From assembly GCA_024362935.1 (NCBI GenBank), contig JANCRA010000025.1, positions 9,078,936 through 9,142,935 of the forward strand: a stretch of 64,000 nt of DNA, written 5' to 3'. Source of the stretch: Setophaga petechia. Taxonomy: Eukaryota; Chordata; Aves; Passeriformes; Parulidae. Both the position numbers and the translations under genes were made by a program. Below, piece after piece: positions 1 to 64,000 of this stretch (the first letter of the stretch is position 1; the number at the start of each line of letters is the position of its first letter). The notes below the pieces were generated by a model. The model had not been told where the DNA came from and searched no databases. It was given only the letters and a program-made list of their open reading frames with translations.

Positions 1-51
1 CTGCCCTGCCTCATCCTTGATCCCCAGCTCTCCTGCCCTTGCTGTGCCCAG

Positions 52-190
52 ATGCAGGAGGAGAGAATCAACCTGGAGCAGCTTCAGGGGGATGAGAGGA
101 GCACAAGGGAGACTGACAGGGTCTGCTTTGGTCAGCCTGGCAAAACCACAGCTGAGCTGGACCACAACCGCCTCACTAAATATCTCTAAG
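52..190 (+). CDS. Candidate coding exon, protein not recognised
   Basis: A pyrimidine-rich run followed by CAG ends at base 51. An open frame starts at ATG (52-54) and reaches TAA at 187-189. A good donor (AAG|GTAAGC) begins at 191. The 45-residue frame starts MQEERINLEQLQ and ends with ELDHNRLTKYL; it is rich in E, R, Q, T and L and reads like real protein, with a possible short helix at its start. The frame is also open upstream to base 1, so the acceptor could be false. A second frame (52-304 region) is open across the same bases but has an arginine- and serine-rich, less natural composition. The stop lies one base before the donor, so a transcript using this donor need not be subject to nonsense-mediated decay. 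I do not recognise the protein; a chance match of splice-like signals is possible. Confidence 0.3.
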
Positions 191-890
191 GTAAGCAGGC
201 AGAAAAAGGAACAAGCTAAAAAAACTGGCAGTGTTAGCATGAAAAAAAAAAGTCTTTTGGAAAATAGACACAGATTTCTTACACCAAAGCAGCCTACATC
301 TTGAAAGGCCTGCTAAGAGTCAGTGCAGAGGGAACAGGAATGACAGCTTTTAGATGGAGCTTGAGCAGCTCACAGAACAGATGATATGACAGGGAGAGCA
401 AGGGCCAGATCCAGGCTTTTTTTTGTGCAACAAACACAGCAATGCTCAGCACATCCCTGGGGCTGGCAGCAGGCTGGGAAATGGGGATACCTGAGGAAGC
501 CAAACTTTTTTTTCTCACTTGTCTTTTCACTGCAACCTTTGTGGCCTGTTCCCCTGCTTCCTTCTCTACACTGCATGTTCCTGGCACTGCAACTCCACCA
601 CAGCTGGCTAAGGGGAAGGAGTCCCCATTTATCTGTTTGGAAAATTCTCCCTTGTTTTAAGCAATTAATATATATTTTTTTAATATTAGTACTACCATGC
701 TCATTTTAGGTGTGCCTGATTTTGGTGTTTTATCTGGTGAATACTGAAGTTAATTACAGTCAGTGTGCTTACTGTAATGGAACCTTTTCTTTGCACTCTT
801 CTCTCACAGTGAGCTAAAAAGAAAGCCTGAGCCCATATATGAAATCCTCATTCAAATACTGCATTCAGTCAAGCAGTTTAAAATTGCTTT
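191..890. other. Unique AT-rich DNA, no gene seen
   Basis: Short open frames occur on both strands but overlap one another and show no protein-like composition or paired splice sites. If the exon at 52-190 is real, this is the start of the following intron. Confidence 0.5.
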
Positions 891-923
891 GAGGGAGGGA
901 GGGAGGGAGGAGAGAGGGAGGAG
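891..923 (+). repeat. (GGGA)n purine microsatellite
   Basis: Four to five GGGA-type units degrade into mixed GA purine sequence. The tract is all purine over about 33 bases. It is an ordinary short tandem repeat with no sign of a flanking mobile element. Confidence 0.8.
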
Positions 924-3769
924 GCTTGGGGGGAGTGTGGTCCTGTACTTGGTGACTGCTGCAAGCTGGAACAGCACAGAGAAGGAAGGGCCTGTTTTTT
1001 GATATTCATAGCAGGCAATTTAATTTAAGGCTGGTGTGTTGCTGGTTGGAAATATGCATTAGATACCCAGATGCAAGAGAAATGGGTACAGAAAATGGCA
1101 AAATAAATACAGGATATTGGCTCATCTATGCAGAGCGCTGATTTCCTAAACCTGGCACATTGGGGATTCACTGCCTGCCCTGATTTTGTGTGTCACTGAT
1201 TTGGCTAGGATCTAAACACAGAGCTTCACAGTCACTGAACCACCGTCCCAGACCCAGCCAAGGCTGAGCACAAAGCAGGCCTGAACAAACCAGCAGGCAG
1301 ACTACAAAGGGAGAGTGATTGTTCTGCTTAGCAGCAGCACTGCTTCTGCTATGCTTAGCATAGGAACAAGTTAATTTGGGAGCACAATCTTCTTAAAAGG
1401 AAGCACTCTCCAGCCCAGCATCCCCAGGTTTCATGCAGTGTACTGCCCTTTTTACCATGCATGAACCATGGATGTTACTCCCAATGTATTTTTTACTGCT
1501 CAAGTAGTATAAAAGCTTCTGATAAAAATCAGCTCTCTTAAACCTCTGCCTGGCATCTTGTTAAAAACTGACATCATGTTTGCCTGTCATCATTGGCTCA
1601 CAAGGAAGTTTCTGCCATGATTTAATAAGCAAGAAGAAGGATTTTACTCTTAAGACAAAACAAGAAACTGCAATATCAAAACACTCATACAATTTTTCTC
1701 CAGTGCTCTTGGTCTAAAATACTTGGTCTTAACTGACTCTCCACAGAAGTGAAGATAGATTGTGAGTAAAAAACATGCCTAAAAAATATAGAGCCTCTAA
1801 ATGCTGTCCACAGCTCCATCCATATTAACAGAGGTGTAGAGATCATCAGTGTCCAGACACATGCCCCAAAACAGAACAGTTCAGCAGTTCAAGAGCTGAG
1901 AGCAGAGCAAGGAGGGGCCACCTGAGCACGCTCACCATGCTGAGACCTGCAGTGTCCAGTGGGACCTGAGGAGCCTCAGGGGGAACAAGCTGCCTTGGCG
2001 TAGGGATTGCAAGGAACTGTCCTGCCAGCAGCACAGCACAGGCACCCACATCCTCTCTCCAGGATGTGCAGGCACTTCTGCCAGGAAGGAAGGGATACAA
2101 CCTTGTCTCTCCTTTGCTGCAGTGACCACCCTTGGATGCTTTCACATTTCCTGGGGGCAGCCAACATAAATTAGAGAAATTTTCAACCTCCTCTAAGACA
2201 TTCAGGGCACTCAGCACTGGGCTGCCAGAGAAGCAGCCTGCACTTTTCTCTCACTGCTGGCTTAAGTCATGTTCTCCTCAGCATGAGCTGCTCCTTTGCT
2301 ACCCATGGCAAGCTATGCCATGGGTCGGAACCACCATACTTTGTTCTAGATTTTTGTGTAACAGCCTGCAAAATACCACAAAAGGAGGGCAAGCAGCCCC
2401 TTGGACTCCCCATTTCTCACCTGCCAGGGAGCGTGGTAAACACGGGGTGACAGGGGGAGAGCTCCTTCCCTCCTCTGTGCAGCAGTAGAGCTCTGAACTC
2501 CACTCTGGCCTCATTCAGCAGAGCCAGCAGCTGCACACGGGCTGAATGAAGACCCAGAGCCCAGCCCCACGTTCGGTGCTGTGCAGGCAGTGGGGCAGTG
2601 CTGCCCTTCAGCTGCCCCAGGGGCCATTCCAGAGCCATCAGCTGCAATGCATGGAGCAAAGGCACCGAGCCCTGCTGGGGCACTCAGAGCATGAACAAAA
2701 TGAGTGCTGGATATAGCATCCTCATTCAAACAGCACAGCATTTTAGCACCAGAAATAGTATCTTTCTCTTTTTCTTTTTTTTTTTTTTCAGTGAAACTAC
2801 TGGCAGAGAAAGATGCAACTTAGCATGAAAATAAGTATCAGAATAAGGCCCTAGCTGAATAGTCAGTACTCTGCATAATTCTCTCTTTTCATCCCCTCAG
2901 CCTAGATCCTCTCCAAATATTCAGATCAAAATTTGCAAAGTAGCTCCAGCATTTTGGCCATCAAAGTAAAAGCTGGAAAATTTAGATTCTGCATCCATCA
3001 CATCCCTCTACTTCGAATAAAATCAACTCTCTGATTTTGACATCAGGCTAATCATGAAGTCTCTGTCCCTTTCTTTCTGTATCTCTGTCAAAGATCAAAG
3101 AGCCACAAGAGATATACTTACTACAAAAAAAGAGAAATATACAATTTTAAGGAATGTATTCAATTCCCCTCTCTACTTAAATATTTTTTTACATGCAACA
3201 TCTTCACCTTCAGCATATGAAAAACCATGTAAGGGAAAGGACAGAGAGAAAACCACAAGTCAGGATAAACTGGGGAATAATATTCCTGCCATTTAATGTC
3301 AAAAGTCTGTTTCAAAGATCCCTGAATGATTTACACAGAGCATATGTTTGAATGATGCATTGCTAGACAATAGAAAAGACCAGCAGAGGGAAGTAGTCTA
3401 AAATTATAACTGAAAATTAAAAATTACGAGCAAAAATACAGAACAGGAGACAAATCCAACGACATAATTTTCATGTTAACTCTCTGGGCAGTACAGTAAG
3501 AAGGCCAGAATACACTCCTATCAAAAGCAGTGGGAATAACCCTTAGAGCCATCTTTCTCAAATCACAGATGAATTCAAATGGGAAGAGGCACGCAACAAC
3601 AAAAAAAATAGTTGTTAATGCATAAAACTACTGTATGACTTCCAATAGCTGGACTCAAGAACCCTGGTTAAATACTGACTTTCTTTCAGAGTCAATCAGA
3701 TAATAAGACCCCTTTAGAAGCACAGAATAGTTAAATTCATCACCATAATTTAATTGTAGAAGGTTATTA
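924..3769. other. Non-coding stretch, no gene seen
   Basis: Mostly unique sequence, GC-richer between about 1850 and 2680. Open frames of up to 123 codons in that GC-rich part have no recognisable domain and overlap on both strands. A short T-run (2775-2788) and a 10-bp-arm hairpin (2301-2325) lie here. A weak CTCF-like core (CCAGCAGAGGGAA) sits at 3380. Confidence 0.5.
2301..2325. repeat. Short perfect hairpin
   Basis: The arms ACCCATGGCA (2301-2310) and TGCCATGGGT (2316-2325) are perfect reverse complements around a five-base loop. It contains an NcoI-like CCATGG on each arm. It is probably a chance structure; nothing nearby assigns it a role. Confidence 0.55.
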
Positions 3770-4100
3770 AAGAGCACTTCGACTCCCCTCCTGCTTCGGC
3801 GCTGCTTTTGTGTATTAAACTCAGACTAATCAAATTGCAGATTCCAAGAGTACTGTATTAGTCATCCCCATCCCTTTTAATTTGTTTAATGGCCTCCTTT
3901 TTTCTCCCCCCTCTTGTGTGTGTGTTCTGACTGGCTGTGCAGCGCTTAGGCTCACGACATGTAAATAAAGAATGGATAGGGGAACAGTTCGTCGAAAAGA
4001 ATAAAGCGTGCCTCCATTCTAAAGTTACATTTGATGTCAGCGTAATTCATGGGACGTGTACTGCAAGCAATGGTGCTTATTATTTCTGCTTAGCTGTCTA
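3770..4100. promoter_or_regulatory. Candidate conserved non-coding element
   Basis: Unlike its AT-rich surroundings this block keeps several CpGs (near 3780, 3942, 3955, 3990 and 4007) and is free of recognisable repeats. It includes a forkhead-like GTAAATA (3961-3967), several TTAAT/ATTA homeodomain-type cores, and densely non-repetitive text up to about 4100. CpG retention in otherwise depleted DNA often marks constrained enhancers. Conservation was not measured, so the boundaries are approximate. Confidence 0.35.
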
Positions 4101-4107
4101 CAGACAC

Positions 4108-4160
4108 AGGAGGAGAGGGAGAGGGAAAAAAAAAAAAGGCAGAAAGGAAAAGAAAAGAAG
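4108..4160 (+). repeat. Purine-only tract
   Basis: Apart from a single C at 4140 the run is all A and G: GGAGGAGAGGGAGAGGG, then an A12 run, then an AG mix. Such asymmetric purine runs can form triplexes. Directly adjoins the candidate conserved block. Confidence 0.75.
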
Positions 4161-7100
4161 TCTGAATTTACACTTACTGCTTCAAAAGCCCTTTTGTGCA
4201 TCGCCAACTTCTCCTGGCTGAAGATGCAGTATTTTGCCAAAAAGTCGACTGCAAGAGCAGACAAAAAAGGATAAAATAACCCATAACAGAACTCCTTTCC
4301 CCACTTTTCCTTAAGAATTTCTGTGAATTGCCATAAAGAGAATGATTTTTTTAGATGCACAACAACACTGGCCACAGACACCTCTTCTTGCAGAAATTTC
4401 ACTTTGTGGTTTGCTTCTTGTGTTTTGGTTGGTTTTGTTGTGGGCTTTCTTTTTTTCTTTTTTTTTTTCCCCTTCTCTTTCTTATTTGGAAATGTCTTTT
4501 CACCTGGCCTAGGGCACAAAGTCAAATTTAGCCATGAATAGGAGATGTTTAACATGTATAAAGCATAAGAGCTTCGTCCTGGCCAGGCAGTAGTCTGGGA
4601 GTGTGGCTAGAGCTTGTTATTTGTTTTAAATGTTAAGGAAAAGAACCACTTCAGACTCGTGATCTGCGGAGCAGCATCCTCCATAGGTTCTCCCAAATAT
4701 GCCACTAGAAATCAAATTCCTTTAGTTTGCTCCAGTCAGAATAGACAGGTATACAAAAAAACTTTTGTCTTTCAGTATTAAGCAGCTATATCACAGAAAA
4801 GACAAAACTTTTCCTATTTCCCTCTCTTACTGAGATCAAGTAGGACATCATTAAAAAACACCACGTAGGATTTCCGATCCTTAAGGTTTTTTGCTTGTTT
4901 CCAGGCCTGTCATCCAAGAAGATGAAGAATGAAATTGGCCTTACTTCCTCACACCTAACACAGCATGAAAAACTGCTGCAAGTAGGATGAGAAAATTGGA
5001 GGGGAAATTCAGATCACACCACAAACACAGGCTGAGCTCATGAGTTCTGTGGATGGTACCAACTCCATCACCTCTGCATTCAAACTCCTCCTAATAATTA
5101 TTGGTTCCTTTCCAACCTCTTTCTCTGTGTCCCAAGACTGCCATTTCTATCACCTCATTATCACGTTCATAGGAAAGAAATCTTATTTTCACATCAAGGG
5201 AAATCACTAGGGAATTCAGGACCTGATAGGGAAAAAGTGTTGGGTCTCAGCTTTTCCAATTTATTGTTCATTTAGAGTGAGAACTGGAAAACCGAGATAA
5301 TAATTTGCAAAACTGTCCCAGAATAAAATCTGAATTATTATCATCATCATTGTCAGTAAAATTATTTTGCTGTAAAGAGAGAAGGAGTGATTCACAATGT
5401 GGTGGCAATGTCATATTCTGGCTGGTATCTAAACAAGCTTACAACATAAACCTCTTGTTTCCTTTTAAAAGAGTACATTTGTGTTCAGGTTGTGTTTTGG
5501 GGCATGTGCAAGGAAGGTTCCTATTGGGAGGGAATGTTCATTGTTTGTTTATTGCTGTGTCCTAAAGCGTACAAAAGGACAAATAAAGATGCTTGAATGC
5601 CATTGTTTCTTATCCTATATACTCCAGATGAACCAAATCTGTGTGATAAAAACAACAAAAATGTCTTGGCTTTCCATGTCAAAACAGCAGCAGAGATTTC
5701 TATTTCAAGCACAAATTGACAGATGCTCCAAGATTGTTGTTATCACATGGTGTTCTTTCTAATTCCAAACTTAACTGTGATGCTGAAAGGAATGAGAAAA
5801 CTATTTTCTGGCCAAACTGGTTTTGCACAGCTCTATGTTACTGTCAGCATCTAAGAAAAATTTAAGTCAAAGACAACCAATGCACTAATGGCAGAGGTTC
5901 CAGAAAAGATTTGTACTGTACTTAGTATTGAACATTTCCCCGGACCTAATACCTGTTTTCACCACAAAAATTTTCAGAAGTTGTCCTTTTTTTGTTTGCA
6001 CACCGTCATGGGCTTGGGAGATGTAGATGCTCCAACCCGCTGGGAAGCATCACATCTGGGAAGATCTGCATTGGCGCCCTCTGGTGATTCTGGAAAACAA
6101 CAAACCATGAAAGAAAAGCTGCCATTTCACTTGTAATAAAACCTTGACGTTTCTTCTCACCTAAGTCTTATATAAAGTTGCAACTTCCCTTGCATCTGAG
6201 TGTTTAATCCAATTGAGGAAGCAATTAACAATTCAGGAAGCAATTGACAATTTCAGGAAGTGAAAGATGGAGGGTCATGTCTCTCCCAGAAACAGGGGAT
6301 CAGGAAAGAAAACTTCAGTACTTACTTAAGCAACTTTTAAGGTCAGGTTAGTCTCTTAAACCATCTATTCTGCTTTGCTGAATCACGAAGGCCAAAGGAT
6401 GTCATATATTCCTGTGTAACTGGTCCAATTATTTGTACCTAGCCAAAGCACAGATTTCAGGAAGACTTTCCTGTTTTCATCTGAAGCTGGCAGAATATGG
6501 AGAATCCTATGTGGATGCACAGTTCATTATTTCTAAAACCAGTGTTTGGCTTACATGACACTTGAACTTGTTTTAAATCTCAAAAAAATCAGTTTTTGCA
6601 AGGTTAAAGAACCCTTTATGTATTATATCCTTCCTTTAAAACGACTTACATGCTGTAGTAAAGATTATGTTCAAAGGAAATTAAATTAAGTATTTCTGTC
6701 AAACCTTTTTACCATTCTTTAAAAGATTTTCCAGTGATCCTTGTCCCCCCTAAAAAGTCTGGCAGCTTTTTAAGACCAAAACTGTATGGACAGTCTCACC
6801 AGCACCATTGATCTCCTCTAACTTGCCCTTTTCCTCCAGTATGGCCAAAGGGGCAAACAAAGAGCAATTTTCCATTCTAATCTTGGGCAATAATTTCAAC
6901 TTTAGGAAACGGATTTTCTGCAGTCATGTTCCTCATGCATCTGTTTCTCTCCCTTTGTTTATTCTCCTCATCCCCAGGAAGTTTTAAAATCGTTGATCAA
7001 TTTTGACCAAGTGAGACAGAGGTGTAGAGGGTTGACAGGAATTAAGTACCTACAAGTTCCATGAAAATAGGCAGCAGAGTAGAGGGAGGGAGGGAGGCCC

Positions 7101-7754
7101 TATTAATTCCCTCATTGAGGGAAAGACCTCAGCATGAGCTCAACCTTTGTTACAGCCTGGAAATCCACACGAGAGAGAAATCCTGGAAAGCAGCCATCAT
7201 TAGTAGCACTGCTCATGGAACCACCTGTTTAATTAATTATTCTCTGCTGTAAAGAACCGTTTAAAACCAGCTCCATAGCTTTCAATATAAGCTTGCTTGC
7301 AGTGCCCCCAGTAGGAGTCACAGAGACTGAGGTCTGGGGGAGCTGGTGCATTTTACCTCTCACAGTATATACCCTAAAAGGCTGCTAGAGGTCTTTGGGC
7401 TTGGACAGACACACGTTTGGGTCTGCCATATTCTTCCTGCTGGTTCTCAGCACTTTACTGCCAGGAACATTCTTCTGCCCTCCCACAATCAGGCTCTGTC
7501 TCCTCTCACTGCCTTTACCAAGGAGGAGCCCAGTGTGATTGCATGCAAAGTCATGCTCAGGCCCTTACTCTGTAGCCACACAGTTTGCACAGAGGAAGAA
7601 CACCTAAGAAAAACCTGCTGCCAAACTCAAAATAAATCCATCTGAGTATGCCCGTACTGAAACAGCATCGTGAACAAGTGAGATTTATGAGATAGAGAGA
7701 GCATGCACCCTTCAGGCTGGGCTAATTAGTCACCCTGCACCAAATGTGAAGTCA
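4161..7754. other. Non-coding stretch with few landmarks
   Basis: AT-rich unique sequence with no supported gene. Pyrimidine-rich runs lie near 4440-4490. A small local direct repeat of the AGGAAGCAATT type is seen near 6215-6260. One CTCF-like site is listed separately. Confidence 0.5.
6073..6087 (-). promoter_or_regulatory. CTCF-like binding site
   Basis: On the - strand the bases read TCACCAGAGGGCGCC, differing at about one position from the core commonly written CCACCAGRGGGCGC. CTCF binds such sites to set chromatin loop boundaries, and motif direction matters for looping. The motif has an intact CpG in AT-rich surroundings. Binding cannot be judged from sequence alone. Confidence 0.45.
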
Positions 7755-7854
7755 GAGAATCATAGAACATCCTGAGTTTAAAGGGATCCACAGGGACCAT
7801 CGAGTCCAACTCCTGCCCCTGCACAAGACAAGCCCAAGTCTTGATTCCAAAGCA
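7755..7854 (-). mobile_element. CR1 LINE 3'-end fragment
   Basis: The + strand reads as the reverse complement of an avian CR1 3' end: GAATCATAGAA, then a diverged GAAGGGACC-type motif, then GAGTCCAACTCCTGCCCCTG. The copy is 5'-truncated, as CR1 copies usually are. It ends where the solo LTR and its target duplication begin, so the LTR landed at or near its edge. Confidence 0.8.
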
Positions 7855-7860
7855 GGTAAG
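7855..7860. repeat. Left target-site duplication GGTAAG
   Basis: Identical to 8249-8254 on the other side of the LTR. A perfect copy suggests limited time since insertion or chance preservation. Confidence 0.85.
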
Positions 7861-8248
7861 TGTAGCCATGATATTTTCTGAAAAATCCTTTCCTTAGGAC
7901 TTTTTCTCCTGAGAGCCTTGGAGGCCTCAGGAACAAAATATTAACAATGGTTATCTGCTGCTGTGGAATGCAACAGGTGGATCTGTGATTGGTCTCATGT
8001 GGTTGTTTCTAATTAATGGCCAATCACAGTTGAGCTGGCCCGGACTCTCTGTCCGAGACACAAGATTTTGTTATCATTCCATTCTTTTTCTATTCTTAGC
8101 TAGCCTTCTGATGAAATCCTTTCTTCTATCCTTTTAGTATAGTTTAAATATAATATATATAATAAAATAATAAATCAAGCCTTCTGAAACATGGAGTCAG
8201 ATACTCACCTCTTCCCTCATCCTAAGACCCCTGTGAACACCGTCCACA
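7861..8248 (+). mobile_element. Solo LTR of an endogenous retrovirus
   Basis: The 388-bp unit starts TGTAGCC and ends GTCCACA, giving canonical TG...CA ends. It is bounded by the identical six bases GGTAAG at 7855-7860 and 8249-8254. A 6-bp duplication is typical of class II (ERVK/beta-like) integration. AATAAA signals at 8161 and 8169, followed by the GCCTTCTGA block, place R-U5 at the right and give + orientation. No internal retroviral sequence flanks it, so it is the product of LTR-LTR recombination. It is related along its length to the LTR at 34437. Confidence 0.85.
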
Positions 8249-8254
8249 GGTAAG
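8249..8254. repeat. Right target-site duplication GGTAAG
   Basis: Identical partner of 7855-7860; together the two define the exact LTR boundaries. Confidence 0.85.
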
Positions 8255-11200
8255 TATTCCAGCTTTGAAGAGACACAGTAGAAAGGTTAATATTTCCTTA
8301 GGTACAGATAGAATAATGTACTTTCACCCAATGCTGAGAATTAAAAACATTGTTTTTATTGAAACTAGAAATAATTCTAACAAAATATTTTGAAGAGGGT
8401 CGCAAAACTAAAATTTAATCCCTTTAAAATAAAAATAAGTAACTGGCACTAGAATACTTTTTTAGTCCAATATTTCTAAGGTCATACCTCAAAAAGGCAC
8501 TTGAGAGAAAAACAAGCTTTATTACTAGTGCAAAGAACAGGAAAATTAGTGTTTGGTTCTTTGTTCCCAGGCTGACCACCACCTGTAGCATTTGCTCCAT
8601 GCACTCAGTTGTGCTGTAAATCTGCTTTCTGGACTCCTGTGTGTTTCTCAGGGTGCACAGGGAACAATCCATTAAAAGAGTCAAAAGTTTGCAGAGAAGA
8701 GGGCCCAGCAAGTGGGTATGAACAAGGGTAGTGAAGGAAAATGCCAGGCAAATAGAGGAGGGCTCCAGGCACACTAAGGGGAACACCCAGGCGTGGGGGA
8801 CACTTCCCTGGGGATCTTGTGGCCATGCAGAGCTCATGGACACATCAGCTTTGGCAGCATGCCCCGTTCCTGAGGAGGGGAAAGTGGCTTACTTTGCTTT
8901 TGTAAACTACAGCTCTCATACTTGCAGTAAGCTTCTCATATTAAAAGAATATTAAAATTGAAAAGTCAAGTACTTAAAGGCCATGAAATCATGGAAAATA
9001 CTACAGTACTGCATGATTAAAGGCCACATCATGATGCAAGAAAGAGGGTAAAAGTCAAACTATACAGGAAACTTTAGCTTGTCCTTTCAAAATACTTCAA
9101 AGCAAGAAAAAAATGGAGGTAGCCATATCATGAAATCAGTACCAACCTCTATTCCTACCCTACTCCATAACTTCAATTTACTTTATAATTACATTTGTTG
9201 TCTGTTCTTTAAATTATAAAGAAGATCTTATAACATTTTATGAACATCAAAAGATGAACCCTCTTAACCTTCCCTGAATAACACATTTTTTCCCATTTTA
9301 CAGATAGGGAAACCAAAAGATTAAGTAACATTTCCAAAGCCAGTGAACACTGTGGTAGCAGACACAGAAATCACTGCTCTTCAGCATTGTGCTTTAACTG
9401 GAGACAATGGACTCCCGTGGGATATCTGTGTCAGAGCTTTGAAGGACATCAAAGTACACCAGGCTGTCAATAGAGATAATGGAATAATTGGCAACTGTGT
9501 CCAGGATGCTTTTCCTTTCAGGAAAGCTGGATTAGGATCTTCAGCCAATTAAGTAATGCTGTTGACTGGGCAATCATAGATGTTTATAGACACATAGAAA
9601 GGAAACTACAAGGGAAAGAATAACCAGGGGCTCAATTAAATTCTAAAACCAGTATACTACTTACAAGAAGCTGAAGAAACTTTGCTGGAGTAGAAACTAA
9701 CTTATGGTGGAACTTGGCCATTAAAACATCAGGGTTGGGAACAAAAACCTTCAGGCTCCTGGCAATAATTCTGAATCAACTTACTTGCTTTTCAGAGCCA
9801 ACCATTTCATATGGAACCAGGGATCAGACTAATATTGTATAAAAGACATAAAATGAATGTCAAAAGTGAATGCAAAGGCACACACCTCTTTCCCCAAAAA
9901 TCAGCTTTTTTTAAAGTCCATCAATATTTTTTGAATGTAAAGGGACTAATTTCTCATCTGCCTTTGAAAGACTTTAAAATTTCATATTTTTAATCAAAAT
10001 AAATCCCTTTAATGTACCCTATTGCAAGAAAAATATGACAATATATTCAACAAAAATGTTTTCTGAATGGTGTTGTCCAACACTTTTACAGGTTTTCAAT
10101 GTTTGCCATGAACTATGGGCAGAGGTAGATTTAACACACCACTACTGGCAGATAAAAGCACAGAACAGGTTCAAGAGTCTGTAAAGTTTGTACTCCCATG
10201 TTAAACAAGTAAAAAAGCAAATTTAGGGGCACAGCAACACTTTCATATGAAAGAGGAGACCTCTTTTCTGGGTTAAGGGGGTCCAAAGGGCACCTCATTT
10301 TACAGGCATCCCCAACAGGCAGTCCTGTAACTTCCAGGTGTGGAATCCACGAGGCATTGTAAATAACTCACTTTATTCCCCCTTAAAAAGAAACACACCT
10401 TATAAATTTAAGATTCAGACTTTGATCTGAACTAGTTTCTCTACTCTTCTCCCCCCTCCTTCTTTCTCTCACCCATTCACATAAACATAGAAATCCTAAT
10501 ATTTTGGATACCTCTTGCTGGGTTACACAAATGTTACCTGGTCTTTGCAAATAAGGGTGTGGATGCCATTGTAACAGCAAGGGGCAGCCAGGCCACCATT
10601 CCCAAAGCTCTGCCATGAAATAGGAAAGGCCAGGAGGGGAGAAATTCAAGTGTATATCATCAAACTCAAGCATCCCTGGGCGATAAATATATAAGCACAA
10701 CTTCTTCAATAAAGATTGTGCAGGTAAAGGACTCTCAGTAAGGCATGATGAAACTGAAAAAGGTGTGTTCTCCTCCCACATGCCCCAAAGATGGACAATC
10801 TATTTCACAGCATCTTGATAAAACTTAAACATTACCACATTATATAGCTCAAACAATGATATCTGTTATGAAGGAATGCATTTCTCTCAAGGTTTCATTC
10901 TTTTGGACAGCTTTAATTTTTTAGCATCAGTTTTTCCTTTGCTAGCCCAGCTGTCAAGGGTGGTCATGCTTTCCTTTTATAATTTATCTTCACTTCTGCC
11001 AAACTAGAAGTAGACCTGTACCTTTCTACACCCTCCTAAAGATTTTCTGCTGACTTTTGAAAATGTCTGACTCTATAATATGAGGCAGGCATTCTGATTC
11101 ATGCTACCCCTGTCTCATGCTTCCCTGGTTAGGCACAAGTTCAAGGAGGATTTACAGAAAGTTATTATGTTTTACCTCATTAGGTCTTACCCTTTCAGAG

Positions 11201-12198
11201 TGTATTAAAGTTCAATAGCATTGTAGCTTGATGCCTGGCTTTGCTACTAAGGTTTCTTTCAAGATGCTCTGTCCACAGAGCTGTGGGTCATTAGACACTT
11301 TTCAGTTTCTTACCACCAAAAATGCGTCAGCAGGAAAAGCCTCAGTGATCCTGCTTTATGAAAACAAACAGGCAACAAAACTCACAACAGATACTCTCAT
11401 CTTTGGCACTGATGTCAAGATTTACTAGTGAGTGAGAGAGAGCTTGGGGGCCTAATTCTTCACTTGCTTGAACTTTTGGGGTCAGCTGGCAAAATCTTGA
11501 TCAAATCAAATCAATTCCAAGGCAGTGCCTGTCTTGTCAGGACAAAATGGGAAGCCTTTTGTTTCTGAGGGACTCAGGCCTTATCAGCTCATTCTGTCAC
11601 TCATACTTCCTCAGCCCACTTGCAAATCCTCCTGGATTTACTGCAGATGTATGAAGCTTGCTGGAAATAATAGTACAAGCAAAGAGGCTAGTCCAGCTAT
11701 CGACTCCAAGCTCTGGGTAATACCAATGGGAAATTATTCACACAAAAGGTGCGCTGGGGTGACAAATGAAGAGTGTGCTTTGGCCCTTTGGAGATGCTGG
11801 CAGCTTGGACAAAGCTAACACACTAATGCCAAACAGCTCCCTTTATCTGGTTGCATGCTGAGCACTTGCCTCCCTTTCCTGATACCAGCACCCTGCCCAC
11901 CCCTCACACCAGCCTTTCATGCACACAGGTTGCTTTCTTCTATGCAGTCTAGCATGAAATGGAAATCTGCAGCAAGAACTTGTCTAAAAAAGCATTATCT
12001 TCTCTTTGCTTTTACCAATAGACATTTAATGTTTAAATGCAGCAAAACTGAATATTCCTCAACAAAACAAGGAGGAATGTGAAGAGAGATTCATGCCACG
12101 TTTTCTCACATCTGCTACTCACACCACTGAGACACGGAAATAATTCTTTTGCCCCCTTTCTAATATCTAAGTTTCTTCCACCCTATTACTGCATACCT
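8255..12198. other. Non-coding stretch, no gene seen
   Basis: AT-rich unique DNA apart from the MIR-like SINE at 9288. Open frames of 132-139 codons on the - strand (8424-8843, 10383-10781) have no recognisable domain and no start, promoter or splice context. Confidence 0.5.
9288..9410 (-). mobile_element. MIR-like SINE fragment
   Basis: CCCATTTTACAGATAGGGAA, then a diverged AAGATTAAGTAACATTT and GCTCTTCAGCATTGTGCTT match, in order, the reverse complement of the MIR/CORE-SINE family as I remember it (ATTTTACAGATGAGGAAACT ... TTAAGTAACTTGCC ... TGCTCTTAACCACTATGC). It is highly diverged, as expected for an element that was active early in amniote history. Confidence 0.6.
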
Positions 12199-12403
12199 GC
12201 CCTTCCTTCCTTCCTTCCTTCCTTCCTTCCTTCCTTCCTTCCTTCCTTCCTTCCTTCCTTCCTTCCTTCCTTCCTTCCTTCCTTCCTTCCCTCCCTCCCT
12301 CCCTCCCTCTCTTCCTTTCTTTCTCTCTCTCTTTCTCTCTCTCTTTCTTTCTCTATTTCTCTCTTTCTTTCTCTCTTTCTCTCTCTCTTCCTTTCTCTCT
12401 CTT

Positions 12404-12436
<33 letters not shown>

Positions 12437-12440
12437 TTCC
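12199..12440 (+). repeat. Long polypyrimidine (CCTT)n/(CTTT)n tract
   Basis: A near-pure (CCTT)n array runs to about 12290, passes through CCCT units to about 12308, then becomes CT/CTTT sequence to about 12440. Only an isolated A near 12355 breaks the run of pyrimidines. The order suggests successive interruptions of one tandem repeat. Such mirror-symmetric pyrimidine runs can adopt triplex (H-DNA) and are length-unstable. The 121-codon open frame across it is an artefact of the repeat. Confidence 0.95.
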
Positions 12441-12740
12441 ATAAATATATTTCTAATGGTTACCCTGCAGATACTGCATGGAAAGGCAAATTTGCTCCAA
12501 GGAAAGGATGCACCATGAAATCAGGAGGGGCTGAGCCTCCAAAGGTCTGACTGCTCTGGCTCTTCTGTGTGAATCACACAACACTACCTTGGGCATGGCA
12601 GCAACATCCAGGAATCCTGTGAAGGAAACTTGCTGACCTTCATGAGGCTGAGATCCCTAGTCAAATTGTGAATAATTTCAGTACTTGCAGGATTTCAAAG
12701 ACTCTTATTAAAAAAATGGTAAGCAATTTTTTACATAGGC

Positions 12741-13000
12741 AACTAATGATAGGACAAGGGGAAAATATTCTAAACTAAAAGAAGGGAGGTTTAGGTAAGA
12801 TGTTAGGATGAATTTCTTTACTTGGAAGTGGTAAAGCATTGGAACAGGCTGGCCAGAGAAGCTGTGGATGTTCCCTCCCTAGAAGTGTTCAAGGCCAGAT
12901 CAAATGGGACTTTGACTTACCTCATCCAGCAGGCAACACCCCTGTCTATGGCATGGATGTGGAAATAGGTGATATTTGAGGTCCCTTCCAACCCAACCCA
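12741..13000 (+). mobile_element. CR1 LINE 3' end, + orientation
   Basis: Reads in order as avian CR1 3' sequence: TAGGACAAGGGG, GGTTTAGGTAAGATGTTAGG, CATTGGAACAGGCTGGCC, GTGTTCAAGGCCAGATC, and finally GAGGTCCCTTCCAACCCAACC. It is 5'-truncated and lacks an intact coding frame. Its 3' terminus passes directly into the ATTCT array. Confidence 0.85.
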
Positions 13001-13001
13001 T

Positions 13002-13190
13002 TTCTATTCTATTCTATTCTATTCTATTCTATTCTATTCTATTCTATTCTATTCTATTCTATTCTATTCTATTCTATTCTATTCTATTCCATTCCATTCC
13101 ATTCCATTCCATTCCATTCCGTTCCATTCCATTCCATTCTATTCTGTTCCATTCTATTCTGTTCCATTCTTTTTCTATTTTATTCTGGAA
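13002..13190 (+). repeat. (ATTCT)n/(ATTCC)n microsatellite on a CR1 tail
   Basis: Pure ATTCT units run to about 13083 and are followed by ATTCC units to about 13138, then mixed ATTCT, GTTCC and related units fading by about 13190. CR1 ends in short repeats of the ATTCTATG type, so the array most likely grew from that tail. The predicted SILFY repeats are not a real protein. Confidence 0.95.
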
Positions 13191-13227
13191 GTCTGTTCAC
13201 CTCATGCTCATAAAGTGCTTTCAGGTA

Positions 13228-13254
13228 AATTTCCATACTGGAAGTATGGAAATT
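13228..13254. repeat. Perfect 12-bp-arm hairpin
   Basis: AATTTCCATACT (13228-13239) and AGTATGGAAATT (13243-13254) are exact reverse complements around a 3-base loop. It lies about 40 bases beyond the CR1-derived microsatellite. Confidence 0.7.
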
Positions 13255-13539
13255 AAACTATATCAGAAGCAAAAGCTCCTAACAATGGTTTTACACTACT
13301 GATTTTAAGAAGAAGGGACACAAATGGCACTAACAGCAATAAGGAAAAATCAGACATGCTCAATATATAGCACATTGGTGTAGTTAGGAAAACTCACCAA
13401 ATTGCTATATTGAGCTTTTGTTTCATTTACTGATATAAACAAAATCAGATGGTGATTATGACATGTCCTCCACTGCAATAGCAGCAAATAGAGGTATTAA
13501 AATGCAAGCACAAAAGTAAGACATCAGCCAACCTGAAAA

Positions 13540-14190
13540 ATTATTTCCAAGAGTTTTAGCAGAAACTGAAGCAGTTCTCTGGCTCCTGATTTCCCAAACA
13601 CTGAGGAAGCACCAGAGCTGGGAGGAGAGCTAATATTGTGCCACTGTTTAAAAAGGGTAAATGGCACGACCCAGGTAATTATAGACCTGTCAGCTTGACA
13701 TCAAACCCAGGCAAAACAGTGCAGCAGCTGATAAGGGATTTGATTAATAAAGAATGGAAGGAGGGAAATATAATTAATGCCAGTCAACACGGGTTTATGA
13801 AAATAGGTCTTGTCAAACTAACTTGATTTGTTTTCTGGATAAGATTACTGGTTTGGTTGATATAGGTAATGGACTGAGGACTTCTACTGTGTATTTCACT
13901 TGGTATCGCATGAAACTTTGATTTAAACGCTGGAATAACACCAAACTATCATGCTACCTATTCACTGGGTTAAAAGCTGGCTGACAGGTCTAAAAATATC
14001 ATTACAAATGAACAACATTTATTGAGACATATTTTCTTCCACTCCTATTTAATATCTTTGTCAATAATGCAGAAGAAAATCTTGTCTCTAAAGACCACAG
14101 AGGGTCAGTTGATCAGGAGGATGATGTATTATTAAGCAGCCTTGCTGCTGATCCAGAGTAATTAGGATCATTTAGCTAAAATGTACTGAA
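13540..14190 (+). pseudogene. Ancient CR1-like LINE reverse-transcriptase fossil
   Basis: The frame at 13638-13826 gives PLFKKG..., then DPGNYRPVSLTS, then QHGF, which are signature stretches of the CR1/L3-type reverse transcriptase. Downstream, GTATTTCACTTGGTATCGCA resembles the segment coding KAFD-type residues, and CTATTTAATATCTTTGTCAA near 14045 resembles the LFNIFVND stretch, but frameshifts and deletions separate them. It is far more decayed than the other CR1 copies here, and resembles the older amniote CR1 lineages known from turtles and crocodilians. It cannot encode a working enzyme. Confidence 0.75.
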
Positions 14191-17100
14191 CAGACTCACA
14201 CACTATCTCTCAATGTCCTGTCAGACAGCCTGGAAGGCAGGGCTACAAGGATGGTGTCTCTTCTTTATTGCATTATTCAACACATCTCTCAACAAGGATT
14301 TCTTCTATCTAAAGCTGCCCAAGCTAGCTAAAGCACCTACACCATGGCCAACTCACTTCCACCCACATTGCTCCACAGCTTGTGCAGTTTTCCATTAACA
14401 CAGTCCTGGTTTTGTTAACCCCTTTACTGAGATTTTCAAGAGTCCATGGCCTGGGTTTCCTCCTGTTGCCAAAAGGAGGCCCATGACTTTTTCTCTGTAT
14501 GGATGAGGTACAATATCAACAGATGACATAACAAATTTGCCAAGGTCTTGCAAAATCAGAACCTGCATGAGGCCTGGAGCAGTCTGAGGCACATGAAGGG
14601 TCTTTTATGTGGATGATGCTCCAGGTGAGGACATGCTCACAGAGGCTGACCTCAGAAGTGAGCAGTGCTCACATAGCCTTCATATGACATTGATGCCAAT
14701 GTCACAGAATAACTGTCCAAGTCCCTCTCCACAGCCCACTTAAGAGGGCACCAGAGAAAAGCCATGCTCAGCAATTCTCATAACTACATAATTGTCAGAG
14801 TGTCTCTTTGTGACACTGAGTGACTATTCCATGAGACATGCTCTGAGAAGCAAAAGAGCAAGAGGTCACACATCTGGCATGAAGGAGGAAGCTGCTCCAA
14901 GGGTCTTCATTTAGTGATATTTTTCACTAGGGCAAGGATTAGGACAGGGCATTCACTGACTTTCACAATTCCCAGAAAGACAACGCTGAACAAGTGACAT
15001 CCTCGAGGGCAACTTGGAATTTACCCATCAAATTGAACTGCTTTCAGTTCTGTGTAAGGCAAAAATGGGTTCATGACACCATAGAACTAATGATGCAAAT
15101 TCTGTAAGGCACTCCACATGCCTCATCGTGGAAACAGATTTATAAGCAGTTGCTAAATTTCTGATTTGGACTTCACACAGAAAAAAGAAAAATAAAGTAA
15201 CTTTTCTGGTTTATTTTAGGATTCTGTTAGGAATAGTTCTATTTTAGACTTAATGCAAAAACTTCTTTCTATCAACACTTTTGGAACTGAACAAAACCTC
15301 AGCCTTTGTTATATTTTTATGGGGTCTATTGTTCTTTGAGAGGTATTTTAATGCATATTGTTGTTTCTGTTTTAGCAAGTGTTGCTCATTTTTTCAGAAG
15401 CAGATGGTGTTTACTGAATGTTGTTTGTTCCAAAAATAAGCAACATCCAACTGTTCACTTTGGAGGTGTGAAAGAAGGAAGGCCTGATGCATAAACACAG
15501 CTTCTCCCTTTTACTTCTTGTTTTTCTCCTGGTGAAAGGAACTGCCAGTGTCTCCTTGGAAGCCTCTGAAACTGAGGAGTTTGTGCTGTCACTGTAGCAG
15601 AGAGGGCACACAGCTCCAACCAGCGTTACTGCCAGAGCCAAGCAGTAGCTAACAGCTCCTGGGGTGCCAGCTCAGAGGCTTTGTAACAGCCCCTCTGCAG
15701 CCCACCAAAGGAAGAAAACACTTCTTACTAGCTGGTGCTAGCAGTCATCCTAAATGAGGCCACATCATGTTCCCTCTCTGGCCAGTAGAGAGAAGGAGGC
15801 TTTGGTTGGGTAGCGCAAGTAAAATGTCTCTGCTGAATAAAGAGACAACCTGTAAAGACTCATTTCCATCTTAAGAGCTCATGGGCAAATGAGGTCTCCA
15901 CTCTGCTGAGCTCTCACTGTGTGTTCCAGGGCAGGAACAGCAGTGCAGAGGCTGCACAAAGCCCCAAAGGATGGATATTTCTGTGCATCTTCAGAACATC
16001 CACTGTTTTTCAGGACTGGCTCTACCAGAAGGAGGGACATGTGTCAGAGGTGAGAGGACAGACACGTTCTGACTCTCATCTAGAAGTTTGGAACAGCACA
16101 CAGGAGTCACAAGGAGACAGCTCTAGAGTCAGCATTATAAAAATGATCTGTAACAACCTGAGCAGGGACAGAACTTTGCCAGGATTCCAGGAACCAGCTC
16201 CACACCTGAGGCTTACTCTGCAGGGTCAGGCAGAGGTCCAGGAGTACCAGCTTAATGGGCTTGGAGCTGCACTGTGCTGTCCACACACACCTGAAGACAC
16301 CAGCATCAAGCTCTGCCTTGGTATTTGCACCTCTTCTGGGGGCTCCACCTCATTTATCCTCCTCCTGACCTGAATGAGCCAAGGGCAGTTGCTCTGCTTC
16401 GATTAGACAGTTAAAGAATGTCAATTTTGCCAAACTATCTGGCAGCCACGCTAACATCCTTTGCTAGATAAAGCTCCTTAATGACTCCTAAGGGCAGCTG
16501 CTTGCCAGCAGACAAAGCTGAGAAGGGATCTAGGAACACCAGCTACTAACCACTGTCAGACAGGAGAACCTGTGGTATCCTGGAATATCTTTTCTGAATA
16601 AAGTATTAAAAAAGAGAACCATTGCAGGGTACCCTATTATGTTTTTAAAACACTCCAAGTTTGCTTAGTGTTTATCCAAAAAAGCTAATTATACTTGAGG
16701 CTTAACGTAAATTGCTTGATAAATAAACACAGAAATAGGAGCTCAGTGACTGCTATGCTTTCTTTAAAATGCTGTCTTGAAGGCTCATTATGCTAAACAC
16801 AAAAGAAAAGGGAATTTCTTGCAATGCACTTATTAAAGGCACATTTTCTACAGAAATGATTATAGCATGATGGCACAATAGCATATAATTTGCTTTGTCG
16901 GTATTTTCAGGGGGAATCTTGCCGACAGCAAGTGTGGATGGGAAAAGTGGCTGCAGGGCCACCACTTGTGTTGTTAGGAGCTGTCAGCAGTGATTCAGGA
17001 GGAGGATGCCCCAGCCCAGAACAGGAGCACTGGCATAATAAGCTGACAACAAGGAAAGAACCTCCAAAGCTCATTTTTTGCACACACCTTATCCCTGTGG

Positions 17101-19599
17101 TAAAGTTTGAATTCCTGGTGACACCTCAGAAGATTTACATGGCACTGTTATGGTCACTGACAGCAGAACATCCTGTGGTAGGTCCTCAGGTCTACAAATG
17201 AGATCTAAACTAGGAATGTCTACATAGCTGTGTTTTTGTCAAGGCAGCCAGAAAGGCACAAGGTGGAGTTACATGATGCCAATGTCCTCATGCTTTCTTA
17301 ATGCCACAAAAAAGAGTGCAAAGCAGACCTGATACAGGGAGGGGAAAAGAAAGTGGCTCAGGTGATAATGGCATTGCATGATATACAAGTGGCAAGTACA
17401 AAACTGACCCATTTAAAACAAAACATGACTTTGCATCACAGCCATGGTACTTCTGCACAGCAGGAGGAGGTCTGAAGTCAGTGATACCTTGTCATCCACC
17501 CACCATTTGGGACAGAGTTTCCAGAGAAGCAACAGGGAGCACATCTTAGTGGGGTTTGAGTTTCAGAGTCTTTTCTTGTAGAGATGCAACCAAACAAAAG
17601 GAACAGCTACCTGAAGAGGTAAACACAAGAATAATAAACCTGAGTTTGACCCCTGAAATACCTATTGACTCTAAACAGCAAACAGTTGGATATGAGTTTG
17701 TCCCCTGTAGTAATTACATATCCTCTGAACAGAGAGAGACATAATTCTCACAGGAAAATCCTGGGATGCTGTATAGAAGCTGTGGGAAATTTAAGCTGTG
17801 GGAAAATAATTCAAACAATTATTATCTCTCTTTCTATAACCATTGTTTATAGATACAGTTCTCCAGAGTGTACTATTCATAGTCACCAATAATGTGAGAT
17901 GCTTCTACTTTAAGACAAATCAAGTATCACCTTAACAAGTCACATTATATAAAAATCTACTACTTTCATTAAATACTTCTAGCTTCTGATCCACCTGAAG
18001 ACTAGAATCTTCTTTCCATCCCTGACTCAACAATGTCAGACCCCACTTAAGTTAAACATCTACAGGACACAGATGAATTTTTCCTGCAAGGCACCGAAAG
18101 AGCTCCAGAACCATCCAAGCTTTGGCATACACAGCAAGGAAAAGGGGCTGCTGAGGTCAGGAACTGCTCTGGGCAGGCTGTGTTTTTCATGCCTGGCCAT
18201 GGTCAGGCTGAAGGTCACTGTGTAGATTGAAATGATCACAAAAGAAATTTGGCTTTCACCTTTCTAGTCCCTTGAAAGACTTTTATTTGCCACTAGTTTC
18301 AGTCTGATGGAGGTTTTAACTTTGTCAAACTGTTCCTAGGAATTGTATATTAGTTTGGACTGCCTTTGAAACTCAGTTGTTATCCTGAAAGAGCAGGAAG
18401 CGGGGATTAAGTCCATTAGATGTTGTTTGAACAACTTTCTTTTGACTCAGCGTTGTGACTCTGCAGCTTGCCAGAACATTTCAGCCTCTTTCCAGGAACT
18501 GGCACTGCAAGATGAAGCATGGCTGTCTGAAGACCTGGCATCTGTCCTGACCTTCACAGGTACCACACTGGAAGAACTGGAGAAGAAAACTCGATGGCAG
18601 AGGAGAAAGAAGCATCCCTGGCACCACCTTATGCAAGTGGAACACAGAGGACCTGGGTTTCAAAGAAGGCCTCTGCTGCTTGTGGGATTCAGGAGCAAAG
18701 TACATTATTCAACTGGAAAATGTGACAACCTTATCATCCTGAAGGGTACTATTATTGTGTGCTTAACATGCCTTACAGTCCTGATGAACAGGAAAGGCTG
18801 GCTGACAAGTGTAGGATGATGTATCTAATGGCTCCATACCACCCTGATGGATCCATAAAAGGAATCTAATTTCACAGTTTGGGGAAAATACAGACCATAC
18901 AGCTGGCTTTTTAGGGTCACAGATTTCAGCAACCTGGATAGGATATTCTGATGGTTGAATATTTTGCTTTACTTGTTGATGCCTAATTTAAATTTAGGAC
19001 CTAATTCCAGAATCTTTGAAAGACTTACACATTACAGAATGCAATTCATGTTTGCTAATCACTGGGTAAAATCAACAAAAATGTTTTCAGTTCTAATCAG
19101 ATGAAACAGAGCATTTGAAAACTCCTTGGGTCAGGATTATACAGTAAAGCAGCTTAAATTGCATATGCAAAATTTATTACTCTCACGTGTGTCCCTGGTG
19201 CAGAATCTGAATTTCTTCTGGGCAATTGCACATGACAATCTAATTATTTGATAGACACACATAGATTCAATTGTGTAAAAGGAAGGCTTGTTCAGGTTTT
19301 GAGTCTATTATTTAGTTTTGAAAATAGACCCCCTGTCTATTCTGCTATCATGAAAGATATCACTTTATAGAGGACATAGCCTTCAGAAGTGTATTTGGGA
19401 TGATTAAAGGTTATTTGGTAATCACAATCACATCTGAAATATGGGAAAAGAAAGGAAATGGTGCAGGCAGGAGTTGATTCTAGTGGCACAGCTACCCTCT
19501 TCTCCTTTGATCTGGGGAATCAAATACAAGCTTAAAATTAAAGCTCACCCTCTTGGAAAATGGAGACAGTCTGAGCCTTCTTGACTTATGAATTCATAT
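14191..19599. other. Non-coding stretch, no gene seen
   Basis: Mostly unique sequence, with GC-richer patches near 15600-16350. Two frames of 150 and 130 codons (15921-16373 and 18427-18819, +) contain no recognised domain and begin without an ATG. No repeats were recognised with confidence. Confidence 0.45.
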
Positions 19600-19676
19600 G
19601 AATCATAGAAAATAGAATATGCTGAGTTGGAAGGGACCCATCAGGATCATTGAGTCCAACTCCTGGCCCTACAAAG
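19600..19676 (-). mobile_element. CR1 LINE 3'-end fragment
   Basis: GAATCATAGAAAATAGAAT, GAGTTGGAAGGGACCCATCA and GAGTCCAACTCCTGGCCCT are the reverse complement of an avian CR1 3' end. It is short, about 77 bp, and severely 5'-truncated. Confidence 0.85.
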
Positions 19677-20189
19677 CGCAATGAATGACTTGTGCTTCTT
19701 CTTTCTTTCACAACTCTGCACATTGGGGGTTTCTGCAGTCCTGGTTGGCAAGCCTAGCAAAGTGCACACAAAATCACGAAGACTTCTGCAGAGTTCAGAA
19801 GTCCAACCCACAACAAAAAACTATCTTTCTCTTCATGTGAGTCTAACTGGTTCTTTTATCACTAGGTAACAAAAAGTAAATAATACATAAAGATACATAA
19901 CTGTTTTAAATCAGGGGAAAAATAATAAAATTAGGGGCTAGGGGTGCGTATCTTTTGGCTCTTCCCTGGTTAGCAATTAAGAAAATCAAGATGTTAATAG
20001 TTCAAAGTACTGAGTGTTCATATTTTTCTTTTCAAGTAAAGAAGTTGCCTACCTCGCATTATCATCATTGTGGCTACTCTCATTTCAGTTGTCTCCCCAG
20101 AAATTTTGTATAATTATCTTGCCATATGTTATTGGAATAATGAATGTGCAAGTTCTTTTCTGCTAAAAGTCTAGAGGAGTCATCTTCGA

Positions 20190-20420
20190 AGCTGACCTGG
20201 CTACGAGATAAAAAACCCCATCAGACATATCTGCCTAGAATTCAGCCCTATCTCATTACAAGTTGTGTCTATCCAATTAGTTTCATTTAGCACTTTAATT
20301 GATCCATTAGGAAGCCTTCAGCTTATTGACCATTGCTGGGTGGGGACAAAGGACCTCTGAACAATCCTGGGCACTGTACATGCAAAAGGTCAGCCCAATG
20401 TAGTTTTTCTCTTTGGAAAA
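20190..20420. promoter_or_regulatory. Candidate conserved non-coding element
   Basis: Repeat-free block that keeps CpGs (near 20188 and 20203) and carries several homeodomain-type cores such as CCAATTAG (20274-20281) and TTTAATTGATCC (20294-20305). The text is unusually free of low-complexity runs compared with its flanks. The assignment is from sequence character only. Confidence 0.3.
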
Positions 20421-20639
20421 CCAGAGGTTTTCTTCAGGAGGAATTTAAAAAATGAGCCAAACAATGAAGACTGATGGTTGGTTTGCTAGGAGCTCAACGC
20501 AAATACATCAATACAAGGGCCAAGATGATATTTTTCTTTCTAACTACAGCCAAGCGCAATGGTTGTAACAGTGTGGGAATCATGGGCTTTGCTGAATGAT
20601 TTTAAGAAGTTAAGCACAGAATGCCACTGGACATCTAAT

Positions 20640-21130
20640 CCTTCTAATCCAAAATTTATGCAATTATTTATTTCAGCGGGTGATTCCCGTGAATAAAGTG
20701 AGCAGGATTTGGCTCTGGTTATGGGCAAGCGGTGAGGACACCAAAGCATAAAATGGCAGCTTAGAATGACAGAGGAGCTCCTAACCCTGGGGAGCCCATT
20801 TAAGCCAGCCAGCACGGTTCAGACAAAGCACTAAGAGGGGACACGGTCCCTTTCTGAAAAGAAAGAAAGGAAATTGCCCCTAAAAGAAAAATCCATAATC
20901 AGGATGACCATCAATGGAAGAGATTCCCTGTCGGTGAGATACCTTCCTTCGACTGAGAAAATTCCCTACGTTTGTTGATTCTGATCCAGCTGGCCTGACT
21001 TGGATTTGTAACCACCAGATGCATTGCAAACAACTATGGATATTCTAAAGAAAATCAAATAAAGGCTTTTTTTAGACCAATAAGTAGCATTCTTGCAGAT
21101 GGATGTGGAAGACAATCAGTCACAAAATGG
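20640..21130. promoter_or_regulatory. Candidate conserved non-coding element
   Basis: Dense non-repetitive sequence with retained CpGs near 20676, 20730, 20932, 20950 and 20969, in a neighbourhood otherwise poor in CpG. Includes CCATAATCAGG, CCATCAATGG and a CACCAGATGCATTG stretch. No open frame spans it in a protein-like way. Boundaries are approximate. Confidence 0.3.
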
Positions 21131-24100
21131 ATAAAATTGCTGCCCCCCTTCCAAAATATTTAAGACGCCTGCATCAAGCTGCCTTTGGTTTGTATACATA
21201 TCAGATTATAGAAGATCTGCCTCTTTATAATTTTTCCTAAAAAGGATGGCAGCCTTAGTTCAATAGAGTTAGTGAGACAATCCTTTAAGCTGTGTCAAAA
21301 TGCCAGTTATCCTAAGATGCCACCCAGATTTGAATAATTTAGAAAGAGACAAAACCACAGAAAGGAGGAATCATCCTTTGACTACTTTTGCTTTTGACAC
21401 GGCTGCCTCCCTCTCCTTTTTACCAAAGCATCTTCGTCTCTCTATCAGTCATGACAAGTGCCAATCAAACCTTCCCTTTCTAAGGTTCTGGGGGGAAAGT
21501 GAAACATGAAACATTTTCTAACAATCAGTGACCAAAAGTCCACTATCAGTGTGTGGTCTGGGGGAAGCCAGCCTTTTCCTTTTTCACTTCTAATCTCTGA
21601 CCCACTATTTACCTCTTCTTTTTTTATATACTTTAATCTCTTTGTTGCTCCAAAGGATCCTAAACAAATTGTAGGTCAGCGTGGATTAGGCTGCTTTGTT
21701 ACCAATGATTAGTACATTTACTTTTGCTTTAACATCTTCAGCAACAGCTGAATGTCAAAAAGATCCAGCAAGAGTTTGTTTAATCACAACAAAAACTATA
21801 CCCACATAGTCTTACAATTGCATTGTCAGTCTCAGCATAAAAAACTGGGATACAATAGGGGACAGTGACCATGGACCTGCATTGTTAACATGTGTTTTCA
21901 GAGTTACTATTCCAGTAATTAAATATTACTAAAACCAGATTCACAGTAACCTTCACCAGATCAGGATAAAAACTAAAATTTAGATATTTGCCTAAGAGCC
22001 TGAATTCTTCTCCCATTTGCACAGTAGCTGCACTGGATTCAGAAACTGGATTTTATGGAGCTTGTAGTGGTGGAAATGTATTTAGTAGAAAAGTCACATA
22101 AAATGTTGCTAAAAATCATGTAAAGATGTGGCTCAGAATTAAAGAAGGGAATTATCGAACACTGGGTCAGTTTCAAAAGGATGTACAAGGATCAGATCTC
22201 TTAAAGCAATTAGATTCAGGTAAGCTTTCTTAAACCAGCATTGCATCTGCCCAGCCTGTGTGCAATGGAGTGTATATTGCTGTGATTTACATGTAGTAGG
22301 CCATAAAAAATTAAAAATGGGCAGAAGAGAAGAGGAAATATCATTTGAAGTCCCTTGATGCTGAAGTTGCACCTACATTAGCAATTACCTTTTACATTAG
22401 CAAGGCCAGGGTCAGGAAGCCTTTGTATGATGCCCAGAGCAAATAACATCATCTTTTTACCTTGCTGCCCTACCTCATCTTCCCAGATCAAATTCAAGGT
22501 TTTCGTCAAAATCATCATCATTTTAACTGACATTGTTTCCCACCCTGCAAGCACCACCAGAAATACCAGATCTGGCCCCTCTTTATTCATGTTGCTGACA
22601 ACTACTGCCATTGTCTTCTCACATTTATTTGATGTAGGAAGTGACAGTCCCAATCTGAATTATCAAATCACTACTTTCCTCTGCACCAAAATGCTCCTGC
22701 CTTCTATAACCATGCAAAAACCCTTCTCATTCAATTTTCAATGGGAAATTTCCCAGAAAAATATTGCTAGTACAAGAAGTTGTTGGAAGTATGTGATATA
22801 ACTGACAGCATAGTAAGGTTTCCAGTTGATTTTAATTTCGGAACTTTAGTTGTTTTAGAGTTTTCGCCAATGGTGGTAATGTGATGATATGAAGGTTCAT
22901 AGCTCAGCAGTTATTGCTATGTTTCTTTTTACTGACCAAAAAAAATGAAACTCATGCTCAGGGAACTTTTAGAAGTGTTCGAGTGATTTGGAAATTGTAA
23001 AAATACACACAAATACACAGAGCCATGCCCAGTATCTTATAAGAGTCATCCAAATTTTCCCATTATAGCATGTATGAGGTATACTATCTGTATAATAATT
23101 ACTATACTTAAGGCCAGAGAAAGAATGAACACAAATATGTGTAATATTGGAGAAAATTCAATAATTGGATTATAAACCATCCAAGATCCTTAAGGTCCCC
23201 AAACTGAGCAGTTAAACCCTCAAAAGCGAGTGCTATTTGAAACCAGCCTTCATTGAGCAACCTGTGAGATGTGTAATAAAGACAAACTGAGAGATGAGAT
23301 GTATAAAACCCAACAGCAAGCGTGAGCAGAGATCAGATAAGAAAAGGGTCTAGAACCCAGGGATAAACCAGGAGTTTATCAAGGGAATCAGAACTGTTTG
23401 TTATCAGATATTCAGGCTGGTGCACTTCAACGAGAATGTAAACACAATATATAAAATTTAGAAGGCCTTAAGGAAACATTCTTGGCTTACCTGTACCATC
23501 ATGAGTCTCAGGCAATTGTGCAGTAAAGTGACTGTCTCAGTTGTCCAGGGTGGATTCAGTCTTGTGAAAACCTGTCAAAAAATGTTACAATAAATGAGAC
23601 TGAGCAAGGACTGAGATATTTTTATCATTTTCTAAATATTAACAAATTGATCAGCAAAAGTCACCAAGCCCTTATTTTAGCTTAGTGGTCTTTACTTTTT
23701 ATATTATTCTAATCAAAAGATGTGAAGAAATATTTGACAATAACAACATTAGAAGATTTCAAGATCAGTGGAGTAACTGGGTTTTTTATTAAAACCATGT
23801 TTAGCATTTAAAGGGTCTCCTAAGAGGCTTATTTTATATAGACACACACACACACACATATATATATATCTGAGAAAGGAAAATGAAACCCTATTTTAAA
23901 AACTCTGTAATCTGTATGCTTTGACAGATTTTGCACATCACAAGAGTCTTTCTAATGAAGAAATGGACACAGTGCAATTTTAGCTCAGACTAAGGCCCCA
24001 AAAGGTTTCCACCCTCCCACCCTATGCCCAGTGAAGCACGAGGAGGTGTACCCAAGAGCAAGGACCAAGTGCAGGTTGTCTAAGTGGCTCCAGGGCCACT

Positions 24101-25250
24101 TCTCTCCCCAGCCCCTGCAAAGGGCTTTGCCAGCCATTTGAAGGCAGTTTGCCAGCAGTTGCAATAAAGACCTCTTCCTTAGCACAATGAAAAGCTGATT
24201 TTAGATGTTATTCCTGCAGATTGCATTTACCTGCCATAAACTTGTATGTGACTCACTGTTGCTTCATTCCCACTGATGGGAGACAATCTGCCTCTCCCTC
24301 CTGCAAAACCCTCAAATCTGAGCTATGGCACACAACAATCTGGTTGTGAGGGTGTAGTTGGATAGACAAACCACAGGTTACATCATAAATTTGGGTTCAG
24401 ACCTGGAACGCGCACCTGAGGATGTCCCTCACACTGAAACACCTCCTTGCAGGCAGCATTTTTCAGTCACCTCATTTCCATTATTTCTCTTCCCCCAGTT
24501 TGGGCAGCTTTTGCAGAGTATTTTGTCCTGCTACTGGCAGAGGAAATGAAAATATTGCATTTAGGGGTCTTGGCTCCTACACAAAATCCTTTAAATGTGA
24601 GACTGAGAGAATGGATTTTTTTACCTCCCCACAGTAAAAGAAATTGAGAATAGATACCTATGATTATTCGATGACTCTGAAAAGTCTAAAGAAATATTAA
24701 ATAACGCATTGATAAAAGCAGCAGGTACCATCATTTGCAAAATAAGCTGTACCTTCAAGTCACTTTATGCAATTAAAAATGTAGGGAACTGAAAGTGCTG
24801 TACTTTTGAACATGAGAACTCACAAGGGATCTCAGGGGAAAAAAATACAGATTATATTTTTTCTGCTGCTGGGACATTTTAAAAGAGCTCATGTTCAGGT
24901 TGCAGTTTGATCTTCAGGCATGCAAAGCTTCCCAAAGAATCACAAAGAAGGTATAAAGACCTTATCTGCAAAGAATGAGATAACCCAAGTGGCCTGTTTG
25001 GTGGAAGTGCATGTACACCCCCTTGCTCCATGGCAAACCAGAAGAGAAAGGGCTAATTTAATAATCTTGGGTGAGGTTTTAAGCCTGTTTTGAGGATAAT
25101 ATCTCTGAGATATTTGAGGAGCATCATCTCTTCTGTATGAGCTCTATATACTAGGCATAGGGAGGATTTTAAAATTTCTTAAAGCAACTATCTACAAAAG
25201 TAACACTGGTTAAACTGCAAAACATCTACAGATCAGACTTCCCTGAGTCA
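21131..25250. other. Non-coding stretch, no gene seen
   Basis: AT-rich unique DNA. A stretch near 21990-22060 faintly resembles an old amniote repeat but is too diverged to name. Frames of 91-124 codons at 22378-22801 lie antisense to each other and show no domain. Confidence 0.45.
23842..23869 (+). repeat. (AC)n(AT)n microsatellite
   Basis: About eight AC units run directly into five or six AT units. A common compound dinucleotide repeat, length-variable in most vertebrates. Confidence 0.9.
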
Positions 25251-25420
25251 CTGTCTATGATAATTAACTTTTTGAGACAATTTTCTGCCAACTACAGCTC
25301 ATTAATTATTGTGATAAGATTGGCCTAATTATAGAACGCGTACAGACCTTTCATAAATAAAAATACCACTGAAGTCTTCACTCTAATTGTTGTGTAACTC
25401 TAGCCTCACATGCTCAGGAG
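25251..25420. promoter_or_regulatory. Candidate homeodomain-rich regulatory block
   Basis: Contains TAATTA at 25261 and 25303, a further TAATTAT at 25326, a GATAAG at 25313 and two retained CpGs in GAACGCG near 25336. The clustering of homeodomain-type cores with retained CpGs is typical of developmental enhancers, but AT-rich DNA generates TAATTA often, so this stays tentative. Confidence 0.3.
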
Positions 25421-28400
25421 TAGCTGTGCTAAAACACTGTAAATCAGTTTAGCAGCTCCATTCACACATCGACAGACTCTGTGGCAAACAGCATCACATT
25501 TCCTACCCAGACAGCCCCTGCTAAGCAGTCAGTTTTAAAAAGAGTAATTTGAACAGGGTCACATACAGAAATATCTGATACCATACAGAGGAAACTGTCA
25601 TGCTGTTATTTCTGCCCCCATCCCCACAACAATATATTATTTTGCTATATAGCTAAATGCTCTTTTTGTGGTCTAATTCACTGTAAAACCTCAAGAAACA
25701 AAAGGAAAACATTAGGCAGTTAACAATGATGATTTGAAGACTTGAAAACAGAAGACTTGAAAATGTAGTTCAGTGCAATGATATGAAAAAATTTCAATGC
25801 TGGGCAACTTTGTGAGAGAGGTTGAAGACTGAAGGCTGCTTCTGACAATAGCACTGATAGTTGGTGACTAAATTTTGTTTTCAGTGACATTCTAGAGATG
25901 TGAGCTACAGACACAGGGTTGCCACTCTCTCTTCCTTCTTTTCCTATGTTTTCTGTCAAAGCAGCACTGATCCAGTTCCCTCCAGAGCCTGGGGCTGGGC
26001 TGAAGCAGAGCTGGGTGCCACTGGGTGACCCCAGCCCTGCTGCAGACAGCTGAACAACAACACAGCTCTGTGTGTTTCAGTGTAGTGGGAAACAGCAGGG
26101 ATAGGAAATGCACACACAAGATATTCACCTGACTTAGGCATAAATATTCCAGAGCAGCTGAGGAGATGTGAGGTTATTTGGCTGCTGGGGCTCCACAGAA
26201 TTTTCAGTGTCTTTCACTACAGCTGAGGGGTAGGGGCTGCTTCACTACATTAAAAGAAGCCCTAAGACTCCACGTGGGTGGAAAGGTTTGATGGGGGCTG
26301 AGGAGAAGGTGATCCTCACAGAGGTTTGTTTAATTGAGCACCCCACAAATCCTGCACAGCAGGAAAGAAAGAATAACCTGCAGTTAGCAATATATTTGAT
26401 TAGTTTCACCTGTATTTTTTTTACCTGGATTACTGTGGGCAGAATGGGAAAATACATAACCTATAAACTATTCAAATATTATCACAAATGCTTTTACCAC
26501 ATATTTTCAGATTTCAAAATTGTTCACATGTTGATATTACAGTTGAATATCTGGTTTTTGATTTGCATGGTTACTTTAGATATTAGTGAAACAAAGCCAA
26601 TCTAAACTTTAATTGTATGCTCATTTTTATGACTCATTTAATTTGTATATCATTTGCCAAAAAAGCACAAATGGCCAGAAAAAGCAACATCAAAGGCAAA
26701 GGAAAGACTGCCAATGTGCATTGCTTCTGGATGACACCAAACCTGACTACTGCACATTCCTCCTGAAATTCCATCAGTGAGAAACAGAAAAAAATATCAC
26801 TACATCATCCTTAACTAAATAAAACAGCCAAAATTTGCAAATTTTATATCTCAACACAGAGTGGAATCACTCTTTTAAGGGACTGATCAACCCTAAAAAC
26901 TGATTCATAAGCCTGCTCAGAATAGGAAGGCAGCACCCTCTCAGATATTTCTGGAAAAGGAGCAAACAGCTATTTTCAGAGTCCTTATGAAACATGTTGC
27001 TCTCATGTCACTGACCCTCTGATATGGACATGACAGACGAATTCCCAAATCCTCCAGTTTAATGATAATGATACCAGGTCCCTAGGCATGTTCCATGGAC
27101 CTCTGGTGATTTAGATGTTCTGGTCCTACTTATGGCTTAAACAAGACCAGTTTCTTCTTGCCCCAGGCACCCAGTGCCCTCCAGGATGATGGGGCCAGCT
27201 GATACTACCTGAAATGTCTCACAGGGTTTTTTCTTGGACAATATTTGGACCTTTGTGTGGATGATAGCATAAACCTAAATCTGAGTATTTTCCTTCTCCA
27301 ATGGATGAAGGTTATGAGTCCTTTGACATCTGCCCACACACACACATTTCTCCTGCCCTTGGGTTGGTGCTGCTCATACCACTGGGAGAGAAGATTTGTT
27401 GGGATCTTAGGAGGAGACCACACCATTTTTCCTCTTTCCCTTGCAAGCATAAAGTCCTTTTATAAGAATATCTTGGCTTTACCCAATGGTTAGAATCCTA
27501 GAACATCCTGAGTTGAAGGGACCCACAAAGATCCTTGAGTCCAACTGCTGGCCTTGAGCAGGACACTCATGATACACACCTTTGGCAGGCATTTTCCAAT
27601 TGAATGCTCTGTGGTTGGCATAATTCATAAGACAGAGTCAAGTTAAATATGTAAGTATGACAAAAATCTCCTGCTAAAAATTAACAAACCACTCTATGCA
27701 ATCCTCATGAAAGATTAATGTTCCATACATGCTAAAATGAGAGGTTGCTGGGAGCCTGAGGAACTAAACCCCTTAAGTTCTCTGATTTCTGATAAAATAC
27801 TGGTTCAGTAAATATTTAACAAAATTATAGGTCCAGCCCATAAAGTAATTAAAGCAACTGAATCTTCCTGGAGAAGATCAGTAGGACATATTTAAAAAAT
27901 TTATTATGCATCTTTAACATTTTTAAAAGTTCTGAAAAAACACAGCACAAGGCTTTTGTCCTCCTTTAATTCTGAGGGGTAGAACACTTTCTAAAAGCAA
28001 TGCAAAATACAGTAATGAATTCTATGCATTCTCCCACTTTCACTCATAATCTGTAATATTTATCTAAATTTTCATTTTGATCTGAAATTACTTAAAAAAG
28101 GACACTTAAGTGCATTTACCACAGCAAGAAGACACAGCTGCTGTTTTGAAGCCCTGGCAACTGCTCACCAATGCAATGAAAACTGCAAATCTGCAGGATA
28201 AAAAAGATTGGCAGGTGTCAAGTCCTTAGGAAGTTTTGAAGACCTTGCAGCTCTTTTCCTTTTGGGCTAGAGGAAGTTCTTCTCACCATCTGTGTTAGTT
28301 TGGTCCAGCTCAAAGCACAGAGGAAAAGACTGGAAGCTGTTACAATGGGAAGCTTTTACAGTGGGAATGGGCAGCCAAAACTCCCTAATGGTGGTTTGAC

Positions 28401-29190
28401 TGCCTGGTAATCATTCTCTGGGTTTGCCTATTCTCCTCTGCAAAATGATGTTCAGGTTGCTTCCTCTCCTCTGGCAATGTGCTCTCACCTTACTTCCCAC
28501 AGACTGTTGAAACACAGATTGGGTTAGCACTGACTTAAACCAGGGTGAGCTTTCCTCAAGAAACTCAAGTGTAAAAAGCTGCACTTTATGCTTAAAATAA
28601 TCCATTCCAAAAAAAGAGACCCTGCCTGACTCATCTTATGGAATCTTCTTTCTCTTCAGATAAATAAAAACCTCCCATCCTAAAATTGTGCAAATAATTG
28701 AAAGTGATTTTTTCCAGGTTTGGATAAATTTGGGGGAAAAAAAACCCCAACAAAATATCTTTTCAAGTGCTGATTGCTAGGTTCTATTTCAGACTCAGTG
28801 CATTGCACAGATTGCATCTACTTATGGTCTATGCAGGCCCACAGGTCATGTGCAACTTCACTGAAAAACAAGAATGCTCCAAGGGGTCCAAGACTGTTTC
28901 CATCATCATCACACCCTTCCCAGAAGCTCTGGCCTCAGTGACAATTAGGTTTAGGAGCCAAACACAACACAAATATCTGCAGTGACAGCAGGCAGAGAAC
29001 ACTGTGTTGTCTTGCAGACAAAAAGTTCACACAACTACAGCTCAAGTGTCAGGATAATTGTTGGAAGACCTGAGCCTATAACCCCTCCATGGTCTGTTCT
29101 GATCCCATCTCATCAGTGTTAGCAATGCTGTTGCATGTAACACACTCTCTTATTTCGTTCCATTTTTTAATTATGGCAGTAAAGGTTTAG
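25421..29190. other. Non-coding stretch, no gene seen
   Basis: Unique AT-rich DNA with one small CR1 piece at 27492. Open frames are short and overlap on both strands. Confidence 0.5.
27492..27575 (-). mobile_element. CR1 LINE 3'-end fragment
   Basis: AGAATCCTAGAACATCCTGA, GAAGGGACCCACAAAGATCC and GAGTCCAACTGCTGGCC reproduce the reversed avian CR1 3' end. It shares the GAACATCCTGAGTT wording with the copy at 7755, suggesting the same subfamily. Confidence 0.85.
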
Positions 29191-29395
29191 CCCTGAATTA
29201 AATGCAGTTAAGAAAGCTTCCCACCATGGTGAAAAAGGACTTCTCCATGTTTTGTATCTTTAATATGGTTAATTTGCAGGGTTCTTTAAGAGCAGCTGCC
29301 AGTTTCATGTGTCAAACGGCTGCCACACAAAAGAGAATGTGGCAGCGAGCTGTGGGTTTTGCTGACACAGCACACTGTTTCAATTGAAAACAAGA
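29191..29395. promoter_or_regulatory. Candidate regulatory block with a 9-bp-arm stem
   Basis: Repeat-free block. GCTGCCACA (29319-29327) and TGTGGCAGC (29338-29346) form a perfect inverted repeat around ten bases, and the segment keeps CpGs at about 29317 and 29346. The TGTGG core on both arms resembles RUNX-type sites in opposite orientation. The role is inferred and untested. Confidence 0.3.
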
Positions 29396-32300
29396 AATAG
29401 AAGGAGCAGTTTGAGAAACCTGACACTGGCTGTTACCTTTGGAAATCAAAACTTAACAAAATAAAGGCGAGCATACGTATCACCTTTTTTTTTAAATGAA
29501 GTATTGTTAGATGCTGCTGGAGATGCAGGTGATCAGCAAGTCCTTGTGAGGAAGCCTCTGTTACAAAGGAGGAGAGAGGGAGATGGAGAAGGTGCCATTT
29601 TTCTATCACTATAGTAAACACCTAATGCACCGTAAACAGAGCAAGTCATGCGGTAAAACATGAAGAAGCTCTTTTTTAATCATCTGAATAGAAATTTAAT
29701 ATCTTTGCATTTGCTAAGTAAGGCAACTTGCCCAAGCAACCAGATACACAAAACCTTATGCATTTATTCTGCCTTTGTGGCCACTGAACAAAGCTTCTAA
29801 GTCACAAGCATTAAGGTTGGTATTAACTAAGCAGTTGGACACGAGGACTCATTAGGAATATTAGGGTATCCAAACACATAAGGAAATTTGAGAAATCAAA
29901 TAGCCATATATACAGTATGACACAAACAAAAGTCCATGTGCATTCCCAGTATTTTTTTCTCCTTATTCTGAGGTCCAACAGCCAGAATCAACTCCCCAGA
30001 CCAGCCCCAGCTGTGGAATGCTGAGCAAGAGCAGCACAGCCCTAGGTCACACTGTGAGGAGCAGAGTACTCTGATTTGTAGGGGGATGATGTGCTACAAA
30101 AAGCCTTTGCTACCGAATCTGCCCACAGTTACTGAGCTTCACAAGTGCTATGGCAAGAACAGGAGAACATTCAAAAACCCAACCACTCCGACCCAGGAGA
30201 CATTTTAAATTTAGTGCCTCTGTCTAAGTATTAAAGTGGTGTTGTTTGCCAGCATCCAGGAGCCCACAGTACTTGGCCCTGGCTCCTTTTAAAGCATGAC
30301 TTCAGAAGTTAAGAGCATTGCTACTCTGATCAGTATGCTTTGGTTTTCTCCTCCTTTTCTGCTCTCTTGGGAGGAAGAGTGGCCTCTGTCAAACATCAAG
30401 ATAATATAAATGTAGCAAAATTCTAGCCTGAAAGAATGAAAACCAATTTTCTAGACAGGACAGACAGCAATGAAAAGGTTTGTATTCAACATACAAGCAG
30501 AGCTCTTATGTTGCAGCAGCAGTTCAGCCCCCCACCAGCCTTTTGACACTGCTGATTGCACCACTGCAAGATCTACAACAGGAAAATATCTTCCAGAAAG
30601 CAGTCCAAATATACAGGCACCCTCTCAGAACCTCAAGGATAAAGGCAGAACCAGATCTGCAGATCTTCAGGAGGTAGCAAATATTTCTAATGCTCAGCAC
30701 TCTACAGCAAATTAGAAACCCATTTATGTGACAGCTATAGAATTAGTTCTGCAGACAACTAGAAAGCCTTCCTTTTGGGCAGCAGATGAAACAGGACCTC
30801 AGCTTCAGGCCAGGTTTTGAATAAAAAAAAAGGAAATTCCTAATCAGAATGTCAATGTGAAGAATTTTTTGGGAGACAGAGATCAGATTTAGCCTCCAGA
30901 TCAAACGGCTCTTGTGGATGGCATTTCAGTAGGCAGATGTGACATTCTGTGCTACAATTCTTCCCAATATGCAATTAGCAGCTTTGCTTAAATACTTTGT
31001 TGTCACCAATGTAGTCTTTCTCTGTTGCCACATAAAAAAAAAAAAATTGTCTGACTTCAACATCTCTCAGAAGAAAGAGGGAGATGGACCATTTCCCAAC
31101 CCCAAGACTTCTGTGTGGCATAGAGATTCCTGAATTCAAGTGTCTGCTCTGAGATGGATACCTGGAAGAAGCATTTTGTCTTTTAATGATTTAAGCAGCT
31201 CTGCATGATACATCTTCACTGTACAATGTACTTCTATAGAGTACCCCTTCACCTGCACCACTTGGATATATACATATCCTCATAGTCTTGCCACTTTTCT
31301 TTCATTGCTCCATTTTCACTGAATGCTTCTACCCCCTCTTTGTTTTTCTCATTAAATTGAGAGCTCTCAAGAAAGAATTACCTTTAGTAACAGATCCTAA
31401 CAGAGTGGGTTGTTGTTATGGATTCCTAACAATCATAGATAATAAAGTATTCCTTAATGGAACATAAGCTGGCTTTGTCAATAACGATGCTGCCATATGC
31501 AGCTGCATTGTTCTAATATTTTAAATGCTCTGAGCCAAATACAAGGAGCTATCTAGCGCCTGCATGTGTCTTTGATAACTGCTCATACAGACAATGCAGA
31601 AGGAAGGGTGACATTTAACTACTTTACAGATGGGAAGTGAGGCTCAGAGAAGCCACCAGACAGCCCCAGGGGATCAGTGGCACCACAGAACTGGTTTCCA
31701 CACCTCAGGCTAATTAATACTTTAAGCAAAGGACCCCCTTTCCATGCCAGCAGGAATATGACATCCTGCATTCTAGCAGTTTTGCATTTTATTTCCAGTG
31801 AGGCTTGTAAAATGCAAATTTCTGGTAAAACACAGAACCTTTCCTTTCATATTTGTGAAGATTTTATTTATCCTTTTTATGAGTAGTTCCTGCTATTCCC
31901 TTCACATTCTGACTCATAGATACAGCTCTCTCTTGATATCTTACTTGTGCTTTAAGGACATAATGTATTCTTCAGAAAGTTTATTCATACAGATATACAT
32001 ACACGTTTATATATGTGGGTGCAAATCCATATATAAATATACATACTCGTGTATATATGTGACAGATGCATGTATCATAGGGAGCAAATGCAAATGAACA
32101 TATAGTTTTGATTCATCTCCCACTTTGTTTGCCAATAAGGAATTACTGAGACATAGCAGTTTCATGACTTGAAAGATGAGATCATGATACTGCTATTTCT
32201 GCACTTCCAAGGAGAGTGCAGGTGTTTCAAAGCATTTATGAAATTGCATGATTGACTCATATAGAAATCTATTGACAATAAGTTGAACCTTTGCAGCTAG

Positions 32301-34430
32301 GCTGTAAAAGATTTGATTATAGTAACAATAGTCACCGTCATGAATGTCATAAATCTTAAGAGAAAGGACACATATGTCACATATAATGCATGAAAAAGTT
32401 GTCCTTTTATCATGGATAACTCACCATTGTGTAGATACTCTGCTGATCAGCTACTGCATTATTTGAATAAGTATCTGATGTCTTGTTTTCTTTCAAGGAG
32501 GCAGGTGCAGGATGAAGCAGGGAAGCCTGCCAAGATCGATGATAAATTGCCACTTGGTGCTGGGGACCAGTGCTTAACATTAATGCAATGCTGCCAGGAA
32601 TTAAGCAGTAGAGTAATAAGAAACTAGGAAGAAAATAACTTCTCATCCCCATTAAACAGATCAGCTCCATTTTCTTTCTTGATTGTAATTTCTAGTACAT
32701 CTAAAACAAAACATTGCCATTGCCTCATTTAAAAGAAAAAAACATAATAGAATTGAAAAACATCCTATGATTGACAAGCCATAGAACTATATAATAATGA
32801 TACCAGTTGCTTTTCTTCTGGGAGAGTAATCTTGAAGCTAAAAAATTCAAATAAAATCATACAGAAAAATAATTGCAAAGAAGTATTGCCAAGATTTTGA
32901 TACCCCTACGCCCTTTGGCAGGTGTTACTCCCTAGGTGAACTGTCTCATTCAGTTAGGGGATCATGGCATAGTCAGAAGTGACAGAGGGTCCAGAATTTC
33001 CCAAGTTTCCTTGTCTACTGTTTATCCCTTATTGCACTGAATTTGGAGTACTAGGAGATAAATTTTAAAACCATTTCATGTGATTGGTTCTGTGAGAAAC
33101 AAAGAGAAGCCCTGTAGCAAAATTAAAATTGGGTACCTACAGGTGAGTAAAATATTGCAAAAAATGCAAATAGAGTGAGAACCTTGTCATTAATGCTGAC
33201 CAAAAATAAGGTGTTTAATGAAAAATGGGTTCTTAGACCCATTAGACTTCACACTTTCCTAAATCAGCAAATAAAAAGAAAAGAAATATATGTTTTATTT
33301 CTCCTTTGTATGTACAATAGAATATGTTGGGGAAATGTAAGTTTATAAACACTCTATGTCCTGAAAACTTTGACATCTGAGGCAGTTAAGGGCAAATTAC
33401 AGTCAAAGAAAGGCAGTGATGTTCTGCTAGCATTTGGCTTTCCAGGAGCAAAACTCTGGTAGGAACAAGGGTGTTCCTTGCACGTTGAAGTAAACTCTTC
33501 TCTTTTGGTGTGTTCCTTCCCAAGGTAGCCAGGTCATAGATATTCTGAAAGATAACTGGAAACTTGGCCTTGGAAAGATGCCCTGTTTAGTTGGTCTGGG
33601 CAGTGATGCAGGATCAGGCAAACACATATAACCAGAGACCTTTTTCAGATAGTAAAATAGGATTAAACACACTGTAAACATGCTGTGCTGTATTGTCCTC
33701 CCCTGATTTGGGAACAAAACTAGTCCTGCTCATAAAGAGCCAGTTCAAGAATAAACCCTGTTCAAACCAGGTGTTTTAAAAATAATCTGTGCTTTGCCAC
33801 CTATGGAAAATACAGATCTTGGATTCTCTCACTCCCTTGCATATAATTAAAAAATAAATAGAGATGTCACCTTGGGACATCCAACCCCAATCTTGTCCAA
33901 GTCATAGGTACTAAAGAAGTCCACATCAGCATTTTACTGAAAAGCTGACACAGAAACTAAGCTTTTTTTCCAACATTCATCCATCAGAAAAATTAAAAAT
34001 AAATTGAACAACAGATGATCAATGTCATTCCTCTTTCTGCACCACAGTAATTGAAAGTAATCTCTATATTTTGAAATTGGGCCATAAGTCAAATACTTCA
34101 TCATCAGGAATCTTCGTCTTGATATAGGAAACCTACCTTAAAGCTATCAAGATGAGAACCATTTAAGAAACATATTTTTTATAGCTTGCACAAGATCTAT
34201 ATTCTCTGTCCAGAAAAGTGCATGACATCCAGAATGGAGGCTGAAAAGCTGTGTGCTATTTAATCTCATCTGCATTTCCTCCAGGAATATGCATCATTCC
34301 AGCAAAGCAGTGCTGGGACAGAGAAAGATAGCTTACCACTTAGGTGCTCATTTTTCAAGTTGTACATTCCTATGAAACAATTCATTAGCAAGTGTAAATT
34401 ATGTCCCAGTTTTACTTCTTACACATGCAG
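29396..34430. other. Non-coding stretch, no gene seen
   Basis: Unique AT-rich DNA. It contains an A13 run at about 31033, imperfect TA/CA-rich sequence near 31995-32065 and one MIR-like SINE at 31615. A short stretch near 31460-31520 (TCAATAACGATGCTGCCATA) looks constrained, but this is only an impression. Confidence 0.45.
31615..31720 (-). mobile_element. MIR-like SINE fragment
   Basis: CTACTTTACAGATGGGAAGT, GAGGCTCAGAGAAGCC and CACAGAACTGGTTTCCACAC parallel the reversed MIR pattern (ATTTTACAGATGGGGAAACT, GAGGCACAGAGA...). The copy is diverged and its ends are uncertain. Confidence 0.55.
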
Positions 34431-34436
34431 AGTGTC

Positions 34437-34843
34437 TGTGGCATTCACATTTCCTGAAAAATCCCTTTGTTCAGGATTTTCTCCAGGGAAGTTGAGAAGC
34501 CTCAGAGGAAAAAGAAAGCAAATATTATCTCATTTGCTTCTCCTGTGTTGTGCTCACATGTGGAATGTGTTTGGAGATTGTTTACCACAGGTGATTGTTC
34601 CATTGGTTTCTGGTGAGAGTTGTTTTCACTCATTGGCCAAGCTGTGTTGGAACTCTGGAGAGAGTCAAGAGTTTTCATTTTTATCTTTTTAGCATTCTGT
34701 AAGTATCCTTTCTCTATTCTTTAGTATAGTATAGCATAAGACTCTTTAATATAATATAGTATCATAAAATAACAAATCAGCCTTCTGAGAACATGGGGTC
34801 AGATTCATCATTCCTTCCCTCATCTAGGCACCCTGCAAATACA
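34437..34843 (+). mobile_element. Solo LTR of an endogenous retrovirus (second copy of a related family)
   Basis: The unit begins TGTGGCATTC and ends GCAAATACA, again TG...CA. It is flanked by AGTGTC (34431-34436) and ATAGTC (34844-34849), which agree at four of six bases and could be a decayed 6-bp duplication. It shares with the LTR at 7861 the early CTGAAAAATCC, the GAGAAGCCTCAG-type block, TTTAGTATAG, and the 3' blocks GCCTTCTGA..ACATGG.GTCAGAT and CTTCCCTCATC. The polyadenylation region reads ATAAAATAACAAAT, without an intact second signal. No internal region is present. Confidence 0.8.
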
Positions 34844-34849
34844 ATAGTC

Positions 34850-37268
34850 TGTGTCTCAGTTTATTTTACCAAAGTAAATTTCCTCTTTGCAGACATGACT
34901 ATGTCATGATTAGTTCAGTTTCTCCCACAATGTACATAATAGGAAATCAAAGACAGCAAAAGCTCTCTCAAATTACATCTCAAAACAATATAATACAATT
35001 AAGAGAAGGGAAAGAGTCAGGCTGTAGCAAATCTGAGGAAAATTGTGTCTGTACCTGAAATCAATGTAACTAACTGATCCTGGGAGCTGTGATGGTACCA
35101 TGAAATAGTTCACTCATCACCACAAGAGAAGCACAAGTGCTAGGTAAATAACCAAATTCCTTTCTCATTTACACTCAAACACCTTCACGATGCCATGACT
35201 GTACACACAACCAAGGAAAGCACTGGTTCTTGAGAACATGACCTGCAGGTTGGCATTTCAGCGCTTCTGGAGGAAGGAGTTCCCAGGCTCAGAATTTCCA
35301 ATTTATGTGCCTTGACATCATGATATCTAGAAGGAATACAGATATGTATTCTGAAACAGCATTAATGATTTTGCACCCTCAGCCAGTCAGGTGTTGACTA
35401 TGTAAGCAAACAACAGGGCGCCCTTCAGGACTGGCTTTATAAGAGCTTCACTGAAAGGAGGGTACACCTGAGCTCAGTGAAAACATTCTTGGCCTCTGTA
35501 GATTGGTACAGTCCACACAGGGAATGTGTGAATCCTGACAGATTTATCATATTTCCATGTTTTAATTGCCATTCAATTGAAGATTAGATTTACTTCAAAG
35601 TAGCATCCCATTGATGTGTCTTCCTGCCATTTAGGTTGAACAGTAGATTGCAGGTAGTAGATTCAATAATATTTTGCCTCTTATATTCTGCAAGATCTTT
35701 GGAAATTTTTCTTTCTTCCTAAATGGTTTTAATGATAATTTTGTGGTGTACCTTTTCCTATTTCTGGTGCTCCAGCTGAGAAAGTTTATGCTATCTATTC
35801 ATGTGTTCATTGTTGCAAACATAACCAATACTCAAAAATCAGTTCATAAAGGATAAAAAATGCTATTAATTATGCTGACATTTTCTGAAACGCTAAAGTT
35901 ATTTGCTGGGGTTTTTTTGTGAATAGTTAAGAGAATTCCTAAGAAGTATCCTTTCTGTTCTGACTTCTTAAGAGAAAAAGAAAGAAAAACTGTTACAATA
36001 TTAAATTACAGCAAACCAGGGGTCAAAGCATTATAAAATATTTATAAACATAAAACATAGCATCCAGATTTTCCCGTGCCTTTTTGCATGTGTATTCCTC
36101 TTTTTTGCAGCAACTGCAGTATTCCTCTAAAATGTCTTTTGCAATGCAGTACCAAAATGCCTTCTGTGATCCTTTTCTTTACAGTACACATCAGCAAATG
36201 AGTTTCAGTCAAAGTCTGAAATCCTTTTATACGGCTGTACTCCTATAGATAATAATAACCTAATAAACACCTCATTTCTAATGCAACCAAATAAACCCTA
36301 CATATATATAAACACCAGTAATTTAGTGTTATTTCACTCTAATATTCCCCAAGGGTATCTATTAATAAGAACCTCAACCCCTCAGCCAGGGCATAGCAGT
36401 CATGTTCCAAGATCAGGTGGTCGAGGCCAGCATTCATTGAAATAAATGACATTATTAATATTAGTCTCAGTTAAATAATAAAAAAAAAGGATTCCTTCAA
36501 TTTACTATCAGTTACCCTACTAATACTAGTGGTCACCCTCGAGACCTCAAGACTTCAAACAGGAAGATTAAACCCAAGCCAAGTGATTGGTTTCAATGCT
36601 CAGTCAAGGAAGAAGACCAAAAAATCCTGAAACAGCAATGTGTACATAAACTAAACTCAGTGGAAAGAGAAAGAGAAAGCAGCAGCTGCTTGTGTATTGG
36701 CTTTCATATCAAGTCAGGAAAACCTGAAAAGAAAAACATAAAGGAAAAGTGATTGGGAGCACCTATTATGCATCTAACTTAAAATGCATTATATTGATAT
36801 TTCCTATGGAAGTAGAATCAAAAATTTTATTGAAAAGATCTATACAGTGATGGACCTTGTTTTGATATCATCAAATATTTCATGGTTATAGTCCATATTT
36901 TCTTTTTTCTTATCTTGTATCATAAATTAAAATATACAGATAAGTAAGAAAACATGGAACAAAGTAATTTGAACTTGAAAGGAAAAAAATCATTCACAAG
37001 TTTTGTTAAAAATTGTGATAAAATCAGTATGATTTTGGGAAACATACTGTTTTTCTAAAATCAGTATTTTGTAAAAGGAAAATACATCAAAGCAGGAAAC
37101 AGCTCAAATAGAAAGAGCAAAGTCATTCAGAAACATTTTAGAAACCATCTAAATCCTACATAAAATATTTCAGTAGGAATCCAAGCAACTTTGATTATCC
37201 TCTGTGCATCATATCTTTCAATTAATCTTTAAATTCCTGTGTGAGATAAATCCCCCATAAATTAAAAA
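34850..37268. other. Non-coding stretch, no gene seen
   Basis: AT-rich unique sequence. A palindromic AGGGCGCCCT lies near 35414-35423 inside a CpG-retaining stretch (35230-35480) that might be regulatory. A stretch near 36340-36600 superficially recalls mitochondrial text but was not confirmed. Confidence 0.45.
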
Positions 37269-37330
37269 TATCAGAATGATGATGTTTAACCATTTAAAAA
37301 ATAAAATGGTTAAACATCATCATTCTGATA
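37269..37330. repeat. Perfect inverted repeat with 27-bp arms
   Basis: The left arm (37269-37295, starting TATCAGAATGATG) and right arm (37304-37330, ending CATCATTCTGATA) are exact reverse complements around an 8-base A-rich loop. Pairing stops cleanly at both ends. The right arm runs directly into a GAGTA array and a CR1 tail, so the hairpin marks the 3' junction of that CR1 copy. Confidence 0.95.
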
Positions 37331-37393
37331 GAGTAGAGGAGAGTAGAGTAGAGTAGAGTAGAGTAGAGAGAATGGAATGGAATAGAATAGAAT
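37331..37393 (+). repeat. (GAGTA)n to (GAATA/GAATG)n array at a CR1 tail
   Basis: GAGTA units run to about 37368, then GAATG and GAATA units to about 37393, leading into reversed CR1 sequence. On the - strand this is the ATTCT-type CR1 3' tail with an altered unit. Confidence 0.9.
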
Positions 37394-37455
37394 ATTTTCA
37401 GCTGAAAGGGACTTAAAACTATCCTCAACTGCTTGACTCAGTAGGGGATTCTTTC
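37394..37455 (-). mobile_element. CR1 LINE 3'-end fragment
   Basis: TTTTCAGCTGAAAGGGACTT followed by AACTATCCTCAACTGCTTGA matches a reversed CR1 3' end of a more diverged type than the copies at 19600 and 46274. It is very short. Confidence 0.6.
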
Positions 37456-37734
37456 CCATCCCATGAGCCTAGAATGGTTCTTGAACATCAAACAGAGAAA
37501 AAGCCCAATATCTCACATTCTGTCACTCTATGAAAGCTGCATAAATCTATTGTTATTTTGCCAGACAAGTTGAAACTATTCTGGGACAAAGGCAAGCCCA
37601 ACATGGCCCTCTTGCTGACCATGTGATCCAAATTTTAGCGAGTTGGTGGAAAGATTCAGAGTTGATGTTAAATGTCTTTTCATCAGTGGATTCCTCACAG
37701 ATTATTCCACACTCAACACTTCTAGGATAACGAA

Positions 37735-38140
37735 AAATGCTATCAGGTGGCAGCTGCACCTTTTAGTGAGGACCTGGGAGTCCAGATGATTACCTGGAGA
37801 GCAGCCCCAGCTTTTCTCAGTGGTGGGAACACATGGCTTGGCCTTAGCCAGCCTTGGGGTGAGAGTCCCGTTCATATTGCGCTCGCTCACAGGATTAACG
37901 TGGGAATTAGCACAGTCAGCTCCCATATGAGCAGCATTATGTTATCCCATTTGCATAGTCTCCCCATGCTTGCAACACGATACCAGCCCTGACAGTAGGA
38001 GCCTCTGTGCTTGGAGCAGAAGGTACAGCGCTCTATCTCCAGTGACAACCATGACGTCTATATGGCAAGGGCAAGCAGAACACTTGACAACCATGAAGTT
38101 TGCATAGCCTGTGAATTGTTACAGTGGACATATTTTGAGG
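37735..38140. promoter_or_regulatory. Candidate conserved non-coding element
   Basis: The core at about 37860-38000 keeps several CpGs (CCCGTTC, TGCGCTCGCTC, TAACGTGGG, CACGATACC), has an octamer ATTTGCAT (37949-37956) and a CATATGAGCAG stretch, and contains no recognised repeat. A 125-codon open frame begins inside it (38011-38388), but it lacks a domain and a clear start context. I regard this as one of the better enhancer candidates in the window. Confidence 0.4.
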
Positions 38141-38388
38141 CATCAGCAGCCTGTGAGAACTCTGCATATTTTCCTACTAGACCTGATCAAAAGAGCAATC
38201 ACCTTCATTTTGTTTATGAGAACCCTATAGAAATTTCAGATACTGATCAAGTAATAAATACCCATCTCACTGATGAGCATAACAAGGACTCTGCCATGCT
38301 TACACTGGACTCCTGTGAAAAAGGCGTGGGTTCCCCTTCAATCCATTCAGCTATGCAATGTCCCCAAACGGTGAAAGGGAAACCATAA

Positions 38389-39418
38389 AACTGAATGTGA
38401 TGCACATCATCCCAAGAAATTCATGCCCTGTGAGTCCCTTGGCAAAACTCTCCCAGCTTCAGAAATGCTCTACTTTGCAAAAGAGCCTGATGCAATTTAG
38501 CATCGGATCTGCTTGGTTCTTCCTGGAACAATGTCAGATCTCCTGAGAGGAGAGCTTCCCATGACACACTCCAATTAGAGCTGGTGTCAGTAAACAGGCC
38601 TCTTGTTAAAACCATCCAACGATCTTCATGAGAACCTGTTCTTAGCTGCCTACAGAAAACTACAATAGATAACTACAAGAATCAGTTTAGAAATTTCTGG
38701 TGTTGTGAATATATTTTCTACTGTTTAGAGATAAGGAGTTTCAACCAGATATCAGTATGATAACTAAATCAATCTACAACCAGAGACTATGGTAACAGGT
38801 GGACATAGAACAGAGATGGCAAAAATACTGTGTTTTCAGCTAAGAATAGCTAATAAAACAGATTTTGTATCTTGTTTGTATGAGTGACTCACAAAAGTAA
38901 GAGTTGCAATGTAAACAGGAATTACTTGAAGAAAAGGTAACTGTAGAGGCTGAAAATTACAATTATCCCAAAAAAGCACTTTTACAGTCAAGTATAACAA
39001 TTATTAGCACCCTTCTATGGCAGCAGAGTGAATTTCAAACAATGTTTCAGCCATCTATTTCAGAACCATGATCTCAAATGCTTAAGTACTGCTGTACAAC
39101 TCTTTCCAGCACTAGTAGAGGTATCTACTAGTAAACAGAAAAATACAGCTATTCACTGCTTGGCCTATCATAAGCACCATTCAAAATCTTCCCAGAAAAG
39201 ATACCATTTAGAAGAAGTGACTGTATTTTTTTTCTATTCAAGATTACCCACTATATACCATAATAACACACAAAATTGCCTTGTGGGCTAAAATGCTACA
39301 ATGAGATACTTTCACTCTGACTGTGAAAAACACAGTTTGATGGGTTCCTGCCATTTTCAGAAATCAGGCCACCAGGTCAGCCAACTATGCTTTACAGAGA
39401 TTTAGCCACTAGTCCCCG

Positions 39419-39455
<37 letters not shown>

Positions 39456-41888
39456 TATAAATATTTTAAACACGTATTCCATGACTTATTAAACTGAGTT
39501 CTCAGATATTCTGCAAGGATTCATAAAGCAGCACTTTCCAAGTCACCTCTCCCTGTTACAGTAAATTATGTTGTCCATTCCTCTGTTTGATTGGCAGCCT
39601 TTAAATCTCCCTACCCCATTGAGTTTGTGCCATGTGAAGCAACAGCAAAAGAAGATCTTGTTTTCAATTTTTCAGGGTCAGATTGTCTTTCAGTAACACG
39701 GATGTCATTCATGACACAATGAATGAGAGTCATAGCCAGGCCACTAAAAGAAGCGATGTTAACTCTGAAAATAAAAAGAAAACATCAAAGGTAAAAGTAA
39801 AAAACTCTGTTTAAGTCAAAAACAGGCAGGAAGGCAGCAGGCAGAAGCAGGGACTGATGCAGAAAGATAGCATCAGGCACAAATCCCAATATTTTCTCTG
39901 CATGACCAGTTTACCACTGCTGCTATTTACAACACAATAATCCATAGCAGGACTAAAAACCCCCAGAGCTGACACTTCAAAAACATTGGCTACAAACACA
40001 GAGCATGTTCTGCATACTCCAAATAAATTAATTTACCTGTTTGAGAAATATTTTCTGCAGTAAGTATTAAGAAAGAAATAAAACAGCCATACAAGAAGCA
40101 AACAAATGTAAGTATTAAAACTTAGCTTAGAGTTCTTTTTCTCTCAAACCTGTTTTGATTATGTGATAGAACCACAGTTTGTTTTCACCTAGGCCAGTGG
40201 TCAGATGAACAAAGCTAAATATTTCCTGCTCTCAAGTGCCCTGAAACCATGTTTTTCACCCAAGCATATTTCATTGCAGTCAGAGATGAGATTTTAGCAT
40301 GATTTTATTTGAGGTTGTGCTTTTGTCTTTGCCAGCTCTTTTTCTATTACCATTATAATTTCCTGAGTTTTAAGAGTCAGTTATCATGAGCAAAAGTTTG
40401 GAGAGAGTGGTTTAAGTCATGGTCACTCCGCCTTCCCATCTGGGTCAGCTGCATATATGCAAAGAACCATCAAAAAAGTTAGGGAGGGAGAGAGAAAAGG
40501 AGGATGGAAGGCTTCACCACACTAAATGAAAAGCAAACAATATGCATATCAGCATCCTAAGGAGATGTACCACTCTGCTGGGAAAAACCAAGACAAAAGA
40601 ATTATCTGACACAACAGTTCAAAGCATATTGCACCTGTCAAAACGTCTGTCATCTTCTATAGAAATGCACCATTCTAAAAGAAAAAAGGGAAACTCTAGC
40701 AAAGTCACTCAGAAACAACAGGCCACTTTGTCTCCTTCCTTCCAGCCAACTCCTCCATCTGAAAGCCATTTAACTCAATGCTAAAGATTGCCTGGAAGGA
40801 CCAGACAATAGGAAGGTCTCTTTCATTGTCAAGGACAGTTACACTTTGAAGATGATGCTCAAAAGGGGTTAAAATGGGTCAACAAGCAATTGTTGGGTCT
40901 ATCCAAGGAAATGTGAACAGAACATTGTTAAAGTCCCACACACAAAAAAATCTAAAAGAGCACATCTTTAAGCTGGGGAAGTATGGGGGAGCACACACAA
41001 AATGCTGATGTAATATCATAGTGAAATGGAGATAAAAAAACCCCTATCAATAGAAATGGTAAAACTGAATTTCAGTAGATAAGTCAGGTCTTAGCAACAT
41101 ACATCCAAACCACAGTAAAGGCAAGAGAAATACAAACTGACTAACCAAGGGAAAACCAACAGCAGCTCTGACAGAAATGGATGTCATTTTTCCACAACTT
41201 TTCATTTGTCTGCTTCCAGTTCTCATGACATGCCTTTGGGAATCACTGTATGTTGCAAAGCTAAATGCAATAGGTACACCTTAGGTACTGAAATTGACTT
41301 ACTTATTTGTGTATAACAGCTGCTTTAAGGGAAAAAAAGGTGGAAAATATTTTTTTCTTTCATGCAGATTATCTAAATCAATACTTATACAGCCTACTGA
41401 GCCTCTTTGAGTGCGTGTGCTCTCTTCATGCTTACATGAAACACAGAAATTGCCATTTTATAAAAGCTTCTAGACTTAATTTACACAAATCTAATTCCTA
41501 AGGTAAATCTTCCATGAAATAAAGGATTCATCTAAAGCCATTTATTTATCCAAAACCCAATTCTCATTTTTATTATTAATAAAAATGTCTAATTTCTCTG
41601 TAAATCAAATTTTAATTTGTTTTTGATTCTTAAATGCAGCATTGCATAGGAATATAGTCACCAAGTCTGAAAAAGCCTCAGCTTAGCAGAGCTAGCCATG
41701 AAGCATATTCATTTGCATCTGCATTTGTAGCAAAGGGCCACTCCCTTATGAGGAGCTTCAGACAGGAAAAATGCCTGGAAGTTCAGTTCTTTGAAGGAAG
41801 TAGCAAAAATTCCAACAGCTCCACAGCAGGTAAGGAGTCAGTTCTGTTTTCACAAACTTGCATCTCTGAACTAGGTCAGTGACTACAG
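38389..41888. other. Non-coding stretch, no gene seen
   Basis: AT-rich unique DNA containing the A32 run. A stretch near 40400-40470 with CACTCCGCC and GCATATATGCAAAG may be regulatory, on impression only. Confidence 0.45.
39422..39453 (+). repeat. A32 homopolymer
   Basis: Thirty-two consecutive A residues. The upstream 120 bases match no gene or SINE that I recognise and no flanking duplication is obvious, so retroposition is not supported. Run length is likely unreliable in sequencing. Confidence 0.95.
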
Positions 41889-42470
41889 AATCACAGAATA
41901 GCAGGAGTCCCAAGGGACCCACAAGGATCATTGAGTCCAGCCCTATATGGAACCAGAATTCCCACCTGAAAGTATTGTCCACATGTTCCTTGAACTCTGT
42001 CAGACTTGGTGCTGTGCCCACTTCTCTGGAGAATGTGTTCCAGTCCCCAAGTTCTACACTGGGTGTAGAACCTTTTCCTAATATCTACATGTCCCCCCTG
42101 ACAAAACTTCATGTAGTCCCCCTAGGCCCTGCCACCACAGAGAAGAGATCATGGTTTGCTCCTCCTCTTCCCCTCATGAGGAAGGTGCAGACTGCAATAA
42201 GGTCCCCCTCAGTCTCCTCCAGGCCAAACAGACCAAGTGACCTCAGCCACTCTTCATATGGTTTCCCCTCTAGACACCTCACCATCTCCATGGTCCCACT
42301 TGACACTAAGAGCTTTAGATCTCCATTATATTGCAGCGTCCAAAACTGTCCCCAGCTGTCACTCGAGGTGAGGCCACCCTGGTGCAGAGCAGAGTGGGAC
42401 AATCCCCTCCCTTGCGTGGCTGGTGATGCTGCATCTGATGCACTCCAGGGCCATTTCTTCAAGACTGTGA
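41889..42470 (-). mobile_element. CR1 LINE 3' part, about 580 bp
   Basis: The left end reads AGAATCACAGAATAGCAGGA and GAGTCCAGCCC, the reversed CR1 3' terminus. Further right, TCCTCTTCCCCTCATGAGGA, CTCCTCCAGGCCAAACAGAC and CCATGGTCCCACTTGACACT correspond to the end of the CR1 ORF2. The - strand frame (42109-42462) still shows the C-terminal pattern (YEEWLRSLGLFGLEETEGDL). The + strand 198-codon frame across this copy is not a gene. It is 5'-truncated and inactive. Confidence 0.9.
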
Positions 42471-45430
42471 AATGATGGACATAACACTGTTTCCCATTAT
42501 TATCACTCTCAATAAAAAAGCAGTTTCAATGACCTGTAACTTCTATAATGTTTTTTTCCCTTGTAAAGCTAGATATTCCTTAAATGGTAATTTAAGAACA
42601 ACATTTTCAAGAGTTTACAAAGTCACTTTTTCAGTATAAAATCTCTTTGAGCTGCCTTATTGACAAAGAATTTAATCTCAATAACATTGGAAACTTGTAA
42701 CAAGCCCTAGTCAGGTTTTAGAGATATGATGAAACCCCATTTTGTATCTGCTTTCTTTCTATACTTCACATCCATATCCTGCCTTCCAAGAGAAAAAAAA
42801 TAAATACTCAGAAATATTGATGTCTCAGTGTTCAACCAGCACCAAACCTGTCTATTAACATAAACTGAGTTGAAAGCCCCATAGACTTATCCTTGATACT
42901 TCATGCCATTTTCCTCTGATTTTCAAACTTGTTTTTTTCAGTAGCCTTTTATAACCTCGTGGAAATTATTATCCAGTACTAAAATGTCACAAGGGTCACA
43001 GTAGTGTTATCAGTGCCTCTTTCAAAATTAACGATTTTCAAGATTTTTAGGCTTGCTGCAAAAGTTGTCTTGAACCAGACCACTCATAACCGTGATGAAA
43101 ATGATCATTACACAACCAATAGTTCATGCTGTGCCATTTAGACAAATATGGCTAAACCAGCTTCATGAGAATTGCCTGACAGGGGTCAAAGTAAAACTCC
43201 CCCTACCAGCAGTGTGGGGCAACTCATGTTGTGTCATTATTCTGGTTTTCCTCCTCCATCATGCACTTCCTCTCATATTCTTCCACTATCCTCCACAAGA
43301 CCATGTTCCCCCCTCCCTGCATTTCCTTCAGGTGACATCTCCCCCTAGACAGCTCATGAGTCACAGAAGACCATGTTCCAGAGAACAAGGGAATCCTTGT
43401 GCCCTTGATACGTTGGGATGTTGGGGATGAGAGCAGGCCACTGCACCAGAGGCAAAAGAGAAGGAAAGCAATGTTTGAGATCATGAAATGGGGATGCCAC
43501 ACTCACAGTTATCTTCCCAGGATGTGAGAAACCTCTGTGTGCTCAGGGTCAGTGACAGCTCAAGAGAATGAAATGCTAAACTCTTAACAGAGCTACAGTA
43601 CGCATGGGAAAATCCTACTTGCATAATCTAAGACTGAAACTAAACTCATGTTCTGTATAAAGTTCCAATTATAGATATAGACACAATCTTTTTTCCCCTT
43701 TTCTATTTATTATCATGATTACATACATTTTTCTCACTGAAAAAACCCCAACCCAATATCCTGCTCATATCTATTTCTATTGGACTATTTCTATTGACAA
43801 ATAATGCTTGCTGAAATTTTCCAAAATGCTTTATCCTAACATTGACACCTGGCAAAAGAAATATCAGCTTTAATATTAGCTCAGCTAAGTGGTGCAAATG
43901 CAAAAAATTGTGATGATGAATGTGGAAAGACATCACTAATGGCACCATAAATTGAATAAACTGAAAAATCAGTATCAAGTACAAAGGCTTTTCATGACAA
44001 ATGTGAATTTGAGTTTATGGGGTTTTTTCTAATTAGAATATAATTAGGATTTCTATTTCCCTGTGATTTACAGCACTCTGTAGATAACACAAAAATGCTG
44101 GCTCAATTTTTCTGCTGGTGTGTCTCTGTAAAAGGCAGCTGACAAGCAGCAAATTTGTCTTTTTTTTTCGTACTTGGCTACAATCATGTGTTTATCATGT
44201 GTGCCTGTACAGTGTTAAGGCAGATGTAATCTCCAATACTGACCATTCTCCTGTACTCATGTATGAACATGTGACCAAGAACAAGCTTTAATAACAGATC
44301 ATTATCCCTCTTTATAGAAATACCAATCGTTACATCAGGAAAAGAAGAAAATCATGTGTAACTTTAGAAAAGCAATTATATCCATTAATAATAACTAGCT
44401 GTGGATCAGAAGGAACACTTGACAAAAAATACAGGTGTAAGTTTTCTGAAACAAATTTAAATTTTTGCAGGTAGTAAATACATTAAAAAATTCAAAGTCT
44501 TTTAACTAATAACTAAAGAGCAAAAGTTCTAAGTCCGCCTGATAATGTAATTGCAATGAATCATTTAGCCATCATTTAGCGCACTTCAGATACACTTCTG
44601 AAGATGAGAAATGAAAAAAAAAAGTCCCCTTTAGATGGTTTTTTCAGTGTTTTCATAAGATATGAGGGGTTTTCCTCACTAAAAAAAGCCTGGCTCATCA
44701 GATCTCAGGGGTGTATACCTGACTGTCACAATGCAATTCGATTCTGTCACTAAAAGTACAAATACAACTTTGTTCTCCTTTCATGTGTCACCATTAATTT
44801 GACTAGATAAATTAATATTCCAGGATTTTTTAGGATTTTTTGTTTCTGTCTACCAAAGAGAACAAGGAATCACACACAGTCCCCTTCTTGTCTTTCCAAA
44901 TAATTCTCCCCAAAGCTAGGGCCAAAAGGCAGCAGGGGCAGGTGCACGTGTCGAAGTCCTGCCAGCCAAGCCCCAGCAGCAGGGGCATGAAAAGCACACA
45001 GCCAAGAGCAGATGCAGAGCACCAGCCAAGCTCCTGGCTGAGTTTCATGTAGCCCCTGTTCTGCTGCCAGAGGAGAGCTCTGGCCACCTGCCTGGCCAGC
45101 TCAGGACCAGCCAGCCCCACTCCACTGCAGCCCCTGCAGCACCTCCTCGGGGCTCTGCTGGCTAGCAATGTGTTCACACTGACAGGAACTAAATGTGAAC
45201 TCAGAAAACAAGAACTGTTAGCAATGCAACTGAGCAAAAACACAGCACAGACTTCAGGTACCTTGGGGGTTAATGACTGCACACAGAGACCCACATGTTC
45301 AAGTCACCTGAAGTACCAATGAAACACAACTCCAGCATGGGCTACCTGCCCAAACACTTACTGGAACCCATTTTACAGCACATTTCTATATTAAAGCAAG
45401 CTCATACTCACCCATCCTCTGTGTCTCCAG
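42471..45430. other. Non-coding stretch, GC-rich patch near 45 kb
   Basis: Mostly AT-rich unique DNA. The 44890-45180 segment is notably GC-rich and carries a 154-codon - strand frame dominated by L, A and C, without a recognised domain. It may be an unrecognised repeat. It lies just left of the large CR1 copy. Confidence 0.45.
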
Positions 45431-46273
45431 GTGAATTGTGGTTAAGTCTGTCCTTGCTCTTGAGAGCAGAGACATCAGCAGGACACAGCTCCTGCCTCTG
45501 TGTGGGAAAGGCAGACACTGGATCATGTCTTCCCTCCAGCAGATCAACATTCCCACCCAACATGGTGTCACTTGCACACTGACTAAGGGTACATTGGATC
45601 CCCTCATCCAGATCATTGATAAAGACATTCAACAGGACTGGCCCTAGTCCTGAGCCCTAGGGAACAATTCTACTCACCAGTCATCAGCTGGATGTAGCTC
45701 TGGTCACCACCTCTCTCTGGGCCTGGCCATCCAGACAGTTTTCTACACATTGAACAGTATAGAACACACATCCAAGCCATGAGCACTCAGTTTCTTCAGA
45801 GTAATGCAATGGGAAACAGTGTCCAGGTGGATCAAAGTCTAGGCAGACAACATCCATAGCCTTTCCCTAACTGCTAAGTGGGTGATCTGTCATAGAGCAG
45901 ATGAGGTTGGTCAAACAGGACCTGCCTTTCACAAACCCATGCTGGCTGGCCTGATCATCTGGTTATCTTGTCTGTGCTGTTTGATGGCACTCAAGATGAT
46001 CTGCTCCAGGACATTTCCTGGCACCAAGCTCAGGCTGACAGGCCTGTTGCTCCCCAGATCTTCCTTCCAGATTTTCTTATAGATTGGCCACACATCAGCT
46101 AACCTCCAGTCACCTGGGACCTCCCCAGTTAGTCAGAACTGCTGGTAAATGATGGAAAGTGGCTTGGTGGTCTCTTCTGCCAGCTCCCTTACTATCCTGG
46201 AGTGGATTCCATCTAGCCCTATAGGCTTATGCGTGTCCAAGTGGTTTAGAAAGGACCATTTCCCCTTCCTAGA
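45431..46273 (-). mobile_element. CR1 LINE ORF2 region, outer copy, left part
   Basis: On the + strand, CATTGGATCCCCTCATCCAG, ATCATTGATAAAGACATTCA, TCCAGGACATTTCCTGGCAC and CAGAACTGCTGGTAAATGAT reproduce, in reverse, the reverse-transcriptase half of CR1 ORF2. The frame is broken by substitutions and small indels. It is split from 46849-47200 by a younger CR1 inserted at 46274. Neither CR1 3' terminus nor tail is found at its left edge, so the 3' end has been lost or lies in unrecognised sequence. Confidence 0.9.
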
Positions 46274-46848
46274 GTCATAGACTATGCTGAATTGGAAGGG
46301 ACCCACAAGAATCATTGAGTCCAACTCCTGGCCCTGCACAGAACACCCCAAGAGTCACACCATGTGCCTCAGAGTGTTGTTCAAATGCTTCTGTCACTCC
46401 ATCAGGCTCGGTGCTGTGACCATTCCCTGAGGAGCCTGTTCCAGTGCCTAACCATTCTGTAGCTGTAGAGCCTTTTTTCCTGATACCCAACCTAAATCCC
46501 CTTTAACACAACTCAAGGCCGTTTCCTTGAGTCCTGTTGCTGGTCACAAGAGTGAAGTAGAGTGCTACTTGCTCCTCCTCTTCCCCTCACAAGGAAGTTG
46601 TAGGCCATGGTGAGGCCTCTCCTCAGTCTCGTCTTCTCCAGGCTCAACAGACCAAGTGTCCTCAAACACTTCTCATACAGCCTCCCCTCCAGATCCTTCA
46701 CCAGCCTCATGGCCCTCCTTTGGACACTCTCTAAGAGCTTAATGCCTTTTTTATGCTGTGGTGCCCAAAACTGCCCACAACGCTCAAGGTAGGACCACAC
46801 CAGCGTGAGTAGAGCAGGAAAATCGCCTCCTTTGCCTGACTAGTGATC
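46274..46848 (-). mobile_element. CR1 LINE 3' part, nested inside an older CR1
   Basis: Begins AGAGTCATAGACTATGCTGA, then GAGTCCAACTCCTGGCCCTG, and ends in the segment reading CCCACAACGCTCAAGGTAGG and GCGTGAGTAGAGCAGG. The - strand frame includes the pattern AMRLVKDLEGRLYEKCLRTL and LLSLEKTRLRRGL of the CR1 ORF2 C-terminus. It interrupts outer CR1 text: ACCATTTCCCCTTCCT on the left resumes as TACAGGGGTTTCATTCTTCT on the right. It is therefore the later insertion. Confidence 0.9.
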
Positions 46849-47200
46849 AATTACAGGGGTTTCATTCTTCTCCCTGTCCCTATATTTCAGTTTGGGGGCT
46901 TGGGATCTAGAGAACAACTCATCTTACTAGTGAAGACTGAGGCAAAGAAAGCACTAAATCCCTCCAGTTTCCCCCTCCTTTGTCGCTATACCCTCTTCCT
47001 CGCCTGCTTGTTTTCCAGCATGGGGGGACAAACTGCTCCTGTACCTTTAAGATCTCTTTCCTGGTGAATGTCCATCCTTCCTGGACTCCTTTGCTCTTCA
47101 GGACTGCCTCCCAATGGATTCTGCCAAAGATGCTCCTGAGCAGGCCACAGTCTGCCCTCTGGAAGTCCAAGGGAGCTATTTTGCTAGCATCAGCTGTAAA
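46849..47200 (-). mobile_element. CR1 LINE ORF2 region, outer copy, right part
   Basis: GGTTTCATTCTTCTCCCTGT, AGTGAAGACTGAGGCAAAGA and CCACAGTCTGCCCTCTGGAA continue the same reversed CR1 ORF2 as 45431-46273. Matches fade by about 47200. An internal deletion relative to the family is likely between about 47000 and 47060. Confidence 0.85.
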
Positions 47201-47787
47201 GAAATGAACACAGATCTAAGTCCACTGAACTGCCACTGGGAGTATTAGAATTTTGATTTATCAAGCCCCAAGTGAGTTTTATTCTCTATTACAATTATAG
47301 AAGTAAAATTTGTTTAAGATCCATGTAACACCACAAATAAGCAGTTCCAACTGTAGATCTAACATTTATTTCTACCATAGTGAAACAACAAGTTAAAGTG
47401 ACTCTTTTATCTCTAAGATGAAATTAGATAACTAAATAAAATCCCACAATATAAATAGTTATTTTAATACAGATAGCACCCAACAGCTTTAGTGCCACAG
47501 AGAAAATGAATGCAGAGAAATGTGGGTTTTGACATTTTTCCCCAGAGCCCAATTAAAATAAGCAAAGTAAAATGCACAGAAATAAAATATGTCTAGCAAA
47601 TATGTTTCTCTTAGCTTGATTTGCTACACACTACTGCACCACTGAAATGGGAATATTATCCACAAGTTATACTTCATATTAAGGACAGATGAAATGTATT
47701 GCTAATATGTGCTATATGAGGCATAATGAATCACAGACAGTCTCCAATTAGAGGTTTTATCCATAGTCATTATGGTCAAGATTAATA

Positions 47788-47835
47788 GATATTACAGCCA
47801 GAGGGGACTACTGTGATCATCTTTGACCATTGTTA
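47788..47835 (-). mobile_element. Very old CR1-like 3' fragment
   Basis: TAATAGATATTACAGCCAGA and GGGGACTACTGTGATCATCT resemble a 3'-end motif (CCAGAAGGGACCATTGTGAT) found in repeats of turtles and crocodilians, from memory. It is only about 48 bp. Confidence 0.4.
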
Positions 47836-48606
47836 TCATTGCTTTTCAGTGCATAAATCAATTGTTAAAATCTTACTTTAGATATAATTTAATTACGAGT
47901 TATGCAACAAAACACAAAGGAGGTTCACTGAAATAGCCTATAATTAAGTTCAATGATTTGCTTTCCTCCCCTTCATTCCATCATTATTAAGATTTGTTCT
48001 TCCAGTAGTTTGTCAAATTTAGTAGCATTTACAGCACTGAAGTTCCAAGCCATATGTTTATTCAAGAAAAAACAATATTTATGTAAAAATTAAGAATGTC
48101 TGCTCAGGAAAGAAGGGTTCACATCTTAAAATAAATTAAAAAAAAAAAAAAGCAAACGGCACGCGATATACCAGATTCCTATTGTGAGGCACAAATTCTT
48201 CACAACACTGGGAGACATTGCAGAACAAAAATACTATTAGAACTGTTTCAAAGGGAACATTTTTGGCTAGGATAGAGACTTTTGACATTATTTATTAGGT
48301 TCAAAAATGCCTAACAAAGGCCTAACAATAGTCCTGTGGAAACCACTACATCTGAGGCACTTTCTGTTGTTATGTGCAGGCATTGATTTGAAGATGGCCA
48401 GCATTAGTAGAACAATTCCCTCACAGCAGTCAATGCAAGTGAGCATTCATACACACACAAGCAAAAGCCTGTGAACAAACCATATGGAAACAAGAAAAAA
48501 AGTAAACATTTATTAACCTCTTTGTGGGAAGATGGGTGGAAGAACAGGCAAGCAGCGAAGGAGACGGTCATGCCAAATTTCTGCAAAAGAAGGTGTTTGC
48601 CCCGAG

Positions 48607-48628
48607 TTTTTTTTTTTTTTTTTTTTTT
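48607..48628 (+). repeat. T22 homopolymer
   Basis: Twenty-two consecutive T residues. Two frames read poly-F through it and are artefacts. No flanking retroposon was recognised. Confidence 0.95.
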
Positions 48629-50824
48629 GGTGGAATATGAAAAAGGCTGGAAAATGTCTTCAGTGCCATGGAAACTGGGGCTTCTCAGGCTGCCAGCAGT
48701 GCCACCACCCTTGGCCACCCAGACACACAGTCTGCATGATGCTCAGGTTGTCAGGTTTGTATGCTGCTCCTGCCCCCTTCCTCACTTTGCCTGAGAGGAC
48801 ACTGGCAAATGGGGAAAAAACTAAGCAAATTCATGGGAAAATAAATATAACTGAAGATTCAGCTCAGCAGCTATGACATACAGGCACACACACACAAAGA
48901 AACAAGAAGACTTCTTATTCTCACTACAGGAATACAGAAACTCATAAAACCTGTAGCTGGTACAGGCAGGAGGTTTGTGCATGGCAGAGGCCAATGGAAT
49001 GGTGCCTGTAGACCACCTGACACAAAGGAAGACTATCTTCCTATCATAGTGAGTTCAGAAAGTCACCTCCCTCCTCACTGAAGGTGGATGTACAAAACTT
49101 CATTTTACTTATAAGGCCGCTGGGACCTGAACATCTTATGCCATTGAATAGCCAGAGTAACATCTCACAATTAAACTGCTGAGGGTCACAGCTCAGTTCC
49201 TCTTCTTTTGCATTAAGCTCAATATAAGCTTCCTTATGATAGAAATTCTCATTTTCCAATGTAATCAGTATTTAAATTGATGTTGGAGGAAAGAGAGAGG
49301 AGTTCCAAGCTTTAGAAAATGCACTCTAAATATAGGTCTTTCATTTACATTTAAAATGTGATGAATGAGGTTACTGGTTTCTGAAATATGCTACAGAATA
49401 TTAGCTGATATAAAGAAATCTCAAACAGGCTCAGTTTGGTGCTGTTGAAGATGAGATTGAAAGAGAAATCTTTCATGAGTCCATTCAACGAAGGAGGAGA
49501 GAGCTAACACAGAACCAATTTGTGCCTGGCCCAGTAGATGCTCTCTCACAGCTGATTAACCTGGGCAATGCCCACCACACCCCAGGGAGTAGCTCACCTC
49601 TGCTCTCACCAAGCCACAGCCTCCTGAAGCTTTTCTTTTGCACCAAGTGCAGCAGCATTTTCATCCAGTGCCAGTGCTGGCCCACAGGGTATAAGGAGAT
49701 TGGGGTCCTTCCTTGTCCTCAGCCTAGTGGGGAAGAACCCCTGGCTGGGGGTGACTTGGAAATGTCCTGGGCACAATGAAACAACCCATTTGTCATCTCC
49801 TCTAAAACAGACTGAAACAGGTGCAGAAGAAAACCCAAACATTATACAGCAGAGCAACAACCAACAATCTAAAGTTAGTAACTCTCTTTCCTTTTACATG
49901 AAAATACTGCCTTTCCAGTACTCATAGATGAAAGAACATGAATTTCTAAATGCCAGGAGGGGATTTCTGAGTGCTGGGAGAGAGAAATGCTGCCTGCTTC
50001 AATCCAGCAGAATATTTAAGGTCAGCCCATACATCCACACAGCTACCCTTACTTAAAAATCAGGTTGTATGCAGAAAGCCCGAAGACCCAGACAGGATCA
50101 TAGATTGCACATATTCTTAATTTAATTTGCCTTCTCCTCATTTAGACCATTTACTGGAAACAGTTTAACTCCCCACCCAGTCTGTCTCTTTTTGTACTTG
50201 CTTTTAATTTTGGGTGTGTTCAGTGTTTCAAGCCTGATCAAAACAGGGGGTTTGTATGGCTTGCTTTAACTCATTTCTGAAAATGGGGAGATTGTCCTGT
50301 TTCCTGTGCACTAGACCTTGACAAGCAACGGCTGAATATTTTCCCACACCTCCTCTAGCCTGACTGGGAGGGACACGCCTTTGTATGGACAGTTTATTAT
50401 GTTCAACATACATACATTGTATTACTAGGGGGGTAGGCTACAAACTGTGCTTTACAGAAAGGTCAGAGCAAACTTGAAATTTATATGAATGACTATGTGC
50501 ACTTAGAACTGCACAAAAGTTCCTGAGCGCATTCAACAGTTCCATATTTTCTCACTGCATTGCCTTCAAATACATTGAAGAATGTTTTAAGGATTCTCAT
50601 TTCTGTAGTAAGTAATCTCTTAATCAGGACAATATTGCCTCTGAAGCAGTTCAAATACATGCTTTTAACTTCATTTAAAGTCAAGTCCAAGATTAGATTT
50701 GAAATATCTTTCCTTTTGAATGATAGCTTATTTTAGCAGACCACCTGAGCATATTAGTGTGATTATTATGTTATAAAGCATATAAGAATAGTAATTTGTA
50801 TTAAATTACAATATTCTAGCTATT

Positions 50825-50922
50825 GAATCATATAATGTGCTGAGTTGGAATGAACTCGCAAGGATTATTTAAGTCCACCTCCTGGCACAAAACAATCCCA
50901 GGAATCACTCCATGTTGGGTGT
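50825..50922 (-). mobile_element. CR1 LINE 3'-end fragment
   Basis: GAATCATATAATGTGCTGAG, TTGGAATGAACTCGCAAGGA and CAGGAATCACTCCATGTTGG follow the reversed avian CR1 3' end with more substitutions than the copies at 19600 and 46274. The surroundings are AT-rich. Confidence 0.75.
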
Positions 50923-51949
50923 GATACAATGTGCTATTACATTAAATTACAATACAATAAAATATACTACTATATATAACATTAAAATATGTATAAAGTA
51001 ATAATTTGTATTAAATGTATTTAAATAATTGGAATTAAACTATTAAAATGCTGTTTCCGTGATTTTAATTATAACAAGAGGCACTATTTTATGGTTCATG
51101 CTGTATATTTTAGCTTAAGGCAAATTTTAAAGCTTCTAAAATTTTCAAAAATTGTTTACTGCCTGTACAAATTATTTTCAAGCCTTACTGAAGATAATGA
51201 AAACTCTTTATAATAATTTTAAAAAAGAAGTTATTTAAGTACTCTAAGTGGCTTTAGCCACATAGTATATGTAGAGACCAATAAAAATTTATTATAAAAC
51301 CAATAATCTAAAAGTAGCCATACCAGAATTTAGAAACCAGTAGGATGGTGGACTCAAAGAATCAGAGTTTTGATCAGAGATTGAATTCCTCAGCTTATGT
51401 GCAATTCAAGAGAAATTTGTAGTAAGAGCATTTCCACAAGACTGTAGTAGAAGCTTTAAGAGAAACAAACCCAAAAAACAGTAATAACAGGTTTTATACA
51501 GAACTTCTTATCCAGACATCTCTTGAAAGGAACATATACCATTGATTTGACATTAAAATTGAACCATTAGCTGCTCCATCACTCATCGATTTCAGTCAGG
51601 TTTAAAATACTGTTCTGATGATGTCAAACCAAAAAGAAAATGAAATGTTGTAGCCCAAGATGTGCACAAACAGAAAAATGGAAACACTCAGGAGGTTTTG
51701 AAGCGTATTAAGGATTAGGAGATGGCCAGGAGCTCTCTTAAGTCTGTTATTTGAGGATTGCTGTGGAAATGGATGTTCAAACTCTGATTTTGCCAGCAAG
51801 CACCTGGGAAGTGGTCAGCAAAACAAATGTGACAGCCCTATTCTTGTCCCAAAAAGAAGCAGTATGTAAAGAGTGAAAATAACCATCTATGCTTGATTAA
51901 TTAGGTTTGTAAGTATTCTTCAAGAACTAAACAATATTTCTAAAGATTT

Positions 51950-52360
51950 CAATAGTTCAAAGATTGCCCTATGGCCGCCTGGCCAATACATCTTCCAGCA
52001 CACACCGTTTACAAGCATTTTTCTTCCCAATATGTTGTCTTGGTTTGGTGTGACATTGTTTGAGCTCAGGTCTGTTTGGGTCAGCGTGGTTTTCTTCGCA
52101 TCACAGCAGTGGTGCTGAGGACAGCACTCAGACCATACATCTTCCATGTCATTTCAGTCAAAGGCACATGATGCTTCCCGGTGCCCAATCAGGAAGGCTC
52201 CAGCTCTGGGACAGGGGGGCATATTGGCAAACTCAGCTTTCTTAATGACAGCCATTGTTGCAGACAGACAAAAGCACGGTTCTGAGTATTAGCGTGCGGC
52301 CGTGTGTTAAGGTCATCTGTACGGCGCATCCATCATCTCCCAAAACAGGGGGCAAAATGC
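51950..52360. promoter_or_regulatory. Candidate conserved non-coding element
   Basis: A 400-bp block rich in retained CpGs (TATGGCCGCCTGG near 51971, CACCGTTTAC, GTCAGCGTGG, TTCTTCGCAT, AGCGTGCGGCCGTG near 52291, TACGGCGCATCC near 52320) within AT-rich flanks. CCATTGTT (52252-52259) and ACAAAAG (52268-52274) could be two SOX-type sites. There is no open frame of note and no recognised repeat. It is among the best enhancer candidates here; conservation is unmeasured. Confidence 0.45.
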
Positions 52361-52436
52361 TTTAAAAAAATCTGTCAAAACGTGGTATTTTCAGAATAGG
52401 CAACTGATACAAGTGCAGTGACCACTTTGAACAGCT

Positions 52437-52455
52437 CTCCTCCTCCTCCTCCTCA
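52437..52455 (+). repeat. (CTC)n microsatellite
   Basis: Six TCC/CTC units flanked by unrelated sequence, directly beyond the candidate conserved block. Confidence 0.85.
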
Positions 52456-52459
52456 GCAA

Positions 52460-55400
52460 TTCTGAACAGGCGCAGTGGAGAAAGAATGGAAGATAATAGA
52501 TATAGTCTTCTAACTGCAAGTAGGGAGGGCTACTTTAATCAGGCCACTCAATTAAAAAAAAGGAATCTAATAATCTGTAATAATTAGGTTGAACAGCAGT
52601 TATTCCTATAGGAAGAACTTCCTACATTATGTTTTATTACTATAAGCTAGAGCTCCACAAATATTTACTAACTACTAATGAGTAGTTAGCAATGCTCCGG
52701 TTTTGAGTCTCACTAGTGAAAGCATCTGAAAATTGAAATAAAAAGGATATAATGCAGCTGGCTAAAATCTTTGACTGATCCTTCAGTAGTCATGAAAATA
52801 ATGCCAGTGAGGTTACATTAATTAAATGTCAGTTGTATTACTTATATCAGCAAGTCTTTCTCAGCATATGACATTCACAGTCTGACCCTTAGATGGCATG
52901 GAAGGGACAAAACTGTTACAATCATTTTTAGAGGTCTCTTTAGGAAAATTAATAGATGACAGGAATATTCCATTATCGGTGTTCATTCATTTAGGTAAAT
53001 TAAATAGTTTAACTCCTTTGTTCACTGAACAAATACTGGCTTCCCAATAATTTTCTGCCCCACTAAACAGTTAGAAGACAGAAACATTATTTATTGGTCA
53101 TTTTGGTTTCATAACTGCTCAATGTGCAACATAATTGTACAGATACATATTCAAAAGTAAAATCTGAATATTACATTTCTATAAAATTTCATTTTTTTTA
53201 AATTTGGGAAGACAATTTATTTAACAGTGGGACAATGAAGAGGAACAACACTGGAATACTCACAAGCATTTTGTGTGAGCAATGCTGAACCTGGCTGATG
53301 CCCCAAGCCCCTCCAGCAAGGGGCTGGCAGCAGTGGGGCTACTGGAAACTTCCCCAGCAGTGCTGATTTAGCAGCAGATAAATGCTTCCACTTTGTGACA
53401 AAGTCCCTGGATGCATGGCTGAGTTCTCTGAGTCCAGAAATGCTTCTCAGAGACTTTTCTTATGGCTCCCTGTTTCCAAAATCTCTCTTAAAAACCAGTT
53501 GCCCCTGGTCATTACTGTTCTTTCCTCCCTGGGTGCCTGACAGGACAGGTTTGGTCCCTACCCTCTCAACCCACCCCTGGTGACAGCTCATCCCACACTC
53601 CATGGCTGCAAGCAGAGGTCACTGGTCCCTGCCACCACAAACAAGGCTCCCACCTACATTTCAAGTGGACACCCACTTTCAAGTCAGCACAACCACACAA
53701 GAGCCCTTCACTCACATCACATTAATAAAAACCCAGATGCAAACCCAAACACCCCATGCCACAAATACTTCCAATATTATTAAGAATGATGGGGTCAGAT
53801 TCTCCACTGGCTGCAAAACAGCACTTGTTCAAAGACTGAAGGAGCAGCCCAGTAGACAAATGTGCATGGAAGACAAATCTAGGCCAAATAAGTTACTTCC
53901 CTGTTTGAGCCACAGAACTGATTGCACGCTAAAAGCTGGAATTTGCTTTGGTACTGGGTCCTTTGCTGGATTAGTGAGTGCCTGACTTTGTGTAACGTTC
54001 TCAGAACAAAAATTAGGTAATCACAGAGAAGTGCCACTATGTCCACACATCCCAGCTGTCAACATACATCTCCTAATTTTTTTTGTGAAAGATTGATTTC
54101 TCCCTCCAAAAAAATTTGCATATTTTGAAAAAAACCAAAATTATGTAAAGTTTTTATTAGTAGGATAGGGAAGAAGTATTTTCTCCCTTCAATATCACAG
54201 TTTTCTTCAAGTATCTTGATTGTTTGACTTTTTTTTCCCCTACAGTATAGTTTATGAGGATTTCCAAGGAGATGGTAAGTCCCAGACACAATATTTGGGT
54301 TATGGAAAATTGTCATCTACAGTATGTGACCAGAGAAAATTAGGTTCCTGTCTTGCAACTTCAGCCATATTGCACAGTTTTACAAATAAGCTCAGAATTT
54401 ATTAATACTTATGAAATCTACATGCTTGTAACTGTCTGCATATGTAAAGTTTGTAGGACTGAGTGTTGTAAGTGTGCATGAGAACTAAGCTACGTGGAAA
54501 AAAAGAAAAAAAAACCTGCATGTTGGCTGGAAAGCGATGGGACAAAGCTGAGGCAAAATGTGGAGAGCACAAATACTTAGAGTCTCATTCTGCTGCACCA
54601 TATGTGTACCACTGTCATTTAGACCATTAGGAAATTCAATACACCCCTGCTTTTGTCACTGCTCTCACTTCTGTCATTTTTGTCAATCCCAGCGTCCAAC
54701 GTGTGTTTGGCAAATTTGTCTACAATAAATAAAATCAACCTACCATAAGCACTTCTATTTATTTGATGGGTATATATAGGTCTACACTCAAGCTATCCAT
54801 TAAACCATCTGACATTTTTTTCTGATATCCCTTCCTCTTATTATGCTAAATCTTCTCCCCAGTCTTTCTGCTTCTGTTTTTGTCAACTTTCAGCAACACT
54901 GAAGCACAAGATCACAAGGAGTCATAGAGCATAAGTTTGTTATGGTTATAAGCTGGTTATATCCACAGCTAATTCATCATCCAGTCTTTGCAAAATGCAG
55001 AGAATGTCACTGTAAATGGAATGGCATTGCACACTCCCTGGCAAATAGAAGAAAACCACAAGACCTCTTTATCATTGATCTCCCTTAGGTAGACTTGACA
55101 AAATGATACAAGAAGCTGACACAGACATCAAATGAAATATGTGTGTAGGGGTGACCAATTCAAATAAAGAACAAGTTATTTGGTGGCATCTGGGGGAGCA
55201 AAGGTTTATGAGACCACAGAGGTGCTGACAGTAATGGGATTAACCTTATTTGAGTAGAAGGAACTCTTCTCCTATTTGTTCTGCAGCTAATCTGAAGCAG
55301 CATGCTCTGAGCTCTGACTGCCAGACTCTGCTGCCTGCAGCCCAAAAGTCCTGCAAGGCTCCAAGCTAAACCAGCTTCAAGTGCAGCAGTAAACCCATGA

Positions 55401-55572
55401 AACAGCCCCATGCAAGAAGGATACGCGCAACAGGGTTACACTGCCTGAGGGGGCTGCAGAGACTCTGCCTCTGCAGGCCTCCAGCAGCCCATGAGACAGA
55501 TCAGATTAGTCAGGATTAACACACAATATCGATATAAAAATAATAATAATAATTAATATATATATAAAAACC
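52460..55572. other. Non-coding stretch, no gene seen
   Basis: AT-rich unique DNA, with a GC-richer segment near 53280-53760 and another near 55160-55500. Short frames there have no domain. A 9-bp-arm hairpin (52668-52689) is probably chance. Confidence 0.45.
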
Positions 55573-55665
55573 CTAAGACTAACCACTGAATTTCAGATAG
55601 TCAGAAGAGACCTCAGGGTGTCTGGGAAGGCATAGATGTGTATATGATATTGTATCATATATAAA

Positions 55666-55700
<35 letters not shown>

Positions 55701-55777
55701 ACATATATGTTGTACATAATTATATATAGCTGTTGTGTATATATATAAAGCTGATACATATATATATAACATATGTA

Positions 55778-55829
<52 letters not shown>

Positions 55830-55961
55830 TATATACAACACATATGTTATATATATATATGTATGTTTTTTATATATGATACAATATCATATACACATCT
55901 ATGCCTTCCCAGACACCCTGAGGTCTCTTCTGACTATCTGAAATTCAGTGGTTAGTCTTAG
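55573..55961. repeat. Large AT-rich palindrome with 101-bp perfect arms
   Basis: Positions 55573-55673 and 55861-55961 are exact reverse complements over 101 bases. About 70 bases of each arm are ordinary mixed sequence (CTAAGACTAACC ... GGCATAGATGTG); the rest is AT-rich. Inward, one mismatch (55677 against 55857) is followed by (TA)n runs that are about 14 bases longer on the left, and then by a diverged inverted pair (ATAACATAT.TGTTGTA). Pairing stops abruptly at the outer ends and no target duplication is evident. The structure could form a hairpin or cruciform. Open frames of poly-IY type here are artefacts. Confidence 0.95.
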
Positions 55962-58639
55962 TTTTGTGCTAAATTTTCTTCTGAGAAAAGCAGTACCTAA
56001 CAGCAGGGAGTTTGCTCTCTAACATTAACCTGATTGAAATAAAATTCAGACTGATTCACTTCCTGGGAGATGGACAGGAGTTTTTCCTTCCTGAGATTCT
56101 CAAAGGAAGGGCTGTAAAGTCCTTGCTAAATCTCCCATTTAAACCATGTGCTTGAACATAACTGTTAACAAAAAAAAAAAAATACAGAGTAAATAAAAAG
56201 TGGGAAATAAAGAAATTTTTTCCCCTTTTAAATTTTTGACCCTGAAACTGCTCATGTGTGACAGGAGAATGGCAGTAGGGTATCTCCCAAACTCTACTGA
56301 GTTCATGGCTCACTTCAGCATGTTGGAGATGGTAGCAAGGCCAAAACACCCAATAAACATTTGTGATGATTTAGTAAACAAAGCTGAAAAAGCTGAAACA
56401 AGCCTAATTCCAAAAGAATTTAATATGTTTTTCTCAGAAAAAAAAAAATTCTCGATATTCTGAGTAAGGATTGATTACTCTCTATGTGAATGGAGTTAGA
56501 AAAAATATATACAGCAAGATTTCAAATACACAACCACACATTTATTGGCACATATAATCAACACACATCCCTCATTAATCTCCCATTTAAGCCAATTTGG
56601 TTCATATGATCTACATAAGATGTGTATTAAACATGGATGAGAGCAACACAATTCAGCTGTTCTTAAAGGACCACTGTTGCATAGTGGTCCTAATCTGCTG
56701 GACTGACTCCTTGCTAAAAAGAGAAGTATTCCTTGCCTTTGACACAGATAGAGAAATCACTGAGGAGAAGTGGGATATGCACTGGCTGAGCAAAAGGGCA
56801 GCCATCATGAACCAAGGAGATCACAAGAGCCCTGAAATACAGGTAATGCACGACAGGACCAAGGGCAATGCTGCACAGCCTCACAGTGTGCTTGCTCACA
56901 CCACTGCAGGGCAAAAAAGCTGATTAGGATGTTCATCACATAAAACAAGTGGTTTACTCCTTTCTCCAGAAAAAATAATTGCTGCTGCCAGCATTATGGG
57001 CTAGGGAACTTCCTTCTCACAAAGGAGAGAAAGATAATAAAATGTGTTCCCCTACTGAAAAGTATCATGCCCTAATGAAAAATAGTGCTATTTACTGCCT
57101 CACCTGCAGAAAATAGCAACAGGATAATTCAAGGGAAAAGCACTTTTTTTTTTTTCTTAGTCTTCTCTGTGTGCACTTGCACAACTGAATCAAACATCAG
57201 CCTGTGCAGAGGCTGTGATCAGCACTGCAAGAGCAGCAGATCCCAGCTCTGGAATCAAAAGGCCTGATTTTGATACATAAGAATGAAAAATGGGAGTGGA
57301 TGGAAGGACCCTGGAAGCCACATGGTGGGTGTTCACTTGACAGCCTGCCCAGCAATGCCGAGGCCATGAGTTTGCCATATGGGCTGCTCACTGCAGGGCT
57401 GGACTTGATGATCCTTGTGAGTCCCTTCCAGCTCAGAATATTCTGTTTCTGCATCATCATGTCATCTCTGTGGCACACAGACACAGAAAAGACAGGGCTG
57501 CTTGTGAGCAGACAAGAGTGGAATGCTGCAACAAGGCACATGCTTCTTTCTGCTTATAAAGAGAAATTTCAAATCCAGTGAATTGTAAAATATTGCTTGA
57601 AGTTGGCTTTGAAAGACATTTCTTTCTGCCTTTGTTTTTGGAGAGAGGGGGAAGAGGATGGGGCAGCATGGGGAAAGGAGGTCCTGTGTATGTTTATGGA
57701 AAATATGATAGTGATGAATGCTTACATGACAATAATCCTGAATCAAGATCTCACATATCACATTTCACCTGAGAAACTTTGTGTGCTGCTCCTGACAAAT
57801 CCCAAAGGACTGTGAATGGTTCATCTGCCAGCTCTCCCTCATGCCAGTTTCATGAACAGTCTTTCACTTCACTTTTCCTTTTCCATCCTCCATGTTCTGC
57901 AAGCAGCATTTCCACCATCCCTCTGGGTAGCCTTCAGAAGGGAGCTGGCAATACCTTCACTGCTTGTCAACTCTTCCTCCTAACACCCATGAAAGGAGAC
58001 ATGAGAAAATTCTCAACTGACACAATTTGCTGTAATCAATTAAAATTTAATTTGCAGATAGTTCAAACCCACCCAATTTAATTTTGAATGACACTAAAGC
58101 TAAAAAACCTCTGCAGGAAAACTTTCAGTGCCTTCCCCCATTCAGGCACTGTCTGGATGATATGAAATCCAGAAAGCACACAAGTTGTAAAGGCAGCATG
58201 CTCAAATTAATCTTACCCTCCCATACTAAGCTCCTCTGGAAAAAAACACTAACTCATTTCAGGTTTGAGTATTCAGAATCTAAAACAGCTCTTATCTAAA
58301 CTTGCCTATGTGAGATTTACAAATGAGAAAAGAACAAATAAGGAGTAATTTAAATTTTAATTTAAAACCCCTCCATTTTCTTATCCCTTATCAAACTGCC
58401 AGCATTTTTCCTGCTAACAATGAGCTGAGTGTCATGGGCACAGCACAGCCCCCTACCACAAACCAAGTAATCTCTTTCATCTAAAACCCTGATCCCTTTA
58501 ATAAACAAAATACGAAAAGGCAGTCAAAATTACGCTCTGGCTTTATGAAAGAAGCAGGGAAATCCTTAGAGCACAATCCCCTACTTGTTATTTTCACAGC
58601 CCATGTGACCCAAAGTCATTCTGAAGGATAAAAAGACAG
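55962..58639. other. Non-coding stretch, no gene seen
   Basis: AT-rich unique sequence apart from a CR1 3' end at 57375. A 9-bp-arm stem (56667-56691, AGGACCACT/AGTGGTCCT) lies inside a 108-codon frame without a recognised domain. Confidence 0.45.
57375..57455 (+). mobile_element. CR1 LINE 3' end, + orientation
   Basis: CACTGCAGGGCTGGACTTGA, TGATCCTTGTGAGTCCCTTC and CAGCTCAGAATATTCTG mirror the direct CR1 3' end (GGTTGGACT.GATGATC, GTCCCTTCCAAC, ATTCTATG). Its left boundary is unclear; similarity may start near 57290. Confidence 0.7.
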
Positions 58640-59090
58640 AGGCTGCCACCAGATCTCTGCCATGATTTTTCCACAGTTCCCAGCCTCAGCCCATCTGTTA
58701 TGCAGCGGCCACATGAATGGCATGTGTCAAGAGAGTCATCACTGTGCAAACTGTCCAAAGAAATCAACCAGCCAACTTCCTTTGCTTCCATGGATTCAGC
58801 AATTGTTGCTGAGCCGGCCACCATATGGTGAATAATTAGTTTTTCGACCCCACTCTAGAAAAATGTTCGCTCCATTGCCAGGCATTAGCAATATGTGTGT
58901 TAATGAACAGCAGATGATGAATGCCTATACATTAACAAAAGTTGAGATTTTCTGGCAGCAATCTGCACTCACTGCACAAATCCTAGCTACTCTTAAGGAA
59001 CTGAGAGATGGATGGCAGCAAGTCCTGGCTGAAAAGTGCAATTCATCCAAATTTGTCCATTTCTCAAACACTAAAGGAACTTTGCAGTAA
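58640..59090. promoter_or_regulatory. Candidate conserved non-coding element
   Basis: A repeat-free block keeping CpGs at TGCAGCGGCC (near 58700), GAGCCGGCC (58811), TTTTCGACCC (58843) and TGTTCGCTCC (58865). It includes the palindromic ACCATATGGT (58820-58829) followed by TAATTAG and a GTTAATGAACAG stretch. No domain was recognised in the 75-codon frame at 58863-59090. Sequence character suggests constraint; not measured. Confidence 0.4.
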
Positions 59091-59839
59091 ACCATCCCAC
59101 TCCTCTCATCTTGCCGCTCCCTTTCTTAAAATGATCAATTCCAGCCACGTAAAGGATTGGAAATGCAAAGCTCTCAAACAGACCTCCTCTGTTCTCAGGC
59201 AATTGAGGTGCATTGTGTAAATACCCGGGACACAGGTTCCTCCACACATCTTTTTGTCTGAGGGCTTGATGCATATGAATTTATATTGAGTACCTGCAGT
59301 GTGCAAGCCCCTTGAGGAGTCAGTCCCAGACCTCTGAGCAAACACTCACCTCCAAGGACCAAGGCTGGTAAATACGTCTGATGGTTCCATCAAATGGACT
59401 TAAAAACTCAGCTAAAACCTCTGAGTACACTTTGCTCCATGAAGTGATTTTTCCCCTAGCCCTCTAATTAAAAAGAGATCTTCCCTACATTCTTGTGTAG
59501 GATGAAATATCCCCATATGGTGCAGGCATCATAAACTAATGATCACATTCGGGAAAACTGATGGTTCTGATTTTTGCCTGCCATTAGTAGAGTTCCAAAT
59601 GCAGCCCAGAGACATTTTTAAAATAAAAGCAAGTATTTACAAAGAGACTTGTTGGGAAACAACTGCTTGTCTTGGGGACCACTGTAGCTCTGGCAGATAC
59701 ATTTTGTGTGTAGAGATGTTTTAACATGCACCACAATTATAGCCCCTTAGATAAAAGCCACTCTTCAGAAGACAGGGAACAATACAGGTTGTCAACACAC
59801 CTCAGCTTCCTTCATGTAGATTCAAAGGTGAAATGTTTC

Positions 59840-59950
59840 CTTGATGTAGATTCATAGCCAGGTGTAGAGCATGATCTCTGATCAGATCTTGTTGCTGTCA
59901 CTGGTACAATTTTGGGCAAGTCATTCACGTTTCTGCACCACACGGTCCAG
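59840..59950 (+). mobile_element. Possible MIR-like SINE fragment
   Basis: GTAGAGCATGATCTCTGATC, then TTTTGGGCAAGTCATTCACG and TTTCTGCACC follow the MIR order (AGAGCACGGACTCTGGA ... TTGGGCAAGTTACTTAAC ... TCTGTGCC). The only strong match is the GGGCAAGTCA core, so the call is modest. Confidence 0.45.
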
Positions 59951-60902
59951 CTAAACCACTGTACCTGGGGTGCACAGCTCTCTCCCCAAAACACCTTTTT
60001 GGCTATACAAATAACTCAGAAGCAAGAAGTTGTTCAACTGGATTACAAAAGGCAGCTGTACATATTTGTGGCCTGATTTTCCAGATCTGACTAGCAGGCA
60101 GGTCCTGAAATCTGTATCTGCACTTGCTATTTTATCCTGTCTTAAGCCTGTCCATTAGTCTGGCATTTTTTCCCCAGACTCTCACAAATTTTGGACACAG
60201 CTAACATGCACAGGCAGTGCTGATGGGTTTGAGGTTTTTTTATTAACAGAAGGAGTTTGCAGATTTACCTCCATTTGATGCAGTCCCAAGCACTGAGTGA
60301 CCCATTTAATTTGTGTGAGAGTATCAAAACAAGAAATTATCATGTGACAGCTGAATGTTCCACTAAACCTTGCTGATAACAGCACAGGCAAGAGTACTGC
60401 CTAGTTTAGTTCAAATAGTGGTATGGCCTACTGAAAAGTAAAATTTGCTACCTGCAGAGGTTTAAAATTTACAGGAGAAAAGGACCACAGAATGATAAAG
60501 TTAAATCTAGTTGATGCCTTAAGATCCTTGGTAGCACTTCCCTATGGTAAACATCTTTTTTTAGATATGACCAGCTTCTTTCAGTGGCTCTGAGTGGTTT
60601 GGACATTCAGGGGACAGTATTTTAATTTTGATTAATGAGTAGCAATGACACAAAGAACACAGAGCAGAATTATGTCTATACAAGAGCTGGAGTGCCAGGA
60701 CTCTGGTACGGAGCTCTGGTCCAGTAGCCAGGCCCAGCCTGAGATCAAGTTAGGTCAAACTCCAGGACACAGTTTCATGACTCTCAAACTTGCAGGCAAA
60801 ACTGGTTTGAGACATTCCTGTCCTCTGTGCTTATCTGTGCTACTGCCTTCAGACTGCTTCTACCACACCCTCCCCTACCCCTGACCGTAGAAATGTTGTG
60901 TT

Positions 60903-60919
60903 AAAAAAAAAAAAAAAAA
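60903..60919 (+). repeat. A17 homopolymer
   Basis: Seventeen consecutive A residues followed by a further A-rich stretch to about 60948. No retroposon recognised upstream. Confidence 0.9.
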
Positions 60920-61044
60920 GTAACTTTAAAAAAATAAAACAACAAAATGCCTTGGAACTTCACTCCAGTGAGTGAACCAGTGATCAGTAATTAGCTGGGG
61001 GAGTATTTATACTGTGCAAATTCCCAGCATTCAAAGTAAAGGTT

Positions 61045-61080
61045 AGTTGTACTAATAGACACCAGTTGTACCAATAGACA
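61045..61080 (+). repeat. Tandem pair of 17-bp units
   Basis: AGTTGTACTAATAGACA and AGTTGTACCAATAGACA differ at one base and are separated by two bases. A small local duplication. Confidence 0.85.
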
Positions 61081-63224
61081 TGCATAATAACGTTTGGCCA
61101 AAGCCTTAGGGAATCATTCGATTCTTTACATTAATAGGATTTACATCAGTAAGATTTTTACATACACAAAATACATTGAGAAACCACATCAAGAATTGTG
61201 TTTCAGGTCTGAGAAATTGTGGATTTTATTAAAACAAAATTCCAATTCTTTGTAATCAAAGTTATATCATTTGTACCCAAGCCACTACCTAATTCCCTGT
61301 AAAATCATTTGCCTGGTAAGAAAATACTCATTTTAAAACACATTATGATTTAAAGAAGGTGAAGCTTCAAAGAGTTTATGATCTGCCAGCTTTGATTTTG
61401 TTTGAGGGAGTACTTCCAATCAAATTCTTCTCTTGTGAAGGCAACAGTATGCTTAGAGTTACAAGATCTCAAATAACACAACAAAAGCCTTCAGCCTCTT
61501 TTAAATTGTCCAAAGAAAGACATCCATCACCTTGTAGATGTAACATTTGTTTTCTGTGAGTGATCACAGTAGGTATTTCAGTGTTCCTAAAAGTTGGTAT
61601 GTTTTTCTCTCCTCTTTATGAAGAGCTAAACAACCAGTTTTGCAGCACAAGTAAAACTACTCCCTGCCCACCACCATTGAAATGTTTCTAAAAATCCAAC
61701 CACCTAAAGAAGCTACAGCAGCTACAAAAGTTAACCACGTTTTGCTGAACAAAAAGCCATGCTTTCCTACATTAATCTCAAAATTTCAATCTATCCCCAA
61801 AGAATAAATACCTATATAATTCCTTTATCACCCAGGAAAATCTCAAGGCAGACTAGGTGCCTTCACTCCTGTATGAAGAGTGGGCTCTCTATGGCTGACA
61901 AGGGACAGTAAGAAACTACAGAAACTCAGGAAAGGCTACAGAATAAAAAAAATTGAAATGATTGTCACAGTTTGCCTTTGAGAGGAGGTAACAACAGATA
62001 TGATAAAAGTGCATAAAACAAAAGATGGCCTAAAAATCAGGAGCTTTTATGGGGGCTTGTTCAACACCTGCAGGAACGAGGACACAGTCAGTTGAAAAGT
62101 TCCTCTAGTTACTAGAGTGCAAATACAGTGATTTTTTTCTAAATAGTAGCCGTGGAAAACACTTCAGTTATTACAAACAGCCTGGGATCATATCATCTTG
62201 CATGTCAACAGTAATAAGAAAAAGAAAACTCACTCATTCCAATGATCAACAGAGTCTTGAGATGGTGGTTTTGATAATATCTGTGGAACTCCACTGTGCT
62301 TTAGATGGTTTGTGGACATGGGAGTACCAGGTAAAAATAACACTTTTGCACAAGTGGAACCCCAGACCTGTTTTTCTCCTGTAGGATTTCTACTTCTATT
62401 GATGATACAGGACAAACGTATCTTGAATCTCAACAGCCAGGAAACTATATGGCAGTGATATGTGGAAAAGATAAATATTATTTGCTAACTAATTAAATTC
62501 AAAACCAGTGTCACACCATGAACCAAGAACCTTTCATGCTGTTTTATTGTCACTGTTCAGTTAGAACTAGAAATTTAATAATGGGTCCCTGGGAAATCTA
62601 TGAAATGTGGTTCTTGTGAGAAGAATAGAAGGAGGAAGAACTAAATACCCTTACTATCTTTACAGAAAAAAAAATTAAATCTGACTTTTAACAAGAATAG
62701 CCTATATTCAGAACAACACAAAAATACTGTGAGAGTATTCATAACAGTGCAAAAGGTAAAAGTATTCTCAGAATAATCGCAGGACACACAAAACCACAAA
62801 ATCATTGTTCAAACTAAAAAGTTTAAGTTTTCAAACCAGAGAGATGGAATTAAGATATTGTGTTGAAAATCTGTGGAATACGTTTTTCAACTAGGCTTTG
62901 AAAAAAAGCTCTTCCATTTCAAAAAGAATATCTTTAAAAGTCATTATGTAGTTAAATGATCTTAAAAGGCTGCATAGAGCCAGTCAAGGAAAATTCCTGA
63001 CACGCATTTTAATGGCACTGGTGCAGTGGCATTTATAGCAATGTTTAAGATAAGCAGTAAGAATGTATACCATTATTTTAGTTATTTGTGGTTTATCTAA
63101 CTATCTTTAGGACTGCTCTACTGGGTAAAGAATACATCTGGCTAAAGGATAGAGATTTTCTTAAGTATTTGCCTTTAAAATAGTGAAATACTTGCCTAAA
63201 CAAAGGCCTTTAAAGCAAAAAGGC

Positions 63225-63425
63225 TAATACCCTTCCACTGATGAATCCAAATTTTGCCAAAGAGGGTTATGCTGGCGACCTGCCAGGAGCTTTAAGGCTG
63301 AAGCTAATTTGCATGAAATGGAGGAAATTGCAGCTGCCCTGAGAATTAATATGGAGACACAGACAGCCCCAATTGAGACAGAACATTGCACAACGGGATT
63401 TGTGAATACAAACATGCCACACTTC
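63225..63425. promoter_or_regulatory. Candidate enhancer with octamer motif
   Basis: Contains a TAATTTGCAT octamer-type site (63305-63314), GAATTAATATGG nearby, CAATTGAG, and CpGs in CTGGCGACC (63273) and CAACGGG (63393). There are no repeats. Dense, non-repetitive text contrasts with the A/T-rich flank on its left. Inference from motif content only. Confidence 0.4.
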
Positions 63426-64000
63426 CTTATTTAAGATGAAAGTAGCTATAGGCAACAGAGTAAGTCTCCATGAAAGCTACTTAGATACCTTTACCCCCAC
63501 CTTTCAGGCCAAATGACCTCATTTCAAACCCAGGTGGGGGCTGTCACTAAACCACAAATGGAAAGGAAAGTTGATTCCAGAAGACAACTACTTTCAGAAA
63601 AAGTGCTTGAGCATAGGATTAAATCCCATTCAAACACCCTCCTGGAAAAGAATACAACTCAACGCGTCCTTAAAAGCACTTAAAAATTCTTTAATCAGGG
63701 CCTGAAAAAGCTCCTCCTAGTCATTACTTGTTGTCACCATCAACACATGGTTGTATGGCTCAGGACCACATGAATCACTGGAGTGGATACAGAATGCTTG
63801 CACATCTGCTCTGAGCAACTCTTGAAAAATTGCATCAGTTTATTATTACTTTGATGATATTGACAGGATTTCATACTCTTCATATAAAATAACATCTTGA
63901 TGTTATTATCAAGATTTCTACAGGATGTCTAACTGATGTGTTTGTGTAATATCTCAATTTAATAAGTACTATTGTTATGACTTGGAAGGGAAGAAAGACA
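63426..64000. other. Non-coding stretch, no gene seen
   Basis: AT-rich unique sequence running off the window. An ACGCG motif lies at 63662. No gene or repeat recognised. Confidence 0.5.

Follow-up and report, generated by a model that had tools for sequence, protein, structure and literature searches.

A perfect 104-bp inverted repeat around a TA-rich tract in Setophaga petechia, probably a recent templated duplication of known type

How does a long palindrome come to have outer arms that agree at every base around a centre without detectable symmetry? This question is raised by a locus in the genome of Setophaga petechia, at 55573-55961 of a 64,000-nucleotide stretch (hereafter the window; C25:9078936-9142935). 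Here we describe the locus, compare it with other TA-rich loci of the same genome and weigh the ways in which its second arm could have been made.

Anatomy of the palindrome and its uniqueness in the genome

The earlier note on this DNA described an AT-rich palindrome with perfectly matched 101-bp arms. The inverted repeat is indeed present at this position and its arms are identical throughout, but their exact length is 104 bp. The left arm (55573..55676, + strand) and the right arm (55858..55961, - strand) are exact reverse complements of each other and differ at 0 of 104 positions. Both are adjoined directly by the TA-rich interior (55677..55857), which is 181 bp long and 87.8% AT, and the two halves of which are no more symmetric than TA-rich sequence is expected to be. 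Its longest uninterrupted TA run (55781..55820, 40 bp) is centred on 55800.5, 33.5 bp to the right of the arm axis at 55767. AT content was 65.4% in the arms, 75.8% over the whole palindrome and 60.2% over the 64-kb window; since the outer 70 bp of the arms are only 55.7% AT, the earlier description of about 70 bp of ordinary sequence in each arm holds. Directly outside the left arm lies an AT-rich stretch (55524..55572, 89.8% AT), which has no counterpart to the right of the palindrome, where 55962-56010 is 61.2% AT.

The signal is far stronger than anything else in the window, where the second-longest exact inverted repeat detected was 27 bp. When the window was simulated 20 times with an order-4 Markov model, the longest inverted repeat was 12-17 bp, the search seed being 12. 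Folded as single-stranded DNA, 55560-55974 gave -154.5 kcal/mol as against a shuffle mean of -38.4 (z = -28.7), and none of 100 shuffles was as good.

We searched the genome (1.22 Gb in 687 contigs) for the arm and for both flanks. The first 73 bp of the arm had two matches, both inside the palindrome itself. The left flank (55180..55523, 344 bp) and the right flank (55962..56420, 459 bp, starting right at the end of the right arm) each had a single match in the genome. As the search skips very common words, these single-locus results are strong rather than absolute. An arm that occurs twice at one locus, between flanks that each occur once, is unlike a pair of dispersed repeats, and local copying of the second arm is thus the most likely account. 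A 25-base pattern from the arm had no match in viral contigs.

Inverted termini around an AT-rich core are also the outline of a short non-autonomous transposable element, and two dispersed-repeat copies in inverted orientation would look alike; one of the loci described below, L108, may be such a case. For the window palindrome, we regard an element with terminal inverted repeats, or an inverted pair of dispersed repeats, as scarcely credible and rejected both, because the arm had no further copies in the genome search, no direct repeat borders the arms, and the arms of similar loci do not resemble one another. A target-site duplication was looked for at the arm ends and was not found, the left flank ending in AAAAACC and the right flank beginning with TTTTGTG. 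Near the outer arm ends (within about 3 nt), three to four bases do match at the window palindrome and at two of the other loci (L025 and L012), but none of these matches stands directly at the junction, and they were not counted as evidence.

Inverted arms at other TA-rich loci

A 501-bp query around the palindrome gave 39 other matches in the genome, all of them through its TA-rich part (about 131-408 of the query) and none through the outer arms. Adding 10 loci found with the TA-rich query of L018 and 11 of about 31 new ones found with the interior of L025, we assembled 60 TA-rich loci, which were picked by similarity and not randomly, so that some may be mutually related. The 64 controls comprised 40 segments of 2.5 kb placed at fixed round coordinates and 24 other 2.5-kb bins of the window, drawn from its first 62.5 kb. 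Matches to the L018 query were in many cases clustered on C68, C170, C177, C184, C254 and C259, at up to 94% identity, which suggests a TA-rich satellite or amplified family.

Inverted arms were scored where an exact inverted repeat was 20 bp or longer and contained 6 or more G or C; they were present at 6 of the 60 other TA-rich loci and in 1 of the 64 control segments (Fisher p = 0.056). An earlier count, with 49 TA-rich loci, had given 4/49 versus 1/64 (p = 0.16). By this original criterion, TA-rich loci show no significant excess of inverted arms. When an AT-rich stretch of 100 bp or more was required, post hoc, inside the repeat, the count became 6/60 versus 0/64 (p = 0.011), or 5/60 versus 0/64 with L108 set aside (p = 0.024).

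The six positive loci vary considerably in form. L025 has 139-bp arms with one mismatch around a TA-rich interior of 532 bp, L115 has perfect 54-bp arms around 456 bp, and L012 has perfect 22-bp arms around 556 bp of 94.4% AT. At L058 (569-714 and 1031-1063), about 35 bp of ordinary sequence is present in three direct copies on the left, the unit together with its TA run being spaced at 56 bp, and in one inverted copy on the right of the AT tract. L021, with 37 perfectly matched bp in a 79-column alignment of about 92% identity, is a weaker case, as its arms are themselves AT-rich. The arms of L108 (430-572 and 1796-1936) agree at 87% over 143 columns and enclose 1.3 kb of 78.8% AT; they may go back to an old fold-back copy or be a dispersed repeat present twice in opposite orientations. 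At the score used, no mutual similarity was detected among the arms of these six loci and the window palindrome.

We also carried out a masked control on the first 40 loci, in which low-GC sequence was masked and the left and right sides of each locus were compared with each other and with 1560 cross-locus pairs, the best of which scored 17. Only three loci exceeded all 1560 pairs, namely L025 (101.5), the window palindrome (60) and L030 (21.5). L012 scored only 12, a value equalled or exceeded by 131 cross-locus pairs, because its arm is short. L030 (about 985-1052) has the reverse arrangement, a GC-richer imperfect hairpin between two TA runs.

The most informative of these loci is L025, the left arm of which belongs to a dispersed repeat, with 38 other places at 88-91% identity among the 40 matches listed. 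From this family, for which 40 of 1231 candidates were scored, six sister copies were aligned. In all six, homology to the left arm extends leftward past the outer end of the arm, as it does in L025. Rightward, all six carry a short TATATATAT and then, 14 nt on, the sequence that in L025 adjoins the right side of the right arm, to which they are 87-95% identical along 74-85 bp. The right arm of L025, in contrast, matches the family over the arm itself and no further. In the 113 columns that are invariant among the six sister copies, 5 differences from the family are common to both arms of L025, 1 is confined to the left arm and none to the right. The uninterrupted sister copies and the shared differences thus mark the left arm as the ancestral one. 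The simplest account of L025, as read from this alignment, is a family member in which 14 nt gave way to a TA-rich stretch together with the adjoining 139 bp in inverted copy. Within the interior (1103-1634), the inner edge of the arm is repeated in both orientations, TATAATGCTGTATA occurring five times and TATACAGCATTATA four times, which suggests repeated switching, or expansion of a palindromic unit, during or after the event. Dispersed-repeat sister copies of this kind were absent for the window flanks and for L012:900-1137, each of which had one match in the genome search.

These loci also bear on whether the window palindrome is a product of sequencing or assembly. Inverted duplications are a known class of artefact, and the earlier note had named fold-back assembly as one of three possible origins; a fold-back read or an inverted chimera might have been built into the sequence. 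A fold-back read should, however, match best at its centre, and here the centre is unmatched and the outside matched; the arm axis (55767) differs from that of the longest TA run (55800.5), and similar structures with unrelated arms recur at other loci. An artefact is therefore very improbable. The same is indicated by the right arm, which continues into single-match genomic sequence with no Ns, and by L025, in which the one difference between the arms is a change in the left arm only.

The interior and the age of the arms

The earlier note took the TA-rich interior for a continuation of the palindrome that has drifted in length and sequence. We examined this by aligning the halves of the interior inward from the arms and comparing them with simulated TA-rich sequence. 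For the window palindrome, simulations were as good in 63/150 and 92/150 cases, and in another run in 150/200 and 156/200; with Markov orders 2, 3 and 4, 97, 99 and 106 of 500 were as good. The weaker order-1 null points the opposite way, with 11 of 500 simulations as good. In most tests, then, the halves match no better than simulated TA-rich sequence, and the idea of a drifted continuation finds no support in them. The outcome varied by locus. By the same test, the interior of L115 is palindromic (0/200 simulations as good at both orders), as is that of L058 (3/200 at both orders), while L021 was ambiguous (0/200 at order 2 and 71/200 at order 4). The interiors of L025 (65/200 and 138/200) and L012 (128/200 and 118/200) are not palindromic. 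Thus a symmetric trace is kept at some loci and absent at others, and L115 and L058 indicate that interiors can decay from a symmetric start.

The age that identical arms allow was estimated with a mutation rate borrowed from another species, the zebra finch, for which 2.0e-9 per bp per year is reported (PMC12047795). At this rate, two 104-bp arms are expected to accumulate 0.42 differences per Myr, so that perfect identity is ordinary for a copy of a few Myr or younger. The probability of seeing no difference is 0.66 at 1 Myr, 0.435 at 2, 0.125 at 5 and 0.016 at 10 Myr, and the 95% age limit for arms without any mutation is 7.2 Myr.

Arm-to-arm gene conversion, another origin named in the earlier note, would make the palindrome older, with conversion or quasi-palindrome correction keeping the arms identical while the TA-rich interior drifts. 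The perfect outer arms around an unmatched interior fit such a history, and in the best alignment of the interior there were about 3 substitutions in 41 columns as compared to 0 in 104 outer columns (Fisher p = 0.02). This comparison is undercut by the symmetry tests, which gave no sign of a former match in the window interior, although the palindromic interiors of L115 and L058 leave room for an interior that was once symmetric and has decayed. In yeast, template switching is known to homogenise the arms of inverted repeats (PMC8604942), and the yeast case resembles ours in having perfect arms around a non-matching spacer. The arms described there are short, of at least 7 bp, with spacers of at most 70 bp, and at the window palindrome no imperfect ancestor was seen. 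At the zebra finch rate, arms without a single difference may be as old as about 7 Myr, and gene conversion need not be invoked. We therefore consider it unlikely and prefer recent inverted duplication, the remaining origin that had been named.

Origin by fold-back copying and its consequences

In our reading, the window palindrome is quite probably a short-range inverted templated duplication seeded in a TA tract, a mutational scar without demonstrated function. This accords with the suggestion of a recent inverted duplication, and its support comes chiefly by analogy, from the same anatomy at L025 in the same genome, where the before-and-after record captures such an event. In the proposed sequence of events, the 3' end of a strand lying inside the TA-rich tract would fold back by TA-TA pairing during replication or repair, copy about 100 bp of neighbouring ordinary sequence in reverse, and rejoin the locus beyond the far side of the tract. 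Copying of the neighbour in reverse would leave outer arms that match perfectly. The interior could then be the imperfectly paired region from which copying was primed, or it may once have matched and been scrambled later by microsatellite mutation. The pathway may have been a template switch at a stalled fork or, at a break, fold-back priming followed by end joining.

Both pathways have described relatives. Short-range template switches, which give rise to perfect inverted repeats, occur in excess at poly(dA:dT) and AT-rich sequence; in great apes, where they were analysed with a four-point model, the median copied length is 12 and the longest copy 128 (PMC7954356). The likeness lies in nearby sequence copied in reverse to give a perfect inverted repeat in AT-rich surroundings and, at L025, in the original sequence resuming after a small loss. 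At the window palindrome, we found an adjacent reverse-complement copy and an AT-rich switch point (interior 87.8% AT); at L025, an ancestral sequence that lacks the copy and then resumes was found in 6/6 sister copies. The 104-bp arm of the window lies within the great ape range, near its maximum of 128, whereas the 139 bp of L025 lie above it (PMC7954356). What differs from the switches described there is the TA-rich interior between the arms, which at L025 has grown from a short TATATATAT. In yeast, fold-back priming at breaks proceeds by intrastrand annealing at short inverted repeats, which primes copying of the same strand (PMC10622511). As described in that source, it yields a hairpin-capped chromosome and a large inversion, whereas here a copy of about 100 bp was made and the locus was rejoined. 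As for size, among perfect inverted repeats with spacers of at most 8 bp, the longest reported from a human genome has 140-bp arms (PMC13155455).

The earlier note also likened the locus to the human palindromic AT-rich repeats (PATRR11 and PATRR22) and raised the possibility of a fragile site. PATRRs are described as several hundred bp long, more than 90% AT, nearly perfect, without a spacer, and breaking at the centre (PMC4940405). The window palindrome does not share this character, being 75.8% AT with arms of largely ordinary sequence, and having a 181-bp interior that lacks detectable symmetry. In yeast, spacers shorter than 9 bp block replication efficiently, and both breaks and fork blocking drop sharply at 9 bp or more (PMC8053094); the 181-bp interior therefore places the locus outside the strongly fork-blocking class reported there. 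A long hairpin is nevertheless energetically favoured on single-stranded DNA, and stems longer than 30 bp with more than 85% identity and spacers below 2 kb have been called recombinogenic (cited in PMC4319165). By comparison with these systems, fragility appears not especially likely with an interior of 181 bp, and a PATRR-like site at which recurrent breakage causes rearrangements seems improbable.

Taken alone, the window palindrome is a mutational scar of known type, if a long one, and its chief interest is as a lead to similar loci. L025 offers a view of the birth of an AT-rich palindrome and of the expansion of its TA core from sister copies, with no need of a second species. We tentatively put forward a wider scheme, which we consider possible though rather doubtful, in which TA-rich tracts of this genome would be a recurrent seedbed of palindromes. 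In this scheme, a short TA stretch would fold back, tens of bp to more than 100 bp of unique neighbouring sequence would be copied in reverse, the locus would rejoin and the TA interior would grow to hundreds of bp, such that about one in ten long TA-rich tracts would have inverted unique arms. Events falling inside dispersed repeats would leave ancestral sister copies, from which the origin of AT-rich palindromes could be reconstructed without an outgroup; human PATRRs would represent a mature form of them. If the pattern is genome-wide, such events could be counted, dated and compared within one assembly, and it could be tested whether long TA tracts arise by replication slippage alone or with the help of fold-back. 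Hairpins of this kind also have practical importance, since cloning, amplifying and assembling them is difficult (PMC4940405). None of the titles listed in the open-access literature concerned such structures in birds, which is no claim of their absence from print.

The rest of the window gave few other features. There was no match to Rfam in the window. Its stop-to-stop ORFs of 110 aa or more number 31; 10 of these were compared with Pfam, and none matched at the curated cut-off. The start of the ORF at 49414-49779 (+) resembles a protein-coding exon by eye, and this ORF had no Pfam match and no convincing match among PDB sequences. The window also contains sequences which, from their motif, we take to be CR1-like 3' ends, in keeping with avian DNA. 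A sequence resembling such an end stands with a TAGAG-type tandem array (37328-37394) directly after the 27-bp inverted repeat mentioned above, the perfect arms of which (37269-37295 and 37304-37330) are separated by an 8-nt AT-rich loop. This smaller inverted repeat (37269-37330) is possibly a small fold-back event as well.
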